NCBI GenBank assembly: GCA_017646625.1
Contig: JAGCMF010000008.1
Coordinates: 62,001-126,000 of the forward strand
Direction: 5' to 3'
Length of the DNA: 64,000 nucleotides
Source of the DNA: Alistipes sp.
Lineage (GTDB): Bacteria > Bacteroidota > Bacteroidia > Bacteroidales > Rikenellaceae
Positions 1-64,000 of this stretch are shown here, piece by piece. The position numbers and the translations under genes were made by a program. Within the stretch, counting starts at the first letter, position 1, and each line of letters begins with the position of its first letter. The notes beneath the pieces are model-generated. The model searched no databases and was not told where the DNA came from. It saw only the letters and a program-made list of their open reading frames with translations.

Positions 1-671
1 CATCGTATGCCGAACTCGACACCATGCTCTTCCTCAAGGCCGACCCAACGAGCCAGCAGGGATTTGGCGTCGATGACGACAAGGCAACGTCTATGCTCAA
101 GGATGAGGGTATAACAACACAGAAGGATATGCCCTTCATCTTTGCCGAGATTAGCGACTATGTGACATACGGTGCTATAGCCCTCATCATCCTTGCCCTC
201 GTGGCATGGGCCGTGGTGTGGATCGTGGCACGCGAACTTAAGCGCCGCAAGAGTATAGTGAAGCCAAAGCCCGCCATACCGCCTCACATTGTGGCGGTGA
301 AGGCCCTCGAGGAGCTCGCAAACCGTAAACTATGGCAGAATGGTAAGTACAAACTATACTACTCATCGCTGACATCCATACTCAAGGTATACATCGTGGG
401 ACGATGGGGTGTGGGTGCTCTCGAGATGACTACTGACGAGATAATGGTGGCGCTACAGGGCATAGAGATGCCCAACGACAGCAGGGCAAACCTTATAGCC
501 ATACTACGCACCGCCGACATGGTGAAGTTCGCAAAGGCACAGCCCGAGGCCGAGGAGAACGAGGAGAACTACACTCGCGCATACTACTTCGTGGAGAACA
601 CAAAACTCGAGACCACACAGCACAACGAGACAAAGCGCGAGATAACCTTCGAAACGAAGATTGAGGAGTGA
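1..671 (+). CDS. Bat-operon membrane protein, C-terminal part (5' truncated by window)
   Basis: The frame is open from base 3 to the TGA at 669-671, so the window holds only the end of a longer protein. Counting from the Met at base 24, one strong membrane segment lies at about residues 48-68, followed by Arg/Lys and a cytoplasmic domain of about 140 residues. This layout fits the DUF4381-like membrane protein found in Bacteroidota Bat (aerotolerance) operons. Its stop overlaps the start of the next gene (ATGA), and the genes downstream are a TPR protein, BatA and BatB. The family assignment rests mainly on this context. The true start lies outside the window. Confidence 0.7.
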   Translation, partial: SYAELDTMLFLKADPTSQQGFGVDDDKATSMLKDEGITTQKDMPFIFAEISDYVTYGAIALIILALVAWAVVWIVARELKRRKSIVKPKPAIPPHIVAVKALEELANRKLWQNGKYKLYYSSLTSILKVYIVGRWGVGALEMTTDEIMVALQGIEMPNDSRANLIAILRTADMVKFAKAQPEAEENEENYTRAYYFVENTKLETTQHNETKREITFETKIEE

Positions 672-1534
672 TGACAAAGAGTATATATAGAGGTATATGT
701 ATGGCGGTGGCACTCTTGCTCATGTGGAGCATGGGTGCTACGGAGGTGGCAGCACAGCACCACCCCGAACGAGGCCTCGTGCGCGAGGGTAACGAGGACT
801 TCGCAAGACGCAACTACCGTTCGAGCCTAAACCGATATAACGAGGCCCTCGAGCATGACTCTACATGCTACGAGGCGCTTTACAACCGCGCGAATGGCTA
901 CCACCACCTGCGACGTAGCAACATGCAGGACTCGACACTCACCGCCGAGGTGGGATTTAGGCACTACGAGAGGATTGCTGCCGACACCCTCCTCGCACCA
1001 CATCAGCGTGCCGAGGTGCTACGCAACCTTGGCGAGAGCCTCTTTGCGGAGACGAAGTATGAGGCGGCACTAAATGCCTTCCGTGAGTCACTGCTGCTAA
1101 ACCCCGCAGACGACGAGGTGAAGCACAACTACATACTCACAAAGCGCATAGTGGACCAGAAGCGTAGCCAGCAACAACAGCAGCAGAACGACAACCAAGA
1201 CCAGCAAAACCAAGACCAGCAGCAGGATAATCAAGACCAGCAGCAAAACCAAGACCAGCAGGATAATCAGCAGCAGAACGACAACCAAGAGCAGCAGGAT
1301 AATCAGCAGCAGAACGACCAAGAGCATAATGATGGTCAGGAGCAGCAGAATGATGGTCAGGAGGATGAGCAGAGTGATGGTCAGGAGGATAGTCAGGGAG
1401 GAGCACGCCCCGAGGAGTTGAGTAGCGACAAGGAACGTATGCTCGACGCCATACAGGCAGAGGAGGATAAGACGCAGGATAAGCTAAAGGAGGCACAGCG
1501 TGCCGTGGTGATACCTGGTAAGAAGAATTGGTAA
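668..1534 (+). CDS. Secreted TPR protein of the Bat operon with a Q/N/D-rich tail (BatC-like)
   Basis: 288 aa. A signal peptide occupies about residues 1-29 (hydrophobic run, then VAAQ). Two to three TPR-like helix pairs follow (about 33-155; RNYRSSLNRYNEAL and TKYEAALNAF are typical). From about residue 165 to 245 the chain is almost only Q, N, D, E and G, built from near-repeats of NQDQQ and DNQQQN. The last 40 residues are charged and helical. It overlaps the upstream gene by 4 bp and sits 12 bp before batA. TPR proteins with similar Gln-rich tails occur in Bacteroides Bat operons, where they are thought to help assemble a periplasmic or membrane complex. The Bat operon role is firm; the name batC is less so. 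Confidence 0.75.
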   Translation: MMTKSIYRGICMAVALLLMWSMGATEVAAQHHPERGLVREGNEDFARRNYRSSLNRYNEALEHDSTCYEALYNRANGYHHLRRSNMQDSTLTAEVGFRHYERIAADTLLAPHQRAEVLRNLGESLFAETKYEAALNAFRESLLLNPADDEVKHNYILTKRIVDQKRSQQQQQQNDNQDQQNQDQQQDNQDQQQNQDQQDNQQQNDNQEQQDNQQQNDQEHNDGQEQQNDGQEDEQSDGQEDSQGGARPEELSSDKERMLDAIQAEEDKTQDKLKEAQRAVVIPGKKNW

Positions 1535-1546
1535 ACGACGATAGAG

Positions 1547-2530
1547 ATGCAGTTTCTAAATCCATACATACTACTCGTAGGCATAGTGATACCCCTATTG
1601 GCGATATACTACATCCTTGTAGGTCGTCGCCGCGCAACACTACGCCTATCGACCCTCGGCACGCAGCGCCCACCACGCACACTGCGCTACTGGCTGCGCC
1701 ACGTGCCCATAGTGCTACGCCTGGCAGCTCTCGCAGCTCTCATAGTAGCCCTGGCACGCCCCGTGGAGGTGAGCCACGAGAGTGAGACAACAACAGAGGG
1801 TATAGACATTGTCCTCGCGATGGACATCTCCGGCTCGATGCTCGCACGCGACTTCCAGCCCGACAGACTGACAGCAGCAAAGCAGTTAGCAGCAGAGTTC
1901 ACAGCAAACCGTCTCGGCGATAGAATATCGGTGGTGGCATTCGCCGGCGAGGCATTCACACAGTGTCCGCTGACATCCGACCAGGCATCTGTGGCAACGA
2001 TGCTCACACGCCTGCGCAGCGGAATAATAGATGACGGCACAGCAATAGGCAACGGCCTGGCAACAGCCGTAAACCGTCTGCGCGAGAGTAGCTCGAAGTC
2101 GAAGGTGGTGATACTACTAACAGATGGCGTGAACAACCGCGGACAGATATCGCCACTCATGGCGGCAGAGATAGCCCACGACCTCGGAATAAAGGTCTAC
2201 ACAATAGGTGTGGGTAGCATGGATAAGGCGCAGATGCCCGCAGTAGATATGTTCGGCAACCAGACATACGTCTGGGCAGATGTGGAGATTGACGAGGAGC
2301 TGCTACGCAACATCGCCCGTAAGACCGATGGCGAGTACTTCCGTGCCACAAACAACGAGGCACTGAAGGCTATATATGCCCAGATAGACCAGATGGAGAA
2401 GAGTGAGGTGCAGGTGACCTCCTACACCCACTACGAGGAGCTATACATATGGTGGCTCGTGCTCGGACTACTGCTCCTGGGTGCCGAGTTCTTCGTAGAA
2501 CGAATAGTGCTCAACAGGCTGCCACAATAA
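1547..2530 (+). CDS. batA: BatA-like von Willebrand A membrane protein
   Basis: 327 aa. Two N-terminal membrane segments (about 5-24 and 50-70) are followed by a VWA domain and a C-terminal membrane helix (about 300-317). The metal-ion-dependent adhesion site is complete: D93, S95 and S97 in DISGS, a conserved Thr in the middle of the domain, and the Asp of LLTDG. The length and the two-TM, VWA, TM order match BatA of Bacteroidota. It lies between the TPR protein and a second VWA protein (batB). Bat proteins are linked to oxygen or stress tolerance, but their biochemical task is not settled. Confidence 0.88.
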   Translation: MQFLNPYILLVGIVIPLLAIYYILVGRRRATLRLSTLGTQRPPRTLRYWLRHVPIVLRLAALAALIVALARPVEVSHESETTTEGIDIVLAMDISGSMLARDFQPDRLTAAKQLAAEFTANRLGDRISVVAFAGEAFTQCPLTSDQASVATMLTRLRSGIIDDGTAIGNGLATAVNRLRESSSKSKVVILLTDGVNNRGQISPLMAAEIAHDLGIKVYTIGVGSMDKAQMPAVDMFGNQTYVWADVEIDEELLRNIARKTDGEYFRATNNEALKAIYAQIDQMEKSEVQVTSYTHYEELYIWWLVLGLLLLGAEFFVERIVLNRLPQ

Positions 2531-2549
2531 CCCTTCAGATGTAGAGAGA

Positions 2550-3608
2550 ATGGTAGAGAGTAACATATTTGAATTTGCACGCCCCGAGTGGCTGCTACTA
2601 CTCATAGCAACACCCGCAATACCCCTCGTATACTGGTGCATGAGGCTCTATGGCCGTCGTAAGCTGCGTAGATTCGGTAACGAGAGGACACTTCGTGGCC
2701 TCATGCCCGAGAGCTCCGCAGTGCGACAATGGATAAAGATAACACTCCTATCCCTCGCCGTAGGCCTCCTCGCCATGGCCCTCGCACAACCACAGACAGG
2801 TGCCAAGCTACGCAGCGTGGAGAGTCAAGGCCGCGAGATAATGCTCGTGGTGGATGTATCGAACTCTATGCTCGCCGAGGATGTGACACCCAGCCGCATG
2901 GAACGTACTCGCTACGCCATAACACGCCTCGTAGAGAGGATGAAGGAGGATAGAGTGGGTATTGTGGCCTTCGCCGACGAGGCAGAGGTGCTGCTGCCAA
3001 TAACGGGTGACTACAAGATGGCCGAGGCAATGGTAAAGAGACTATCCCCCGACCTCATAGCAGCACAGGGAACAGACATAGGTGAGGCCCTCGAGGTGGC
3101 TATGCTATCATTCACCGAGAGCACACACAACACCAACAGCCGTGTGCTGATACTCATAACAGATGGCGAGGCGCACGACGAGATTGACGACAGCCTCACA
3201 CAGCGTGCCCGCGACATGGGCATTACGATATGCGCAATAGGCATAGGCACACCCGAGGGTACACCACTCAAGATTGGTGGCCAGCACGTTGAGGATGAGG
3301 AGGGTAACATGGTCATCACCAAGCTCGGCGAACCACTCCTTCAGGGCATTGCCGAGGCAACAGGAGGCATATACACACGTTCGCGCAACGACGCCTTCGG
3401 CCTCGAGGAGATAATGACACGCCTCGACGAGATGGAGGCAACAGAGCTGTCGCACCAGCGCTTCGAGGAGTATGACGAGCAGTATCAGTGGTTCCTCGGC
3501 GCAGCAATACTGCTGCTCATAATAGAGAGTATCATCCTCCAGAGGCGTAACCCGCTGCTCAAGGGTGTAGCACTCTTCGAGAGAGACAACAACGACAAAA
3601 AGAGATAG
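2550..3608 (+). CDS. batB: BatB-like von Willebrand A membrane protein
   Basis: 352 aa. Architecture is the same as batA: two N-terminal helices (about 13-30 and 60-79), a VWA domain, and a C-terminal helix (about 315-331). The MIDAS residues D102, S104 and S106 (DVSNS) and the ITDGE aspartate are present. It starts 19 bp after batA, so the two are co-transcribed. Paired BatA and BatB are the standard core of the operon. No further Bat gene follows; pepD begins 33 bp later, so batD and batE must be upstream or elsewhere. Confidence 0.87.
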   Translation: MVESNIFEFARPEWLLLLIATPAIPLVYWCMRLYGRRKLRRFGNERTLRGLMPESSAVRQWIKITLLSLAVGLLAMALAQPQTGAKLRSVESQGREIMLVVDVSNSMLAEDVTPSRMERTRYAITRLVERMKEDRVGIVAFADEAEVLLPITGDYKMAEAMVKRLSPDLIAAQGTDIGEALEVAMLSFTESTHNTNSRVLILITDGEAHDEIDDSLTQRARDMGITICAIGIGTPEGTPLKIGGQHVEDEEGNMVITKLGEPLLQGIAEATGGIYTRSRNDAFGLEEIMTRLDEMEATELSHQRFEEYDEQYQWFLGAAILLLIIESIILQRRNPLLKGVALFERDNNDKKR

Positions 3609-3641
3609 AGATATAAACAACTACTTAAAACTTAAACTATT

Positions 3642-5096
3642 ATGACAATTCGTGATTTAGAGCCCAAGCTCATTTGGGAGCAGTTTGACGACATCACACG
3701 TGTGCCACGCCCCTCGAAGAAGGAGCAGAAGATTATAGCATGGCTCGTGGAGTTTGCCAAGAAGCACAACATAGAGTATCAGACAGACGAGACAGGCAAT
3801 GTCGTTATGCGCAAGCCCGCAACAAAGGGCTTCGAGGATCGCCCAGCGGTAATACTTCAGTCGCACATGGACATGGTGTGCGAGAAGAACTCTAACGTGG
3901 AGTTCGACTTCGAGAACGACCCTATCGAGACATGGATAGATGGCGAGTGGGTGAAGGCAAAGGGCACAACACTCGGTGCGGACTGCGGCATAGGTATGGC
4001 AGCAGCCCTCGCTGTGCTCCTCGACGAGAGCCTCGAGCACCCAGCAGTAGAGGCACTCTTCACCGTGGATGAGGAGACTGGCCTCACAGGCGCCTTCGGC
4101 CTCGGTGAGGGTATGCTCACAGGCAAGTACCTCATAAACCTCGACTCGGAGGATGAGGGCGAGATATTCATAGGCTGCGCAGGTGGCATTGACACCGTAG
4201 CACGCCTCGACTACGAGACAGAGGATGCACCCAAAGATTACGCCTACGTGCGCCTCGAGATAGGTGACCTGCTCGGTGGTCACTCGGGTGACGACATCGA
4301 CAAGGGTCGTGCTAACTCTAACAAGCTCCTCGCACGCTTCCTCTACAACGCCATCGACAAGTTCCAGATTGCCCTTGCGGAGTTCGACGGCGGTAACCTC
4401 CGCAACGCCATACCTCGCGAGGCATATGCCATCGTGGGTATCCCCGCAGCAGAGAAGGAGGACTTCGAGGAGAGATACCTCGAGTTCGGAGAGATGATGA
4501 TGGAGGAGTTCAAGCACACAGAGCCACGCATGCGCTTCGCAGTAAGCGATGCCGACCGCCCAGAGAGGGTGATGATAAATGACGACTTGTGCTACCTGCT
4601 ACTCACCATCGTAGGCCTTCCTAACGGCGTGTTGGCAATGTCATTCGCCATGCCAGGCCTCGTGGAGACATCCTCAAACCTCGCATCTGTGAAGTTCAAC
4701 ACCGAGGACCAGGAGGTGGTAATAACAACATCGCAGCGTTCATCTGTAGAGAGCGCAAAGCTATATGCCTCACAGACTATAGAGTCGGTATTCTACCTCG
4801 GTGGCTTCGACGTGGAGCACTCGGATGGATACCCCGGCTGGGCTCCTAACCCCGAGTCGAAGCTCCTCACAGAGACCGTGAAGTGCTACCGCGACCTCTT
4901 TGCCACAGAGCCAAAGGTGCGCGCCATACACGCAGGCCTCGAGTGCGGTCTCTTCCTCGAGAAGTACCCACACCTCGAGATGGTATCTTTCGGCCCAACA
5001 CTCCGCGGTGTACACTCGCCTGACGAACGTCTCGAGATAGCTACCGTAGATAAGTTCTGGAGACTGCTCGTAGAACTTCTTAAGCGTATAGACTAA
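3642..5096 (+). CDS. pepD: Aminoacyl-histidine dipeptidase (PepD, M20 family)
   Basis: 484 aa, almost the same length as E. coli PepD. Cytosolic metallo-dipeptidase that cleaves Xaa-His and other dipeptides. Visible M20 ligands are H75 and D77 (SHMDM), D114 in GADCGIG and the E144-E145 pair in DEETG; a late His occurs in RGVHSPDE. The usual GADNGIG motif has Cys115 in place of Asn. The gene follows batB by 33 bp on the same strand and is followed by a kinase-like gene after 13 bp, so read-through transcription is likely. Start: ATG after an A/T-rich leader, with no competing upstream start. Confidence 0.93.
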   Translation: MTIRDLEPKLIWEQFDDITRVPRPSKKEQKIIAWLVEFAKKHNIEYQTDETGNVVMRKPATKGFEDRPAVILQSHMDMVCEKNSNVEFDFENDPIETWIDGEWVKAKGTTLGADCGIGMAAALAVLLDESLEHPAVEALFTVDEETGLTGAFGLGEGMLTGKYLINLDSEDEGEIFIGCAGGIDTVARLDYETEDAPKDYAYVRLEIGDLLGGHSGDDIDKGRANSNKLLARFLYNAIDKFQIALAEFDGGNLRNAIPREAYAIVGIPAAEKEDFEERYLEFGEMMMEEFKHTEPRMRFAVSDADRPERVMINDDLCYLLLTIVGLPNGVLAMSFAMPGLVETSSNLASVKFNTEDQEVVITTSQRSSVESAKLYASQTIESVFYLGGFDVEHSDGYPGWAPNPESKLLTETVKCYRDLFATEPKVRAIHAGLECGLFLEKYPHLEMVSFGPTLRGVHSPDERLEIATVDKFWRLLVELLKRID

Positions 5097-5109
5097 CCAT
5101 CATAATACC

Positions 5110-5943
5110 ATGACTGTGACAAACGTAATATGCATAACAAATATACTACGTTACTACCCTACCGTGCAGCTTCATGGTATAGGTGAGGTCATCGTAGACA
5201 AAAAGAGTATTCTGGTAGGAAATAGCGCTGTCACTGCTCGGTGCCGTCGTGTAGGCACCGAGGGTGACTACGTCATTAAGTGCTACTACCGTGATGTAGA
5301 TGACCTCGGCGATATATACCCTAACAACTACTACCCCGAGGCACTCTTCGTCTACGACATCTTCGGATACACAGACCTTGTGGATGTGGTGATGCTTAAG
5401 TGGTTCCCCGGAGAGAGCCTCGATAAGCATATATACAACCCAGAGTGTAACTTCAGGGTATTGAGTCACAACTTCGACGCTATAGCAGCACTCTTCCTCG
5501 ACAACAATAATATGCATGGCGACATCACAGCAGAGAATATTATTGTTCAGGCACATGGCGAAATCAATATCATAGATAGTATTGAGAGCAACAATAGTAT
5601 CAATGGCAATGGCACCGAGGAGTACAACAACCCTCTGCGGGCAATATTCCTCCCCAACAAACATGTAGATGAGTATGCCATAGTGATAATATCGTCACTA
5701 TTAGCCGCATTAGCCATAGATAGAACTCTGCTCGAGAGGATAACAACGTTTGGTGCACTACACATAGACTCCTACAACGACTTCCTCATATCGCTTATCG
5801 CAGAGGTGCTCAAGGATAGGGATGATATACACTACAACATACTACAGTTGTTGGAGAACAACACAGTCACGATAAATGGCCTCTCCCTCGCGCTGCGACA
5901 TGCCGTGATGGAGATTATCCACGACTACGACACCATACTGTAG
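5110..5943 (+). CDS. Protein-kinase-fold protein of unknown role, ending at an in-frame amber codon
   Basis: 277 aa. The kinase signature is visible but divergent: candidate ATP lysine K57 (VIK), candidate helix-C glutamate E77, catalytic-loop HGD with D138 and N143 (HGDITAEN), and D156 in the place of the DFG aspartate (IIDS). It resembles small lipopolysaccharide-kinase or RIO-like folds more than Hanks Ser/Thr kinases. No membrane segment is seen. It is more A+T-rich than its neighbours, unlike pepD 13 bp upstream. The frame stops at TAG (5941-5943), but the same frame continues open with protein-like composition to TAA at 6085-6087, so the present product may be shortened. Substrate unknown. 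Confidence 0.6.
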   Translation: MTVTNVICITNILRYYPTVQLHGIGEVIVDKKSILVGNSAVTARCRRVGTEGDYVIKCYYRDVDDLGDIYPNNYYPEALFVYDIFGYTDLVDVVMLKWFPGESLDKHIYNPECNFRVLSHNFDAIAALFLDNNNMHGDITAENIIVQAHGEINIIDSIESNNSINGNGTEEYNNPLRAIFLPNKHVDEYAIVIISSLLAALAIDRTLLERITTFGALHIDSYNDFLISLIAEVLKDRDDIHYNILQLLENNTVTINGLSLALRHAVMEIIHDYDTIL

Positions 5944-6087
5944 TATCACGTAAGTGAAGATGCTATAAATAAAGTAGATGCCCTAAAACTCTATGAGATA
6001 ATCAACGCTGATGGATACTACCTCTACCACACATCACAGAGACCTCAACAGCCGCAACATACACGAGTAGGTATGTTAGATATATAA
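5944..6087 (+). pseudogene. In-frame continuation of the kinase-like gene after the amber codon
   Basis: Directly after TAG 5941-5943 the same frame runs 47 codons to TAA. The translation looks like real protein (contains KVDALKLYEIINADGYYLYH) and keeps the amino-acid style of the upstream gene. It has no start of its own before Met at 6073. The simplest reading is a C-terminal tail cut off by a recent nonsense change, or a tail that has become untranslated. Read-through and a sequencing error cannot be excluded. Confidence 0.45.
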
Positions 6088-6133
6088 AAGATACATTTTT
6101 TTAATTTTTTTATTATATAAGTTGAAAAATTTG

Positions 6134-6141
6134 TATATTTG
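6134..6141 (+). promoter_or_regulatory. -7 promoter box of fba (TATATTTG)
   Basis: TATATTTG matches the Bacteroidota sigma-ABfr -7 consensus TAnnTTTG. It follows a long A/T-rich stretch (6091-6130) and lies 62 bp before the fba start, giving an A/T-rich leader. A clean -33 TTTG is not seen. Confidence 0.6.
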
Positions 6142-6203
6142 TGCTGTAAAAGCCTAAACAGGAGTAGTTAACAATTTTCTAATAACTAAATACATTCTGT
6201 AAT

Positions 6204-7202
6204 ATGATTAATTACAAGGATTTGGGTCTCGTGAATACTCGCGAGATGTTCAAGAAGGCTGTCGATGGTGGCTACGCTATCCCCGCTTTCAACTTCAACA
6301 ACATGGAGCAGTTGCAGGCTATCGTTATGGCGGCAGCAGAGACAAAGTCTCCAGTTATCCTCCAGGTGTCAAAGGGTGCTCGTCAGTATGCTAACCAGAC
6401 ACTTCTGCGCTATATGGCAGAGGGCGCTGTTGAGTATGCCAAGGAGCTCGGCTGGGAGAACCCACAGATAGTTCTTCACCTCGACCATGGCGATAGCTTC
6501 GAGACTTGCAAGAGCTGCATAGACATGGGATTCTCATCTGTGATGATTGATGGTTCACACCTCCCCTATGACGAGAATGTAGCACTCACAAAACGCGTTG
6601 TGGAGTATGCTCACCAGTTCGACGTTACTGTTGAGGGTGAGCTCGGCGTGTTGGCAGGTGTCGAGGATGAGGTATCTGCAGAGGAGAGCCACTACACAAA
6701 GCCCGAGGAGGTTGTAGACTTCGTCACAAAGACCGGTTGCGACTCACTCGCCATCTCTATCGGTACATCTCACGGTGCCTTTAAGTTCACTCCCGAGCAG
6801 TGTACTCTCGACCCACAGACAGGTCGTCTCGTACCTCCACCTCTCGCCTTCGACGTCTTGGCAGCTATCGAGGAGCAGCTCCCAGGATTCCCTATCGTTC
6901 TCCACGGCTCATCATCAGTGCCACAGGACGAGGTTGACACAATCAACAAGTATGGTGGTGCTTTGAAGGCTGCCGTAGGTATCCCCGAGGAGCAGTTGCG
7001 TAAGGCATCAGAGAGTGCTGTATGTAAGATTAACATCGACTCTGACTCACGCCTCGCAATGACAGCTGCAGTACGTGAGGTCTTCGCACAGAAGCCCGCA
7101 GAGTTCGACCCACGTAAGTACCTCGGTCCTGCACGTGACAACATGAAGAAGCTCTATATCCACAAGATTAAGGAGGTTCTCGGCTCGGACAACAAGGCTT
7201 AA
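6204..7202 (+). CDS. fba: Class II fructose-1,6-bisphosphate aldolase
   Basis: 332 aa. Zinc-dependent glycolytic enzyme that interconverts fructose-1,6-bisphosphate with dihydroxyacetone phosphate and glyceraldehyde-3-phosphate. Metal and active-site motifs are visible: D94-H95-G96-D97, the glycine-rich SHGAF stretch at 189-193 with H190, and H234 in LHGSSS. Codons are richer in GCT, GTT and GGT than in most neighbours, as expected for a highly expressed gene. It is a single-gene unit with its own promoter box and a strong terminator 21 bp after the stop. Confidence 0.95.
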   Translation: MINYKDLGLVNTREMFKKAVDGGYAIPAFNFNNMEQLQAIVMAAAETKSPVILQVSKGARQYANQTLLRYMAEGAVEYAKELGWENPQIVLHLDHGDSFETCKSCIDMGFSSVMIDGSHLPYDENVALTKRVVEYAHQFDVTVEGELGVLAGVEDEVSAEESHYTKPEEVVDFVTKTGCDSLAISIGTSHGAFKFTPEQCTLDPQTGRLVPPPLAFDVLAAIEEQLPGFPIVLHGSSSVPQDEVDTINKYGGALKAAVGIPEEQLRKASESAVCKINIDSDSRLAMTAAVREVFAQKPAEFDPRKYLGPARDNMKKLYIHKIKEVLGSDNKA

Positions 7203-7223
7203 TAATAGCATAATAGTGATAGT

Positions 7224-7252
7224 AAGGATGATCTTCGGGTCATCCTTTTTTT
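7224..7252 (+). terminator. Rho-independent terminator of fba
   Basis: AAGGATGA pairs with TCATCCTT around a C(TTCG)G tetraloop and is followed by a run of T (7246-7252). It is 21 bp after the fba stop. Confidence 0.9.
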
Positions 7253-7260
7253 GTGCATCA

Positions 7261-7364
7261 GGGGCAAAGGGGCACAAGGGTCAGAAAGGTCACAAGGGTC
7301 AGAGACAACGCAAACCTTTTGTGACGTTTTATGACGTTTTGTGACCTTTGATACCCGAGAATGA
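7261..7364. repeat. Purine-strand hairpin repeat, copy A
   Basis: About 104 bp. The left half is rich in GGGGCA/AAGGGTCA, the right half is its rough complement (CCTTTTGTGACGTTTTATGACG), and the copy ends in GATACCCGAGAATGA. It is followed directly by copy B (7366-7462), and a third copy lies at 14105-14232. The two halves can form a long imperfect stem. No ORF is credible here. Confidence 0.75.
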
Positions 7365-7365
7365 A

Positions 7366-7462
7366 AAGGGCAAAAGGGTCACAAAGGGCAAAAGGGTTAG
7401 AGACAACGCATACCTTTTATGACGTTTTATGCCCTTTTATGACCTTTGATACCCGAGAATGA
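7366..7462. repeat. Purine-strand hairpin repeat, copy B (tandem with copy A)
   Basis: Same architecture as copy A: AAAGGGCAAAAGGGTCAC on the left, ACCTTTTATGACGTTTTATG on the right, shared core AGAGACAACGCA and shared tail GATACCCGAGAATGA. The two copies lie head to tail. Confidence 0.75.
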
Positions 7463-7482
7463 CCACTTATCACGAGAAAGAA

Positions 7483-7610
7483 AATTTCTTGTCAGAAGGG
7501 TGTCAGATTTGGCTCTGACATGAAAAAGCCACCGATGGGTAGTACTTGACGTACGTCCCATTGGTGGCTTTGATTGAAGAGTCGAAGATGACCCCTTATC
7601 ACAAGAAATT
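7483..7610 (-). repeat. 128-bp TIR element with terminator hairpin, copy 1
   Basis: Ends are a perfect 10-bp inverted repeat, AATTTCTTGT and ACAAGAAATT. Read on the minus strand it begins 4 bp after the stop of the ABC exporter gene, then gives the conserved left arm (GTGATAAGGGGTCATCTTCG), a 12-bp stem GCCACCAATGGG/CCCATCGGTGGC followed by TTTTT, and a second hairpin TGTCAGA/TCTGACA. It is nearly identical and equal in length to 57648-57775. A degenerate outer end of another copy (CTTATCACGAGAAAG) lies at 7467-7481. It probably terminates the exporter transcript. Short reading frames inside it are not genes. Confidence 0.85.
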
Positions 7611-7614
7611 TAAA

Positions 7615-9465
7615 TTAAGTGAAGCTTTGCATCTCTATAAGATGAGCATATATGCCTCCCTTGTCGAGAAGCTCCTGGTGGGTACCCTGCTCGGCGATAC
7701 GGCCATTGTCGATGACGTAGATGCGGTCGGCATTATAGATGGTACTCAAGCGGTGAGCAATGACAATAGAGGTACGACCATGAAGAAGGTTGGTAAGAGC
7801 ACCCTGTACAAGCTTCTCACTCTCGGTGTCGAGGGCTGATGTAGCCTCATCGAGGATTAGAATCTCGGGGTTCTTAAGTACTGCACGTGCTATGCTCAAG
7901 CGCTGGCGCTGGCCTCCCGACAGCTTCGTGCCACGGTCACCGATATTGGTGTCGTAGCCCTCGGGGCTCTCGGTGATGAAGGTGTGGGCATTAGCGACCT
8001 TTGAGGCCTCGACAACCTCGTCATGAGTGGCTGTGGGGCGACCCATGAGGATGTTACCCTCAATGGTGTCGTTGAAAAGGACTGTCTCCTGCGACACGAT
8101 GCTCATCTTCTGGCGCAACGACTCCTGCTTATATCTACTTACAGGCACGCCATCGAAGAGCACATCGCCACGTGTGACATCATAGAAGCGTGGTATAAGC
8201 TCACTCAACGTTGACTTACCACCTCCCGAAGCACCCACAAGGGCTATAGTCTCACCCTTGCGTATCTTTATAGATACATCGTCGATGACCTTACGTTCAC
8301 CATCGTACGAGAAGTCTACATTACGGAGTTCTATAGACTCCTTGAGGCCCTCGAACTCCACAGCATCCTCGCTATCCTTGACGCTGCTCTCGGCATCTAT
8401 GATGGTGAAGATACGTTCGCCGGCAGCAACACCCTGGTTGATGTTAGCAAACTGGTCTATGAAGGAGCGCAAGGGGCGTGTTATCTGCGAGAAGGCGGCG
8501 ATGAAGGCTATGAAGCCGGCACCTGTGACATATCCCTCGCCAACAAGGGTACCACCAAAGACAAGGATTACAGCCACCGCCGTGATGCCGAGAAACTCAC
8601 TCATGGGTGATGCGAGCTGCTGGCGGCGTGCCATAGATATGAGTAGGCGCGACAGGTCGGCATTTATCTTCTTAAACTTATCGGTGATGAAGCCCGCGGC
8701 GTTATAGCCCTTGACAATCTTCATGCCCGAGAGTGACTCATCGAGGACAGAGACCATGTCGCCCATACGTTCCTGGCCGCGCTTGGCAGGGTGGCGTAGT
8801 CGCTTGACGATGTTGCCGATTACAAGACCCACGATGGGTAGAAAGATGACGGCAAAGAGTGATAGCTGCCACGAGATGCCTATCATGAGGGCGAGGTATC
8901 CGATGATGAGGAAGGGATCACGGAATGCCACCTGCAGGGTGTTGGTGATGCAGAACTGCACGACCATTACATCCTGTGTTATCTTCGACATAATATCGCC
9001 CTTACGCTGCTCGCTGAAGTAGCCAACATTCATATTTATGACATGCGAGAACATCTCGTCACGCATCCTCTGCACAGTGTTTATGCGCAACTTCTCAACA
9101 GTCATGGCCGCAGCATAGCGGAAGAGGTTGCTCAAAAGGTTCATGCCCACGGTGACACCACCTAGAAGGCCGAGGAACTTAACCTGCTCGAAGCTCTCAC
9201 CAAAGACGTGGGTGTAGATGAACGAGAGGATGGTGTTGAAGCCCTCCTGGTTAAACTCGATGGTCGTGATACTATATACAGGTGTGAAGTTAAAGCCTCC
9301 ATCTGCCGAGAACATAGCATTCAGGATGGGGATTATCATTGCGTAGTTGAAGGTGTTGAAAAGGGCATGCAACGCCGCAAAGAAGAAGTATGGTATGGTA
9401 TAACGACTCAACGGCTTGGCGAAGCTCAAGAGTCGGAAGTAGGTCTTTAACATGATAAATAACAT
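7615..9465 (-). CDS. ABC exporter, fused membrane and ATPase domains (MsbA/multidrug type)
   Basis: 616 aa half-transporter. The N-terminal half holds about six membrane helices. The ATPase half has Walker A (VGASGGGKST), signature LSGGQRQRLS, Walker B (ILILDEATSALD) and the switch His of IAHRLST. This is the type I exporter fold of MsbA, which flips lipid A core or drugs; the substrate cannot be told from sequence. Met at 9453 (MLKTYF) is an alternative and perhaps better start than 9465. It lies 45 bp after nrnA on the same strand and is probably co-transcribed. The 128-bp repeat element directly downstream provides its terminator. Confidence 0.9.
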   Translation of the reverse strand: MLFIMLKTYFRLLSFAKPLSRYTIPYFFFAALHALFNTFNYAMIIPILNAMFSADGGFNFTPVYSITTIEFNQEGFNTILSFIYTHVFGESFEQVKFLGLLGGVTVGMNLLSNLFRYAAAMTVEKLRINTVQRMRDEMFSHVINMNVGYFSEQRKGDIMSKITQDVMVVQFCITNTLQVAFRDPFLIIGYLALMIGISWQLSLFAVIFLPIVGLVIGNIVKRLRHPAKRGQERMGDMVSVLDESLSGMKIVKGYNAAGFITDKFKKINADLSRLLISMARRQQLASPMSEFLGITAVAVILVFGGTLVGEGYVTGAGFIAFIAAFSQITRPLRSFIDQFANINQGVAAGERIFTIIDAESSVKDSEDAVEFEGLKESIELRNVDFSYDGERKVIDDVSIKIRKGETIALVGASGGGKSTLSELIPRFYDVTRGDVLFDGVPVSRYKQESLRQKMSIVSQETVLFNDTIEGNILMGRPTATHDEVVEASKVANAHTFITESPEGYDTNIGDRGTKLSGGQRQRLSIARAVLKNPEILILDEATSALDTESEKLVQGALTNLLHGRTSIVIAHRLSTIYNADRIYVIDNGRIAEQGTHQELLDKGGIYAHLIEMQSFT

Positions 9466-9510
9466 TGGGCCAAAGGTGGTAGCCTTCAGCCATTACATAA
9501 TTTAAGTGGG

Positions 9511-10536
9511 TTAGAGCAGTCCCTCACGAGCATACTCCTTGACACACGCCTCGTAGTGCTTGATGGTATCTTCCATCGTCATAAACGACTTACCACCAGC
9601 AGCATTCCTATGACCTCCGCCATTGAAGTAACGCTGCGCAAAGAGATTTACATCTATATCGCCACGCGAACGTAGCGATACACGTATGAAGTCGCTATGC
9701 TCGGTAAACATCGCCGACATCTTCATCTTCTTGATTGTCAGCGGGTAGTTAACAAATCCCTCACTATCGCCCTGCTGGAACCAGAAGCGGCGTAGCTCGT
9801 CGGCAGTGAGTGACATATGTGCCACGGTGCCATTATGAAAAATCTTCATCTTACGGTTTATGACATGGCCAAAGAGGCGAGCACGACCCTCGGTGAAGGA
9901 GTTGTATACGTTGACATGTATGTCGGGGATAGATATTCCTGTGGCTGCCAACACCGACACCATGCGGAAGACATCGGGAGTGACACTCGAGAATGCGAAG
10001 TTTCCCGTATCTGTCATCATGCCCACAAAGAGGTTCTCCGCCATGCTCTTTGTTATATGCTCCGCGCCATACATCTGCTCGACGAGGAGTGCCACAAGGT
10101 AGCAGGTGCTCGACGCCTCGGGATATGACAACATAAGGTCGAAATCCTCAACAGGGTCGAGGTGGTGGTCTATGAGCACACGCTTGGCATGCTGGTTCTC
10201 GTCGATGAGGCTACTCAAGCCCTCGAGACGCGACATGGTATGGAAGTCGAGGCAGAAGATGATGTCGGCATGACGCACTGCCTCCTCGGCACGTCCCTCA
10301 CTGTCGCCCTTATATACAACCATGCTATCTATGGATGGCATGAAGTCGAGGTAGTAGGGGTAGCGGTTGGGCACCACGCAGGTTACATGATGACCATGAC
10401 GCTGTAATATCTCGCACCACGCTAATGAAGAGCCTACAGCATCGCCATCAGGATTTGTGTGGGCGAGTAGTACGATACGATGGGGTGTTTCCAACAATCC
10501 CCTGAGCTCCTCAATCTTATTTCTTGATATCTGCAT
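9511..10536 (-). CDS. nrnA: DHH-family phosphoesterase, NrnA-like nanoRNase / pAp phosphatase
   Basis: 341 aa. Motifs in order: H26, N28, D30 and D32 in HTNPDGD; D123-H124-H125 (the DHH motif); and a C-terminal DHHA1 glycine motif GGGHRNAAGG near 313-322. NrnA degrades 2-5 nt RNAs and dephosphorylates 3'-phosphoadenosine 5'-phosphate in the cytosol. It is the first gene after the 600-bp origin-like intergenic region and is followed by the ABC exporter. Confidence 0.9.
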   Translation of the reverse strand: MQISRNKIEELRGLLETPHRIVLLAHTNPDGDAVGSSLAWCEILQRHGHHVTCVVPNRYPYYLDFMPSIDSMVVYKGDSEGRAEEAVRHADIIFCLDFHTMSRLEGLSSLIDENQHAKRVLIDHHLDPVEDFDLMLSYPEASSTCYLVALLVEQMYGAEHITKSMAENLFVGMMTDTGNFAFSSVTPDVFRMVSVLAATGISIPDIHVNVYNSFTEGRARLFGHVINRKMKIFHNGTVAHMSLTADELRRFWFQQGDSEGFVNYPLTIKKMKMSAMFTEHSDFIRVSLRSRGDIDVNLFAQRYFNGGGHRNAAGGKSFMTMEDTIKHYEACVKEYAREGLL

Positions 10537-10564
10537 AATATCTTGTGTTATGCCTAAAACCTCG

Positions 10565-10572
10565 CAAATATA
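10565..10572 (-). promoter_or_regulatory. -7 promoter box of nrnA (TATATTTG on minus strand)
   Basis: The plus strand reads CAAATATA, that is TATATTTG on the minus strand, 28 bp before the nrnA start. It matches TAnnTTTG. No convincing -33 box is seen. Confidence 0.5.
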
Positions 10573-11054
10573 CTAAAAAATGGTGTAATATACTAATAAT
10601 GACGCAAAAAGTTACCTATATTATATATAGGGGAACTATAGACCAAAAGAACGGTAGATATAACTATTAGATACCATAGGAACAAGACTACACACCAAAA
10701 GCCGAGATGAGGGTATGTGAAATCTAAAAATTTTCGACGCCACAGCCAAGTTGTAAACAGTTATTTTATATTTTTTATACTTTATATTTATATATAAATA
10801 AAATAATAAGAATAATAATAGCTGTTGATTGTGTTAGTAACTCCGAGGCTGTGGCGTTATGAACAACGGTATGTTTTTTGTGACGGTAAAAATTTAGATT
10901 AAGTGACTACAAATTAGTAGATTAAAAATTGAGTTAACAACTGTTCATAGATGTTATCAACATACCAACAGCGTATAATTGTTAACAGACATGGTTTATA
11001 ACACCGCAAAATGGCGTTGATAAATCATAGAGTAAAATATATCCTTTTTATTTG

Positions 11055-11090
11055 GAAAAAGAGGATGGCTGTATATACAACAACCATCCC
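11055..11090 (-). terminator. Rho-independent terminator of mrp
   Basis: On the minus strand GGATGG (complement of 11084-11089) pairs with CCATCC (complement of 11063-11068), followed by CTCTTTTTCC. It is about 55 bp after the mrp stop. Confidence 0.75.
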
Positions 11091-11143
11091 CCATTTTGCA
11101 AATCTTTTTTTCAAAACTTATTAGGTTTTTATAAACCCTCTTT

Positions 11144-12199
11144 TCAACACTCCGTAGGTAGTTTGTTAACAACCCTCTCGGCAATGTCGGCATAGTACTC
11201 CTCGACCCTCGCATCGTAGCCACCAGCGGGACGTCCCTCATCACTACCCTCCATAATTGATTGTATGATAGGCACTTGTCCGAGAAGCTCTATGCCCGCC
11301 TCGTCGGCATACTGCTTCGCACCTCCCTTGCCAAAGAGATAGTACTTATTGTTGGGCAACTCCTCTGGAGTGAACCATGCCATGTTCTCAACAACTCCCA
11401 ACACGGGGATGTTGACCTGTGGGTGGCGGAACATCTCGACACCACGCACTACATCGGCTACAGCAACCTGCTGGGGTGTAGAGACGATGACAGCACCCGA
11501 GATCTTAAGCTCGTTGATGATAGATAGGTGTATGTCGCCAGTGCCTGGAGGTAGGTCTACAAGGAGGTAGTCGAGCTTACCCCAGCGTGTCTGGTGTATG
11601 AGCTGGTGAAGGGCATTCACAGCCATGCCTCCGCGCCACATGAGGGCATCCGTAGGACGTATGAAGAAGCCGATGCTCATAACCTTGATGCCCAACGACT
11701 GCGCAGGGATGATGAAGTCGTGACCCTCCTCGTCTCTCTCGGCATCTGGAACATAGCCCTCAACACCAAACATCTTATTCTGTGATGGTCCATATATGTC
11801 GGCATCGAGGATACCTACATTATAGCCTCTCTGGCGTAGTGCCACAGCGAGGTTGGCAGTGACCGTAGACTTACCAACACCTCCCTTGCCCGAGGCGATA
11901 GCAACAATGCGGCATATATCCGTTGTGGTGGTTATGTTCTCCTGACGGCGTGGCTTGGGTGCCGCCTCACGGATGATAACCATGCTATTTGCTGCGGGGA
12001 AGTGCTCCTTAATGAGCTCCTCAACACTGCGCTTGATCTTCTGCGCAAAGGGATCACGAGCCTTCTGGAAGCGTAGTGTGATGGCTATGGAGCCATCCTC
12101 ACCCATATCTGCTCTATCTACAAAGCCGCTGTCGACGATATTCTTCTCCGTCTCGGGGTGTATAATATGGCGCAATAGCGCCTCTAACTGTTCGTTCAT
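11144..12199 (-). CDS. mrp: Mrp/NBP35-family iron-sulfur carrier ATPase
   Basis: 351 aa. An N-terminal DUF59/MIP18 domain (about 1-80) is followed by a deviant Walker A P-loop ATPase (GKGGVGKS, 104-111), a DADIYGPS stretch and VDLPPGTGD. Such proteins carry and deliver Fe-S clusters in the cytosol. The usual CxxC pair near the C-terminus is missing; the matching place reads NMAWFTPEELPNNKYYLFG. It lies 11 bp after sppA on the same strand. Confidence 0.92.
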   Translation of the reverse strand: MNEQLEALLRHIIHPETEKNIVDSGFVDRADMGEDGSIAITLRFQKARDPFAQKIKRSVEELIKEHFPAANSMVIIREAAPKPRRQENITTTTDICRIVAIASGKGGVGKSTVTANLAVALRQRGYNVGILDADIYGPSQNKMFGVEGYVPDAERDEEGHDFIIPAQSLGIKVMSIGFFIRPTDALMWRGGMAVNALHQLIHQTRWGKLDYLLVDLPPGTGDIHLSIINELKISGAVIVSTPQQVAVADVVRGVEMFRHPQVNIPVLGVVENMAWFTPEELPNNKYYLFGKGGAKQYADEAGIELLGQVPIIQSIMEGSDEGRPAGGYDARVEEYYADIAERVVNKLPTEC

Positions 12200-12210
12200 C
12201 TATACTATAA

Positions 12211-14040
12211 TTAAAATACCTTTGTTACATTACCTGGAAGCATCGCCTGGATGCCGTTGTTTGTCATGGTGAAGGGCACACGCGATAGTATGTCGCATAT
12301 CTCTGCACCGTAGACGTTGAAGTCGAGACCCCACATGCTGGCATGAACAATGCCCATGCTCTTTATCCACTGGTCGAAAGGTGTTGAGGGCGCTGTATAC
12401 TCATACAACTCGAAGTCGTTGATGACGTCGGCAAGCTCCGCAGCCTTCAAGATAGCCTCGTTGAAGCCTCCGATGGCATCTACAAGACCTAACTCGAGGG
12501 CGTTGCTACCACTCCATATCCTGCCCTCGGCAATCTTCAACACATCTTCAATAGGGATGTTACGTCCCTCGGAAACATGACTCGTGAAGGTCTTATACAC
12601 CTTGTCAACACCCTTCAATATTGTGGCACGCTGCTGCTCGGTGAGCTGTGTGAAGAGGCTTATACCACCTGCAGATGGTGAGGTGAGGGCGCTGTCGATG
12701 GTGACACCCGCCATGTTGGTGATGAGCTTCTCGAAGTTGAAGAGTGAGCCAAAGACACCTATAGAGCCGGTGAGGGTGAGCCTGTCAGCAAAGATGTAGT
12801 CGGCAGGTGCAGATATGTAGTAGCCACCGCTGGCTGCCATGTCGCCCATAGAGACAACCACAGGCTTCGTCTGCTGTAGTAGCACCATCTCGCGCCATGC
12901 CACGTCAGATGCCAATGCCGAGCCTCCTGGCGAGTTGACACGCATGACTACAGCCTTACAGTTGTCGTTGAGGCGTGCATGACGAAGCTCGGCAGCGAGG
13001 CGTGAACCATATACATAGCCGTCGACATACTCATCACCATCAACAATCTCGCCCTCGGCATATATCACGGCGATGAGTGGTGAGTTGCTGAAGCTCAACG
13101 CACTATCATCATCTACAGATATCTGTGGGCGGAGGAAGCTATACTCCATTATGTAGTCGCCAAGTGTTGTTGTGTTGTGTAAGCCCTGGGCATTGCGATT
13201 TACACCATACTCGTCGAAGACCTCATATAGGTAGTCCTCATATGCCACAACATCTATCATGCCTACTCTCAACGCCTCCTCGGCACTATTAACAGATAGG
13301 TCGTGGGCATATCTCTTTAGTAGTGTGCCGTCTATGTTACGTGCCGCAGCTACATCGGCAATGATGCTATCCCACCACGAGTTGATGATGGTCTCGGACT
13401 GTGCCCTATTCTCGGGTGACATGTCGGTGCGTATGAATGGCTCAACGGCACTCTTAAACTTACAATCCGTAGGTCGGAAGATCTCGGCAGTGATGCCAAA
13501 CTTATCCATGAGACCCTTGAAGTACATCACCGTCATGCCCATGCCGTGCCAGTCGAGGCTTCCCTCGGGCTGCATGATGATGCTGTCGGCAACGGTGGCA
13601 AGGTAGTAGTCACTCTGCGTGTATGTGTCGTCGTAGGCAACGATAAACTTACCCGATAGCTTGAAGCGGTTGAGAGCATGGCGTAGCTCCTCGATGTCGG
13701 CGAGGTTAATAACACCAGCTCCCGAGGGCTTGATGCATATGCCCTTAATCCTGTCGTCGGTGGCAGCACGTTCTATGGCGGCAAGAACATCGAGGAGTGT
13801 CACAGAGATATCGAATGAGGCATCCGTGATGTTGAAGCTACCCATTGCCGAGGCACCAGGAGCATTGGTAATGTTCTCATCAAGAGATATATACAACACC
13901 GTGTGATCTTGAGCACTCGGCACCTCCGCCTCGAAGGATTTCATGATGCTAAAGGTGGTTGTCAGGATGACAGTTACAGCAATAGCGGTGCAGATACCTA
14001 TAGCGAGCATCGAGGCACCAAACGATTTCCAAAAGTTCAT
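12211..14040 (-). CDS. sppA: Signal peptide peptidase SppA, long (67 kDa) form
   Basis: 609 aa, the size of E. coli SppA. One N-terminal membrane helix (about 7-32) is followed by two tandem S49/ClpP-like domains. Candidate catalytic residues are the serine of GDMAASGGYY in the C-terminal half and the lysine of YFKGLMDKFG in the N-terminal half, matching the split Lys/Ser dyad of the family. It cleaves leftover signal peptides in the membrane. It heads a unit with mrp and has a -7 box 28 bp upstream. Confidence 0.92.
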   Translation of the reverse strand: MNFWKSFGASMLAIGICTAIAVTVILTTTFSIMKSFEAEVPSAQDHTVLYISLDENITNAPGASAMGSFNITDASFDISVTLLDVLAAIERAATDDRIKGICIKPSGAGVINLADIEELRHALNRFKLSGKFIVAYDDTYTQSDYYLATVADSIIMQPEGSLDWHGMGMTVMYFKGLMDKFGITAEIFRPTDCKFKSAVEPFIRTDMSPENRAQSETIINSWWDSIIADVAAARNIDGTLLKRYAHDLSVNSAEEALRVGMIDVVAYEDYLYEVFDEYGVNRNAQGLHNTTTLGDYIMEYSFLRPQISVDDDSALSFSNSPLIAVIYAEGEIVDGDEYVDGYVYGSRLAAELRHARLNDNCKAVVMRVNSPGGSALASDVAWREMVLLQQTKPVVVSMGDMAASGGYYISAPADYIFADRLTLTGSIGVFGSLFNFEKLITNMAGVTIDSALTSPSAGGISLFTQLTEQQRATILKGVDKVYKTFTSHVSEGRNIPIEDVLKIAEGRIWSGSNALELGLVDAIGGFNEAILKAAELADVINDFELYEYTAPSTPFDQWIKSMGIVHASMWGLDFNVYGAEICDILSRVPFTMTNNGIQAMLPGNVTKVF

Positions 14041-14067
14041 ACCCTATTTGTTTTAGAACATATAAGG

Positions 14068-14075
14068 CAAAGGTA
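14068..14075 (-). promoter_or_regulatory. -7 promoter box of sppA (TACCTTTG on minus strand)
   Basis: The plus strand reads CAAAGGTA. It matches TAnnTTTG and lies 28 bp before the sppA start. Confidence 0.5.
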
Positions 14076-14104
14076 GTAAAAAAATTTTTAATTCGGAAAG
14101 AGTG

Positions 14105-14232
14105 AGGGGCAAAAGGGCAGAAAGGGCACAAGGGGCAAAAAGGTTAGAGACAGCGAGGCAGCGAGGCAGCGACAACGCATTACCTTTTATGCCCTTTTAT
14201 GATGTTTTATGCCCTTTGATACCCGAGAATGA
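14105..14232. repeat. Purine-strand hairpin repeat, copy C
   Basis: Third copy of the family at 7261-7462: AGGGGCAAAAGGGCAG on the left, ACCTTTTATGCCCTTTTATG on the right, tail GATACCCGAGAATGA. It differs by an inserted small direct repeat (GAGGCAGC twice, 14155-14170) before the shared CGACAACGCA. It lies between comM and sppA. Confidence 0.75.
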
Positions 14233-14253
14233 AAAAAACAGCGATACAACGCC

Positions 14254-15792
14254 CTACCTGCCCCAGGTGTCGCGGTCGAGGGAACGGTAGCCAATGGCCT
14301 CGGAGATATGTTGTGGCTCTATGGCCTCGCTACCAGCAAGGTCGGCGATGGTGCGTGCAACCTTTATTATCCTGTCGTAGGCGCGGGCAGAGAGCTTCAG
14401 ATGTGTCATGGCCCTCTCTAAAAGTGCCGAGCAGTTAGCACACAGAGGTGCAAACCTACGAAGCATAGAGCTATTCATCATGGCGTTGCAGTGTATGCCT
14501 ATGCCCTCGAAGCGGGTGCGCTGTATCTCGCGCGCAGCGATGACACGACGACGTATATCGGCACTCGACTCCGTGGGCGCGCTGTCGTTAATCTCGGCGA
14601 TGCTCACGGGCGTGACCTCGATGTGTATATCTATTCTATCCATCAGTGGACCAGAGATATGTGCCATGTACCTATGTACTGCCGCAGGGGAGCATGTACA
14701 CTCCTTCGTGGGGTGGTTATAGTAGCCACAAGGACATGGGTTCATCGATGCTATGAGGGTGAAGTTGGCGGGGTACTCGACGGAGTATTTAGCACGCGAG
14801 ATTGTTATGCGCCTATCCTCGAGTGGCTGGCGTAGCACCTCCAGCACGTTACGCCCAAACTCGGGCATCTCATCGAGGAAGAGGATGCCATTATTCGCTA
14901 ACGACACCTCGCCAGGCTGTGGCGACTGTCCGCCACCTATGAGTGCTACCTGTGATGCCAGATGGTGTGGCGAACGGAAGGGACGGCAGCTCATAAGACC
15001 CTTATGTGTGCCTATCTTACCCGCCACAGAGTGTATCTTGGTGGTCTCCAGGGCCTCCTCGAGGCTCATGGGCGGAAGTATGGTGGGCATGCGGCGTGCA
15101 AGCATCGTCTTACCCGAGCCGGGGGCACCAACCATGATGACATTATGGCCTCCTGCGGCGGCAATCTCAAGAGCACGCTTGACATATGCCTGACCCTTGA
15201 CGTCGGCAAAGTCCTCGGCATAGTCGCCCACGAGAGACTCCTCCGTGGTGGCGATGATGGGCTCGGCAGGGGTGTAGGGCATCCTGCCAGCAAGGATCTC
15301 GCACACCTCGAGGAGTGAGCCTACGCCGATGCACTCTATGCCCTCGACGATGGCACCTTCAGAGATGTTAGCCTCGGGCATGAAGACACGCCTCAAACCT
15401 CTGTCGCGGGCCATGGCAACGAGAGGCAGCACGCCTGTGACGCTACGCAGACGACCGTTGAGGGATAGCTCGCCGATGAACATTGACTCCTCGAGCATGT
15501 CGCTATGCAGCTGCTCCGTGGCTGCAAGGATGCCTATAGCCATGGCAAGGTCATACTGCGAGCCCTCCTTGCGGAGACTCGCGGGGGCGAGGTTGACGAC
15601 AGTCTTCTTGGCAACGAGCCTATAGCCCGTATTCTCGAAGGCCGCCTGTATGCGTTCATTACTCTCCTTGATGGTGTTGTCCGGAAGACCCACGATGAAG
15701 AGGCCCAGGCCTCCTGTGGCGACGTTAACCTCCACGGTGACAGCAACAGCGTCGATGCCAACAATGGCACCCGTATTTATCCTTACAAACAT
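14254..15792 (-). CDS. comM: YifB/ComM-family Mg-chelatase-like AAA+ ATPase
   Basis: 512 aa, the full family length. An N-terminal Lon-protease-like domain (about 1-170) is followed by an AAA+ core with Walker A (VGAPGSGKTM), Walker B (GILFLDEMPEF), a zinc-type CPCGYYNHPTKECTC loop, and a C-terminal Mg-chelatase domain. ComM is a hexameric helicase that drives branch migration during natural transformation. It ends 6 bp before the dnaB stop side and is transcribed in the same direction as dnaB. Confidence is high for the family and lower for a role in competence here. Confidence 0.9.
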   Translation of the reverse strand: MFVRINTGAIVGIDAVAVTVEVNVATGGLGLFIVGLPDNTIKESNERIQAAFENTGYRLVAKKTVVNLAPASLRKEGSQYDLAMAIGILAATEQLHSDMLEESMFIGELSLNGRLRSVTGVLPLVAMARDRGLRRVFMPEANISEGAIVEGIECIGVGSLLEVCEILAGRMPYTPAEPIIATTEESLVGDYAEDFADVKGQAYVKRALEIAAAGGHNVIMVGAPGSGKTMLARRMPTILPPMSLEEALETTKIHSVAGKIGTHKGLMSCRPFRSPHHLASQVALIGGGQSPQPGEVSLANNGILFLDEMPEFGRNVLEVLRQPLEDRRITISRAKYSVEYPANFTLIASMNPCPCGYYNHPTKECTCSPAAVHRYMAHISGPLMDRIDIHIEVTPVSIAEINDSAPTESSADIRRRVIAAREIQRTRFEGIGIHCNAMMNSSMLRRFAPLCANCSALLERAMTHLKLSARAYDRIIKVARTIADLAGSEAIEPQHISEAIGYRSLDRDTWGR

Positions 15793-15798
15793 AGTATA

Positions 15799-17400
15799 TT
15801 AGAATGGTGCCTCGTCAAACTTGTTGGGGGCTGTGGGGGCTGGTATGTCGAACTCGCCACCTCCCGACATCATGCCTCCCGACATCATGCCATCGGGGGC
15901 GATGCCCATAGGTGTGGTGTTGCCACTCGAGGAGAATGTGTCGTAGCTCTCCTCCTGGCGGTAGGCGCCACGGTCGTTCATGGCGGTGGCGGTTACTGAC
16001 GAGTCGGCATCGGCAAACTTCGCCTGATCCTTGATGAAGCGTAGAGGCACATCTGTGACCTCACCGTTACGGTGCTTGGCGATGATAATCTCGGCCATGC
16101 CCGCCGTAGACATGTTATTCTCGTCGGTGGTGAGACCGTAGTACTCGGGGCGGTGGATGAAGGCTACAACGTCGGCATCCTGCTCTATGGCGCCCGACTC
16201 GCGAAGGTCGGAGAGCTGTGGACGCTTTGTGCCACCACGGTTCTCGACATTACGGCTCAACTGCGACAGCGCTATGATGGGCACGTTGAGCTCCTTGGCG
16301 ATGGCCTTGAGGGTACGCGAGATGAGTGACACCTCCTGCTCACGGTTACCACGTGTCTCGGGCGTGGCGGCAGTCATGAGCTGCAGGTAGTCGATGATGA
16401 TGAGTTGTATGTCGTGCTGTGTCTTTAGACGGCGTGCCTTCGAACGGAACTCGTAGACCGAGAGTGCTGGCGTGTCGTCGATATATAGGGGTGCACGACC
16501 CAGCTCCACGGTATTTGTCTCGAGGTGTGTCCACTGCGCGGCGGTGAGGTTACCCGTACGTAGGTCCTTGGCGTTTATCTGTGTCTCGGCGACGATGAGA
16601 CGGTTCATGAGCTGCACGGAGGACATCTCGAGGGAGAAGAATGCCACGGGTGTCTTGAACTCAACGGCCATGTTACGCGCCATGGTGAGCACGAAGGCCG
16701 TCTTACCCATTGAGGGGCGTGCCGCGATGATGATGAGGTCGGAGGGCTGCCAGCCGAGGGTCACACTATCTATATCTGTGAAGCCTGAACGAACACCGTT
16801 ATACTCGCCCGCAGTTTTTGAGGCCTCCTCTATCTGTGCCAGCGCCTTACGCAGGATGTCAGAGGCGGCAAGCACAGAACGCTTGACGTTACCCTCCGAC
16901 ACGCGGAATATCTCCTGCTCGGCAAAGCCTATGAGCTCCGTGACATCCACCTCCTCGTCGTAGGAACGGCGTTCTATCTCGGTGGCAGAACGTATGAGCT
17001 CGCGCTGCACGTACTTCTGTGCTATAATCTTGGCGTGGAACTCTATGTGTGCTGCCGAGGCCACCTTCTGTGTGAGCTCGGCGAGGTATGCGGCACCTCC
17101 GACCCTCTGCAGCTCCTTCTGCGAACGTAGGCGTTCGCTGACGGTGTAGAGGTCTATGGCCTTCATCTCGAACGACAGGTCCTGGATGGCCTTGAAGATT
17201 ATGCGGTGCTCCTCGAGGTAGAAGGTATCGACCTTGACATACTCCTGAATGTCGATGATGGCATCCTTCTCGAGCATCAGGGCGCCAAGCACCGCCTGCT
17301 CAAGCTCCGTGGCCTGGGGTGGCACAGTGCCACTCAACCCCACCATCTGGTTGTATGTCTCGCTATTTCTCTCCGATGTCTTCTTATACTGCTTTGCCAT
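15799..17400 (-). CDS. dnaB: Replicative DNA helicase DnaB
   Basis: 533 aa. A DnaG-binding N-terminal helical domain (about 25-130), a linker, and a RecA-like ATPase with Walker A (ARPSMGKTA), followed by the Walker B stretch IIIDYLQLM and the LRESGAIEQDAD motif. No intein is present. The C-terminal 60 residues are Gly/Met-rich with a repeated MMSGG, more extended than usual. It opens the replication fork as a hexamer. It is followed by comM after 6 bp. Confidence 0.96.
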   Translation of the reverse strand: MAKQYKKTSERNSETYNQMVGLSGTVPPQATELEQAVLGALMLEKDAIIDIQEYVKVDTFYLEEHRIIFKAIQDLSFEMKAIDLYTVSERLRSQKELQRVGGAAYLAELTQKVASAAHIEFHAKIIAQKYVQRELIRSATEIERRSYDEEVDVTELIGFAEQEIFRVSEGNVKRSVLAASDILRKALAQIEEASKTAGEYNGVRSGFTDIDSVTLGWQPSDLIIIAARPSMGKTAFVLTMARNMAVEFKTPVAFFSLEMSSVQLMNRLIVAETQINAKDLRTGNLTAAQWTHLETNTVELGRAPLYIDDTPALSVYEFRSKARRLKTQHDIQLIIIDYLQLMTAATPETRGNREQEVSLISRTLKAIAKELNVPIIALSQLSRNVENRGGTKRPQLSDLRESGAIEQDADVVAFIHRPEYYGLTTDENNMSTAGMAEIIIAKHRNGEVTDVPLRFIKDQAKFADADSSVTATAMNDRGAYRQEESYDTFSSSGNTTPMGIAPDGMMSGGMMSGGGEFDIPAPTAPNKFDEAPF

Positions 17401-17443
17401 AGTTTTTGCCCTTTAGAACCACTCTTGAAATTTTAAGCATCCA

Positions 17444-17451
17444 CAAAATTA
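17444..17451 (-). promoter_or_regulatory. Promoter of dnaB (CTTG-N19-TAATTTTG, minus strand)
   Basis: The plus strand reads CAAAATTA, the complement of TAATTTTG. A -33-like CTTG (complement of 17471-17474) lies 19 bp upstream. The box is 43 bp before the dnaB start. Confidence 0.55.
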
Positions 17452-17634
17452 GGAATTTTTAGCGTAACAGCAAGGGTTTTGTCCTCATAAGTTATTACCA
17501 GTTGTTGTGAGATTGTGAACACATGGCTGTTGATAACTCTTATTCATGGCACAAAGCGATGGGCAAAACTATGCTTAAGGTAGGTAAAACTACTCATTTG
17601 TGAATCTCATGGCACGAGATTCGAGATTTATTCA

Positions 17635-17642
17635 TATCTTTG
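17635..17642 (+). promoter_or_regulatory. -7 promoter box of the FtsX/LolE-like operon (TATCTTTG)
   Basis: TATCTTTG lies only 21 bp before the GTG start, so the leader would be very short. Confidence 0.6.
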
Positions 17643-17663
17643 TGAGTTATATCATGTGTAAGT

Positions 17664-18908
17664 GTGAAGACCGAGTTTTACATAGCACGTAGGCTGTCGA
17701 GTCGCCGCGGTGGCGCAAAGGCGGGGGTGATGGAACGTGTGGCAACAATAGCCACCGCCGTGAGCATCGCCGTGATAGTGGTGACGCTATCTGTCGTCGT
17801 GGGCTTCAAGCATAACCTCGCATCACTGATGTCGAGTGCCTCGTCGGACATAGTGCTCACAGCACCCGCAAGCCGTGGCGTGGTGTCGGGAGTGCTCATA
17901 GAACGTAGCACCGAGGTGGAGCAGATAGCCACCTCCGCACCCCACATACGAATAACACCATACACAGCAAAGGAGGGTGTGCTCAAGAGTGAGGATAACA
18001 TCATGGGTGTGATGCTCAAGGGTGTTGACAAGAGTTACGACAGTAGCTTCTACGAGGAGCATATGGTTGAGGGTTGCTTCCCGCGCATAGGCCTCGACCC
18101 ACGACGTAAGGATATAGCCCTATCCCAGCGTGTGGCAGAGAAGATGGAGGTGGGCGTGGGTGACCGCATAGAGATGGTATTCATAGACGATGAGGGTGGC
18201 GTGCTGCGCGACAGGTTTGAGATATCAGGACTATACTGCACAGGCGTAGATATCATAGACCTCGGATATGTATTCACCGACATGCGCAATGTGGCACGCC
18301 TCTACGATGGCTCCGAGAGCATGATTACGGGCTACGAGATGTGGCTCGAGGAGGGTGCCGATGCCCAGATAATCGCCGAGGTGCTGAACGACAAATTTAT
18401 AGACCTTTACCTGCAGGGTGGCCAGGATGTTGAGGCATTCACCATGCAGGATATATACCCCAACATCTTCGGATGGCTCGCCACACACGATGTGACGGCA
18501 CAGGCGGTGGTAGTAATAATGATTATCGTGGCGCTGCTAAACATGACAACCTCGCTGCTCATCATCGTGCTGGAACGTCAGCGCATGATAGGCGAGTTGC
18601 GTGCCATGGGCATGCGCCGAGGTGCTGTGCTCGAGATATTCCTCTTCAGGGCACTCTTCATCTTTGGCCGTGGCGTGGCGTGGGGTGTCGTCGTGGGCGT
18701 GGTGTGCGCAGCCCTGCAGCATATATGGGCCATCGTGCCGCTGCCCGCAGAGGGTTACATCCTCGATGCTGTGCCTGCGGCGATGTGCTGGGGATGGTGG
18801 GCGATGGTGATAATAGGCGTGGTGGTCGTTACGTTACTCTTTATGATGCTGCCCGCAGCCTTCGCAACACGCATATCGCCAGCAAACACAATGAGATATG
18901 AGTCATAG
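17664..18908 (+). CDS. FtsX/LolE-family permease (probable lipoprotein-releasing)
   Basis: 414 aa, GTG start. The only nearby ATG (17654) is in another frame and the promoter lies 21 bp upstream. Topology is that of LolC/LolE: one N-terminal helix (about 24-46), a large periplasmic domain (about 47-265), and three C-terminal helices (about 275-400) carrying the FtsX domain. LolCDE moves lipoproteins from the inner membrane to the periplasmic carrier. No LolD ATPase gene is adjacent, so the partner must be elsewhere. It begins a four-gene + strand run with ubiE/menG. Confidence 0.85.
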   Translation: MKTEFYIARRLSSRRGGAKAGVMERVATIATAVSIAVIVVTLSVVVGFKHNLASLMSSASSDIVLTAPASRGVVSGVLIERSTEVEQIATSAPHIRITPYTAKEGVLKSEDNIMGVMLKGVDKSYDSSFYEEHMVEGCFPRIGLDPRRKDIALSQRVAEKMEVGVGDRIEMVFIDDEGGVLRDRFEISGLYCTGVDIIDLGYVFTDMRNVARLYDGSESMITGYEMWLEEGADAQIIAEVLNDKFIDLYLQGGQDVEAFTMQDIYPNIFGWLATHDVTAQAVVVIMIIVALLNMTTSLLIIVLERQRMIGELRAMGMRRGAVLEIFLFRALFIFGRGVAWGVVVGVVCAALQHIWAIVPLPAEGYILDAVPAAMCWGWWAMVIIGVVVVTLLFMMLPAAFATRISPANTMRYES

Positions 18909-18921
18909 TTAATAACAAGAT

Positions 18922-19641
18922 ATGAAACCTTACAACGAGGAGCAGACAAAGAAGGAGCAGGTGGAGCAGATGTTCGACAACATAGCACCCACCTATGACA
19001 AGCTGAACCACATAATGTCGCTAAACATTGACCGTGTGTGGCGCAGACGTGTCATGCGCATCGTGCGCCGTAGCAAGGCACACAAGATTATGGATGTGGC
19101 AACAGGCACCGGCGACCTCGCAATAGCGATGGCAAAGCGCGTAGATAGAATACAGATTCTCGGTGTGGACCTCTCGGAGGAGATGCTCGCCGTGGCGCGC
19201 GAGAAGGTGCGTAAGCAGGGCCTCGAGGAACGTATAATGCTTGAGAAGGGCGATGCCGAGAACCTTGTGATGGTGGCCGACGAGTCGGTAGATGCCGTGA
19301 CCGTGGCCTTCGGCGTGCGTAACTTCGAGAATATGGAGCAGGGATTGAGAGAGTTATACCGCACAATAAAGCATGGCGGCAAACTCGTGGTACTCGAGTT
19401 CTCGATGCCAAAGAATAGGCTCGTGAGATGGATATATAGGCAGTATGCCCACCGTCTGCTGCCATATGTAGGTGGCATGATATCGAAGGATAGGCGTGCA
19501 TATACCTACCTGCCCGACTCCGTCGAGGAGTTCCCAGCACCCGAGAAGTTTGCACAGATACTCAAGGATGTCGGCTTTACCAAGGTGCGACTACGCCGCC
19601 AGAGTTTCGGCATAGCATACATATACGAGGCAACAAAGTAG
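18922..19641 (+). CDS. ubiE: Demethylmenaquinone methyltransferase (UbiE/MenG)
   Basis: 239 aa. SAM-binding motif I is DVATGTGDLA (about 58-67), with a later GVDLSEEMLA and the UbiE signature AFGVRNFENMEQGL. It methylates demethylmenaquinone in the last step of menaquinone synthesis, which suits an anaerobic Bacteroidales host lacking ubiquinone. It lies 13 bp after the permease and 3 bp before the next gene. Confidence 0.95.
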   Translation: MKPYNEEQTKKEQVEQMFDNIAPTYDKLNHIMSLNIDRVWRRRVMRIVRRSKAHKIMDVATGTGDLAIAMAKRVDRIQILGVDLSEEMLAVAREKVRKQGLEERIMLEKGDAENLVMVADESVDAVTVAFGVRNFENMEQGLRELYRTIKHGGKLVVLEFSMPKNRLVRWIYRQYAHRLLPYVGGMISKDRRAYTYLPDSVEEFPAPEKFAQILKDVGFTKVRLRRQSFGIAYIYEATK

Positions 19642-19644
19642 CAT

Positions 19645-20145
19645 ATGGGAAGAGTGCGTGGCATAGTGATGGTGGCGTGTGCCATTGTCATGCTCTCGAC
19701 GTCGGCAGTGGCACAACACGCCATACTCGTCGAGGGTGTGTCGCGCGTAACGCACCTCTCGACATCGGGCATGAACCTATGGGTGGAGGTCACCCTAAAC
19801 CGCAGTGCTGTGGTCATAAAGAGTGCCGAGGTGGTGGTGATGTCGGAGGGTAGCGAGCTGGTGACAATATCTCTGCGCGACAAGGTTGTGGCACGGGGGC
19901 ATAGGCGTAGCGAGGTGCTCATACCCCTACGCTTCAAGGCGCGGAGTAGCCTTGTGCTAAATAGTCTGCTGCGCCGCATAGCCGAGGGCGACACCGAGGG
20001 CTTGACACTCTCGTACAACATAAGGGCTGGTGGCAGACTCTTCAAGAGATGCTTCGCAGAGGAGGGTGTAGCCATGACACAGATGCTCGACATGCTGGGC
20101 ATAACAGGCGAGATGATAGAGGAGTTACAACAATATATAGAGTAA
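19645..20145 (+). CDS. Secreted protein of unknown function
   Basis: 166 aa. A signal peptide spans about residues 1-24 (cleavage after SAVAQ). The mature part looks all-beta (alternating hydrophobic strands such as MNLWVEVTLN and ELVTISL) and ends in a short helix. I do not recognise a family. It is 3 bp after ubiE and overlaps the next start (taATG), so the two secreted proteins are probably translated together. Confidence 0.7.
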   Translation: MGRVRGIVMVACAIVMLSTSAVAQHAILVEGVSRVTHLSTSGMNLWVEVTLNRSAVVIKSAEVVVMSEGSELVTISLRDKVVARGHRRSEVLIPLRFKARSSLVLNSLLRRIAEGDTEGLTLSYNIRAGGRLFKRCFAEEGVAMTQMLDMLGITGEMIEELQQYIE

Positions 20146-20687
20146 TGATTATGAGAAAGATAGCAGTTATTATAGTCATGCTGATGACCTCGGCGCTATA
20201 TGTCGGTGTCGAGGCGCAGAGCATAGATGAGGTTATTGATGGGTTGGCACAGCGTAACATCGACGGTGTGCATGTGAGGGTGCTTGAGGATGCCTCGGCA
20301 CGTGAGGCTGTGGAGGCTGTGGAGGCGCAGCGACGTATAACACAGGTTAGTGGCTTCAGGGTGGTGATATTCTCCGACAATGGCCAGTATGCCGGTGACA
20401 ATGCGCAGATGGTGCTCAAGGAGTTTGAGGAGGCCTTTCCGCACATAAACGCCTACCTCGTATATGAGAGCCCCTACTTCAAGATATCGGTGGGCGACTG
20501 CCTATCTATGGAGGAGGCACAGATGCTCATGGCACAACTCGTGGGCAAGTATCCAAAGGCCTTTCCCAAGCGTGAGGATATAAAACTCGACGACCTGCGT
20601 GGTGCTCGTCGCCAGGGTGTAGTACCCCGAGATACACTCTCTACATCTGGCGTAATACCCCAAGTGACCAAAATGTCGAAGATTTAG
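20145..20687 (+). CDS. Secreted SPOR-like domain protein
   Basis: 180 aa from the ATG at 20145, which overlaps the upstream stop; the ATG at 20151 (MRKIAV) is an alternative. A signal peptide ends near VEAQ. Residues about 63-145 look like a SPOR fold: a strand GFRVVIFSDN, a helix with DNAQMVLKEF, a strand YFKISVGDCLS and a helix MEEAQMLMAQL. SPOR domains bind denuded glycan strands of peptidoglycan at division sites. Frames starting further upstream overlap the previous gene and are not likely. Confidence 0.72.
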   Translation: MIMRKIAVIIVMLMTSALYVGVEAQSIDEVIDGLAQRNIDGVHVRVLEDASAREAVEAVEAQRRITQVSGFRVVIFSDNGQYAGDNAQMVLKEFEEAFPHINAYLVYESPYFKISVGDCLSMEEAQMLMAQLVGKYPKAFPKREDIKLDDLRGARRQGVVPRDTLSTSGVIPQVTKMSKI

Positions 20688-20720
20688 GACAAAAAGTGTT
20701 GTACAATAAATTTTATTTCA

Positions 20721-20728
20721 TAACTTTG
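20721..20728 (+). promoter_or_regulatory. -7 promoter box of the Cys-rich lipoprotein (TAACTTTG)
   Basis: TAACTTTG lies 30 bp before the start at 20759, in an otherwise A/T-rich leader. It matches TAnnTTTG. Confidence 0.6.
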
Positions 20729-20758
20729 TCAAGTCTAAAATAATAAAACTTTATAGCT

Positions 20759-21052
20759 ATGAAGAAGATCTTTACTTTGGCAGTATTGTTCGCTGCCGTT
20801 GCAATGGTTGCTTGCGGTGGCGAGCAGAAGAAGGCACAGGACGAGGCACAGGAGGCTGCTGCTGTTGAGTGCACAGGCGAGTGCGCAGGTGAGTGCACTG
20901 AGGAGTGCTGCGCAGAGTGCACAGCAGAGTGCGCTGGCGAGTGCACAGGTGAGTGCGCCGAGGGTTGCAAGGAGGAGTGCTGCGGTGAGTGCGCTGGTGA
21001 GTGCACAGAGGAGGCTCCAGCATGTGAGTGTGGCGAGTGCGCTGCAGAGTAA
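20759..21052 (+). CDS. Small lipoprotein with Cys-Glu repeat domain
   Basis: 97 aa. A lipoprotein signal peptide ends at Cys19 (lipobox VACG). After a short Lys/Gln/Glu linker, residues about 37-95 are built almost only of Glu-Cys-x-x steps (ECTGECAGECTEECC and variants) with 17 further cysteines and many Glu, and no basic residue but one Lys. It is a single-gene unit with its own promoter and a strong terminator. The composition suggests metal binding or a redox-sensitive envelope protein, but no known family is recognised. The antisense frames are mirror images of the low-complexity DNA. Confidence 0.8.
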   Translation: MKKIFTLAVLFAAVAMVACGGEQKKAQDEAQEAAAVECTGECAGECTEECCAECTAECAGECTGECAEGCKEECCGECAGECTEEAPACECGECAAE

Positions 21053-21093
21053 CGAGGCAGAATAAAAAGTTTTTTATTCAAACTCCATGTAAT

Positions 21094-21129
21094 GGGGATG
21101 GCTATTATTTTAGCCGTCCCCTCTTTTTT
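21094..21129 (+). terminator. Rho-independent terminator of the Cys-rich lipoprotein gene
   Basis: An 11-bp stem, GGGGATGGCTA (21094-21104) with TAGCCGTCCCC (21111-21121), one G-T pair, 6-nt loop, then CTCTTTTTT. Confidence 0.92.
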
Positions 21130-21184
21130 GTCTATATAGGTGCAGAAATGTGGCGCGGGGCGTGGAGAATTAAAAAATAAATGC

Positions 21185-21192
21185 TATCTTTG
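21185..21192 (+). promoter_or_regulatory. -7 promoter box of metG (TATCTTTG)
   Basis: TATCTTTG lies 91 bp before the metG start. The rather long leader (21193-21283) contains short complementary stretches (GCTGTGGC, GCCGTAGC), but no known riboswitch or T-box is seen. Confidence 0.55.
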
Positions 21193-21283
21193 TTACGGAT
21201 TATACGCTGTGGCGTAGCATAGCGTGTGCTTACAGCCGTAGCATCAGTTATTTAGAGTTTATTTACTTAAAAATAGAGATCAA

Positions 21284-23326
21284 GTGAGTAAAGAGTATAA
21301 GCGTTATCTTATAACCTCGGCACTGCCATATGCCAACGGTCCTGTACACATCGGACACCTCGCTGGCGTATATGTGCCTTCAGATATATACACACGTTAT
21401 CTGCGCCTAAAGGGCCACGACGTGATATCTGTGTGCGGTAGCGATGAGCATGGCGTGCCTATCACTATAAAGGCCCGCAAGGAGGGTATCACACCACAGC
21501 AGGTGGTAGATAGATACCACGAGATTATCGAGAAGTCGTTCCGTCGCCTCGGCATGTCGTTCGACATATATTCGCGTACATCGTCGCCTACACACCGCGT
21601 AACAGCCTCTGACTTCTTCCGTAAACTATACGACGAGGGTAAGTTCATAGAGCAGACATCTATGCAGTACTACGACGAGGAGGCACAGACATTCCTCGCC
21701 GACCGCTACATCGTGGGTACTTGTCCACGCTGCCAGAACGAGAAGGCATACGGCGACCAGTGCGAGAAGTGCGGCTCGACACTCTCACCCGATGAGCTCA
21801 TAAACCCACGCAGCGCAGTCTCGGGTGCCGTGCCTGTGAAGCGCGAGACTAAACACTGGTATCTGCCTTTAGATAAGTATGAGGGATTCCTCCGCGAATG
21901 GATACTCCAGGGACACCCCGAGTGGAAGGCTAACGTATACGGTCAGTGTAAGAGCTGGCTCGACCTCGGCCTGCAGCCACGTGCCGTGAGCCGTGACCTC
22001 GACTGGGGTATTCCTGTGCCTGTGGAGGGCGCAGAGGGCAAGGTACTTTACGTATGGTTCGATGCACCAATAGGTTATATATCTGCTACAAAGGACCTTA
22101 CACCCGACTGGGAGAAGTATTGGAAGAGTGAGGACACGAAGATGGTGCACTTCATAGGTAAGGATAACATCGTCTTCCACTGCATAGTATTCCCCGCGAT
22201 GCTCAAGGCACACGGCGACTACATACTGCCAGAGAATGTGCCTGCTAATGAGTTCCTAAACCTCGAGGGCGACAAGATATCTACATCGCAGAACTGGGCA
22301 GTATGGCTCCACGAGTACCTCGAGGAGTTCCCAGGCAAGGAGGATGTGTTGCGCTATGTGCTATGCGCAAATGCCCCCGAGACAAAGGATAACGACTTCA
22401 CATGGAAGGACTTCCAGGCACGTAATAACTCGGAGCTCGTAGCCGTGCTCGGCAACTTCATAAACCGCGCCCTTGTGCTCACAAAGAAGTACTACGACGG
22501 CGTGGTGCCCCAGCGTGGCACCCTCACAGAGTATGATGAGGCTACAATAGAGGAGCTACAGAAGATTAAGGCATCGCTGGAGAGAAACATCGAGCACTAC
22601 CACTTCCGTGAGGCTCTTAAGGATGCTATGGCCTATGCTCGTATAGGTAATAAGTATCTTGCCGACACCGAGCCTTGGAAGGTTGTTAAGACCGACCCAG
22701 AACGTGTCAAGACAATCCTCAATATAGCGTTGCAGATAACTGCCAACACAGCCATCGCCATCGAGCCATTCATGCCATTCTCGGCAGAGAAGATTCTCGC
22801 AATGCTCGCTGTAGATAAGTTCTCATGGGAGCAGCTCGGCTCTATGGAGCTCCTCGAGGAGGGACATACAATAGGCGAGGCACAGCTCCTCTTCGAGAAG
22901 ATTGAGGATGACGTGATACAGCAGCAACTCGACAAGCTCGCAGCATCACGCCAGGCGAAGCTCGCAGCAGAGGCAGCACAGAATGTCGCAGAGCAGAAGC
23001 CAGAGGTAACCTTCGACGACTTCCAGAAGATGGATATACGTGTGTCTACAATCCTCGCAGCAGAGAAGGTGGCAAAGACAAAGAAGCTCCTTAAGCTCAC
23101 TATCGACACAGGCATCGACAAGCGCACTATAGTGTCGGGCATCGCGGAGTACTACACCCCAGAGCAGCTCGTAGGTCGTCAGGTGCTCGTGCTCGCAAAC
23201 CTCGCACCCCGCGAGATTAAGGGCATAGAGTCGCGCGGCATGATACTTATGGCCGAAGATGCACTCGGCCGCCTGGTGCTCGTACAGCCCGAGGATAAGA
23301 CAATGTCGGGTGCGATGATTGGTTAA
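21284..23326 (+). CDS. metG: Methionyl-tRNA synthetase with C-terminal tRNA-binding domain
   Basis: 680 aa, GTG start directly before SKEYKRY. HIGH motif H22-H25; the zinc-knuckle cysteines CPRC and CEKC near 146-162; KMSKS counterpart KISTS near 335; anticodon-binding domain about 390-560; and a C-terminal Trbp111/EMAP-like domain (about 575-680). It charges tRNA-Met. Single-gene unit between the lipoprotein terminator and ilvE. Confidence 0.96.
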
Positions 23327-23394
23327 TATGTTGAATATCAGATTATTACATACAATCTAAAGATATACAAACACTTTAAACTTTAACTTTTACT

Positions 23395-24408
23395 ATGGAA
23401 AACATTAAATGGGGAGAGTTGGGTTTTGCTTACTACAAGACCGCTTTCAATGTACGTTACCACTATGCTAATGGCCAGTGGCAGCAGATGGAGGTAACCG
23501 ATGATGAGTACATCAAGATGCACATGTCGGCTGCTTGCTTGCACTACGGTTTGGAGATCTTCGAGGGTCTTAAGGCTTTCCGTGGCGTTGATGGTAAGGT
23601 TCGTTTGTTCCGTCCAGAGGAGAACGCACAGCGTATGATTAACTCTGCTAACCGCCTCTGCTTGCCAGCACCTACTGTTGAGCAGTTCGTTGAGGGTTGC
23701 GTTGAGTGCGTACGTCGTAACATCGACTTCGTTCCTCCTTACGAGACTGGCGCATCTCTCTACTTGCGTCCTACACTCCTCGGTACAAAGCCTTGCTTGG
23801 GCGTACGTGCTGTTGACGAGGCCGACCTCATCATCTTCTGCGCACCTGTAGGTCCTTACTTCAAGGGCGGTATGTCTGCTATCAAGGCTCTCATCATGCG
23901 AGACCAGGACCGTGCTGCTCCACGTGGAACAGGTGACGTGAAGGTTGGTGGTAACTACGCTTCATCTATCTGGTCACTCGAGACAGCTCACACAAAGGGC
24001 TTCTCTAACGTTCTTTACCTCGATGCTGCAACACACTCAAAGGTTGAGGAGTTCGGTGCTGCTAACTTCTTCGGTATCAAGAACAATACATATGTGACTC
24101 CAAAGTCATCTTCAATCCTTCCATCTATCACTAACAAGTCACTCCGCCAGATCGCTGCTGACCTCGGCCTCACTGTTGAGGAGCGCGATATCCCTGTTGA
24201 GGAGCTCTCTACATTCGAGGAGGCAGGTGCTTGCGGTACTGCTGCCGTAATCTCACCTATCGGTGCTCTCTACGACCTCGATAACAATGTGACTTACGAC
24301 TATGGTATGAAGGTTGGTGAGACATGTAAGAAGATGTACGACCATCTCCAGGGCATCCAGTATGGTCGTGTTGAGGATATACACAACTGGAATGTTGTTG
24401 TAGAGTAA
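23395..24408 (+). CDS. ilvE: Branched-chain amino acid aminotransferase
   Basis: 337 aa, fold-type IV PLP aminotransferase of the BCAT type (motifs HYGLEIFEGLKAFR, LYLRPTLLGT, VKVGGNYASS, EEAGACGTAAV). It interconverts Val, Leu and Ile with their keto acids. Codon use shifts to GCT, GTT, CGT and TTG, clearly different from metG before it, which suggests high expression. A near-perfect parS-like 16-mer lies inside the gene at 23916-23931. Its stop abuts a repeat-derived terminator. Confidence 0.95.
   Translation: MENIKWGELGFAYYKTAFNVRYHYANGQWQQMEVTDDEYIKMHMSAACLHYGLEIFEGLKAFRGVDGKVRLFRPEENAQRMINSANRLCLPAPTVEQFVEGCVECVRRNIDFVPPYETGASLYLRPTLLGTKPCLGVRAVDEADLIIFCAPVGPYFKGGMSAIKALIMRDQDRAAPRGTGDVKVGGNYASSIWSLETAHTKGFSNVLYLDAATHSKVEEFGAANFFGIKNNTYVTPKSSSILPSITNKSLRQIAADLGLTVEERDIPVEELSTFEEAGACGTAAVISPIGALYDLDNNVTYDYGMKVGETCKKMYDHLQGIQYGRVEDIHNWNVVVE
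23916..23931. promoter_or_regulatory. parS-like site inside ilvE (one mismatch)
   Basis: TGCTCCACGTGGAACA differs at one base from the parS sequence TGTTCCACGTGGAACA found intact at 24812-24827, 896 bp downstream. The coding sequence here encodes the conserved PRGTG stretch, so chance is possible. Confidence 0.45.
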
Positions 24409-24536
24409 TTTCTTGTGATAAGGGGTCATCTGCGTCACATCCCTAAAAGTAAGATCCCTCGGGCTGTACGTTTTGTACTATCCCGAGGGATCTTCTTTTG
24501 TGATGCAACGCAGCTCCACCACTCTAACAAGAGATT
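24407..24536 (+). repeat. 130-bp variant of the TIR element family, copy after ilvE
   Basis: Begins in the ilvE stop codon with AATTTCTTGTGATAAGGGG, the same left arm as the 128-bp elements at 7483 and 57648, and ends with AACAAGAGATT, close to their right end. The inside is different: a 13-bp perfect stem AAGATCCCTCGGG (24451-24463) and CCCGAGGGATCTT (24482-24494) followed by CTTTT, which is a good terminator for ilvE. Confidence 0.75.
24451..24499 (+). terminator. Rho-independent terminator of ilvE
   Basis: A 13-bp perfect stem with an inner GTAC/GTAC pairing in the loop, then TTCTTTTG. It lies inside the 130-bp repeat element. Confidence 0.85.
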
Positions 24537-24557
24537 CATCTCTTGTTAGAGTGGTGG
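24516..24557. repeat. 20-bp perfect palindrome at the element end
   Basis: CCACCACTCTAACAAGAGAT and its exact reverse complement are separated by 2 bp. The left arm overlaps the right end of the ilvE repeat element; the right arm lies outside it. It could extrude as a cruciform or act as a terminator. Confidence 0.8.
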
Positions 24558-24562
24558 TAATA

Positions 24563-24625
24563 GGGAATTTAGGGAATTTAGGGAATTTAGGGAGTTTAGG
24601 GAAGTTAGGGAAGTTAGGGAGGTTA
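24563..24625. repeat. Tandem 9-bp repeat, left array (GGGAATTTA)
   Basis: Seven 9-bp units starting GGGAATTTA, drifting to GGGAAGTTA and GGGAGGTTA. It faces an inverted array of the same unit at 24704-24786. The reading frames across it (EFR repeats) are artefacts of the period. Confidence 0.9.
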
Positions 24626-24647
24626 GGAGGGGGTACGCGGTGGTAGA

Positions 24648-24687
24648 GGATTGCTCTAATGTAGAGTATAGGATTGCTCTAATGTAG
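24648..24687 (+). repeat. Two direct repeats of AGGATTGCTCTAATGTAG between the 9-bp arrays
   Basis: The 18-mer occurs twice, spaced by a few bases, in the spacer separating the left and right 9-bp arrays. Confidence 0.8.
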
Positions 24688-24703
24688 ATTACCGGCTCTC
24701 TAT

Positions 24704-24786
24704 ATTCCTTAAATTCTTTAAATTCCCTAAATTCCCTAAACTCCCTAGTCTCCCTAAACTCTCTAATCTCCCTAAACTCCCTAACC
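24704..24786. repeat. Tandem 9-bp repeat, right array (TAAATTCCC, inverted)
   Basis: About nine units related to CTAAATTCC, the reverse complement of the left array. Together the arrays form an imperfect inverted repeat with arms of 60-80 bp and a spacer of about 80 bp. Confidence 0.9.
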
Positions 24787-24811
24787 ATTTTGCTACCCTA
24801 CCAAAAAAAAG

Positions 24812-24827
24812 TGTTCCACGTGGAACA
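24812..24827. promoter_or_regulatory. parS centromere site (ParB-binding)
   Basis: TGTTCCACGTGGAACA, a perfect 16-bp palindrome matching the broadly conserved chromosomal parS consensus (TGTTnCACGTGnAACA). The symmetry extends to 26 bp (24807-24832, AAAAGTG to CACTTTT). It lies between the convergent ilvE and mnmG genes. ParB spreads from such sites to load SMC and segregate origins; parS sites cluster near oriC in most bacteria. Confidence 0.85.
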
Positions 24828-24854
24828 CTTTTGTTACTACCCTGCTGGGGCTCG

Positions 24855-26738
24855 TTATCTGCCGAACTTGACAAGCATGACATTGATATCAGCGGGTGAG
24901 ACGCCAGGGATGCGCGAGGCCTGGCCTATGGTTGCGGGGCGCACACGGCCGAGCTTCTGGCGTGCCTCGATAGTCAACGACTGCATGCTATCGTAGTCGA
25001 AACCATCGGGAATAGCAATATCCTCGAGTCTATGCATCTTATCGGCGAAGTATTTTTCGCGTTCTATATATCCCTTATACTTAATTTGTATCTCTGTCTG
25101 CTCGATGACCTCCCTTGAAAAGTTGTTTGTCTCGACAAACATCTTAAGCTTTGGCGCCTCATCCATGAGTCGCAAAAGTGTTACATTGCTACGCAAAACG
25201 ATGTCGTAAAGCTTTTTTCCCTGCGATAATGGCTCCTCGCCAACAGAAATTAAATAGCTGTCAATTTCGCCTATTTTAACGGACTGCTTACGCAAGAATG
25301 AAATAAGCGATTCTACATCGTTATTTTTTTTGCATAGATTATCATATTTCTCATCACTCGCAAGGCCTATTTTGTGACCCAGAGGTGTGAGTCGAGCATC
25401 GGCATTATCCTGTCGCAACAAGATTCTATACTCGGCCCTCGAGGTGAACATGCGGTATGGCTCGTCGACACCCTTCGTAACAAGGTCGTCAATGAGCACA
25501 CCTATATATGCCTCATCACGGCGGAGGACTATAGCCTCCTCGCCCATGAGTGAACGGTGTGCATTGATGCCCGCCATGAGACCCTGCGCTGCTGCCTCCT
25601 CATATCCCGTAGTGCCATTGACCTGACCAGCGAAGTAGAGACCATCGACAAGCTTGGTCTCGAGGGAGTGCTTGAGCTGTGTGGGTGGGAAGTAGTCGTA
25701 CTCTATGGCGTAGCCTGGGCGGTATACATGTACATCCTCCAGACCGCGTATGGTGTGTAGTGCCTCGAGTTGCACCTCATAAGGCAGTGACGACGAGAAG
25801 CCATTCAGGTAGTACTCGTTGGTATCTCTACCCTCGGGCTCAAGGAATAGTTGGTGCTGCTCCTTATCGGCGAAGGTGCGTAACTTATCCTCGATGCTTG
25901 GGCAGTAGCGTGGTCCTATGCCCGCGATGGTGCCATTGAATAGTGGTGAACGGTCGAAGCCCGTGCGTAGGATGTCGTGCACAGCCTTCGAGGTATATAC
26001 CATATAGCAGGGCATCTGCTCCTTAACTACCTCTATATCAGTGTCATACGAGAATTTCGAGGGTGTAGCATCGCCCTCCTGCATCTCCAGCACCTCGAAG
26101 TTGATGGTACGTGCATCGAGGCGTGTGGGGGTTCCTGTCTTCATCCTACCCACCTCGAAGCCGAGCTCTATGAGCTGTGCCGAGATGCCATGTGCTGCCT
26201 CATCACCTGCGCGGCCACCCTCGGCACTCGATGTTCCACAGTGCATGACGCCCTCGAGGAACGTACCTGCGGTGAGCACTACCCTACTTGCCTCTATAGT
26301 CACTCCCATTCGCGTTTTAATGCCCTTTACACGGGGTTTCTCGCCCTCATGGTCCACGACTATGGCGGTGACAGAATCTTGCCACAGATAGAGGTTTTCG
26401 GTGTTCTCAAGGGTGTGACGCCACAGCTGCGAGAACCTATGCTTGTCGCACTGCGCACGTGGACTCCACATCGCTGCGCCCTTCGAACGGTTGAGCATGC
26501 GGAACTGTATGGAGGATAGGTCGGTGATGCGGCCCATCTGACCGCCGAGAGCATCTATCTCCCTGACAATCTGACCCTTGGCGACGCCGCCAACAGCAGG
26601 GTTACACGACATAGAGGCAATCTTCTCCATGTCGATGGTGACAAGCAGTGTGCGTGAGCCGAGGCGTGCGGCGGCGGCAGCAGCCTCGCAGCCAGCATGT
26701 CCTGCGCCCACAACGATGATATCATACTTCAGGCTCAT
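24855..26738 (-). CDS. mnmG: tRNA uridine-5-carboxymethylaminomethyl modification enzyme MnmG (GidA)
   Basis: 627 aa. FAD-binding Rossmann motif [12 protein letters not shown] near the N-terminus, the conserved [12 protein letters not shown] stretch, and the GidA C-terminal helical domain. With MnmE it adds the carboxymethylaminomethyl group to U34 of several tRNAs. Its start overlaps the ybeY stop by 4 bp. Placement beside a parS site matches the origin-proximal position of gidA in many genomes. Confidence 0.96.
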
Positions 26739-27172
26739 AGCATCTTCTCGCGTAATAGGCGTAGGTAGCGGTTCTCCATGCGGCGCATCATCTTCTCGGC
26801 ATAGGGGCTCTTATCCTTATGGCCACATAGGTGGAGTGCTCCGTGCACGATGACACGACGCATCTCGTTGATGGGCAGCGCATTATATAGCGGAGCATTG
26901 TCCGTTACGGTATCTACGTCTATATATACCTCGCCCGAGACGATGCCCTGGCCTACCCTACTATCTCTCTCCTCGAAGGTTATAACATCTGTGAAGTAGT
27001 CGTGGCCGAGGAAGTCACGGTTCATCTGTCGGTGATACTCCGACGAGCAGAATATGTAGTTTATCTCGCCCACCTTATAACCCTCAAGGGCTATAACCTC
27101 CTCTATCCAGCGGCGTAGCGCAAGACGCTTGGTGGGCAGATAGCTGCAACCCTCGTTATAGAAATGTATCAT
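26735..27172 (-). CDS. ybeY: Endoribonuclease YbeY (16S rRNA maturation)
   Basis: 145 aa. The zinc motif HxxxHxxxxxH is present as [11 protein letters not shown] preceded by RRVIV. It acts in 16S rRNA 3'-end maturation and ribosome quality control. It overlaps mnmG by 4 bp and follows the EnvC-like gene by 47 bp. Confidence 0.94.
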
Positions 27173-27219
27173 ACGTAGAATAACGGTATATATGTGTTAA
27201 TATATTGCTGCTTAATGGT

Positions 27220-28341
27220 TTATAACTTCTTGAAGAAGTCCGAGACATAGAGTGCCTTCCTCGAGTCGCAGTCGTAGATGGCAAGGCGTATGAAGGGCTT
27301 ATCGGAGGCATCTATGCCGTTGCCGATGGTGCCTATCACCTGGTCCTTCTTCACAACATCGCCCTTCTTGACACTCACAGACCCCAGATTGGTGTAGGTG
27401 ACAAGGTACTCGTTGTAGCCGAGGAAGATGGTATATCTATTTGTAAGTCTCTTATACTGAACATCTTGTACTATGCCCTCGTGTATAGTGCGCACAGCAT
27501 CGCCCCTCTTGCCCGTGATTGTTGCGCCGAAGCCCTCCTGTGTGAGCACGCCACCCTCAATGGGGAGGTTCAGACCTCGGGTGTTGCGCGAGAAGCCCGC
27601 GCCTACCCTATTACCCTTAAGGAGCCTCTGCAACTCGGCAACAGCATCGTCATGGAGCCTCTGCTGGCGGCGCTGCTCATTGATGGCATCCTTCTCGCGG
27701 CGTGATAGTCTGTTATAGGCCCTCTGTGCCTCGGTGCGGCTGTCGGCAAGGGCGCGACGTTCGGAGGCAAGAACCTCGTATATAGAGTCGAGTTCGCCGT
27801 GACGTATGTCGAGGAGTGCACGTTCAAGGTCTATGGCGCTACGCTGCTCGATGATGTTTGTGGCGAGCTGCTCACGGCTAACTGCTATATGCTCAATCTC
27901 CGCCATGCGGCGTGCCGCCTCATGAAGAGAAGACGCCGAGAAGAGATAGTTGGTGCTGCTATGCTGGCGGTAGTTGCGGTGTGCGATGCGCACAGCCTCG
28001 GCATACATGGCTCTGTTGTGCTCGAGGACACCCGTAAGAGAGTCTATATGCCTATCCATAGCCTCGATGTCGGCCTCCACGCTGCGACGTTCTGCCTCAA
28101 TCTCGGATATATAGTCGTTACGCATCTTCATCTCCCTGTCGAGGGCCGCAACCTGACGTGAGGCGCTGCTCTTCTCGCGCTTGAGGTCCTCAACCTCGCC
28201 CTTAACCCTGTCTAACTCACGCTTATACTGCTCCAGACGCTGCCTCTGCTGCGCCTCGGTGAGACCCTGCGCAGAGCATAGCAGTGGGGTAGTGGTGGCA
28301 ACAAGGAGTGTTACGATGATGTGTAGTAGGCCTATTCTCAT
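27220..28341 (-). CDS. EnvC-like murein hydrolase activator (degenerate M23 domain)
   Basis: 373 aa. A signal peptide spans about 1-25, a long coiled coil about 28-245, and a C-terminal LytM/M23 domain about 265-373. The metal ligands of active M23 peptidases are missing: the HxxxD position reads LTQEGFG and the usual HxH reads YTNL. This is the pattern of EnvC, which does not cut peptidoglycan but activates amidases during division. It sits 14 bp after a TPR protein gene and upstream of ybeY. Confidence 0.85.
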   Translation of the reverse strand: MRIGLLHIIVTLLVATTTPLLCSAQGLTEAQQRQRLEQYKRELDRVKGEVEDLKREKSSASRQVAALDREMKMRNDYISEIEAERRSVEADIEAMDRHIDSLTGVLEHNRAMYAEAVRIAHRNYRQHSSTNYLFSASSLHEAARRMAEIEHIAVSREQLATNIIEQRSAIDLERALLDIRHGELDSIYEVLASERRALADSRTEAQRAYNRLSRREKDAINEQRRQQRLHDDAVAELQRLLKGNRVGAGFSRNTRGLNLPIEGGVLTQEGFGATITGKRGDAVRTIHEGIVQDVQYKRLTNRYTIFLGYNEYLVTYTNLGSVSVKKGDVVKKDQVIGTIGNGIDASDKPFIRLAIYDCDSRKALYVSDFFKKL

Positions 28342-28355
28342 AGTAGTATTATCTT

Positions 28356-30074
28356 TTACTCGGCACCCTTAATATCCTCGATATGTTGCTTCATAGCCTC
28401 GCTATCGTAGCCCCTATCTACGGCCTTCTGCCAGTAGGTGTCGGCCATGAACTCCTCGCCAAGAGCCCATAGTATGTCGGCATAGTGGGCAAGGAGTGAG
28501 GCATCGCGCTGACCACTCAACGACAGCGCCTGACGCATGATGCGCTTGGCATCCTCATTCCTGCCAAGACGGTGTAGCACCCATGCGTAGGTGTCTACGA
28601 ACGACTCGTTGTTAGGCTCGAGGCTAACGGCCCTCTCCGCCATCTCCAGAGCCTTCTCCAGCGACTTATCCTTAAGGCTCAAGAAGTAGGCATAGTTGTT
28701 TAGCACGAGGGCATTATCGGGGTTATATTTGAGGGCCTTGCGGTAGTAGCTAAAGGCGCGACGGTCGTCATCCATCTCGTGGTATAGGTCGCCTATGTTG
28801 CCCAGCATGGTGCTATGCTCGGCATCTGTGGTGGCGATGTCGAGGCCATGTTTGTAGTGGGCGATGGCACTGTCGTAGTCGCCATTCGTGGTATCTACAT
28901 ATCCAGCGAAGGATAGTAGGTCGAAGGAGCCGGGGAATAACTCGAGGGCCCTCGCGAGGTCTTCAACAAGCACATCTGTATGTCCCATGTATAACTCTAA
29001 CTGCAGAACATCCATGTAGTGGTACTCGGTGGTGTTATCATCCTCGAGGTGACGACGTAGGTAGGCCAGGGCATAGTCGTAGTCGCCACCAGCAATCATG
29101 TGCGAGGCGTATGCCTCGATGACACCTCGGTTGTTGGGGTAGTCGATGGCGAGACCCTGTATAATGCCACCTATGCGCATATAGTTGTTGGTATATACGC
29201 CTCTATCTGAAGTATATAACTCTAAACGCTGCAACTTATCCTCGATGCTCAACTCCCTGCTGCGGAAGAGGTGGGCATCGTAGTCGAGCATGCGGCGTGT
29301 GTCGTGCTTATGGTAGTAGTAGTCGACGATGGCACTTATGGTGGCTATGTCGGTGGTGTCGAGACGGAAGGCGGCCTCGAAGGTGGCAACAGCAAGGGAG
29401 TCGTTGCCCGCAGCGGCATATGCTCTGGCGAGGGTTGTGCGTGCCTCAACATCGTAGGGATGCTCCGTGGTGCGGCGTACCCCCGTCTCTATGGCACGGC
29501 TATACTGTCGCGTGTCGAGGAGAAGCCGCTGGCGCATCTCGGCGAAGTATTCGTTGTAGCCAACACGCAGCTCCGCAGTGTCGAGGATGGCGATGGCAGA
29601 GTAGGGCATGCCCTGTGAGGCGTAGATGATGGCCAAGGCGTGGTATGCCTGCAAGCTCTTGTCATCGAGGCGCATGAGACGACGGAAGATGGGTATGCTG
29701 CGCGTATACTGTTGTGTGCCAACGAGTGCTGTGGCGTAGTTCTCCGTATACCACTTATTCGTGGTGTCGCCAAGGAACGCTTGATAGGCATACCTGACAC
29801 GTGTGTCGCGGTCGTGCTCTATGCGGCTCATGTAGTATAGAGCCGGGGCATATGTGGAGTCCTGGCGGAGGATGTCGAGCCATATGGTGCGGGCACCCGC
29901 CGTGTCGCGGTGTATGGACATCTGCTGCACAGCATCTATATGTCGGTAGCCCAGCGTGAGGGTGTCGAGAGTGGGGTGGGGCATGTGTGTGGCATCACGC
30001 TGCGCCGCCATAGCGGTGCAGAGTGTCACGATTGACAACACAACGAGTGTCACTATGTTATGTAATGCCCTCAT
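28356..30074 (-). CDS. Secreted TPR-repeat protein
   Basis: 572 aa. A signal peptide (about 1-25, ending AMAAQ) is followed by about ten TPR-like repeats across the whole length; the clearest are near 380-500 (GDYDSAIAHYKHGL, DDRRAFSYYRKAL, KSLEKALEMAERAV). It is probably a periplasmic or outer-membrane-associated scaffold. It lies between pheS and the EnvC-like gene on the same strand, which hints at cell-envelope work, but no specific role can be read from sequence. Confidence 0.85.
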   Translation of the reverse strand: MRALHNIVTLVVLSIVTLCTAMAAQRDATHMPHPTLDTLTLGYRHIDAVQQMSIHRDTAGARTIWLDILRQDSTYAPALYYMSRIEHDRDTRVRYAYQAFLGDTTNKWYTENYATALVGTQQYTRSIPIFRRLMRLDDKSLQAYHALAIIYASQGMPYSAIAILDTAELRVGYNEYFAEMRQRLLLDTRQYSRAIETGVRRTTEHPYDVEARTTLARAYAAAGNDSLAVATFEAAFRLDTTDIATISAIVDYYYHKHDTRRMLDYDAHLFRSRELSIEDKLQRLELYTSDRGVYTNNYMRIGGIIQGLAIDYPNNRGVIEAYASHMIAGGDYDYALAYLRRHLEDDNTTEYHYMDVLQLELYMGHTDVLVEDLARALELFPGSFDLLSFAGYVDTTNGDYDSAIAHYKHGLDIATTDAEHSTMLGNIGDLYHEMDDDRRAFSYYRKALKYNPDNALVLNNYAYFLSLKDKSLEKALEMAERAVSLEPNNESFVDTYAWVLHRLGRNEDAKRIMRQALSLSGQRDASLLAHYADILWALGEEFMADTYWQKAVDRGYDSEAMKQHIEDIKGAE

Positions 30075-30085
30075 TTACAACCTAT

Positions 30086-30125
30086 AAAAGTGGGGTGGCG
30101 CACAACGATTGTCCACCAGCCCCAC
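30086..30125 (-). terminator. Hairpin between pheS and the TPR gene, terminator-like
   Basis: On the minus strand GTGGGGCTGGTGG pairs with CCACCCCAC, followed by TTTTATAGG. It lies 30 bp after the pheS stop and may end or attenuate the pheS transcript. Confidence 0.6.
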
Positions 30126-30157
30126 AATGAATATCTATGACCAACGATTGGCCTATG

Positions 30158-31183
30158 TTACAATGCACTCTCGAACTGGTTGAGGAAGCGCACGTCGTTC
30201 TCGAAGTATAGGCGTAGGTCGCCGACACCATACTTGAGCATGGCGATACGTTCAATACCCATACCAAAGGCGAAGCCCGAGAACTCCTTGGGGTCGATGT
30301 TGTTTGCCTCAAGGACATTAGGGTCTACCATGCCGCAGCCCATAATCTCCAACCAGCCTGTGCCCTTACATACGCCACAACCCTTGCCACCACATATCGA
30401 GCATGATACGTCAACCTCGGCAGAGGGCTCGGTGAAGGGGAAGTAGGATGGGCGCATACGTATCTGCGCCTGCTCGCCGAAGAGCTCCTTGGCGAAGTAG
30501 AGCAACGACTGCTTCATGTCGGCAAACGAGACGTTACGGTCGATATAGAGACCCTCAATCTGGTGGAAGATGCAGTGTGCACGGTATGAGATGGCCTCGT
30601 TGCGGAATACACGGCCAGGGCATATCACGCGGATAGGGGGCTTCTGACGTTCCATGGTGCGCACCTGTATCGACGAGGTGTGGGTGCGGAGTACAACATC
30701 GGGGTTGCTCTCGATGAAGAAGGTGTCCTGCATGTCGCGGGCAGGGTGCTCGGGTGGGAAGTTAAGGGCCGAGAATACGTGCCAGTCGTCCTCAATCTCT
30801 GGGCCATCAGCAACAGTGTAGCCGAGGCGTGAGAAGATGCCCACAATCTCATTCTTGACGATAGAGATAGGGTGGCGTGAACCCACATGCTCCATAGAGC
30901 CGGGGCGTGTCATGTCGTCAATCTTCGAGGCGTTAGCCGCAGCGGCATTGCCAATCTCCTCCTTAAGGGTGTTGATGCGCTCTGTGGCTACACTCTTAAG
31001 GTGGTTAAGACGCTGACCAAGCTCGCGCTTCTCTGCCGCAGGAACACTCTTGAACTCCTCCATGAGGGCTCCGAGGGCTCCCTTCTTACCCAATATCTTA
31101 ATACGAAATGCCTCGACATCTGCAGCACTCTGTGGCGCGAATGCCTCAATCTCGGCCAACAACTCTTCGATTTTGTTTATCAT
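30158..31183 (-). CDS. pheS: Phenylalanyl-tRNA synthetase alpha subunit
   Basis: 341 aa. An N-terminal coiled coil (about 1-90) is followed by a class II synthetase core with VFRNEAISYRAHCIFHQIEG and the motif 3 region GFAFGMGIERIAML. The beta subunit (pheT) is not in the window. It appears to be transcribed on its own or with the TPR gene downstream. Confidence 0.96.
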   Translation of the reverse strand: MINKIEELLAEIEAFAPQSAADVEAFRIKILGKKGALGALMEEFKSVPAAEKRELGQRLNHLKSVATERINTLKEEIGNAAAANASKIDDMTRPGSMEHVGSRHPISIVKNEIVGIFSRLGYTVADGPEIEDDWHVFSALNFPPEHPARDMQDTFFIESNPDVVLRTHTSSIQVRTMERQKPPIRVICPGRVFRNEAISYRAHCIFHQIEGLYIDRNVSFADMKQSLLYFAKELFGEQAQIRMRPSYFPFTEPSAEVDVSCSICGGKGCGVCKGTGWLEIMGCGMVDPNVLEANNIDPKEFSGFAFGMGIERIAMLKYGVGDLRLYFENDVRFLNQFESAL

Positions 31184-31291
31184 ATATCTTATTTTTGTTT
31201 ATGTCGTACAAAAGCATTAATTTTGTAATTATACCTGCTGGCATTCAGAGGTATAAATAATACGCTACAAAGTTACTAATATTTTTCGCAA

Positions 31292-33583
31292 ATGAAAAGA
31301 TTTTATGCCATAATAATAGCCTTTTTAATCTTGGCGCATATGCCTGTCGTGGCACAACGTGTGGGCGTGGTGATGAGTGGTGGTGGCGCAAAGGGCCTAT
31401 ACCACATAGGCATGCTGCGAGCATTGGAGGAGAATGGCATACCCATAGACTACGTAGCTGGCACGTCGATGGGCTCGATAATAGGTGCCATGTATGCCGC
31501 GGGAATGACGATAGAGGAGATGGAGGAGGTGGCACTATCGGGCGACCTGGAGAGATGGGTGAGTGGCCGCATAGACGACAAGTATAGGTATCACTTCGTG
31601 GACCGCGACCGCCTGTCGAGCATGATAACGCTGCCAATAGAGGCAAGCAAGGATAACGGCCAGAGCACAATGCGTCTGCTGCTACCCGGGGCGATGATGA
31701 ACACCGCAGAGATAGACCTCGCACTAAATGCCTTCTTCGTGCAGGCATCGACAGCCGCACAGAATAACTTCGACAACCTGATGATACCATATCGTTGCAT
31801 GGCAACAGATATGAAGAGACACTATGCCGTGGAGCTTAAGAGTGGCGACCTGGCACGTGCCGTGCGTGCCAGCATGGCACTGCCCGTGGCGTTCCCTCCC
31901 GTAGCGATAGACTCGGTGCTGATGTGCGACGGCGGATGCTACGACAACTTCCCATGGCGTGCCCTCGACGAGGCATTCCATCCCGACATACTAATTGGCG
32001 CATGCTGCACAGAGATGGAGGCGTCGATAGATGAGTCGTCGTCGGTGGTGGAGCAGATAATGGCTCTAATAACAAAGCCTACGGACTACACGCTGCCCGA
32101 GGGTCGTTCGGTATTCATACAGCGCGAGGTGGATGCCTCGGTGCTCGACTTCAAGCGTGCTGCCGACATCATGGCGGCGGGATATAACGATGCGCTGGAG
32201 GCAATGCCACAGATAAAGAGGTTGGTGACACGACGCATGACACACGAGGAGTATGCACAGCGACGTGATGAGTTCAGGGCACGATGCCCCGAGGCGGCAA
32301 TGGGCGAGATAGAGATATCGGGCCTCAACGACAAGCAGCGAGACATAGCCGAGAGGATACTCTCGCTGAACCATGCTCGCAGCGTAGACACACTCCCCAT
32401 GACAGCCCCAGAGTTTGGTGAGAACTACCTCGTGATGCTGGCAAACAGCTCTATACGCAGTGGCTTCCCATCCTTCACCTTCAACAACGAGACACAGCGC
32501 TACGACGTGATGCTGCCACTAAAGGTCAAGCCTAACTTCGGCATAGCCGTGGGTGGAAACATATCGTCTACGGCCTTCAACCAGGCATACATAGGACTGC
32601 AGTATGGCACCATGGGCAGGGTAAACCAGTCGGTGAACCTCGACGTGCTCCTCGGCCCTGTATATACCATGGCACGCCTAAAGGGCCGCACAACATTTGT
32701 GCACGACAAGCCAATATACCTCAACTATGCATATAACTTCAGCATACACACAACGATGAGGGGTCACTTCGGCAACCTGACAGAGGTGGATAATGCCGAG
32801 CAGATGCGCACGATGGAGAACTTCCTGTCGGTGGGCGCAGGCATAGCGACAGACAGAAAGAGTGTTGTGGAGGTGATGGTGAATGGTGGTCGTAGCAGCT
32901 ACAGCTACGCAATGGAGGGGGAGCACGACCTGCAGACTACGCACTTCACATACGTAGTCCCCAGCGCCGAGTTCGAGTATGTGTCGCTAAACAAGCCTCT
33001 ATTCCCCACGGCGGGTGCCAAGCTGAACGTCTCGGCACTATATGTATACGGCATAGATAGGCGCGAGGCGCGTGAGGGAACACTCAACGCCCAGAATAAA
33101 GATATTATACGCCAGAGTAGATGGTGGTGTGGCGGTAGGGTGCTGTGGGAGCAGTACTTCGACATAACAGATAGGGGTGCACTATCTGTGGGATATGCCA
33201 TCGAGGGTGTATACACAAACCACCCCGACTTCGACTCCCCACAGGCAACACTCCTAACCTCGCCACAGTATGCACCACTGCTACACTCACGAATGATATA
33301 TATGCCCGAGTTCCGTGCATCACGATACCTCGGCGTGGGCATCATGCCCACAGTGCGCCTATACAACAACCTATACGCCCGCATAAGCGTACATGCCATG
33401 CTGCGCGATAGGTTCCAGGGAGAGTTTATTCACTATATGTCCGACCTATCTATCATATACCACACACCAATAGGTCCTATAAGCCTTGCGCTGACAAAGT
33501 ATGACTTTGCAACACCACGCAATCTCTACTTAACCTTCAATTTTGGTTATGCAATATTTGGCAAAAAAGGTTTAGTATATTAG
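31292..33583 (+). CDS. Patatin-like phospholipase with C-terminal outer-membrane barrel
   Basis: 763 aa. Signal peptide about 1-22. Patatin domain about 24-220: oxyanion motif GGGAKG (30-35), nucleophile S59 in GTSMG, and catalytic D213 in DGG. A POTRA-like segment (about 310-365) leads to a C-terminal region (about 385-763) of alternating amphipathic strands ending in GYAIFGKKGLVY, as in BamA/Omp85-type barrels. Such patatin-barrel fusions resemble PlpD of Pseudomonas. It stands alone and meets the PAS gene tail to tail. Confidence 0.9.
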   Translation: MKRFYAIIIAFLILAHMPVVAQRVGVVMSGGGAKGLYHIGMLRALEENGIPIDYVAGTSMGSIIGAMYAAGMTIEEMEEVALSGDLERWVSGRIDDKYRYHFVDRDRLSSMITLPIEASKDNGQSTMRLLLPGAMMNTAEIDLALNAFFVQASTAAQNNFDNLMIPYRCMATDMKRHYAVELKSGDLARAVRASMALPVAFPPVAIDSVLMCDGGCYDNFPWRALDEAFHPDILIGACCTEMEASIDESSSVVEQIMALITKPTDYTLPEGRSVFIQREVDASVLDFKRAADIMAAGYNDALEAMPQIKRLVTRRMTHEEYAQRRDEFRARCPEAAMGEIEISGLNDKQRDIAERILSLNHARSVDTLPMTAPEFGENYLVMLANSSIRSGFPSFTFNNETQRYDVMLPLKVKPNFGIAVGGNISSTAFNQAYIGLQYGTMGRVNQSVNLDVLLGPVYTMARLKGRTTFVHDKPIYLNYAYNFSIHTTMRGHFGNLTEVDNAEQMRTMENFLSVGAGIATDRKSVVEVMVNGGRSSYSYAMEGEHDLQTTHFTYVVPSAEFEYVSLNKPLFPTAGAKLNVSALYVYGIDRREAREGTLNAQNKDIIRQSRWWCGGRVLWEQYFDITDRGALSVGYAIEGVYTNHPDFDSPQATLLTSPQYAPLLHSRMIYMPEFRASRYLGVGIMPTVRLYNNLYARISVHAMLRDRFQGEFIHYMSDLSIIYHTPIGPISLALTKYDFATPRNLYLTFNFGYAIFGKKGLVY

Positions 33584-33589
33584 TGGTTG

Positions 33590-33931
33590 TTAGCCACGCA
33601 CATAGTGGGGCATCTCGTCGGGAATCTCAAGCGAGAACTCAACAAGGCCAGCAACCTCGTCAGACTCGTACCATGGTGTCTGGTAGATGAGCTTGCGCAA
33701 TGCTCCCTTCTGAATGGTGTACGAGTTATTCTCGCCGTTGGTGATAAGGCGGTTGATGATCTCGCGCGAACGGCTGCTGTGGCAGGGCATCATAGAACGA
33801 CCCTCCATGTGGCCATTGACATCCACAGAACGCTTGTTCTGGTATAGCACAACGCCATCGAGGTCGCAGACGGTGATGGCACAGGTCTTAAGTGAGTCAC
33901 TCCATGGGAGGCGCAAATCTTCAAAATTCAT
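33590..33931 (-). CDS. Small single-domain PAS protein
   Basis: 113 aa. The PAS fold is seen from AITVCDLDGVVLYQNKRS through the central helix (SREIINRLITNG) to the strands around YTIQKGALRKLIYQTPWY. No kinase, cyclase or DNA-binding domain is attached, so it must act through a partner or just bind a ligand. It is 19 bp downstream of the rel gene on the same strand and could be part of the same transcript. Confidence 0.75.
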   Translation of the reverse strand: MNFEDLRLPWSDSLKTCAITVCDLDGVVLYQNKRSVDVNGHMEGRSMMPCHSSRSREIINRLITNGENNSYTIQKGALRKLIYQTPWYESDEVAGLVEFSLEIPDEMPHYVRG

Positions 33932-33950
33932 AGTTATAAGTTATTGAGGG

Positions 33951-36170
33951 TTAATTTATTCTATGTGCATTTCTAACGCCCTTGATGCGGCGCAACGAGT
34001 GTAGCAGCATGTCGACAGCGGCGCTGCCTGTGACCTCGACGATGAGCTGTGCTGTGGCACTGCCATCGCCCTTGGGTGTGTAGTTGATGCCGCGCACGGC
34101 GAGCTTAAGCTCCTTGCTCGCAACATCCATGATGCTGGTGGCAAGACCCGGAATGTCGGCAGCAGAGATGGCTACGGTGACACGGAAGGCTCCCGTAGCA
34201 TCACTACGCCAGCGCGCCTCCATGACACGATAGGGGTATCTCTCGCGCATACGGCGTGCATTGGGGCAGTCGTCGCGGTGGATGGTGATGCCAGCATTGA
34301 TGGTTATGAAGCCGAAGATGTCGTCGCCCTTGATGGGGTTACAGCAGCGACCGAGCTTATACTCTATATTATTTATCTTCTCGTCGATGATAAGGGCATC
34401 GGTGCTGCGGGGTGCCGTATCTTTGTTCTCCTCCTTGAGGCGTAGCTTACGTTCCTCAACCTCGGCAGCCGCCTGACGACGTTCCTCCTCGGCCTGTCCC
34501 GAGAGCCAGTGTACCAACACATCCTTGACCTGTGCTATGTCTATCTTCTGGTCAGCGATGGCAACATACAACTCGTTGCCACCACGTATTTTGAGGTGCT
34601 TGCATAGGTAGGCAACAGCCTCATCTATGGCCGTGTCGAGCTTCCAGTTCTTTATCTTGCGCTCGAGCTCCTCACGCCCCAGGCGCGCATGCTTGAGCCT
34701 CTCCTCGCGGAGATGAGCTCGCACCCTCGACCGTGCCTTCTGCGTGACACATATAGATAGCCAGTCGGCCTTGGGCGTCTGGTCCTTGCGCGTGAGAACC
34801 TCGCATATGTCGCCATTCTTAAGCGTCTCCTTGATGGGCACAACACGGCCTCCAATCTTGCCACCGACACATATGGCACCCAGCGAGGTGTGTATGTCGA
34901 AGGCGAAGTCGAGGACCGTAGCGCCCTCGGGGAGCTTGCGTATGTCGCCCGAGGGTGTGAAGACAAATATCTCACCCGTAGAGGGCTTCGAGTCGAAGCG
35001 GCGTGCTATAGACTCCGACGTGGTGTCCTCGAGGAGCTCACGTAGTCTGCTCAACCACTCCTCGGCACCCATGCCACTCTGCGCAACACCCTTATATCGC
35101 CAGTGTGCCGCAATACCGCGTTCTGCAACCTCGTCCATACGTTCTGTGCGTATCTGAACCTCAACCCATCGGCCATCCTCCGTGACAACGGTGGTGTGCA
35201 ACGACTCATAGCCGTTAGACTTCGGGATAGATATCCAGTCGCGCATACGTTCGGGGTTGGGGGTGTAGAGGTCGGTGACATGCGAGTATACCGTCCAGCA
35301 GAGGCGCTTCTCACTCTCCTTCGGACAGTCGATGATGATGCGCAGCGCGAAGATGTCGTAGACACCCTTGAAGCCTACCTTCTGCTTACGCATCTTCTGG
35401 AAGATGGAGAAGATGGACTTCGTGCGGCTCTTGATATGATACTTTATGCCATCCCTATCTAACAGCGTGCGAACGGGCTTAAGAAACCTCTCGATGAAGG
35501 CCATGCGTTCCTCCTCACTCTCCTTAAGCTCCTGAATAATATTGCTATATGCCTCGGGCTCGAGGTACTTCAACGACAGATCCTCAAGCTCACTCTTGAT
35601 GCTATACAATCCCAACTTATGGGCTATCTGCGCATATAGGTTGAGACTCTCCCAGCTCTTATCCCTACGCTTCTTCTCGGGAAACATATCCAGCGAACGC
35701 ATTACCTCGAGGCGGTCGGCGAGCTTTATGAGGATGACACGTGGATCCTCGGAGTAGGATACTATCATGTCGCGGAAGTCGGAAACCTGCTCCTTCGAGG
35801 CCTTGAGCTTTATGTCCGATATCTTACACAGCGCAAGGGTGATGCCGAGCACCTCCTCGCCATAGCGCTGGCGTATCTCGCGCATAAGATCCTCAATGTC
35901 GGCATGGTGCCTCTGTATCGCTATGCGCACAACATCGTGGATGATGGCCGCCACGGTGGAGTTACGCCCCAGGCCTATCTCCTCGATGACGATGCGAGCA
36001 ACAGTGACACCGTGGTCGAGCATCGGCGTGGCGTCGTAGCGCTGCAGGGTGCCCAGATGCTGCGCAGCAAAGAGTAGCGCATCATCAACCATCGTGCGTG
36101 TCTTATCCGAAAACTGCGAGGCTACAATGCCTCGAAAATCACTATATCTATCAAGCCTATCACTATGCAT
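33951..36170 (-). CDS. relA: RelA/SpoT-family (p)ppGpp synthetase with degraded hydrolase site
   Basis: 739 aa in HD, synthetase, TGS, helical and ACT order. In the HD domain H53, H78 and D79 remain, but the catalytic Glu-Asp that normally follows (HDVxED) is R82-I83, and the conserved Asn of LADRLHNMR is Val in LADRLEVMR. The hydrolase is therefore probably inactive. The synthetase domain is intact: RMRDWISIPKSNGYESLH, EVQIRT and AHWRYK. The basic RxRD is of the type usually found in bifunctional enzymes. So I favour a synthetase-only RelA-type enzyme, with a second Rel elsewhere in the genome. Confidence 0.85.
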   Translation of the reverse strand: MHSDRLDRYSDFRGIVASQFSDKTRTMVDDALLFAAQHLGTLQRYDATPMLDHGVTVARIVIEEIGLGRNSTVAAIIHDVVRIAIQRHHADIEDLMREIRQRYGEEVLGITLALCKISDIKLKASKEQVSDFRDMIVSYSEDPRVILIKLADRLEVMRSLDMFPEKKRRDKSWESLNLYAQIAHKLGLYSIKSELEDLSLKYLEPEAYSNIIQELKESEEERMAFIERFLKPVRTLLDRDGIKYHIKSRTKSIFSIFQKMRKQKVGFKGVYDIFALRIIIDCPKESEKRLCWTVYSHVTDLYTPNPERMRDWISIPKSNGYESLHTTVVTEDGRWVEVQIRTERMDEVAERGIAAHWRYKGVAQSGMGAEEWLSRLRELLEDTTSESIARRFDSKPSTGEIFVFTPSGDIRKLPEGATVLDFAFDIHTSLGAICVGGKIGGRVVPIKETLKNGDICEVLTRKDQTPKADWLSICVTQKARSRVRAHLREERLKHARLGREELERKIKNWKLDTAIDEAVAYLCKHLKIRGGNELYVAIADQKIDIAQVKDVLVHWLSGQAEEERRQAAAEVEERKLRLKEENKDTAPRSTDALIIDEKINNIEYKLGRCCNPIKGDDIFGFITINAGITIHRDDCPNARRMRERYPYRVMEARWRSDATGAFRVTVAISAADIPGLATSIMDVASKELKLAVRGINYTPKGDGSATAQLIVEVTGSAAVDMLLHSLRRIKGVRNAHRIN

Positions 36171-36184
36171 AGAACATAAATTTC

Positions 36185-36958
36185 TTAATCCTTATATACA
36201 ACAACAAGGTCGTCATGACCTGTGGCATGAAGCCTCTGCTGCTCTGCGGTGAGCCATGTCGAGGGCGGTATGCGCTGTACCCTGAAGCCCGCAGCCTCAA
36301 GGCGTGTGTCGTAGTCGCGGCCATATACACGGCGGTGGTCGTACTGCCCAAACAGACGTGTGCGGCTCTCCCTGTCGGTGATGGTGTCGTCCTCGAAGGT
36401 CGTAGCACGGCTCCTATCCTCCGGAACAAGCATTATGCCCCAGCCTCCAGGGCGCATGATGCGGTATATCTCGCGCATGGCACGTAGGTCATCCTCGACA
36501 TGCTCGAAGAGGTGGTTGCAGATGACAGCATCGACGCTACAATCATCCATAGGTATGCTCTCCACATCGAAGTGTAGCGTGGCGAGTGGCGACTCGAGGT
36601 CGGCAGTGATATACCTCGCCTCAAAACCCTTGTAGTGCCTCTTAAAGTGGCGCATAAGAGAGACCTCGGGGGCTATGTGTAGTAGTGTGGGGTGCGAGGC
36701 GATGAGCTCATCGTGGCTCTCGAGCCACAGCCATATCATCCTGTGGCGTTCCAGTGAGAGGCACACGGGGCATAGCGCATCCTCGCGCGAGGTGACATAG
36801 CCGTAGGGTAGGAACCTACGCCTCCTGCAACCGCACATGGGGCACCTACGGCCACGACCAATGTAGGCAACACCCATAAGGGGTACTGCCCAGCCCGCAA
36901 TGCGCTGTAGCCAGCGGCGCGGTATGTGGTTTAATGCCCAGCGTATAGCACCCTTCAT
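36185..36958 (-). CDS. SAM-dependent methyltransferase with N-terminal Cys-pair motif
   Basis: 257 aa. An N-terminal zinc-ribbon-like part has CPMCG (about 39-43) and CPVC further on; a class I methyltransferase fold follows with LLHIAPE, LPMDDCSVDAVICNHLFEHVED and RPGGWGIMLVP. It resembles type 11/12 methyltransferases, often acting on sugars or small molecules; the substrate is unknown. It lies 3 bp after xseB and 14 bp before rel on the same strand. Confidence 0.8.
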   Translation of the reverse strand: MKGAIRWALNHIPRRWLQRIAGWAVPLMGVAYIGRGRRCPMCGCRRRRFLPYGYVTSREDALCPVCLSLERHRMIWLWLESHDELIASHPTLLHIAPEVSLMRHFKRHYKGFEARYITADLESPLATLHFDVESIPMDDCSVDAVICNHLFEHVEDDLRAMREIYRIMRPGGWGIMLVPEDRSRATTFEDDTITDRESRTRLFGQYDHRRVYGRDYDTRLEAAGFRVQRIPPSTWLTAEQQRLHATGHDDLVVVYKD

Positions 36959-36961
36959 ACT

Positions 36962-37180
36962 CTACAATGGCATATCTGTAATCTTGGCAAGCTCCTCGCG
37001 TGTGAGGGATAGTTGCTCGCGGCAGAGCTTAACAAGCTCGTTGGCACGACTAACGGCTGGGGCGAGCTCGTCGATGCCCACAGCGCCACTGCGCAGGCGT
37101 TCAAGGATACTCTCCAACTCGCGAACAGCCTCCGAATAGTTAATCTTATTTTCTACCTTCTCCATCGTATATATCTCCAT
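36962..37180 (-). CDS. xseB: Exodeoxyribonuclease VII small subunit
   Basis: 72 aa, standard length. Motif INYSEAVRELESILERLRSGAVGIDEL is that of XseB. It forms, with XseA, an enzyme that cuts single-stranded DNA into oligonucleotides. It is 8 bp after xseA. Confidence 0.9.
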   Translation of the reverse strand: MEIYTMEKVENKINYSEAVRELESILERLRSGAVGIDELAPAVSRANELVKLCREQLSLTREELAKITDMPL

Positions 37181-37188
37181 TTCGTAAT

Positions 37189-38466
37189 CTATCTATGTGG
37201 GGTGACATCTCGCACCTCGGCACCTATAACACCATCCATCAACTCTATCTCTATGCGCTCTCCAACCCTCGCCTCGTGGCTATGTGCCACCACAGCCTCG
37301 CCACAGCGTACAACAGCAAAGCCGAGGCGTAGGATGTTATCCAACGAGTAGTTTTGCAGGGTGCGCTCCACATTATCGAGCCTGCGCGACTCGGTAAGAA
37401 GGAGGAACTCAACATGGCTCTTTATGCCACTCTCGAGCCTCTCGATGTTGTTCAGAAGCATATTTACCCTCTCGCGTGCGACCCTCTCCACATCGGTATG
37501 CAGGCTATATATGTGCAGCGTATGCTCATGGATAATCCTCTCGGCATGGGTGCGTATATCTGCTGTGAGGCTCTCGAGGTGCTGCATAAGCTCGTCTACC
37601 CTCTCCACGAAGTGTGTAGCCACTGCCGTGGGCGTCTTACACATGGTGTGTGCAACCATGTCGACGATAGAGATATCCTTGTCGTGGCCTATGCCCGAGA
37701 TTATGGGCAGCGGGAACTGCGCAACGTGCGAGGCGATGATGTAGGAGTCGAACAGCGCAAGGTCACTCGTAGAGCCACCACCACGTATTATTGCCACAGC
37801 ATCGAACTCCTCCTCCCGCATGGCGATGGCATCGAGGGCTGCAACGACGCTATGCTCGGCAGCATCGCCCTGCATGAGGCTCTCGAAGAGTGTCACCTCG
37901 AAGCGGTAGGGGCAACGGCGCAGCTCACGCATGAAGTCCTGGTAGCCCGCAGCCGTAGCACTCGAGATGATGGCTATGCGCAGCGTGGGACTCGCCATGA
38001 CAAGCTCCCTATTCATATCCCACACGCCGTCACTCTTGAGGCGCGCGATGGTCTCACGGCGACGTCTCTCGACCTCACCGAGGGTGTAGCTCGGGTCTAT
38101 GTCGACGATATGCAGCGAGAAGCCATATACCTCGTGGTAGGTGACACCAACACGCACAAGAACACGAATGCCGGCAGCAAGATGTATGCCTGTGGTGCGA
38201 TGAAAGGCAGTGTCGAGGGTGGCATAGGTGGTGCGCCAGATGACGGCACGAGCCTCGGCACGTGGTGCACCATCACTCTCACCCTTCTCAACAAGGTTCA
38301 GGTAGCAGTGTCCCGAACGGTTGACCTTGAGCTCCGAGATTTCGGCACTCACCCACAGAGGCTCCATAAAGCGACCCTCAATCGTTGTGCGCACCATACG
38401 CTGAAGGTCGTAGAGGGTGATGCTCTGCGTGGATGACGAGGCGATATTTAGCACTTTGGTATACAT
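37189..38466 (-). CDS. xseA: Exodeoxyribonuclease VII large subunit
   Basis: 425 aa from the ATG at 38466. The frame is open for 38 codons further, but those overlap the TonB-like gene and are Pro/His/Cys-rich, so the shorter start is preferred. It has an N-terminal OB-fold (about 35-115), the conserved core AIIRGGGSTSDLALFD and SGIGHDKDISIVD, and a long C-terminal coiled coil. Typical order xseA-xseB is kept. Confidence 0.93.
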   Translation of the reverse strand: MYTKVLNIASSSTQSITLYDLQRMVRTTIEGRFMEPLWVSAEISELKVNRSGHCYLNLVEKGESDGAPRAEARAVIWRTTYATLDTAFHRTTGIHLAAGIRVLVRVGVTYHEVYGFSLHIVDIDPSYTLGEVERRRRETIARLKSDGVWDMNRELVMASPTLRIAIISSATAAGYQDFMRELRRCPYRFEVTLFESLMQGDAAEHSVVAALDAIAMREEEFDAVAIIRGGGSTSDLALFDSYIIASHVAQFPLPIISGIGHDKDISIVDMVAHTMCKTPTAVATHFVERVDELMQHLESLTADIRTHAERIIHEHTLHIYSLHTDVERVARERVNMLLNNIERLESGIKSHVEFLLLTESRRLDNVERTLQNYSLDNILRLGFAVVRCGEAVVAHSHEARVGERIEIELMDGVIGAEVRDVTPHR

Positions 38467-38468
38467 CG

Positions 38469-39014
38469 TTACAGTACTATGACAACCTGCTCGCGGGGCA
38501 TACTCTTGCCCACAGGCAGCGTGAGGTTTACAAGGTGTTGGGTGGTGACGGGGGCACCATCGAGCATCGCGGGGCTCCACAGCGGTGATGCCTCAATGGC
38601 TCGCACTACACGCTTCAGGTATTGGCGAGAGGTGGCCTCGAGGACCTCGCTGACGCTGGCCCTGCCAGACGTGTCGACAACGATGCGCAACGACACACGT
38701 TCTGCCGGCATATTATCGCCCCAGTTGACCTTCGTGGCAAGGTAGTCGGTGTAGTTCGCTATGCCCTCCGAAAGAAACTGCGCAGGGGTGTCGTAGCACA
38801 GCGTGACGAGGATGACACCCTCGCTGGCATCACTGCCCCATGTCGCTATGGTTTGCTCGTTGGCCGGAAGCACGTCGATGCTGCGTATATCCTCATGCGG
38901 GATGTGGTCGATGCTCTCGACAACCCTGCCGTTGACAACATACAACGGACCACGGGCGTGGAGCACGACGCTGCACATGAGCAAACAAAATATCAGACCC
39001 AACCTACGCATCAT
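38469..39014 (-). CDS. Secreted TonB-C-like protein with a receptor-plug-like N-terminus
   Basis: 181 aa. Signal peptide about 1-21. Residues about 24-72 resemble the tip of a TonB-dependent receptor plug (LYVVNGRVVE, IRSIDVLPANEQ, GVILVTL). Residues about 85-180 resemble the C-terminal domain of TonB (VSLRIVVDTSGRASVSEVLEATS, ASPLWSPAMLDGAPV). No transmembrane anchor or proline-rich stretch is seen. Its start overlaps the DUF2490 gene by 4 bp. The role is unknown; a periplasmic adaptor is one guess. Confidence 0.7.
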   Translation of the reverse strand: MMRRLGLIFCLLMCSVVLHARGPLYVVNGRVVESIDHIPHEDIRSIDVLPANEQTIATWGSDASEGVILVTLCYDTPAQFLSEGIANYTDYLATKVNWGDNMPAERVSLRIVVDTSGRASVSEVLEATSRQYLKRVVRAIEASPLWSPAMLDGAPVTTQHLVNLTLPVGKSMPREQVVIVL

Positions 39015-39796
39015 GGCTTAAACTTGTATGATATGCCGAAGATGTGTCTAAACTCATTCTCCTCGATGTAGCCCTTCAACCTTCCCGAGCCAGCCTTATA
39101 GTCAATCTCGTAGCTACGGTCGTAGTCGAAGTAGTAGTAGAAGTTGAGGCGGTGCTTACGCGATATGCGGAACTTGGCACCCACACCCGCACGGTAGCGT
39201 GTGATGTAGTTCTCCGTAGAGTATGGGTCGTACTTATAGTTAGAGACCACGGCGGGGGCATTTAGCGTGTTGTGAAGCTCGAAGAGGATGTAGGGCGTCC
39301 AGCGCGAGTTGCGGATGCCATACTCGGCCTGTAGGCGTGAACGTAGTATCATCTCGGGATTCATCTTCTCGTAGCGATTAACAGAGTCGGTGCGGAAGGT
39401 TGTCTGCAGACGTTCGCGCAACGACAACTTAACACGACCCACCTTAACGCTTCCCTCAAGGTTGAGATTGAGACGATGGCGGGGGCGTTCAAACTCCTTG
39501 GCCTCGGCATCGTAGTTGCTTATGTGTATATACTCGGCACCCACGTTAAAGTAGTCGCACACATCGTAGTTAAGACCCAAGTTGGCATGCGCACGGTCTA
39601 TGCTGCGTAGGTCGTCGTTGAGGCGCAGCTGAAGACCCGCCTCCAACGATAGGTTCTTCACAGGCTCCCAGTCGATACCCGCCTCAATGCGGGCGCGGAA
39701 GTCGTTAGTGGTGACAACACCTGGTTGAGGAGTGCTCTGTGCCGCAAGCTGCGTGATGGCAAACAGAGATACTAAAAATAGAGATATCCTTCTCAT
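39011..39796 (-). CDS. DUF2490 outer-membrane beta-barrel protein
   Basis: 261 aa. Signal peptide about 1-19 (ends QLAAQ). The rest is alternating amphipathic strands ending in FRHIFGISYKFKP, an outer-membrane barrel of about 10-12 strands. The sequence pattern (NDFRARIEAGIDWEPVKNLSLEAG, GLNYDVCDYFNVGAEY) is that of DUF2490. It lies in a cluster with DUF4956 and VTC proteins, which often travel with it. Confidence 0.85.
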   Translation of the reverse strand: MRRISLFLVSLFAITQLAAQSTPQPGVVTTNDFRARIEAGIDWEPVKNLSLEAGLQLRLNDDLRSIDRAHANLGLNYDVCDYFNVGAEYIHISNYDAEAKEFERPRHRLNLNLEGSVKVGRVKLSLRERLQTTFRTDSVNRYEKMNPEMILRSRLQAEYGIRNSRWTPYILFELHNTLNAPAVVSNYKYDPYSTENYITRYRAGVGAKFRISRKHRLNFYYYFDYDRSYEIDYKAGSGRLKGYIEENEFRHIFGISYKFKP

Positions 39797-39811
39797 ATAA
39801 CATCTTTATTA

Positions 39812-40558
39812 TCAGTTCATTGCATTTTTCTCGTTAATCTTAAGCGTAGGCTCGGTCATCGGTATCTCACCCTTGGCGGGTGTGTAGTACACCTTGAGGA
39901 AGGCGACATCGCGCAAGAAGTCGACATTGCCTACATCTACCTTTGTGATGGGGTGGCCGAGGCGTGTCTCGAGGTCGGCGATGAGCTCCTCTCTGCGGTC
40001 GGGGCGTATAAGCTCTATGCGTTCGTAGCATACGAGCTTCGAGGCTTCGGGCTTGCGCGTGATGACGTACTCGGCAACGAAGAGCACCACGAGGATGATG
40101 CCATTGGCCATGAAGAGCTCGGCAAACGACACCATGAGGTTGATGCCGTTTATCACAGCCACAGCGATGGAGAGGAAGAGGTAGGTCATCTCGCGGATGG
40201 GCACCATCTCGGTGCGGTAGCGCATGATGCCGAAGATCATGAAGAGACCGAGGCCTATGCTAACATCCACACCCACACTCTTCATGAAGAATAGCAGCAT
40301 GAAGACTGCCGTGGAGAAGAGCATGAAGGTGATGGAGAAGTCCTTGCGGTGGCTCTTGGGGTAGTAGAAGAGCCATACTATGGCGTTGCACACAACAAGG
40401 TTGATGAGGAACTGTAGGCCTAACTGCATGACAGAGATGCTGTCGCACAGAGGTATGCCAAGGAGTGTTGCTCCCACATCACCACTCGAGCCCGTGAGGG
40501 CCGCTATCTCGGCATCGTAGATGTCGGGGTCTATGCCGTTATTCTCGAAATTTATCAT
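39812..40558 (-). CDS. DUF4956 membrane protein
   Basis: 248 aa. A short cytoplasmic N-terminus is followed by four membrane helices (about 48-64, 75-91, 95-108 and 125-165 as a pair) and a cytoplasmic C-terminal domain (about 175-248) with ferredoxin-like strands. DUF4956 proteins commonly sit beside VTC-domain proteins and may anchor them to the membrane. It is 7 bp after the VTC gene. Confidence 0.88.
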   Translation of the reverse strand: MINFENNGIDPDIYDAEIAALTGSSGDVGATLLGIPLCDSISVMQLGLQFLINLVVCNAIVWLFYYPKSHRKDFSITFMLFSTAVFMLLFFMKSVGVDVSIGLGLFMIFGIMRYRTEMVPIREMTYLFLSIAVAVINGINLMVSFAELFMANGIILVVLFVAEYVITRKPEASKLVCYERIELIRPDRREELIADLETRLGHPITKVDVGNVDFLRDVAFLKVYYTPAKGEIPMTEPTLKINEKNAMN

Positions 40559-40565
40559 ATAAACT

Positions 40566-41381
40566 CTATTTTGCTGTTGTAACTATCTCCAATCCTCCCA
40601 GGCGCTTGGCTATGTAGCGCAGCTTCTCCTGAAATCTATTCCTCTTTATGCCCTCCACCGTGAGTGCCGTGCCCAGGCAGTACTTGCTGACCTTCAGAGG
40701 TGCGATGCGCATATGCTGCATTATGCTCTTTGCTGTCGAGGGGCATAGCCCATCCTGCTTGAGCTCTACGATGGCCATCTCCGCGATGGCGGCACCACGG
40801 CCACTGCGCACATCCTCATAGCACAACCCGAGGTCTATGGTGAGACGTTCCGTGAGGGCAGGGTTAACAAGCGTTATGCGCGTGAAGCGTGTGGAGAGGG
40901 CGGGCGAGAGCTCATTAAGCGCACACCACCCCTTGTCGGCATAGAAGGCTGCGGCAGCAGCATCGTCGCCAAAGTTGTGGAACAGACCGCGTGGTAGCTC
41001 CATGCGGCGCTTCCTCGTGCGCCCACCGTTGCTCTTATTCTTAACCTCGAGGTAGGTGACATCACTCTCGAGGTAGGTGCGTGTGCGTACCTTCTGGCGT
41101 GTGAGCTGGCGGTTGTGGTGCACGAGATACATGTGGCGCTGCGGCGTGTCGTAGTACAGCGTGTCGTAGCGCGCAGCACGCACCGCCCCAAGCACCTGAA
41201 CACGGTAGCCATAGGTGGCAAGGTGGCCGATGAGCTGCATAACCTCCTCGACATGAAGAACATACTTCGTGTCTATGCGGTTCATGAGCTTCACGCGCTG
41301 CATCTCGTCAAGGGTGATGGTCGCCATGTCGTGCCACAGAGCCAGCGTGTTGAGACTCTCGTATGTGGGTTCCGCAATCAT
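40566..41381 (-). CDS. VTC-domain polyphosphate polymerase-like protein
   Basis: 271 aa. The VTC/CYTH tunnel motifs are present: RIDTKY (35-40), YDTLYYDT, the ExK of TYLEVKNK, the basic RTRKRRMEL, and the acidic VELKQDG near the end. In yeast Vtc4 these bind polyphosphate and metal. Its start is 2 bp from the neighbouring stop and its stop is 7 bp before DUF4956, so it is tightly coupled to both. Enzyme activity is inferred from the family. Confidence 0.87.
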   Translation of the reverse strand: MIAEPTYESLNTLALWHDMATITLDEMQRVKLMNRIDTKYVLHVEEVMQLIGHLATYGYRVQVLGAVRAARYDTLYYDTPQRHMYLVHHNRQLTRQKVRTRTYLESDVTYLEVKNKSNGGRTRKRRMELPRGLFHNFGDDAAAAAFYADKGWCALNELSPALSTRFTRITLVNPALTERLTIDLGLCYEDVRSGRGAAIAEMAIVELKQDGLCPSTAKSIMQHMRIAPLKVSKYCLGTALTVEGIKRNRFQEKLRYIAKRLGGLEIVTTAK

Positions 41382-41383
41382 CG

Positions 41384-41809
41384 TTACTCGAAGGTGTATT
41401 CAAAGGCACGGTATGAGTTGAGAATGCCGTTGGCGTTGTAGTTGAGGCGACGTGTGCATACGCCCTCGCTGTCGTACTCGAACTTACGCACCTTCGTAAC
41501 CCTGTTACGTTCGTTGTACACCACCTCCTGCGTGAGCTGCCCCTGGCTGTTGTAGGTGTACTCCGAACGCCATGCGAGGCTACGACCAAAGTCGCTATAC
41601 TCCGACTCCTCAATCAGCTGTCCCTCGGCATTGTATACCTCTATGTGGTCCACCCATCGGTTCTTGCCATCGGGTGTCGTCTTCCACTCCTTGACGGTTA
41701 GCTTCTGACCCCTCTGGCGTGCCATGTCGCTACGTTCGGGGTAGTCGGCATAGGCATGGGTGCAGCATGCTGCAAGCGCAAAGAGTAGTATGTAGCGTAT
41801 TATATGCAT
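41384..41809 (-). CDS. Small secreted protein with YwqK/RHS-like repeats
   Basis: 141 aa. Signal peptide about 1-21. The mature chain has four to five strand repeats of the type YNxxGQLxxE (VYNAEGQLIEESEY, YNSQGQLTQEVVY, YDSEGVCTRRLNY, YNANGILNSY), as in YwqK/MORN-like or RHS-like stretches. It is the first gene of the VTC cluster, which suggests it belongs to the same envelope system. Function unknown. Confidence 0.72.
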   Translation of the reverse strand: MHIIRYILLFALAACCTHAYADYPERSDMARQRGQKLTVKEWKTTPDGKNRWVDHIEVYNAEGQLIEESEYSDFGRSLAWRSEYTYNSQGQLTQEVVYNERNRVTKVRKFEYDSEGVCTRRLNYNANGILNSYRAFEYTFE

Positions 41810-41836
41810 CGTACAGGGGTGTTTTGGTGTTGTTAA

Positions 41837-41876
41837 AACAAAAATCGACCTAACACTTGTGCAGTGTCGGGTCGAT
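41837..41876 (-). terminator. Rho-independent terminator of prfA
   Basis: On the minus strand TCGACCCGACACT pairs with AGTGTTAGGTCGA (complement of 41845-41875) around GCACA, followed by TTTTTG. It lies about 50 bp after the prfA stop. Confidence 0.8.
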
Positions 41877-41926
41877 TAAGCGAGTATGGACTCGTGGTGA
41901 GCATCACTCAATATATATGCCAAACC

Positions 41927-43015
41927 CTACTGCAACTCACTCTCCTTCAGGCGTTCAGCATTCTCGGCAACGATGAGCTGGTCGATGACATCCTGAATGT
42001 CGCCATCCATGAAGGCTGAAAGGTTGTAGATGGTGTAGTTGATACGGTGGTCGGTGATACGTCCCTGGGGGTAGTTGTAGGTACGAATCTTCGCTGAACG
42101 GTCACCCGTAGATACCATCGTCTTACGCTTCGAGGCTATCTCGTCGAGGTACTTCGAGTACTCGAGGTTGAAGACACGCGTACGCAACTCCTCGAATGCC
42201 TTGTCGAAGTTCTTGAGCTGCGACTTCTGGTCCTGACACTGCACGACGATGCCTGTGGGGATGTGGGTAAGACGTATTGCCGAGTAGGTGGTGTTCACCG
42301 ACTGGCCACCAGGACCCGATGCACAGAAGATATCCTTACGTATGTCGTTCATAGATATCTCGATGTCGAACTCCTCGGCCTCGGGGAGCACAGCAACAGA
42401 GGCTGCAGAGGTGTGTACACGACCCTGTGTCTCGGTCTGTGGCACACGCTGCACACGGTGTACGCCCGACTCATACTTCAAGGTGCCATATACACTCTGG
42501 CCTGTAACCTTGAGCACTACCTCCTTATAGCCACCCGCAGCACCATCAGATGCCGATGTTATCTCGTAGCGCCAGCCCTTCGACTCGATGTACTTGGTGT
42601 ACATGCGCAATAGGTCACCCGCGAAGATGGCAGCCTCGTCGCCACCCGTACCACCACGAATCTCAACGATAGCATTCTTGTCGTCCTGTGGATCCTTGGG
42701 GATGAGAAGAAGCTTTATCTCCTCCTCCATCTTCTCTATTGCGGGCTCGAGGGTAGCAATCTCCTCGCGTGCAATCTCGCGGAACTCCTCATCTTTCTCG
42801 TTTGCAAAGATATCTTTAGCCTCGGCGAGGTTAGCGATAGCTGTGCGGAAGCGGTCTGATGTCTCGATGATGGGCTCAAGCTCCTTGTACTCCTTTGTAA
42901 GCTGCACAAACTGCTTAACATCGGCAATTACCTCGGGGTCAGTGAGTTTCTGACCTATCTCCTCGTACTTTAGCTTCAAGCCGTCGAGACGCATCAATAT
43001 TGAATTATCTGCCAT
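41927..43015 (-). CDS. prfA: Peptide chain release factor 1
   Basis: 362 aa. GGQ motif within GPGGQSVNTTYSAIRLTH (about 230-247). It terminates translation at UAA and UAG. A -7 box lies about 50 bp upstream. No PrmC gene is adjacent. Note that RF1 reads UAG, the codon interrupting the kinase-like gene at 5941. Confidence 0.96.
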   Translation of the reverse strand: MADNSILMRLDGLKLKYEEIGQKLTDPEVIADVKQFVQLTKEYKELEPIIETSDRFRTAIANLAEAKDIFANEKDEEFREIAREEIATLEPAIEKMEEEIKLLLIPKDPQDDKNAIVEIRGGTGGDEAAIFAGDLLRMYTKYIESKGWRYEITSASDGAAGGYKEVVLKVTGQSVYGTLKYESGVHRVQRVPQTETQGRVHTSAASVAVLPEAEEFDIEISMNDIRKDIFCASGPGGQSVNTTYSAIRLTHIPTGIVVQCQDQKSQLKNFDKAFEELRTRVFNLEYSKYLDEIASKRKTMVSTGDRSAKIRTYNYPQGRITDHRINYTIYNLSAFMDGDIQDVIDQLIVAENAERLKESELQ

Positions 43016-43064
43016 ATATTTAGATTATTTTACGTCTTCTCCTATGGTTATTTATATTTCCGCG

Positions 43065-43072
43065 CAAATATA
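43065..43072 (-). promoter_or_regulatory. -7 promoter box of prfA (TATATTTG on minus strand)
   Basis: The plus strand reads CAAATATA, 49 bp before the prfA start. It matches TAnnTTTG. Confidence 0.55.
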
Positions 43073-43171
43073 ACGAAAATTTCTCAAAAAAATAATAGGT
43101 CTCAACACCTTGATAATTAAATAATTTAATGCGCGCCGAAAAAATAGTGTAAAAAAATTTAACAAAAAGAC

Positions 43172-43202
43172 TTGACAACGGCATTTTCATGTAGTATATT
43201 TG
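43172..43202 (+). promoter_or_regulatory. Promoter reading toward the phage-derived cassette
   Basis: TTGAC (43172-43176), an 18-bp spacer and TATATTTG (43195-43202). It combines a sigma70-like upstream box with the Bacteroidota -7 box. About 240 bp separate it from the first cassette gene. Confidence 0.55.
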
Positions 43203-43448
43203 CATCGTAAAACGGAACTTAATAGTTGTGCTATGTTTGCCAGATATCAACACTACTATGCTCTGTTATTAGAGTTATAAACATTTGTAATATATTCATA
43301 ATAAGTATTCTATTTATATATATTGACATTAAGTAACACGATATAAACAGTGTTATCAACATCTGCCGTAGTTCCCGATTGCAGAGTGGGGCGAGGGTGG
43401 GTGACTGGGGATGCTATCGCCAATTTTTAAACTTAAAATATTTAACAT

Positions 43449-44405
43449 ATGAAATTTACGTCTATACCAGAAAATGGCCTTTCGTGGCACGGCAAGCTGC
43501 TCTACGCCTTCGACACCGAGGGTGAGGCGAGGGATGTGGTGGTGGTCATACGCGACGCCATACAAGAGAGTCTGATAGGCTCCATGCGCCTATATGGTGT
43601 GGTGTGTGCCGAGGTCGACATCGCCCCCTACCTGCGTAGCTATATGTCGCAGTGGCAGCTGCCCACGGAGAGTGGCTTGAGTCCCTCGAGGGCTGCATGT
43701 CGTGTGGTGGTGGAGGTGGAGGGTGTAGCCTCCGCAGCACGAACACTCTTCTACGGCGAGATAGACCCGCTGCAGGGCGTGGCGTTGAGTGGCGTTGCCG
43801 AGACAAGGGTGGTGCGTAGGGGCGATGTTGTGCGCCTGACGCTATATAGCCCGCGCAAGTTGTCGGTACACGTGACAGATGCAAAACTCGGGGGTGTGGT
43901 GGGGCACTTCGAGGTGGTGACATCCTCCATGCCCTATGAGTTCACCTTCAGCCTTGAGAATATACCTGTGGGTGTCGGTATGTTGGAGGTGGAGGTGCGT
44001 GGCGATGGGCAGGAGATAGCACGTCTGCGCTATAGCATTATGCGCTTCGGCTCTACGGCACGTCAGGTGGCGTGGCGCAATAGGCGTGGTGGCGTGGAGT
44101 GCTACACCTTCCCTGTGTGTCGCACAACGGAGTGCTCTGCAGAGGTGGTGGGTAGCGATGAACCACGCCTCAAGGGTGCCGTCATGCACCGCAGGCTCAT
44201 CTCGGGGCAGGAGCCGAGCAGGGAGATGGCGCGCATAGCGGAGGTGATATGTGCCCCAGCGATATATGAGTGTCGGGGCCTTGAGGTGGTGCCCATGAGG
44301 CTGCTGACACGCCGCCTAATATATGGCGAGGGTGGCATGTTGAAGAGCCTTGAGTTGGATGTGGAGCAGGAGTGGAGAGGAGGTGACTATGAGGCTGCTT
44401 ATTGA
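43449..44405 (+). CDS. Phage-cassette protein 1, unknown structural protein
   Basis: 318 aa, no signal peptide, no membrane segment; predicted mostly beta. The stretch VAWRNRRGGVECYTFPV is reminiscent of a WxNxxGGxxxYxF pattern I associate with structural proteins of Bacteroidota phages, but I cannot name the family. It is first in a run of eight co-oriented genes including capsid and portal. The coding strand is G-rich like the rest of the cassette and the frame is intact. Confidence 0.6.
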   Translation: MKFTSIPENGLSWHGKLLYAFDTEGEARDVVVVIRDAIQESLIGSMRLYGVVCAEVDIAPYLRSYMSQWQLPTESGLSPSRAACRVVVEVEGVASAARTLFYGEIDPLQGVALSGVAETRVVRRGDVVRLTLYSPRKLSVHVTDAKLGGVVGHFEVVTSSMPYEFTFSLENIPVGVGMLEVEVRGDGQEIARLRYSIMRFGSTARQVAWRNRRGGVECYTFPVCRTTECSAEVVGSDEPRLKGAVMHRRLISGQEPSREMARIAEVICAPAIYECRGLEVVPMRLLTRRLIYGEGGMLKSLELDVEQEWRGGDYEAAY

Positions 44406-46713
44406 TGGTTGTGAGTGCCCACTTGTGGGCGATAGGGGCACCATCCCGGGTCGTGACCTGCGATGCATGGAGAGTGTTGAGGCGTGGAGAGAGGGTAGGA
44501 GCTTGGAGCTGTGGGTGGAGCTAACACCCGCCATGGAGACTCTCTTTGCGCATGCCGAGGAGCTACACCGCACCGAGACCTTCAACGATGCCTACCACCA
44601 TGGCGAGGTGATGGTGGATGGCGTGGTGCTCTTCAGCGGTGTTGTGGCGCTACATGGTGTGGAGGTGGTAGAGGGCAAGAGGGCATACCACATCGTGGTG
44701 CGTGAGGGTGGTGCCGAGTGGGCAGATAGCCTCGCCACGACAAACCTTAATGCTACACCTGTAGAGTGCGTGAGGGAGATGACGCTGCACGACATCGAGG
44801 AGTCGTGGAGTGACGATGGCATAATAAGGATGCTGCCGATAGTGCGTGATAACTACCCGCAGCTTACACCCACGGGCATATATACGCCACAGCGTATGCT
44901 CACACCCTCCGACTGCCACCCCTTCATCACCGTGGTTGAGCTCCTGCGCACCATGGTCGAGACGGCAGGATACACCATAAAGAGTGAGTTTCTGGCAACA
45001 CCCCTCGCCTCGCGCCTTGTGATGAGTGGTGCCTATGCCCAGGTGGATAGCGAGCAGGCGATGGCGACGATGGGCTTCAAGGCGCTGCGTGCCACGACAA
45101 CGACGGCAACAGCGGCATATGACGGTAGAGTGGAGTTGAGCATGCCACAGCATAGCTCGAGTGTGGGTGCTGTGGTAGACACCATAAGCCCGCAGGTCAT
45201 AGATGGTGTGGTGCAGATGGCCGATGCCTACACCAATGGTGGCTCCCTATCCTTCGTTGCGGGTAACCTTCTCTTCACCCCTACACGCGAGGTGCGCACA
45301 GCCTTCGACATACACCTAAACTACACCACCGACTACCGCATAGTCTCCTCCCGCCGCCTCCAGGGCTTCGACCGCATATACCTCGGCATGGGGTGTTACG
45401 TAGACGTCGTGCTGCACAACCGCAACCGCGATATGCGCAACGAGGTGATACCAGGCAGACTATACACGCTGATGATCTTCGACTACGACCCCGAGGCGGT
45501 ATATAGCATCAGGGGTGGAAACACCGTAACGGCGGCTGTAACGAAGTTTACATCAACGAGTGGCATGGAGAGTAAGATGGTTATTCTGGTCAAGGCCAAG
45601 GGCGATAGCATCTTCAGGACATACAGAGGCGACTGGGCACTCTACGAAGGTCATGTGGAGAGTGAGGGACGCTGCACGGTAGATGTCGTGGTGCGCACAC
45701 CCTATGAGTTGCTCACGCCAGGCTCACCAAAGAGGTTCGACGACATCTACATTGAGGGTGCTGCCGAGGGTCAGAGCCTGACACTTAATGCCGGCTGTAG
45801 CATAACACCACACTTCGGTGGCGTGGCGGGCTATGGCGAGAGGATAACCTTCGAGGATGTCACGCACCACGGCATAGTACAGGCCGATGTGGTGAATGCC
45901 GTAGCCCATATGTTCAACCTACGCCTCTACTCGCATAGGCCATCACGAAGCCTATACATAGAGCCCTACGACGACTTCTACAACGGCGCAGTGGTAGATT
46001 GGTGCGATAGGCAGCGTGGCGAGGGTGTGCTGCATGAGAGTGTTGTAGAGAGCTTCATGCTCACACGCCTCGGCTACCAGGCGGCAGATGGCGTGGCACG
46101 ACGACTAATGGCGCCCGACAGTGATGCCGAGCCTGGGGCGTGGGAGTTTGTGGTGCATAGCTACGCCACGAAGCAGAGTGTGGAGAGTAGGCTGAACCCC
46201 CTCTTTGTGCCCACAGCAGCGTGTGGCGACCACCTCCCCACAGCACCCTCGGCCGAGATGCCTGTGGTGGGCAACCGCGACGAGATAACGGCAACAGAGT
46301 ATGTGGCACCTCGCATACTCATCTACCACGGCCTTAAGGCGTTGCCCGCAGGCGAGGTGTGGCCCATACCTGGCGATGGCAGCAGCTACCCCTATGCAGC
46401 CTTCCATAGCCCCGAGGAGGGTGTCACGCTATGCTTCGATGGCGACGACGGCTGCCAGGGACTGCGCCACTACCACGAGGGTGAGCTGCGTGCAAGGGCC
46501 GTAGGTCAGGTGCTGACGACAGATGTATGCCTGCGCCCAGAGGAGTATGTTGCGCTGTTCGACCCCATGGCCGAGGGTGCCTCCATCAGGTCGCGCTTCA
46601 GGCTCCGCTATGGCGCCAACACCTCACTCTTCCACCTCGAGGAGGTGGTGTGCTACGACCCTGCGACATACACCGCCACGTGCCGCTTCCGCCGTGAGCT
46701 TACAGACAACTAA
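44389..46713 (+). CDS. Phage-cassette protein 2, large unknown structural protein
   Basis: 774 aa from the ATG at 44389, preceded by AGGAGGTG, a rare clear Shine-Dalgarno site here; it overlaps the previous gene by 17 bp. The frame is open 13 codons further up but that start lacks an SD. Mostly beta with no signal peptide or membrane helix. Segments such as EVMVDGVVLFSGVV and the repeated Tyr/Asp-rich parts suggest a tail, baseplate or fibre protein, but no motif proves it. Confidence 0.6.
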   Translation: MRLLIDGCECPLVGDRGTIPGRDLRCMESVEAWREGRSLELWVELTPAMETLFAHAEELHRTETFNDAYHHGEVMVDGVVLFSGVVALHGVEVVEGKRAYHIVVREGGAEWADSLATTNLNATPVECVREMTLHDIEESWSDDGIIRMLPIVRDNYPQLTPTGIYTPQRMLTPSDCHPFITVVELLRTMVETAGYTIKSEFLATPLASRLVMSGAYAQVDSEQAMATMGFKALRATTTTATAAYDGRVELSMPQHSSSVGAVVDTISPQVIDGVVQMADAYTNGGSLSFVAGNLLFTPTREVRTAFDIHLNYTTDYRIVSSRRLQGFDRIYLGMGCYVDVVLHNRNRDMRNEVIPGRLYTLMIFDYDPEAVYSIRGGNTVTAAVTKFTSTSGMESKMVILVKAKGDSIFRTYRGDWALYEGHVESEGRCTVDVVVRTPYELLTPGSPKRFDDIYIEGAAEGQSLTLNAGCSITPHFGGVAGYGERITFEDVTHHGIVQADVVNAVAHMFNLRLYSHRPSRSLYIEPYDDFYNGAVVDWCDRQRGEGVLHESVVESFMLTRLGYQAADGVARRLMAPDSDAEPGAWEFVVHSYATKQSVESRLNPLFVPTAACGDHLPTAPSAEMPVVGNRDEITATEYVAPRILIYHGLKALPAGEVWPIPGDGSSYPYAAFHSPEEGVTLCFDGDDGCQGLRHYHEGELRARAVGQVLTTDVCLRPEEYVALFDPMAEGASIRSRFRLRYGANTSLFHLEEVVCYDPATYTATCRFRRELTDN

Positions 46714-46733
46714 ACAACCAAAACCCTATTATT

Positions 46734-47609
46734 ATGAACACAACTATTAAGATTAAGAATGAGGCTGATAGCACGACTATCGACATCGAGGGCATCATCG
46801 GCATTGCCGAGGAGTGGCAGTTCGAGAACCCCGAGAGCCGTGTTGCCACCTACGAGAGATTCAAGGAGAGTGTATCGCGCATTGCCGACATCCGTGGTAG
46901 CGAGATACGTGTAAACATACGTTCCACGGGTGGCGATGTCAACGATGCACTGCTAATATATGAGGCGTTGCGTGCCACGGGAGCTGTGGTGACAACATGC
47001 TGCTACGGATATACCGCCTCGGCAGCCACCATCGTGGCACAGGCAGCCTCGCCAGGACGCCGTCTCATAGCACCCTCGGCACTATACCTCATCCATAACT
47101 CGCTATGCTCGGCAGAGGGTAATGCCGAGGAGCTGGAGGCAGAGGTGGCCATGCTCCGCCAGACAGATGCACGCCTTGCGGAGATATACGCCACACGTTC
47201 GGGACGTAGCGTGGAGGAGGTGGCATCGTTGATGGCCGAGAATGGTGGTCGTGGCCGCTGGCTATCCCCCGCCGAGGCCATCGCTGAAGGCCTTGTTGAT
47301 AGCCTCGATGAGCAGACGCTGGTGCAGCGTGCCGTGGGTGGTGTCAAGGCGTTGCTGCGCACCATAGGCCTCGGCGAGGGTGCTCGCCCCGAGGCAGAGG
47401 ATGTGAACTACACGATGCGCCGAGCACCGCAGCCATGTCCTACGCCCGAGGCTGCCGCAAAGAGCTCCTTAATAGCCTTCGAGGAGGCACAGCGTAGCGT
47501 GAAGCCCACGGAGGTGAAGGCTGTGGAGGACCCCGCGATGGTGGAGATGGCGAGCAACCCCCGCCAGGCGGCATACGAGAGTGATGCTCGTAACATGCGC
47601 ATGCGATAG
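46734..47609 (+). CDS. ClpP-type head maturation protease of phage origin
   Basis: 291 aa. ClpP/S14 fold in residues about 15-195: oxyanion stretch RSTGGDVNDAL (63-73), nucleophile S96 in GYTASAATI, and H121 in LIHNS. The C-terminal 95 residues are low in structure and Ala/Glu-rich, possibly a scaffold. Phage proteases of this type cleave scaffold and capsid delta domains. It sits directly before the capsid gene, the usual place. Confidence 0.85.
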   Translation: MNTTIKIKNEADSTTIDIEGIIGIAEEWQFENPESRVATYERFKESVSRIADIRGSEIRVNIRSTGGDVNDALLIYEALRATGAVVTTCCYGYTASAATIVAQAASPGRRLIAPSALYLIHNSLCSAEGNAEELEAEVAMLRQTDARLAEIYATRSGRSVEEVASLMAENGGRGRWLSPAEAIAEGLVDSLDEQTLVQRAVGGVKALLRTIGLGEGARPEAEDVNYTMRRAPQPCPTPEAAAKSSLIAFEEAQRSVKPTEVKAVEDPAMVEMASNPRQAAYESDARNMRMR

Positions 47610-47685
47610 TCATGCACGACAGATGACCAACGACGGCCGTAGTGGCCAAAATGTATAACATATTAACATCTAAAACTTTACAACA

Positions 47686-48666
47686 ATGAGACTTATTGAA
47701 AATCCAAAGACCTACAAGGGTCGTGAACTCGAGACTATCTTCTTTCGCCCAATGTTCGTGGGCCCCAATGCCGAGCAGCTTGGCATCCGCATGATGTATA
47801 ATATGCCTGTGCCGACGACGGTGCAGGTGTGGAGCCCACGTCACGATGTGTTGCGTGCCTACACCTCGGGCTGGGAGGGTGGTAAGTCGGCACAGCGACT
47901 GCAGAAGCAGATCGAACTTACGAAGGTGAAGGCAGAGGTGGGATTCTCGGCATCGGACTACTTCCAGCAGGTATATGAGCTTATCGTGGGTAGCGCCGAT
48001 GTGAACCTCGACGACCTCACAGGCACAGAGCTCGAGAAGGCAGAGACGGAGCTCTTCCGTGCCGCCATCGCCGAGAGCCTACGTGTGATGATGTGGATGG
48101 GTGACACCTCGTCAGATAGCTTCAACGAGTTCGACGGCCTGCTTGTGCGCCTATACCAGTATACGCAGGATGGTGAAGAGATTCCCGCCTTCAACTGCCA
48201 AAATATACCTGTCACGCCCGACAACATCCTCGACATCCTCGGTGGCATGTGGAAGGCAGCATCGCCCGAGCTCAAGGCGTTGAAGAGTGAGGGTAATCTC
48301 GCCTTCTTCGTGACAACGGATATATACGATGCCTATGAGCAGTATCTCGACCAGTGTGGTGCCGATGGCGCATATACCGACCTCATGTCGGGACGTCGTG
48401 AGCTCTCGTACCACGGCATAAAGCTCATCGACATGGGCATCTCGCAGTATATGCCTCTGCACTACAACCGCCGTTCTACGCACTGCATACTCACCGACCG
48501 CCGTAACCTCATCCTTGCGGTGAACACTGCCGACTACCCAGGCTCCGAGGTGCGTATGTGGTATAACCCCGACGAGATGGAGAACCGTCAGCGTGCAACA
48601 TTCATGGTGGGCACCGAGATTCTCGATGAGACGTTGCTCGTATACGGACAGTTTAACCAGGCTTAA
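47686..48666 (+). CDS. Major capsid protein (HK97-like, phage-derived)
   Basis: 326 aa. An N-terminal arm is followed by a core with the DYFQQVYELIVGSADV stretch, a P-domain-like helix region and the strand HYNRRSTHCILTDRRNLILAVN near the C-terminus. Length, the adjacent protease upstream and the portal downstream support an HK97-fold capsid protein. The frame is intact. I rely on both sequence style and position; no profile search was possible. Confidence 0.75.
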   Translation: MRLIENPKTYKGRELETIFFRPMFVGPNAEQLGIRMMYNMPVPTTVQVWSPRHDVLRAYTSGWEGGKSAQRLQKQIELTKVKAEVGFSASDYFQQVYELIVGSADVNLDDLTGTELEKAETELFRAAIAESLRVMMWMGDTSSDSFNEFDGLLVRLYQYTQDGEEIPAFNCQNIPVTPDNILDILGGMWKAASPELKALKSEGNLAFFVTTDIYDAYEQYLDQCGADGAYTDLMSGRRELSYHGIKLIDMGISQYMPLHYNRRSTHCILTDRRNLILAVNTADYPGSEVRMWYNPDEMENRQRATFMVGTEILDETLLVYGQFNQA

Positions 48667-48676
48667 GTGTAGGAGT

Positions 48677-49906
48677 ATGAGTGATAAGAGGATTGCAACA
48701 CGCATTGTTGCCCCCGAGAACCGTACCGAGCCCCTCGTGGGCTCTGGTGCGGCAGGAGGTACTACGGCGGTGGATAAGGTGTGGCGCTGGGGCGGGGATA
48801 ACATGCTGCCCATGGCCCTATCGCTTCTTGCCCGCCGTTCGGTGGCCCACAGACGCATAATAAACGACAAGGCAGACTACATTGCTGGCAAGGGGTTCAC
48901 GTGTGCCGACTCGGAGCCTCTGTTGCGCTACATGGTGGATAATGCCAATGGCAGTGGTGAGACGCTGCGTGCCGTCATAGCACGCATAGCGCGTGACGAG
49001 GCACTCTTCGGCAACGCCTTCATGGAGGTGGTGACAGATGCCTCACACTCCTTCCTCGCCCTCTACCACATAGATGCCTCGCAGTGTCGTGTGGCGCACG
49101 ACTCGCAGCATGTGGTGCTGCACCACGACTGGTCGTCGTTCCGCATGACGCAGGCACGTGTGCTGCCACTATACCCACGCTTTGAGAGGTGTGACGATGG
49201 CACGCTGCGTAGCGTGGTGCACTACAAGGAGTATGAGCCTATGTTCTCGCACTATGGCGTAGCACCATATGTCGCAGGCATGGATGCCGCAGCCATAGTC
49301 TATAAGACCGACAGGTGGAACATATCACGCATAGACAACGCCTTTCAGCTCTCGGGTGTGATGATGCTCGATGGCGCTGTAGATACCGAGGAGGAGGCAG
49401 ACCGCATAGTGCGTCTTGCCGAGGAGAAGTTCGCCGGTAACCCGGGTCAGGTGCTCTTCGTGCTCCGCGACCACCACGATGGCGATAACTCGCGCTTCAT
49501 ACCCATAGACTCCACGTCGGAGGGCGACTGGTCGCAGCTACATACACAGGCCGAGTCGGACCTTGTGGTGGCACACTCGTGGTTCAGGTCGTTGAGTGGC
49601 CTCGACTATGCCGCGGGATTCTCCACAGATAGGATACTGCAGGAGTATGAGGTGGCGCTGAATACCGTCATCCTACCGCGCCAGGAGCAGATTATGGAGC
49701 CTCTGCGCAGCATCATCAGCGACATCCTGGCCATCGATGCCTCGTCGCTGGAGATTGTAAACCGCCCACCTACGCGTTCCAAGCCACTGTATATGCGTGT
49801 TTGGGAGGCACGCAAGGCAGATGGTCTCGACTACGACGCCACAGACCCCGAGCAGTGTAGGTTCCTTGCCGAGATTACAAAGTATAACATTAAGTCGATA
49901 GATTAG
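48677..49906 (+). CDS. Phage portal protein
   Basis: 409 aa from the ATG at 48677, 10 bp after the capsid stop and preceded by AGGAG. The open frame extends 28 codons upstream into the capsid gene, which is unlikely. Portal features: an N-terminal WGGDNMLPMALSLLARRS, the stem-like WNISRIDNAFQLSG, and a long C-terminal helix around VALNTVILPRQEQIMEPLRSII. Portals form the dodecameric DNA gate of the head. Confidence 0.8.
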   Translation: MSDKRIATRIVAPENRTEPLVGSGAAGGTTAVDKVWRWGGDNMLPMALSLLARRSVAHRRIINDKADYIAGKGFTCADSEPLLRYMVDNANGSGETLRAVIARIARDEALFGNAFMEVVTDASHSFLALYHIDASQCRVAHDSQHVVLHHDWSSFRMTQARVLPLYPRFERCDDGTLRSVVHYKEYEPMFSHYGVAPYVAGMDAAAIVYKTDRWNISRIDNAFQLSGVMMLDGAVDTEEEADRIVRLAEEKFAGNPGQVLFVLRDHHDGDNSRFIPIDSTSEGDWSQLHTQAESDLVVAHSWFRSLSGLDYAAGFSTDRILQEYEVALNTVILPRQEQIMEPLRSIISDILAIDASSLEIVNRPPTRSKPLYMRVWEARKADGLDYDATDPEQCRFLAEITKYNIKSID

Positions 49907-49907
49907 T

Positions 49908-50360
49908 ATGAGTACACTTATAAATGTTGAGGATGTCATGCGCCTCGCCTTCACCGCCGAGGAGGGCTGCCGAGGTCATGTCGTCAGTGAGTTGGATATA
50001 TATGTTGCCGAGTGCCGATACCTCGTGCCCGTCATCGGCAGGGCGCTGTACAACAAGTTGCTCGAGGGTGAGTATGGGGAGCTTATGGAGGGGTATGTGG
50101 CACCCGCGCTGGCAGCATGGGTGCGCTACATCGTCGAGCCCTTCCTCGCGGCACGATGCTGGGATGGGCATCTGCCCGCCACGGGGGCCTCGCTGGTGGA
50201 GATTGAGAGGGTTGTCATGCAGTGCCGCAAGCGCATCGCCGAGGCGCTGACACGTCGTCTTGTGCGCCACCTTGACGAGGTGGAGTATGTGGAGTATAAC
50301 ATTGAGGATAGTTCATTAAATCGTTGTAGCATAGATGGTGGCATTGTTCAAATACGTTAG
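49908..50360 (+). CDS. Phage head-tail connector-like protein
   Basis: 150 aa, mostly helical. Its place after the portal, its size and the helical pattern (RYLVPVIGRALYNKLLEGEY, WVRYIVEPFLAA) fit a small head-completion or connector protein, of the kind annotated DUF6712 in Bacteroidota phages. The family name is tentative. It is 1 bp after the portal stop and overlaps the holin start by 26 bp. Confidence 0.6.
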   Translation: MSTLINVEDVMRLAFTAEEGCRGHVVSELDIYVAECRYLVPVIGRALYNKLLEGEYGELMEGYVAPALAAWVRYIVEPFLAARCWDGHLPATGASLVEIERVVMQCRKRIAEALTRRLVRHLDEVEYVEYNIEDSSLNRCSIDGGIVQIR

Positions 50361-50760
50361 TGGATGTATGGCGGCACTCGTTGCCATGCTCTGCCCCGTC
50401 TCACCCCTTGTCACCGCCGCGCTGCTCTTCATCGCCATAGACTTTGTCACGGGCATCGCCGCCTCGCGTGCTGTGGCACGACGTGAGGGTAGCGAGTGGC
50501 GCATAGAGAGTCGCAAGGCGTGGCGCACGGTATTCAAGGCGGGCTTCGTGGCCCTCGCAATAGTCATGATGTGGGTCATAGACTCGGCAATACTCGACTT
50601 CATGCACCTCAACCTTGCAAAGCTCTTCACAGGCTTTGTGTGTGGTGTGGAGCTATGGTCGTTCCTGGAGAATGCCGCAGCCATAAGTGGCTCGCCACTC
50701 TTCGAGTTGATGGGGCGCTGGGTTAAGCGACGCATGGGAGAGGAGGTGATGGATGAGTAG
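50335..50760 (+). CDS. Phage holin
   Basis: 141 aa. Two to three membrane helices (about 8-25, 27-46, 70-88), an arginine-rich cytoplasmic loop between them, and a charged C-terminus, as in phage_holin_4 proteins. It overlaps both neighbours (26 bp before, 8 bp after), a sign of tight translational coupling with the lysis gene. Holins form membrane lesions that release the endolysin. Confidence 0.8.
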   Translation: MVALFKYVSGCMAALVAMLCPVSPLVTAALLFIAIDFVTGIAASRAVARREGSEWRIESRKAWRTVFKAGFVALAIVMMWVIDSAILDFMHLNLAKLFTGFVCGVELWSFLENAAAISGSPLFELMGRWVKRRMGEEVMDE

Positions 50761-51166
50761 AGGATTGCGTAATAACAACCCTGGCAACATACGCCGTTCG
50801 AAGGTGCGCTACGAGGGTGAGGTGCCCTCGGCAGATGTCTCGTTCAAGGCCTTCGAGAGCATGGCATATGGCTATCGTGCCATCTTCGTGCTGCTCGACA
50901 GCTATAGGCGTAAGTATGGGCTCTGCACCATACGCCAGATGCTCAATCGCTATGCTCCACCCTCGGAGAACTTCACGGAGGGGTATGTGCGATATGTGGT
51001 GGCGCAGACAGGCATAGCCCCCGATGAGAGCCTCGACACCCTCTCGCCTCACGATATGGTGCCCTTCGTGGCGGCGATATCGAAGATTGAGAATGGCGTG
51101 GCGGCAAGGATGGCAGATGTGTGGGCTGGCTGGGGCCTCTTCGAGGAGTCGGTGGAGGATAGATAG
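50753..51166 (+). CDS. P5-like phage lysozyme / peptidoglycan hydrolase
   Basis: 137 aa. The N-terminal NNNPGNIR (7-14) and the FKAFESMAYGYRAIFVLLDSYRRKYGL stretch are typical of the structural protein P5-like lytic transglycosylase family. Holin plus this protein form a lysis pair. It is the last gene of the cassette; 218 bp of non-coding DNA with an inverted repeat GGGGAGCT/AGCTCCCC (51177-51184 and 51231-51238) follows. Confidence 0.8.
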   Translation: MSRGLRNNNPGNIRRSKVRYEGEVPSADVSFKAFESMAYGYRAIFVLLDSYRRKYGLCTIRQMLNRYAPPSENFTEGYVRYVVAQTGIAPDESLDTLSPHDMVPFVAAISKIENGVAARMADVWAGWGLFEESVEDR

Positions 51167-51295
51167 TGTCGTGTGTGGGGAGCTGTGGGGGTGTCGTTGC
51201 GTGGCGTGTGTGTCACCTTGTGATGCCCCGAGCTCCCCAAATTGATGATATGTGGCCCTCACCCCGCCATGAAGCCATCTTTTTTAGCCGATAAA

Positions 51296-51327
51296 TTTGT
51301 GATGTAGAGTAAAAATTCCTATTTTTG
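51296..51327 (+). promoter_or_regulatory. Promoter of the SDR gene (TTTG-N20-TATTTTTG)
   Basis: The best match in the window to the Bacteroidota promoter: TTTG at 51296-51299, 20-bp spacer, TATTTTTG at 51320-51327. It is 57 bp before the start. Confidence 0.8.
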
Positions 51328-51384
51328 CAAGTTGTAGAGCTGTGCTCTATGGTGTAGGAGATAGAAACTAAAAAATATATCAAA

Positions 51385-52128
51385 ATGAAACGAATAGTTG
51401 TTACAGGTGCGACATCGGGCATTGGCCGAGCTACAGCACTACGCCTCGCGGGCAAGGATACGCAGATTATCATCACAGGTCGTCGTAAGGATCGTCTCGA
51501 GGCCCTCAAGAGTGAGGTCGAGGCGCGTGGCGCAGAGTGTGTGGCGCTGAACTTCGACGTCAGAAGCGAGGCGGAGTGTATCGAGTACCTCGAGCCTCTG
51601 GGTCGTGTAGATGTCCTTATCAACAATGCGGGTCTTGCCGCTGGCCTCGAGCATATCGACAAGGGCGACTCGCGCGATTGGGATGCTATGATTGACACCA
51701 ATGTCAAGGGTCTGCTCTATGTCACCAAGATTATCAGCCGCGCGATGGTTGAGGCGGGCAAGGGTGGCCACATCATCAACATAGGCTCTATCGCCGGTAC
51801 CGAGCCATATGAGAATGGTGCCGTATACTGCGCCTCGAAGCATGCCGTGCATGCCATCTCGCAGGCTATGCGTGCCGACCTGTTGAGTGCCGGGATCAAG
51901 GTTGGTGAGGTGCGCCCAGGCATGGTGGAGACAGAGTTCTCGGAGGTGCGCTTCCATGGCGACAAGCAGCGTGCCGAGGGTGTATACCGCGGCGTGGAGG
52001 CACTCCAGGGTGAGGATATCGCCGAGGCTATACACTGGATGTTGTCGCTGCCACCACACATGAACGTCAACGACATTGTGCTTATGCCTACATGTCAGGC
52101 GGGTGCATACTACACATATCGTAAGTAA
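51385..52128 (+). CDS. Short-chain dehydrogenase/reductase (YdfG-like)
   Basis: 247 aa, classical SDR. Cofactor motif G8-G14 (TGATSGIG), NNAG (80-83), catalytic S135, Y148 and K152. R33-R34 in TGRRKDR suggests NADP preference. Closest in style to 3-hydroxy acid / serine dehydrogenases of the YdfG type. Substrate unproven. It has its own strong promoter and is followed by the sialidase gene after about 15 bp. Confidence 0.9.
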   Translation: MKRIVVTGATSGIGRATALRLAGKDTQIIITGRRKDRLEALKSEVEARGAECVALNFDVRSEAECIEYLEPLGRVDVLINNAGLAAGLEHIDKGDSRDWDAMIDTNVKGLLYVTKIISRAMVEAGKGGHIINIGSIAGTEPYENGAVYCASKHAVHAISQAMRADLLSAGIKVGEVRPGMVETEFSEVRFHGDKQRAEGVYRGVEALQGEDIAEAIHWMLSLPPHMNVNDIVLMPTCQAGAYYTYRK

Positions 52129-52143
52129 CAAAACTAAAGAGTG

Positions 52144-53490
52144 ATGATGATGAATAGAGCATTTAGAGTGATGTTGACCATGGCCTCGGCTGTGGCACTC
52201 ATGGTGGCGTGTGGCAACGACGATGTCACAGAGGATGTACCAAAGCCCCAGCCCGAGCCTACGGCACCTGCAGCACCACGCTACGAGGTGTTCCCACTCC
52301 TCAACCCCACAGATATACCATACCGCATACCTGCCTTGGCATGCACAGAGTCGGGTACGCTTATCGCCGTTGCCGACTACCGTCATAGCGGCACCGACAT
52401 CGGCGTGACAAACAACGGCCGTATAGACTTACGCTACAGCTTGAGCTACGACAATGGTAACACATGGACCGAGGTGATGCCCCTTATCGAGGGTAAGGGT
52501 GCTGACTCGCCAGACTTCATGCACGTAGGCTTCGGCGACCCATGCATCGTGGCAGATAGAGAGTCCAGCAGGGTACTCATGATGAGCTGCGCGGGTAACG
52601 TCTCGTTCCAGAATGGCACACGCACAAACCACCAGAACATAGCGCGCTTCTACAGCGAGGATGGTGGTAAGACGTGGGGTGCGCCCGAGGATATCGCCGA
52701 GAGTATATACTCGCAGTTCGACGCCTCGAAGTATGGTCCTGTGCGTTCTATGTTCATCGCCTCGGGTCGCGTAATGCAGAGCCGCACGGTGAAGGTGGGC
52801 GCCTACTACCGCCTCTACTGCGCAATCCTTGCTCGCGACAAGAGTGGCACAAACATGAACTATGTGCTCTTCTCTGACGACTTCGGTGGCAGCTGGAGGG
52901 TGCTCGGCAGCATAGACACCCCAGCGGTGTATAGGACTGCCGATGAGCCCAAGGTCGAGGAGCTGCCAAACGGCACACTGCTCATCAGCTCGCGCTACAA
53001 CGAGGGTCGCTACTTCAACATCTTCACCTTCAGCGACGTGGCTACAGGCCAGGGTAGCTGGGAGGCTGCCGCCTTCTCGGGTGCTGCGAACAATGGTGTC
53101 GAGGCCAAGGCGAACTCTACAAATGGCGAGGTCATGGTCATCAGCGTGGAACGTGTTGCCGACGGTGAGAAGATGCACCTTCTGCTTCAGTCGTTGCCCC
53201 TGGGTCCCGAACGTAAGAGTGTGGGCATCTACTACAAGGAGCTCGCCACGGAGGATGACTACTTCCTGCCATCGTTCCTCGCCGCAGAGTGGGATGGCGT
53301 GAAGCAGGTGACAACCATCAACTCGGCATACTCGACAATGGCATGGCAGGCCGACAATCGCCTCGGCTTCCTCTACGAGGAGGAGTCGCACGGCAAGAGT
53401 GATCTGGCATACGGTGGCTACACCATCGTTTACGAGTGCTTCGACATCGAGGATATCACCGATGGCAAGTATCGCTATAGCAAAGAGTAA
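52144..53490 (+). CDS. Lipoprotein exo-sialidase (GH33-like)
   Basis: 448 aa. Start taken as the first ATG after a GTG in the run GTG-ATG-ATG-ATG; 52150 is equally possible. Lipobox MVAC with Cys23, then a Pro-rich linker. The sialidase signature YRIP (60-63, with R61 as the carboxylate-binding arginine) and Asp boxes SYDNGNTW, SEDGGKTW and a variant SDDFGGSW are visible. The enzyme removes terminal sialic acids from host glycans at the cell surface. No sialic-acid lyase or transporter gene is adjacent. Confidence 0.88.
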   Translation: MMMNRAFRVMLTMASAVALMVACGNDDVTEDVPKPQPEPTAPAAPRYEVFPLLNPTDIPYRIPALACTESGTLIAVADYRHSGTDIGVTNNGRIDLRYSLSYDNGNTWTEVMPLIEGKGADSPDFMHVGFGDPCIVADRESSRVLMMSCAGNVSFQNGTRTNHQNIARFYSEDGGKTWGAPEDIAESIYSQFDASKYGPVRSMFIASGRVMQSRTVKVGAYYRLYCAILARDKSGTNMNYVLFSDDFGGSWRVLGSIDTPAVYRTADEPKVEELPNGTLLISSRYNEGRYFNIFTFSDVATGQGSWEAAAFSGAANNGVEAKANSTNGEVMVISVERVADGEKMHLLLQSLPLGPERKSVGIYYKELATEDDYFLPSFLAAEWDGVKQVTTINSAYSTMAWQADNRLGFLYEEESHGKSDLAYGGYTIVYECFDIEDITDGKYRYSKE

Positions 53491-53514
53491 CAACGAAATA
53501 TAGTATAACAACAT

Positions 53515-54075
53515 ATGAAAGAGGTACTTAAGTATTATAAAGATTTCCCAAAGGAGGGCATCGTCTTTGTCGACATCATCCCCTTCTTGCAGAGTAAGAG
53601 TGTTTTTACGGAGCTTATGGGCAAGGTTGCCGAGGCGTGTACTTCGGCAAACATCATCGCCCCCGAGGCTCGTGGCTTCCTCTTTGCTGCGCCACTACTC
53701 ACCGTTGCTGACCATGTGAAGAATATTGTGCCTGTGCGCAAGAGTGGTAAGCTGCCCTTCGCCGAGGGCGACCTCCACGAGGTATCGATAGAGAAGGAGT
53801 ATGGCTTCGATAAGCTCTACTACCGTGTTAGTGACATCCTTGCTGGTGAGCCTGTGAGTGACAGGTTCGAGGTTACAATACTCGACGACGTGTTGGCTAC
53901 GGGAGGCACTGCCGAGGGTCTGGCCAGGAGCCTCGAGAGCCTCGAGATAGAGCACGAGGGCAAGCGCTATGGCGTCAAGGTTAAGGAGTTCGTCTTCATC
54001 GTGGAGATTGCAGAGCTCGGAGGCAAGGCACGCCTCGAGAAGATTGCTCCTGTGCGTTCTATCACCGAGATTTAG
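53515..54075 (+). CDS. apt: Adenine phosphoribosyltransferase
   Basis: 186 aa. PRPP-binding motif VTILDDVLATGGTAEG (about 121-136), substrate loop APEARGFLF and VPVRKSGKLP. It salvages adenine to AMP. The C-terminal region has an insert (EIEHEGKRYGVKVKEF) slightly longer than E. coli Apt. It lies between the sialidase and recG. Confidence 0.92.
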   Translation: MKEVLKYYKDFPKEGIVFVDIIPFLQSKSVFTELMGKVAEACTSANIIAPEARGFLFAAPLLTVADHVKNIVPVRKSGKLPFAEGDLHEVSIEKEYGFDKLYYRVSDILAGEPVSDRFEVTILDDVLATGGTAEGLARSLESLEIEHEGKRYGVKVKEFVFIVEIAELGGKARLEKIAPVRSITEI

Positions 54076-54160
54076 TCATTAATAGAGTTTTGTGCGTCGT
54101 GCAGCGGCTCGTTGCTGGGCTGTTGCACGTCGCTGTGGTATAGTGGCCTATAGCATTATT

Positions 54161-56284
54161 ATGGCGGATATATTGGCTCGAGAGATAAAGTATGTTGCGG
54201 GTGTTGGCGATGTGCGTGCTCGTCTGCTGGAACGTGAGGTGGGCGTGCGTACCGTTGGCGACCTGCTCATGCGCTTCCCCTATCGCTATGTCGACCGTTC
54301 GCGCATACTACGCCTCATGGATGTGGATGAGTCTATGGAGTCGAGCTATGTGCAGCTACGCTGCCGCATAGTGGGCATGTCGTATGTTGGCGAGGGTGCC
54401 AAGCGCCGCCTTATAGTAGATGTCACAGACCCCACAGGAGGTGCCGAGCTGCTATGGTTCCACGGCATAAAGTGGATAGAGAAGCGCATAGAGCTAAACC
54501 GTGAGTACCTCATCTTCGGTCGCCCCTCACTCTTCAAGGGGCGCATAAGCATGGTGCACCCCGAGATTGAGCCTATAGAGGTTGCTCTGTCGCGAAAGAG
54601 TGAGAGTAGCTTCAGGGGTGTCTACTCGACCACAGAACGCCTCTCGTCGGCAATACAGGCAAAGGCCATGCAGACGATAGTGGCTAATGCATGGGCCCTT
54701 GTTGCTGCCGATGCTAATGCCTTTCGTGATCCGCTATGCGAGGATATGCGTAGACGTCATGGCCTCATGCCCCTCAAGGAGGCGGTGTATAATATGCACT
54801 TCCCGCAGTCGGCAGAGAGGCTCAAGCAGGCGCAGTATCGCCTTAAGTTCGATGAGCTCCTCGGCGTGCAACTAACCATACAGGCGCGTCGCACATCGCG
54901 CCATAAGCGTGGCGGAGGCTTCCTCTTTCCGCGTGTTGGCGAGGCCTTCAACACCTTCTACCGCGAGAAGCTGCCCTTCGCACTCACCGCAGCACAGCAG
55001 AGGGTCATCAAGGAGATACGTGCCGACATGATTTCGGGCAGGCAGATGAACCGTCTGCTGCAGGGTGATGTGGGCAGTGGCAAGACGATGGTGGCATTCA
55101 TGTCTATGCTCCTGGCTGTGGACAACGGCTTCCAGGCCTGCATCATGGCGCCCACGGAGATTCTCGCACGCCAGCACTACGCCTCCATGGTGCGCTTTGC
55201 CGAGGGCCTCGGCGTGCGTGTTGCGGTGCTCACGGGCTCCTCGAAGACGGCAGAGAGGCGCACAGCCCTCGAGGGTATTGCCGCGGGTGAGGTAGATATA
55301 CTCGTTGGCACACATGCGCTGATTGAGGATAGGGTGCAGTTTGCCAACCTCGGATATGTTGTCATCGACGAGCAGCACCGCTTCGGTGTTGAGCAGCGTG
55401 CCAAGCTATGGACAAAGAACCAGCAGCCGCCACACATCCTCGTGATGACGGCAACACCCATACCCCGCACCCTCGCCATGACGCTGTATGGCGACCTCGA
55501 GGTGTCGGTCATCGATGAGCTGCCCCCAGGGCGTCAGCCTATACGCACATACCACTACTTCGACTCGGCACGCCTCAAGATGTTCGGCTTCCTCAAGCGC
55601 GAGATTGCCAAGGGTAGACAGGTATATATCGTCTACCCCCTCATCCAGGGCTCCGAGAAGATGGACTATAAGGATTTGTATGATGGCTTCGACTCCATCA
55701 CACGCGACTTCCCGCTGCCAACATACCGCACTACGGTGTGTCATGGCAAGATGAAGCCCGCGGATAAGGATGCTGCGATGTTGCAGTTCAAGCGTGGCGA
55801 GGCCGACATCCTTGTTGCCACCTCGGTGATAGAGGTGGGTGTCGATGTCCCTAATGCCACGGTCATGGTCATTGAGTCGGCAGAACGCTTCGGCCTGTCG
55901 CAGCTACACCAGCTGCGTGGCCGTGTGGGTCGTGGCTCGGAGCAGTCATACTGCATACTCATGTCGGGCGATAAGCTCTCGAAGGAGGGCCGTGCACGTC
56001 TTGAGGCTATGTGTGCCACGAATGACGGCTTCCAGCTCTCGGAGTTAGACCTCAAGTTGCGCGGTGCGGGCGACATACACGGCACACAGCAGAGTGGCGA
56101 TGCCTTCGAGCTGAATGTGGCAAACCTCGCCACCGACACCCAGATAATGGAGGTAACACGCAACGAGGCTATAGCCATCCTCGATACCGACCCTGCGCTG
56201 CAACGTCCAGAGAATGTGGCGCTTCGTGCGCTGCGCGACAGACACTGCAAGCGCGAACGTATAGATTTTTCAGATATATCGTAA
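54161..56284 (+). CDS. recG: ATP-dependent DNA helicase RecG
   Basis: 707 aa from ATG 54161. The frame is open 23 codons earlier from a GTG, but those residues are Arg/Cys-rich and RecG normally begins close to VAGVGDVRARLL. It has the wedge/OB domain (about 60-150), Walker A (LQGDVGSGKTM), DEQH box, and helicase C motifs with the QLHQLRGRVGRG stretch. RecG regresses stalled forks. It lies 85 bp after apt. Confidence 0.95.
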   Translation: MADILAREIKYVAGVGDVRARLLEREVGVRTVGDLLMRFPYRYVDRSRILRLMDVDESMESSYVQLRCRIVGMSYVGEGAKRRLIVDVTDPTGGAELLWFHGIKWIEKRIELNREYLIFGRPSLFKGRISMVHPEIEPIEVALSRKSESSFRGVYSTTERLSSAIQAKAMQTIVANAWALVAADANAFRDPLCEDMRRRHGLMPLKEAVYNMHFPQSAERLKQAQYRLKFDELLGVQLTIQARRTSRHKRGGGFLFPRVGEAFNTFYREKLPFALTAAQQRVIKEIRADMISGRQMNRLLQGDVGSGKTMVAFMSMLLAVDNGFQACIMAPTEILARQHYASMVRFAEGLGVRVAVLTGSSKTAERRTALEGIAAGEVDILVGTHALIEDRVQFANLGYVVIDEQHRFGVEQRAKLWTKNQQPPHILVMTATPIPRTLAMTLYGDLEVSVIDELPPGRQPIRTYHYFDSARLKMFGFLKREIAKGRQVYIVYPLIQGSEKMDYKDLYDGFDSITRDFPLPTYRTTVCHGKMKPADKDAAMLQFKRGEADILVATSVIEVGVDVPNATVMVIESAERFGLSQLHQLRGRVGRGSEQSYCILMSGDKLSKEGRARLEAMCATNDGFQLSELDLKLRGAGDIHGTQQSGDAFELNVANLATDTQIMEVTRNEAIAILDTDPALQRPENVALRALRDRHCKRERIDFSDIS

Positions 56285-56305
56285 TATAGATTTAGATAAA
56301 AGCGT

Positions 56306-56313
56306 TATCTTTG
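56306..56313 (+). promoter_or_regulatory. -7 promoter box of the zinc-ribbon gene (TATCTTTG)
   Basis: TATCTTTG lies 37 bp before the start at 56351, just after the recG stop. Confidence 0.6.
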
Positions 56314-56350
56314 TAACCCCGTAATATTAAACGTATAATACCATAAGAAT

Positions 56351-57649
56351 ATGGCACTTATAAGATGTAAGAGATGTGGTAACCCGGTGTCGAGCAAGTC
56401 GGCTGCCTGCCCCATCTGTGGCGAGCCCACCGCGGCTACGCCCACGACACCTACCCCTACACCTGCGGCTCCTGTGACCCCTGCGGAGCCTACTACGCCC
56501 GTGGAGCCTACTACGCCTGTGGAGAGTTCGCAGCCCAAGACCCTCAACGACATCATCGCACAGCGTTCTGCCACGCAGCACACGCTTAACGATGCTCATG
56601 CCCGCACTGTGACGCCCGAGGCGCAGCCTGCCGCCGAGGTGGCAGCGCAGAGAGCTACGGAGGAGAGTGTGGCGCAGCAGCCCGAGGCGCGTAAGACCGT
56701 GACAGAGGGTAACTACACTGCCGAGTATGACAGCATGGATGACTATGAGGTGGAGATAGAACGTCAGCGCCGTTCGATAAAGGGACTGACGATGGTCGTT
56801 GTGCTCCTTGCCGTGTTGTTGCTCCCCGCCGCATACTTCAGCGTGAGCTACGGCATAAAGAATAAGGCTATCTCTGACGACTATGCCATCGTGCAGTCGG
56901 CGCGTAAGCTCTTCGAGGAGCAGAACACCATGCTTCAGCGCGATGCCGAGAGTCTGGTGTCGGAGCTCGAGAGCCTCAAGGACCAGAACGACACCATGCT
57001 TGTCAAGTATCAGGAGGCTGTCGTCATGCTCGAGCAGCTGCAGAGGGAGAAGACCTACAACTACGAGCAGCTTGCCAAGTATAAGCGCGAGGTGGAGACA
57101 CTGCGTGGCGTTATGCGTGGCTACCTCCGCCAGATAGACTCGTTGAACACCATAAATAGCAACCTTCAGGCCGAGAATGTGGCATACCGCCGTGAGATAT
57201 CTACAGCCCAACAGCGTGCCGATGTTGCCGAGGAGAAGGCTGACGAGCTAAATACAAAGGTGCGCATAGGTGCTGTCATACGTTCGAGTGGCATACGCAT
57301 GGTCATGCTCAACTCCAACTCCAAGGAGGTGCGTCGCGTACGTCAGGCATCACGCTTGAGGGTAGACTTCGAGCTCACAGCAAATGAGCTTGCCGAGCCA
57401 GGCGAGAAGAGTGTATATCTCTGCATCACAGCACCCGATGGCTACATCCTATCATCCGAGAATATGATACTCTTCATGTTCGAGGGCGACGAGATGATGG
57501 CATCCGCCATGCGTAAGGTAGACTACGAGAACCAGTCTGTCCCCGTCAGCATCTACTACGATGGCTCCGCCTTCGAGAAGGGTACATATAAGGTAGATAT
57601 ATACATCGATGGACGTCATAGCGGAACCCAGGAGACCTACTTCGAGTAA
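56351..57649 (+). CDS. Zinc-ribbon, single-pass membrane, coiled-coil protein
   Basis: 432 aa. An N-terminal zinc ribbon (C6, C9, C20, C23), a Pro/Thr/Glu-rich linker with TTPVEP repeats (about 27-62), a membrane helix at about 145-167, a coiled coil at about 172-285, and a C-terminal beta domain (about 290-432) with SREV-like strands. The ribbon is cytoplasmic and the coiled coil and beta domain periplasmic if the positive-inside rule holds. Function unknown. Its stop codon is the start of a 128-bp repeat element. Confidence 0.75.
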   Translation: MALIRCKRCGNPVSSKSAACPICGEPTAATPTTPTPTPAAPVTPAEPTTPVEPTTPVESSQPKTLNDIIAQRSATQHTLNDAHARTVTPEAQPAAEVAAQRATEESVAQQPEARKTVTEGNYTAEYDSMDDYEVEIERQRRSIKGLTMVVVLLAVLLLPAAYFSVSYGIKNKAISDDYAIVQSARKLFEEQNTMLQRDAESLVSELESLKDQNDTMLVKYQEAVVMLEQLQREKTYNYEQLAKYKREVETLRGVMRGYLRQIDSLNTINSNLQAENVAYRREISTAQQRADVAEEKADELNTKVRIGAVIRSSGIRMVMLNSNSKEVRRVRQASRLRVDFELTANELAEPGEKSVYLCITAPDGYILSSENMILFMFEGDEMMASAMRKVDYENQSVPVSIYYDGSAFEKGTYKVDIYIDGRHSGTQETYFE

Positions 57650-57775
57650 TTTCTTGTGATAAGGGGTCATCTTCGACTCTTCAATCAACGCCACCAATGG
57701 GACGTACGTCAAGTACTACCCATCGGTGGCTTTTTCATGTCAGAGCCAAATCTGACGCCCTTCTAACAAGAAATT
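57648..57775 (+). repeat. 128-bp TIR element with terminator hairpin, copy 2
   Basis: Same length and nearly the same sequence as 7483-7610. Perfect 10-bp terminal inverted repeats AATTTCTTGT (57648-57657) and ACAAGAAATT (57766-57775). A 12-bp stem with one mismatch (57690-57701 with 57719-57730) followed by TTTTT ends the upstream transcript, and a TGTCAGA/TCTGAC-type second hairpin lies at 57738-57756. The left end overlaps the stop codon of the zinc-ribbon gene. Confidence 0.88.
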
Positions 57776-57851
57776 ATTTCTTGTGATAAGGGGTCATCTT
57801 CGACTCTTCAATCAACGCCACCAATGGGACGTACGTCAAGTACTATCCATC
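57776..57851 (+). repeat. 128-bp TIR element, truncated copy 3
   Basis: Begins directly after copy 2 with ATTTCTTGTGATAAGGGG and matches for about 75 bp through the first stem arm (GCCACCAATGGGACGTACG), then breaks off at TACTATCCATCC, so it lacks the right half. The tandem placement mirrors the degenerate partial copy beside the element at 7483. Confidence 0.85.
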
Positions 57852-57921
57852 CCTGGTAATCTCTTTATCAAGTCCACATCTCTTTTTTGTGCTGCTCGTG
57901 GTGAACAAACCAAAAAATTGT

Positions 57922-57929
57922 TATCTTTG
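57922..57929 (+). promoter_or_regulatory. -7 promoter box of the NahK-like gene (TATCTTTG)
   Basis: TATCTTTG lies 60 bp before the start chosen at 57990, which supports that start over the longer open frame beginning inside the repeat. Confidence 0.6.
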
Positions 57930-57989
57930 TATATATATTGTGCGGAGGGTGCTACGAGGCCTCTTCGTGCCGTAACAGAGCCATGTAGT

Positions 57990-59066
57990 ATGACGCAAGA
58001 GAGACTTATGACTATCGCCCGTCAGTTCGCCTTCGAGGGCGATATTGCCACCATAGAGCCCCTGGGCGAGGGTTTTATAAACGACACCTTCGTGGTGAGG
58101 AGTGTGGGTGATGCCCCCGACTACATTATGCAGCGCAAGAACCACCATGTCTTCCCCGATGTGCCAGGCATGATGGATAACATACGTGCCGTGACAGAGC
58201 ATATAAAGCGCAAGGTTCAAGACCCGCTGCGCGAGACACTCACGCTGGTGAGGGCAAGGGATGGTAGGCTCTATGTCGAGGAGGGTGATAACTTCTGGGC
58301 ATCATGCCTCTATATACCGCGCACGGTGACCTACGAACGTGCCGACAGCCGAGCCCTTGCCTACCAAGGAGGTGTGGGCATAGGTCGCTTCCAGGCGCTG
58401 CTTGCCGACTTCACCACACCCCTTAATGAGACGATAAAGGGCTTTCACAACATACGGTGGCGCTTCGAGCAGTGGGATGCTACGCTTGCTGCCGACCCTG
58501 TAGGTCGTGCCGAGGGTGTGGCGGAGGAGATATCGTGGGTCGAGGCACGCAGGGAGCAGATGATGGCGTTCTGGTCGAGGGTGGAGTCTGGAGAGATACC
58601 CACACGTGTCACGCACAACGACACGAAGATAAGCAATATACTCTTCGATGAGGATAGTGGCGAGGTGCTCTGCGCCATAGACCTCGACACGGTTATGAGT
58701 TCAACGTCGCTTAACGACTTTGGCGATGCCATACGTTCCTACACGAATCGTGGTGCCGAGGATGATAGGTGTCTGGAGAGTGTAGGTATGGATATAGAGA
58801 TGTTTGAGGCCTATGCCGAGGGTTACCTCTCGCAGCGGCGTGCCACGATGTGTGACAGCGAGAAGGAGTGGCTGGCATTCTCGGCACGCTACATAACCTT
58901 CGAGCAGGTGCTACGCTTCTTGATGGACTACATAGATGGCGACAGATACTATAAGACGGCATATGCGGAGCATAACCTTGTGCGCACACGTGCCCAGTAT
59001 AGGCTTCTACAGAGCATGGAGGAGCAGTACGATGCCATGTGTGATATCATACGCCGTCTGGCATAA
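57990..59066 (+). CDS. NahK-like N-acetylhexosamine 1-kinase / phosphotransferase
   Basis: 358 aa from ATG 57990. The open frame reaches back to 57783 inside a repeat and past a promoter box, so the longer form is rejected. APH-type kinase fold: K50 (MQRK), catalytic HND at 209-211 with N216 (HNDTKISN), metal D231/D233 in IDLDTVM and the SLNDFGDAIRSYTN stretch. These are the motifs of NahK, which phosphorylates GlcNAc or GalNAc at C1. A role in host-glycan salvage fits the sialidase 6 kb upstream. Substrate inferred. Confidence 0.8.
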   Translation: MTQERLMTIARQFAFEGDIATIEPLGEGFINDTFVVRSVGDAPDYIMQRKNHHVFPDVPGMMDNIRAVTEHIKRKVQDPLRETLTLVRARDGRLYVEEGDNFWASCLYIPRTVTYERADSRALAYQGGVGIGRFQALLADFTTPLNETIKGFHNIRWRFEQWDATLAADPVGRAEGVAEEISWVEARREQMMAFWSRVESGEIPTRVTHNDTKISNILFDEDSGEVLCAIDLDTVMSSTSLNDFGDAIRSYTNRGAEDDRCLESVGMDIEMFEAYAEGYLSQRRATMCDSEKEWLAFSARYITFEQVLRFLMDYIDGDRYYKTAYAEHNLVRTRAQYRLLQSMEEQYDAMCDIIRRLA

Positions 59067-59091
59067 TGATGTGATTAATAAATAGTTGTAT

Positions 59092-60981
59092 ATGCAAGGT
59101 ATTGATAATATATTGGTGAATCTTGACTCTCTGTCACAGAGGAACTACTTTATACCCTCCTATCAGCGTGGCTATAGGTGGGGTAAGCAGCAGGTTGTAG
59201 ACCTTCTCGACGACATCTTGGACTATGCCAACGGCAAGGGGCTGGGCAGTGGCGACCAGGGCTACTACTGTCTGCAGCCCGTGGTTGTCAAGAGCCTTAC
59301 GGATGAGGAGAAGAGGAGGTACGACCTGGAGGTGGATAGGGCGTGGTACGAGGTTATCGACGGCCAGCAGCGACTTACCACCCTCGCCCTTATACGCCAC
59401 TACTTCAATGAGTACTTTGCGGTTAGGTCGAAGCGCCCCGAGCCTACCATCAAGTATGAGACACGTGAGACGCATATCAATAAGGTTAGTATTGACGATG
59501 AAGGCAATGTTGTGTGCGGTGGCGGGGATAGGAGTGGTAACATAGACCTATATCATGTTGTCAACGCCTATGGCTACATTCACGAGTGGTTCCAGAGCTT
59601 CTCGAGCAACGATGTCGATGAGAACATCATGATGTCGGTCTTCAACAAGCAGGTCAAGGTTATATGGTATGAGATAGATGAGCAGTCTGGCGCTAACACG
59701 GATGCCATAGAGCTTTTCACGCGCATCAACATGGGTAAGATACCCCTGACCAATGCCGAGCTTATAAAGGCGCTATTTCTGCGCCAGCGTAACTTCAAGG
59801 ATAACCAGTCGTTGCGCCAGGTGGAGATTGCCAAGGAGTGGGATAGCATAGAGTATGCGTTGCAGAACGATGGTGTATGGTACTTCCTGAATAATGAGGG
59901 CGAGGATAAGCCTGCACGTATAGAGTATATCTTCGACATGATGTATGATAGCGAGCACAATAGGGCCGAGGCCGAGGGTCGCAAGGAGGAGTTCGATAAG
60001 CTCTATGGCACAGATGCATATAAGACCTTCCGCTTCTTCGCCTACAAGTTCAAGGATGACACGGCAGATGCTGTTAAGAGGTACTGGGAGGAGGTCATGG
60101 GTGCCTTCTCGGCGATAAGGGAGTGGTACGACGACAATAAGTACTACCACTACATTGGCTACCTCATTGCCTGTGGTGTGAGGATCGTCGATGTATACTC
60201 GATGTACCACAATGCGCCGAAGAGTGCGTTCCTACAGAGGATTAAGGATAGCATATGCCAGGTCATCAAGGATGTTAAGTATGGTGTGGATGCTAGTGGC
60301 GAGGTATACGTCGACCTGCAGTACGGCAAGGATAATAACCTTATTCGCCGAGTGTTGCTGCTGTTCAATGTGGAGTATATCGTCAAGCACAGCAGGCAGG
60401 ATGAGCAGGGCTATATGCGCTTCCCCTTCGACTTATACAAGAAGATGGATTGGGATATCGAGCATATCAACTCCTACACCACAAACGAGATATCGAAAGG
60501 CGATGCACAGGTTGCGTGGATAAATACGGCACTTGGCGACATGAAGTCTGCGGGCTTCGATGTTGAGGCCAAAAATGGAGATTTGTATCAGAAGATTGAG
60601 GATTTCCGTCGTAGGACTCGCAGCAAGACGTTCTATGAGTTGAAGGCGGAGATAGTGAGGTTTGTGGGTGAGTATGATAGTGGCGAGGATGAGGCCACGA
60701 AGAACAATATCGGCAACCTCACGCTGCTGAATGCCGACATAAACCGTAGCTATGGCAATGCCCTCTTCATCACGAAGCGCGGTGAGATTATAGCGAGGGA
60801 TAAGATGGGTAGCTTCATACCTATATGCACCAAGAATGTATTTCTCAAATACTTTGACAAGGAGGGCTCGAGCAAGAGTGTATGGTCGAAGGGAAATGGC
60901 GATTACGATAACTACCTGAAGGATATGGTGGCTACTATAGAGGAGTTTTTAAATAAGCAGGGTGAGCAGCATGAAGAGTAA
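59092..60981 (+). CDS. DUF262 + DUF1524 (GmrSD-like) protein A
   Basis: 629 aa. N-terminal DUF262 with PSYQRGYRW (22-30) and DGQQR (90-94), which in GmrS and SspE bind and hydrolyse nucleotide. C-terminal DUF1524 HNH-type nuclease: D455, E457, H458 (DIEHIN), then NNIGNLTLLNADINRSYGN (538-556). This is the one-chain form of GmrSD, a type IV system that attacks modified DNA. Start: ATG 59092; a TTG two codons earlier is less likely. It overlaps gene B by 11 bp. Confidence 0.85.
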   Translation: MQGIDNILVNLDSLSQRNYFIPSYQRGYRWGKQQVVDLLDDILDYANGKGLGSGDQGYYCLQPVVVKSLTDEEKRRYDLEVDRAWYEVIDGQQRLTTLALIRHYFNEYFAVRSKRPEPTIKYETRETHINKVSIDDEGNVVCGGGDRSGNIDLYHVVNAYGYIHEWFQSFSSNDVDENIMMSVFNKQVKVIWYEIDEQSGANTDAIELFTRINMGKIPLTNAELIKALFLRQRNFKDNQSLRQVEIAKEWDSIEYALQNDGVWYFLNNEGEDKPARIEYIFDMMYDSEHNRAEAEGRKEEFDKLYGTDAYKTFRFFAYKFKDDTADAVKRYWEEVMGAFSAIREWYDDNKYYHYIGYLIACGVRIVDVYSMYHNAPKSAFLQRIKDSICQVIKDVKYGVDASGEVYVDLQYGKDNNLIRRVLLLFNVEYIVKHSRQDEQGYMRFPFDLYKKMDWDIEHINSYTTNEISKGDAQVAWINTALGDMKSAGFDVEAKNGDLYQKIEDFRRRTRSKTFYELKAEIVRFVGEYDSGEDEATKNNIGNLTLLNADINRSYGNALFITKRGEIIARDKMGSFIPICTKNVFLKYFDKEGSSKSVWSKGNGDYDNYLKDMVATIEEFLNKQGEQHEE

Positions 60982-63472
60982 GTATAGTTTTATGGATTTC
61001 CTGACAAGGGAGACCTTTGTCGGCAAGGATGATGATACCCAGGAGGATATATATGCTGTCATCGATAAGATAGAGATACCGATGATTCAGCGCGACTATG
61101 CGCAGGGACGTACGAAGCCCGGCAGGGGTGATGCGAGGGTGCTCAACGACACGGGTAGTAGGTTTATAAGGTCTATCTTCAACACCCTCACCGATGATAG
61201 TAGGCAGGAGATGGAGCTCGAGTTTATCTATGGCTCTATCGAGGCTCGTAGCCAGCAGGGTAGGAGGATGCCAGAGTATGTCTTCATACCGCTGGATGGC
61301 CAGCAGCGCCTCACAACACTCTTCTTGTTGTATTGGTACCTCGGCATGCGTGAGCTCGATGCGGAGCAGCGTAGGGGTCACCTCGCGCTGTTGAGTAAGT
61401 TCACCTACCTAACACGCCTCTCGTCACGCCTCTTCTGCCAGAGCATCTGCGACATCGAGAAGATGAGTAGCATAACGCTTGATGAGGGCCCCGTGGAGGT
61501 GCTCACCGACTGCCCATGGTACTATAAGGAGTATAGGAAGGATCCTACGGTTAGTGCTATGCTCTCGATGCTCGACCATATACACAAGCTATATGCGGAG
61601 TGTCGTGAGGAGGGCGTAGTGCTGTTGCCAAAGATGGAGAGGCTTAAGTTCTACATCTTCCCACTCAACAAGTATAGGCTCACCGAGGATTTGTATATAA
61701 AGATGAATGCGCGAGGCAAGCAGCTCTCAAGCTACGAGAACTTCAAGGCCGACCTCATAAATTGGATGAAGACGAACGATGACGTACGCTTTAGGGAGAG
61801 TGTTGTATATCGTGACAGAACGATGAGCTACTATATGGCCTTTGCGCAGAAGCTCGACAACGAGTGGACAGACATCTTCTGGAAGTGCGTGCCCAAGGCG
61901 GAGTCCGCAAGCACGAAGCGCGACATGGCAAGGGAGGTGGATGATATGTTCATGACCTTCTTCCACCGCCTCTTCTACATCAGTAGAATATTGTGGCTTC
62001 AGGCTAACGACCAGGCGGTGGCCTCGGATGATGTGGTCAAGTATTTCGATAGGGATGAGAGTGCCATTAGGTACAACAACAACGACTTCGAGAGTGTATA
62101 TAGGGTGTGCCTGTCGTACGATACGGTACGAAGGATGGAGAACTTCCTCGATAGGATACCTCGGGGTCTTAAGGTTGTGAATGAGGAGTTTACGCCAGTG
62201 TGGGAGTCTACGGATGAGGGTAGACATATCTTCATCAACACCGAGAGACTATCGTTCGCACCACGCCTCGTCTTCCAGGCCGTGTTTGACTACTTCTCTA
62301 CCTCCGAGACCTTCGACGAGGATATGCTCCGTGACTGGATGCGTGTGGTGTGGAAGTTCGCCGTAGACCCCGTCATCAGCAACTTCAGATACTATGTAGA
62401 GTCGGTGCGTATCATCGATGCAATCCTCAATAAGGGTATGGGCAATATGCTCTCGTGGCTTAAGGATAATGGGTGCGAGACTGGCAATGTAGCACACTTC
62501 GGCGTGCAGTATGCCGAGGAGTGTGTCAAGGCACAACTTATCGCCAAGGATGAGGCGTGGAGGAAGGCACTTGCCGATGGCGAGAGCCACCAACTCCTCA
62601 AGGGTAGGATAAGCTGTCTGCTGCCCGAGGGTGTAGATACCAATATAGAGGTGTATAATAGGTATCTCAAGGCCTTCAGTGTCTTCGACCTCAATGAGCC
62701 ACGAAGGTTGTGGATAAGGGCTATGCTCGCAAAGATTGAGGTGGGGTATATGTTCGATAAGGAATTGGGCCTTTCTAATGACCACGAGAATATGAAGGTA
62801 TATATAAATGGAGAGTTCTTGAAGCCTATGCATGCGCTGCTTGCCGACATAGTGGCTAATGTGGATGTTGTCACTACAGAGGCAGTGCTTAAGCGCATGG
62901 AGGGTATATGCGACGAGTATGATGTTAAGGAGGGTCTCGAGTGGGTATATCCCCTTGTTAAGAACTTTACATGTAATACCGATAGCACAGATAAAAACCT
63001 GCTTGCCGACTATACGCACAAGAGGAAGCTTATGGTGCGTGATGGCCATGTATACCTATGCTACAAGTCGCGCTTCGACCATGATAGCGTGATACTCCTC
63101 AACGGCAAGCGTAACGATGTCATCAAGGCACTGCTCAAGAGTGACGACATCTATCTACATAAGGAGAATAGACTATATGAAGAGTCGGGTAGGTACTTCA
63201 GTGGCTATATAATAGACCTCGTTAGGGAGCTGCCGAGGGAAGATATGTCGCTTAAGTGCATATATAGGGTTAGCACGGAGTGCCTGAAACTCTATGTCGG
63301 CGATGCTGAAGGCAGGGAGCATGAGGTCTCTACCCACGGTGCACAGGCACTGAAAATATATGATGGCATGACAGATGACGATATAGCTGCGCTAATAGCG
63401 GATGTCGAGAGGAGGGTCGCCGAGGTGCAGAGTGCCGAGGACCCCTTCAACATGGCTGGTGCCGAGGCGTAG
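60971..63472 (+). CDS. DUF262 protein B, large partner without HNH
   Basis: 833 aa from ATG 60971 (GTG 60962 is possible). DUF262 motifs IPMIQRDYAQGR (36-47) and DGQQRLTTL (109-117). The long middle is helical. The last 190 residues (LLADYTHKR, DHDSVILLNGKRN) show no HNH or DUF1524 motif, so it looks like a nuclease-less partner of gene A. The 11-bp overlap with A means coupled translation. No methyltransferase or other defence gene is visible before the cyclophilin. Confidence 0.8.
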   Translation: MKSKYSFMDFLTRETFVGKDDDTQEDIYAVIDKIEIPMIQRDYAQGRTKPGRGDARVLNDTGSRFIRSIFNTLTDDSRQEMELEFIYGSIEARSQQGRRMPEYVFIPLDGQQRLTTLFLLYWYLGMRELDAEQRRGHLALLSKFTYLTRLSSRLFCQSICDIEKMSSITLDEGPVEVLTDCPWYYKEYRKDPTVSAMLSMLDHIHKLYAECREEGVVLLPKMERLKFYIFPLNKYRLTEDLYIKMNARGKQLSSYENFKADLINWMKTNDDVRFRESVVYRDRTMSYYMAFAQKLDNEWTDIFWKCVPKAESASTKRDMAREVDDMFMTFFHRLFYISRILWLQANDQAVASDDVVKYFDRDESAIRYNNNDFESVYRVCLSYDTVRRMENFLDRIPRGLKVVNEEFTPVWESTDEGRHIFINTERLSFAPRLVFQAVFDYFSTSETFDEDMLRDWMRVVWKFAVDPVISNFRYYVESVRIIDAILNKGMGNMLSWLKDNGCETGNVAHFGVQYAEECVKAQLIAKDEAWRKALADGESHQLLKGRISCLLPEGVDTNIEVYNRYLKAFSVFDLNEPRRLWIRAMLAKIEVGYMFDKELGLSNDHENMKVYINGEFLKPMHALLADIVANVDVVTTEAVLKRMEGICDEYDVKEGLEWVYPLVKNFTCNTDSTDKNLLADYTHKRKLMVRDGHVYLCYKSRFDHDSVILLNGKRNDVIKALLKSDDIYLHKENRLYEESGRYFSGYIIDLVRELPREDMSLKCIYRVSTECLKLYVGDAEGREHEVSTHGAQALKIYDGMTDDDIAALIADVERRVAEVQSAEDPFNMAGAEA

Positions 63473-63502
63473 CGCCTTGATGTTGTGTCATGACGTGTGT
63501 GT

Positions 63503-63537
63503 GGTGATGGTGCTAATAGTGCGCCATCACCTTTTTT
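63503..63537 (+). terminator. Rho-independent terminator of the DUF262 pair
   Basis: GGTGATGG (63503-63510) pairs with CCATCACC (63524-63531), followed by TTTTTT. Confidence 0.88.
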
Positions 63538-63549
63538 GTGCTCCTCGAT

Positions 63550-63581
63550 ATTGTCTGTTCGCAGAAAAAGTATTACCTTTG
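63550..63581 (+). promoter_or_regulatory. Promoter of the cyclophilin gene (ATTG-N20-TACCTTTG)
   Basis: ATTG (63550-63553), 20-bp spacer and TACCTTTG (63574-63581), 29 bp before the start. Confidence 0.6.
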
Positions 63582-63610
63582 CTTATTATAAACCGTAAAT
63601 ATTCAAGAGT

Positions 63611-64000
63611 ATGAAATACGCTATTATCTCTACAGAGAAGGGTGATATGAAGGCCGAGCTATATGCTAACGAGACACCTATCACCGTCGATAACTTCGTT
63701 AAGCTCGCCGAGAGCCACTTCTACGATGCCCTCACCTTCCACCGTGTAATCCCCGACTTCGTGATTCAGGGTGGCTGCCCTCTCGGCACAGGCGCTGGTG
63801 GCCCCGGCTACACAATCCCTTGTGAGACACGCGCAGAACGCCAGTACCACGACCGTGGCGTGCTCTCTATGGCACACCGTGGCCCTAATACCGGTGGCTC
63901 GCAGTTCTTCATCTGCCACAACCGCATGAACACCCAGCACCTCGATGGCGTGCATACATGCTTCGGTAAGGTTGTTGAGGGTGTAGATGTCATCGACGAT
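63611..64000 (+). CDS. Peptidyl-prolyl cis-trans isomerase, cyclophilin type (3' truncated)
   Basis: The first 130 codons of a cyclophilin; the frame is still open at the window end. Motifs: [37 protein letters not shown] and [15 protein letters not shown]. These include the catalytic Arg (FHRV) and the active-site FxxC/LDG parts. No signal peptide, so a cytosolic form. About 30-40 residues are missing at the end. Confidence 0.9.

Follow-up and report, generated by a model that had tools for sequence, protein, structure and literature searches.

Alistipes is a common gut genus, and the chromosome of one of its members (Alistipes sp., GCA_017646625.1, contig JAGCMF010000008.1) carries a short run of genes resembling the head and lysis genes of a phage. 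Is this cassette what is left of a prophage, or does the host keep it as the source of a particle? The original prediction favored a domesticated particle, be it a gene transfer agent (GTA), a protein compartment, or a satellite using the terminase of a helper phage. We address the question here starting from the 64,000-nucleotide stretch of DNA that was analyzed (the window).

The cassette and its phage relatives

The cassette occupies positions 43449-51166 of the window, where we confirm eight ORFs in one orientation (+ strand) with open frames; the predicted gene boundaries needed corrected starts, at 48677 for the portal gene and 44389 for the second gene. Four of the predicted functions are backed by PHROG profiles, and the first three of these by Pfam as well: a ClpP/S14-type head maturation protease of 291 aa (46734..47609; phrog_94, 2.5e-34; PF00574, CLP_protease, 2.4e-28), a 409-aa portal protein (48677..49906; phrog_11226, 2.8e-17; PF04860, with a Pfam Phage_portal score barely above the cut-off), a 141-aa holin (50335..50760; PF05105, Phage_holin_4_1, 8e-13; phrog_199, 8.1e-9), and a lysozyme-like endolysin of 137 aa (50753..51166; phrog_873, 1.6e-41). 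The 326-aa product of 47686..48666 has weak PHROG matches, the best of them to phrog_1623 (E 0.0024), and its putative assignment as the major capsid protein is upheld by its position and its resemblance to the capsids of a related Alistipes prophage (L139) and a phage contig (L117).

The two large proteins at the start of the cassette, g1 (318 aa, 43449..44405) and g2 (774 aa, 44389..46713), had been described as lacking identity, and together with the connector-like protein they indeed yield no usable Pfam or PHROG match. All 26 members of g2 searched against PHROG were without a match, and profile searches against solved structures (PDB) yielded nothing usable for g2, the capsid, or c9, a gene taken up below. 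The related prophage offers some guidance. The positional counterpart of g1 there is a 307-aa gene, and from its place g1 may be a distal tail or adhesin part; g2 resembles an 884-aa gene that sits ahead of the prophage tape measure, a position that would suit a hub or baseplate part. The 150-aa gene at 49908..50360 directly follows the portal gene in the prophage and relatives as well, which suggests a neck or connector-like product.

When the window was scanned with HMMs of related phage parts, only the eight cassette genes matched. The four genes on each side of the cassette (n=8, Pfam) are host-type or without a match, with no integrase among them, and we found no direct repeats of at least 16 bp in 42600-52200 and no tRNA in the window, all in agreement with the features reported missing at the outset. 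The composition is not quite like that of the host, as had been stated, with a GC content of 0.578 in the cassette versus 0.526 in the remaining window. The gene order had also been read as a reversal of the usual phage arrangement. In the Alistipes prophage G006:C31 (L139/L140) and phage contig L117, whose portals are 48-51% identical to the window's portal, the order is protease, capsid, one or two small proteins, portal, and neck, which matches the cassette; the phage family itself is arranged in this way, so the order does not point to domestication. The G006 prophage looks intact. Sequence similarity identifies relatives of TerL and g2 in it, and by position it has genes in the places of c13, g1, and c16. 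It also has a small terminase (TerS) and a tape measure, the latter sporadic in the genus, whereas neither was found in the cassette system of Alistipes, and L117 carries an integrase, unlike the scanned genes flanking the cassette.

Spread, inheritance, and selection

The portal is present in 97 of 101 Alistipes genomes, including all 38 of good quality. Family-wide, 131 of 150 genomes (95/99 of good quality) have the capsid, which occurs in 17 of 22 genera. Cassette genes are almost always single copy per genome in genus and family alike, and their order is near-constant across loci, with flanking genes that vary by clade. The capsid was not found in four good-quality genomes (Alistipes G437 and G494, and also G403 and G414), five genera have it in no sampled genome, and a single-sequence query at the level of the order gave 6/295 matches. 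The cassette can erode, because that of Alistipes G099 (L085/L188) is incomplete: portal, capsid, g1, and neck are kept and TerL is intact, while we detected no g2, protease, holin, or lysozyme. Fragments of the cassette are listed as viruses in public virus collections, and the faecal records MT838736 and MT838805 contain pieces of it, which we do not count as evidence of packaging. Pairwise distances correlate among portal, capsid, TerL, the repressor described below, and host PhoH (ten Mantel r values of 0.52-0.81, none of them attained in 5000 permutations), and mainly vertical inheritance since domestication is most likely.

Frame and dN/dS statistics were drawn from 87 distinct Alistipes loci and 38 pairs sharing no locus. 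Median dN/dS of the eight genes ranges from 0.13 to 0.34: 0.130 for holin, 0.140 for portal, 0.160 for lysozyme, 0.161 for protease, 0.187 for capsid, 0.241 for g2, 0.247 for neck, and 0.338 for g1, the fastest evolving. Detection was 75/87 loci for g1, 77/87 for holin, 78/87 for lysozyme, and 80/87 for g2. Six of the eight genes have no short ORFs (75-87 distinct loci); the portal has one in 87 and g2 four in 80, three of which begin at a contig end. Across 18 genomes, for pairs with dS <1.5, dN/dS is 0.176 for TerL, 0.107 for the repressor, and 0.16 for the housekeeping gene PhoH. Sporadic presence among close relatives and dN/dS near 1 had been named as grounds against domestication. Presence is not sporadic and the ratios are well below 1, and with frames mostly intact and single-copy genes across genus and family, both the proposed selection and the domesticated particle are well supported. 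As would be expected of a GTA, the cassette consists of clade-wide host genes that are vertically inherited and under purifying selection.

A terminase module at a second site

The lack of a terminase noted in the original prediction is true of the window but not of the genome. With the TerL of the related prophage as query, we find a match at a separate chromosomal site, away from the cassette, which rules out a genome without terminase. Standard scans can miss such systems: phrog_2, which we tried and rejected as a terminase marker, matches 95 of the 101 genomes but overlooked TerL in the source genome, where its sole match is PhoH (PF02562, E 7.7e-92), and PF03354 has no match there. TerL is present in 96 of the 101 Alistipes genomes and accompanies the portal in 92, and no genome is without both. 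A terminase elsewhere had been counted as a further ground against the prediction; the one found lies at a conserved locus and not in a plain prophage.

At this locus the small gene c1 is followed by TerL, and a divergent gene for a CI/LexA-type repressor adjoins c1 (18/18 loci). TerL keeps its Walker A/B and nuclease motifs, and the repressor its Ala-Gly cleavage site, Ser, and Lys, in all 18. The ten genes flanking TerL in the source genome (Pfam) include host-type genes and no integrase. Among the genes scanned, no integration or self-replication genes accompany the cluster, whose head, portal, and terminase genes are phage-derived and have intact frames, as in a GTA. The distance from TerL to the cassette exceeds 100 kb in all eight genomes measured (110,620 and 274,290 bp where one contig holds both sites, and 148 kb or more in the other six), and 16 of 20 further cassettes have no TerL within the retrieved stretch. 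In a few sister-genus genomes the modules are close, lying 4 kb apart in G313 and adjoining at loci L273 and L277, which hold little beyond terminase, protease, capsid, portal, and neck. The 26 rows of the system form one clade in the TerL tree (100/98), separate from 12 other TerLs, and relatives of this TerL occur in ordinary prophages and Bacteroides phages.

A promoter-like element, TTGACAA-N16-TATATTTGCA, lies upstream of the cassette (43172..43204, + strand), where it is conserved in a 15-locus alignment of the window's clade (window counted), and a second copy precedes TerL (C35:23819-23851). The exact pattern, chosen after both promoters had been inspected, occurs three times in the whole source genome, and the third site precedes an AAA_25 ATPase gene that is patchy (44/101 genomes, several with at least two copies). 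The element suggests a shared regulon of cassette and TerL, but we claim none, because the third gene is patchy and the pattern was picked post hoc. We also considered and rejected an operator common to TerL and the cassettes, since searches ahead of the cassettes did not reveal the repressor's likely operator for most of them. Exact copies of the TTCAA-N-TTGAA palindrome seen in the TerL promoter occur in 7 of 18 TerL regions versus 1 of 18 cassette upstream regions, and the conserved block 3' of the TerL promoter has no comparable score upstream of cassettes.

The query with the prophage tape measure matches 4 of 61 genomes; the genome of the prophage is one of the four, and the source genome (G000) is not. 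Profiles find c9 in 41 and c13 in 37 of the 101 genomes, all 37 falling within the 41; these genes may encode a tail tube and a tail terminator. Both are absent from the window's clade, and relocation within the source genome can be dismissed, as the profiles found neither anywhere in it. A small terminase without a DNA-binding domain directly upstream of TerL is described as a GTA trait in PMC6854486. No TerS was found between c1 and TerL in 16 Alistipes loci (three frames, by eye), and c1 (~95-105 aa, no domain match) is the sole small gene before TerL in Alistipes. At L273 and L277 the genes before TerL are 88 and 131 aa long, with weak mutual similarity (20 bits, three-sequence search) and one weak PHROG match (E 0.019).

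Competing explanations and known gene transfer agents

We consider it probable that the cassette is the particle-and-lysis module of an ancient, split GTA, one so far known from its genes, and on the best reading the domestication of its phage predates the radiation of much of the family. A second, unlinked module would supply the packaging motor TerL, c1, and the CI/LexA-type repressor. The repressor would silence the terminase operon until stress led it to cleave itself and release the operon; the cassette would provide protease-matured capsids bearing a portal, through which TerL, with no recognizable sequence-specific small terminase, would load fragments of host DNA; and holin and lysozyme would lyse a fraction of cells, freeing the particles for transfer. 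How such a particle would dock and deliver is unclear, because no tape measure was found and the window's clade is without c9 and c13. We give an even chance to a fuller version, in which this is a Bacteroidota GTA lineage domesticated in the ancestor of most of the family, whose motor moved to its own locus under the self-cleaving CI/LexA-type repressor and which, in much of Alistipes, the window's clade included, lost c9 and c13 (the possible tail tube and tail terminator) to become a short-tailed or tailless GTA with motor and shell controlled apart. If true, a family-wide GTA would be a built-in route of gene exchange for these Bacteroidota without a mobile element, and the natural split of motor and shell genes would lend itself to the study of GTA control.

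Among the options first put forward, the GTA fits best, while a helper-terminase satellite and a protein compartment fit poorly, because the same genomes conserve a terminase whose motor and nuclease motifs are intact. A particle could also be domesticated without serving to move DNA, as an encapsulin-like compartment, a device for killing or lysis, or a phage-blocking decoy supplying portal, capsid, and neck. Such a particle would agree with the tape measure not being found with the prophage query, with TerS not being found in Alistipes, and with the absence of c9 and c13 from some 60% of the Alistipes genomes sampled. We nevertheless hold it to be unlikely. Encapsulins are lone HK97 shells with cargo and no portal or terminase, whereas portal and TerL are conserved here with the capsid, the portal among the most constrained genes and TerL with all of its motifs; holin and lysozyme also persist at most distinct Alistipes loci, and a compartment needs none of these four.

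The intact-looking prophage in G006, the TerL relatives in ordinary prophages and Bacteroides phages, and the eroded cassette in G099 could instead point to remains of one or several related prophages that persist by chance or through repeated re-infection of the genus. This is very unlikely given the near-universal, almost always single-copy presence in genus and family, the mostly intact ORFs with dN/dS far below 1, the distances that track PhoH, and the single clade of system TerLs apart from others; in the scans described above, the integrase, replication genes, tape measure, and attachment sites of a temperate prophage were not found. Less likely still is a satellite or capsid-forming island that borrows tail or other parts from a helper phage. 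With head and packaging genes but no tail, the present set may resemble that of capsid-forming islands, and the L273 and L277 loci barely exceed such a set. A mobile island should show an integrase and sporadic presence, but the scanned flanking genes hold no integrase, no repeats flank the cassette, inheritance is near-universal, and the genes are split over two sites.

The GTA reading can be set beside related phages and known agents. Bacteroides phages B40-8 (FJ008913) and B124-14 (HE608841) have TerLs with ~46-48% identity across 93-95% of the query; they are free phages, unlike the Alistipes system, and have no match to the window's capsid or portal at E 1e-5. Few GTAs have been studied so far, and the literature searched yielded none from Bacteroidota. 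The RcGTA cluster of Rhodobacter capsulatus and its kin derives from a phage, passes vertically, occurs throughout its clade, and includes TerL, portal, protease, and capsid; it is not known to carry an integrase. Alistipes shares with RcGTA-type systems a small gene directly upstream of TerL (PMC6854486), but TerL lies inside the core structural cluster in RcGTA, as described there, and is unlinked in Alistipes. Compared with RcGTA, Alistipes is also without a detected TerS or tape measure, and the window's clade without c9 and c13.

FpGTA of Faecalibacterium, described as the first GTA from the human gut microbiome (PMC12946183), likewise consists of phage-derived head and packaging genes in a gut anaerobe. 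According to that account, its genes form two operons, separated by ~125 kb in one strain, of which the second includes lysis genes, and one product, with no obvious DNA-binding domain, may be a TerS; it belongs to another phylum and has podovirus-like parts. FpGTA is backed by microscopy, proteome, and DNA (PMC12946183), whereas for Alistipes the genes are the whole of the record. A point against the GTA reading comes from three human donors, in whom PMC12946183 reports that Rikenellaceae rank with the most abundant families by total DNA and that other families dominate the bacterial DNA of the particle fraction, the differences being below its stated threshold; its main text does not name Alistipes. 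As FpGTA is described there, its detached part is a tail and lysis set, whereas in Alistipes it is the motor, beside a CI/LexA-type repressor, and the Alistipes system, unlike FpGTA, spans most of its family.

The cassette and its distribution

The eight co-oriented genes at 43449-51166 are present as the original prediction described them, and all have intact frames. Profiles support the protease, portal, holin and lysozyme, and weakly the capsid, while the two large proteins (g1 and g2) and the connector, or neck, have no profile match. An HMM search of the whole window found no additional genes of the phage-part set beyond these eight. No direct repeats of at least 16 bp were found flanking the cassette. 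Its eight flanking genes, four per side, are host-type (release factor, VTC, short-chain dehydrogenase, BNR-repeat, RecG and others) or lack a Pfam match. Cassette GC is 0.578 versus 0.526 in the remaining window, about 5 points higher.

Of 101 Alistipes genomes, 97 have the portal, nearly always as a single copy. The four negatives are drafts that are 71-84% complete, and all good-quality genomes are positive (38/38). Some rows of the portal search list stops, most of which are probably accounted for by 28 surplus residues that the query carried before the true start. Across the family, capsid profile matches occur in 131/150 genomes, 95/99 good-quality genomes and 17/22 genera; the good-quality genomes with no match to this profile are G437 and G494, both Alistipes, together with G403 and G414. 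At the order level, a single-sequence capsid query matched 6/295, and three of the six are from Rikenellaceae itself. A prfA neighbour is characteristic of the window's own clade (L031-L046, to the extent that the loci cover it), and flanks differ in other clades.

Related pieces also appear elsewhere. Six IMG/VR contigs listed as viral (L111-L116) hold pieces of the chromosomal cassette, with portals 62-68% identical, and are probably bacterial fragments; the GenBank 'Bacteriophage sp.' entries MT838736 and MT838805 may likewise be bacterial fragments. One Alistipes genome, G099, has an eroded cassette (L085/L188, G099:C11) in which the search recovered portal, capsid, g1 and neck but not g2, protease, holin or lysozyme; its TerL locus is intact.

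Gene order and a related prophage

We compared gene order in 80 named loci retained out of 154 confirmed. In sufficiently long loci the order is nearly always (c13)-g1-g2-(c16)-protease-capsid-(c9)-portal-neck-holin-lysozyme, where the bracketed small genes are present in only part of the loci and holin or lysozyme is undetected in some. Alistipes G006 carries the cassette plus a related, intact-looking prophage (L139/L140, G006:C31:24000-63999). The prophage runs TerS, TerL, a 138-aa gene in the c13 place, a 307-aa gene in the g1 place, an 884-aa g2-like gene and the tape measure, followed by an 82-aa gene in the c16 place, protease, capsid, a 171-aa c9 relative, portal, neck and a holin-like gene. 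PHROG profiles identified TerS, TerL and the tape measure, sequence similarity identified g2, protease, capsid, portal and neck, and a profile match (E 2e-6) identified the c9 relative. The assignments of c13, g1 and c16 are positional, and the profile for c13 has no match in this prophage. Protease-capsid-portal also occurs in L117, a contig from an integrase-bearing phage relative. Because the prophage has this order and L117 agrees, protease-capsid-portal is the native order, and the idea that the cassette is reversed is not supported.

A terminase module at a second site

The absence of a terminase, as originally predicted, holds for the window and fails for the genome, a 1.87 Mb draft in 37 contigs. 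With the prophage TerL as query, a 59% match with an open frame lies at C35:24284-25642, a gene that phrog_2 failed to detect. The ten further genes around it are host-type or lack a Pfam match, with no integrase found among them by Pfam. The same query matches in 96/101 genomes, a count that may include prophage copies, and the TerL locus itself was read in 18 genomes selected for long contigs. In all 18, the small gene c1 precedes TerL, and a repressor (HTH plus Peptidase_S24) lies alongside in divergent orientation. The motifs that we take to be Walker A, Walker B and nuclease are conserved in TerL in 18/18, as are, in the repressor, what we take to be its Ala-Gly site, Ser and Lys. The gene c1 is fast-evolving, and simple tblastn recovers it in 16/18. 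A midpoint-rooted tree places 24 TerLs from Alistipes and two from sister-genus genomes in a single clade (100/98), separate from 12 others labelled prophage, of which three had their surroundings read and one, G068_C34, is a long branch.

The cassette and the TerL module are one system. Both occur in 92/101 genomes, and no genome lacks both. Where they share a contig, the separations are 110,620 and 274,290 bp, and in six other genomes the separation is at least 148 kb. G313, which belongs to a different Rikenellaceae genus, has repressor-c1-TerL ~4 kb upstream of c13-g1-g2 and the genes that follow, with both modules on one strand and other genes in the gap; in G213, of the same genus, the modules are on two contigs. 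In loci of two more genera (L273, L277), TerL, with a short gene before it, adjoins protease-capsid-portal-neck, and g1 and g2 are absent from these loci. In L282, TerL, protease, capsid, portal and neck fall within ~10 kb. In this last locus, from one sister genus (G419:C2:341000-360999), recurring non-coding or repeat-like stretches, judged by eye, space out the protease, capsid, portal and neck genes. A further 20 cassettes were fetched, 19 of them from other genera. In 16 of these, g1 and g2 are present and the fetched stretch contains no TerL; three are TerL-linked and one is cut by a contig end.

The spacer between TerL and the repressor holds a strongly conserved block in 18/18. An exact promoter element common to the TerL module and the cassette has three sites in the window's genome, the third at an AAA_25 ATPase gene (L256:9747-10874, G000:C20:53746-54873). 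That gene is patchy (44/101 genomes, with multiple copies in several) and probably mobile, and joint control of the modules is therefore unproven.

Selection, descent and likeness to gene transfer agents

Median dN/dS, from 38 cassette pairs without doubled loci (28 to 38 pairs per gene), is 0.338 for g1, 0.241 for g2, 0.161 for protease, 0.187 for capsid, 0.140 for portal, 0.247 for neck, 0.130 for holin and 0.160 for lysozyme, with single pairs up to 0.76. These values exceed those of prfA (0.018, 8 pairs) and SDR (0.044, 4 pairs), and the cassette is thus faster-evolving than those two host genes. In the 18 genomes, pairs with dS <1.5 give 0.176 for TerL, 0.107 for the repressor, 0.373 for c1, 0.215 for portal and 0.16 for PhoH. 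All of these figures are rough, since dS is often near 1. All ten pairwise comparisons of distances among portal, capsid, TerL, repressor and PhoH show a correlation (r 0.516-0.813; 0/5000 permutations as high), with the one host gene PhoH a thin yardstick of descent.

For the whole set, a gene transfer agent (GTA) is the best fit, because shell, portal, motor, regulator and lysis genes are kept together in evolution yet split in place, with no adjacent integrase and without the phage's tape measure. Fitting less simply, a tape measure was not found for the set, TerS was not found in Alistipes, and the window's clade lacks both c9 and c13. Judging by their positions, these two genes may encode a tail tube and a tail terminator, roles for which profiles gave no support; should that be right, the form in the window would be short-tailed or tailless. 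In some Alistipes clades (L058, L100), genes that by eye are ComEC-like (DNA uptake) and methyltransferase-like lie near the cassette, 3' of the lysozyme, and the former would be of interest for the reception of GTA DNA. In the portion of the open-licence literature covered, we found no GTA report for Alistipes, Rikenellaceae, Bacteroidetes or Bacteroidota. FpGTA of Faecalibacterium (PMC12946183) has a two-site layout and lysis genes that resemble those described here.
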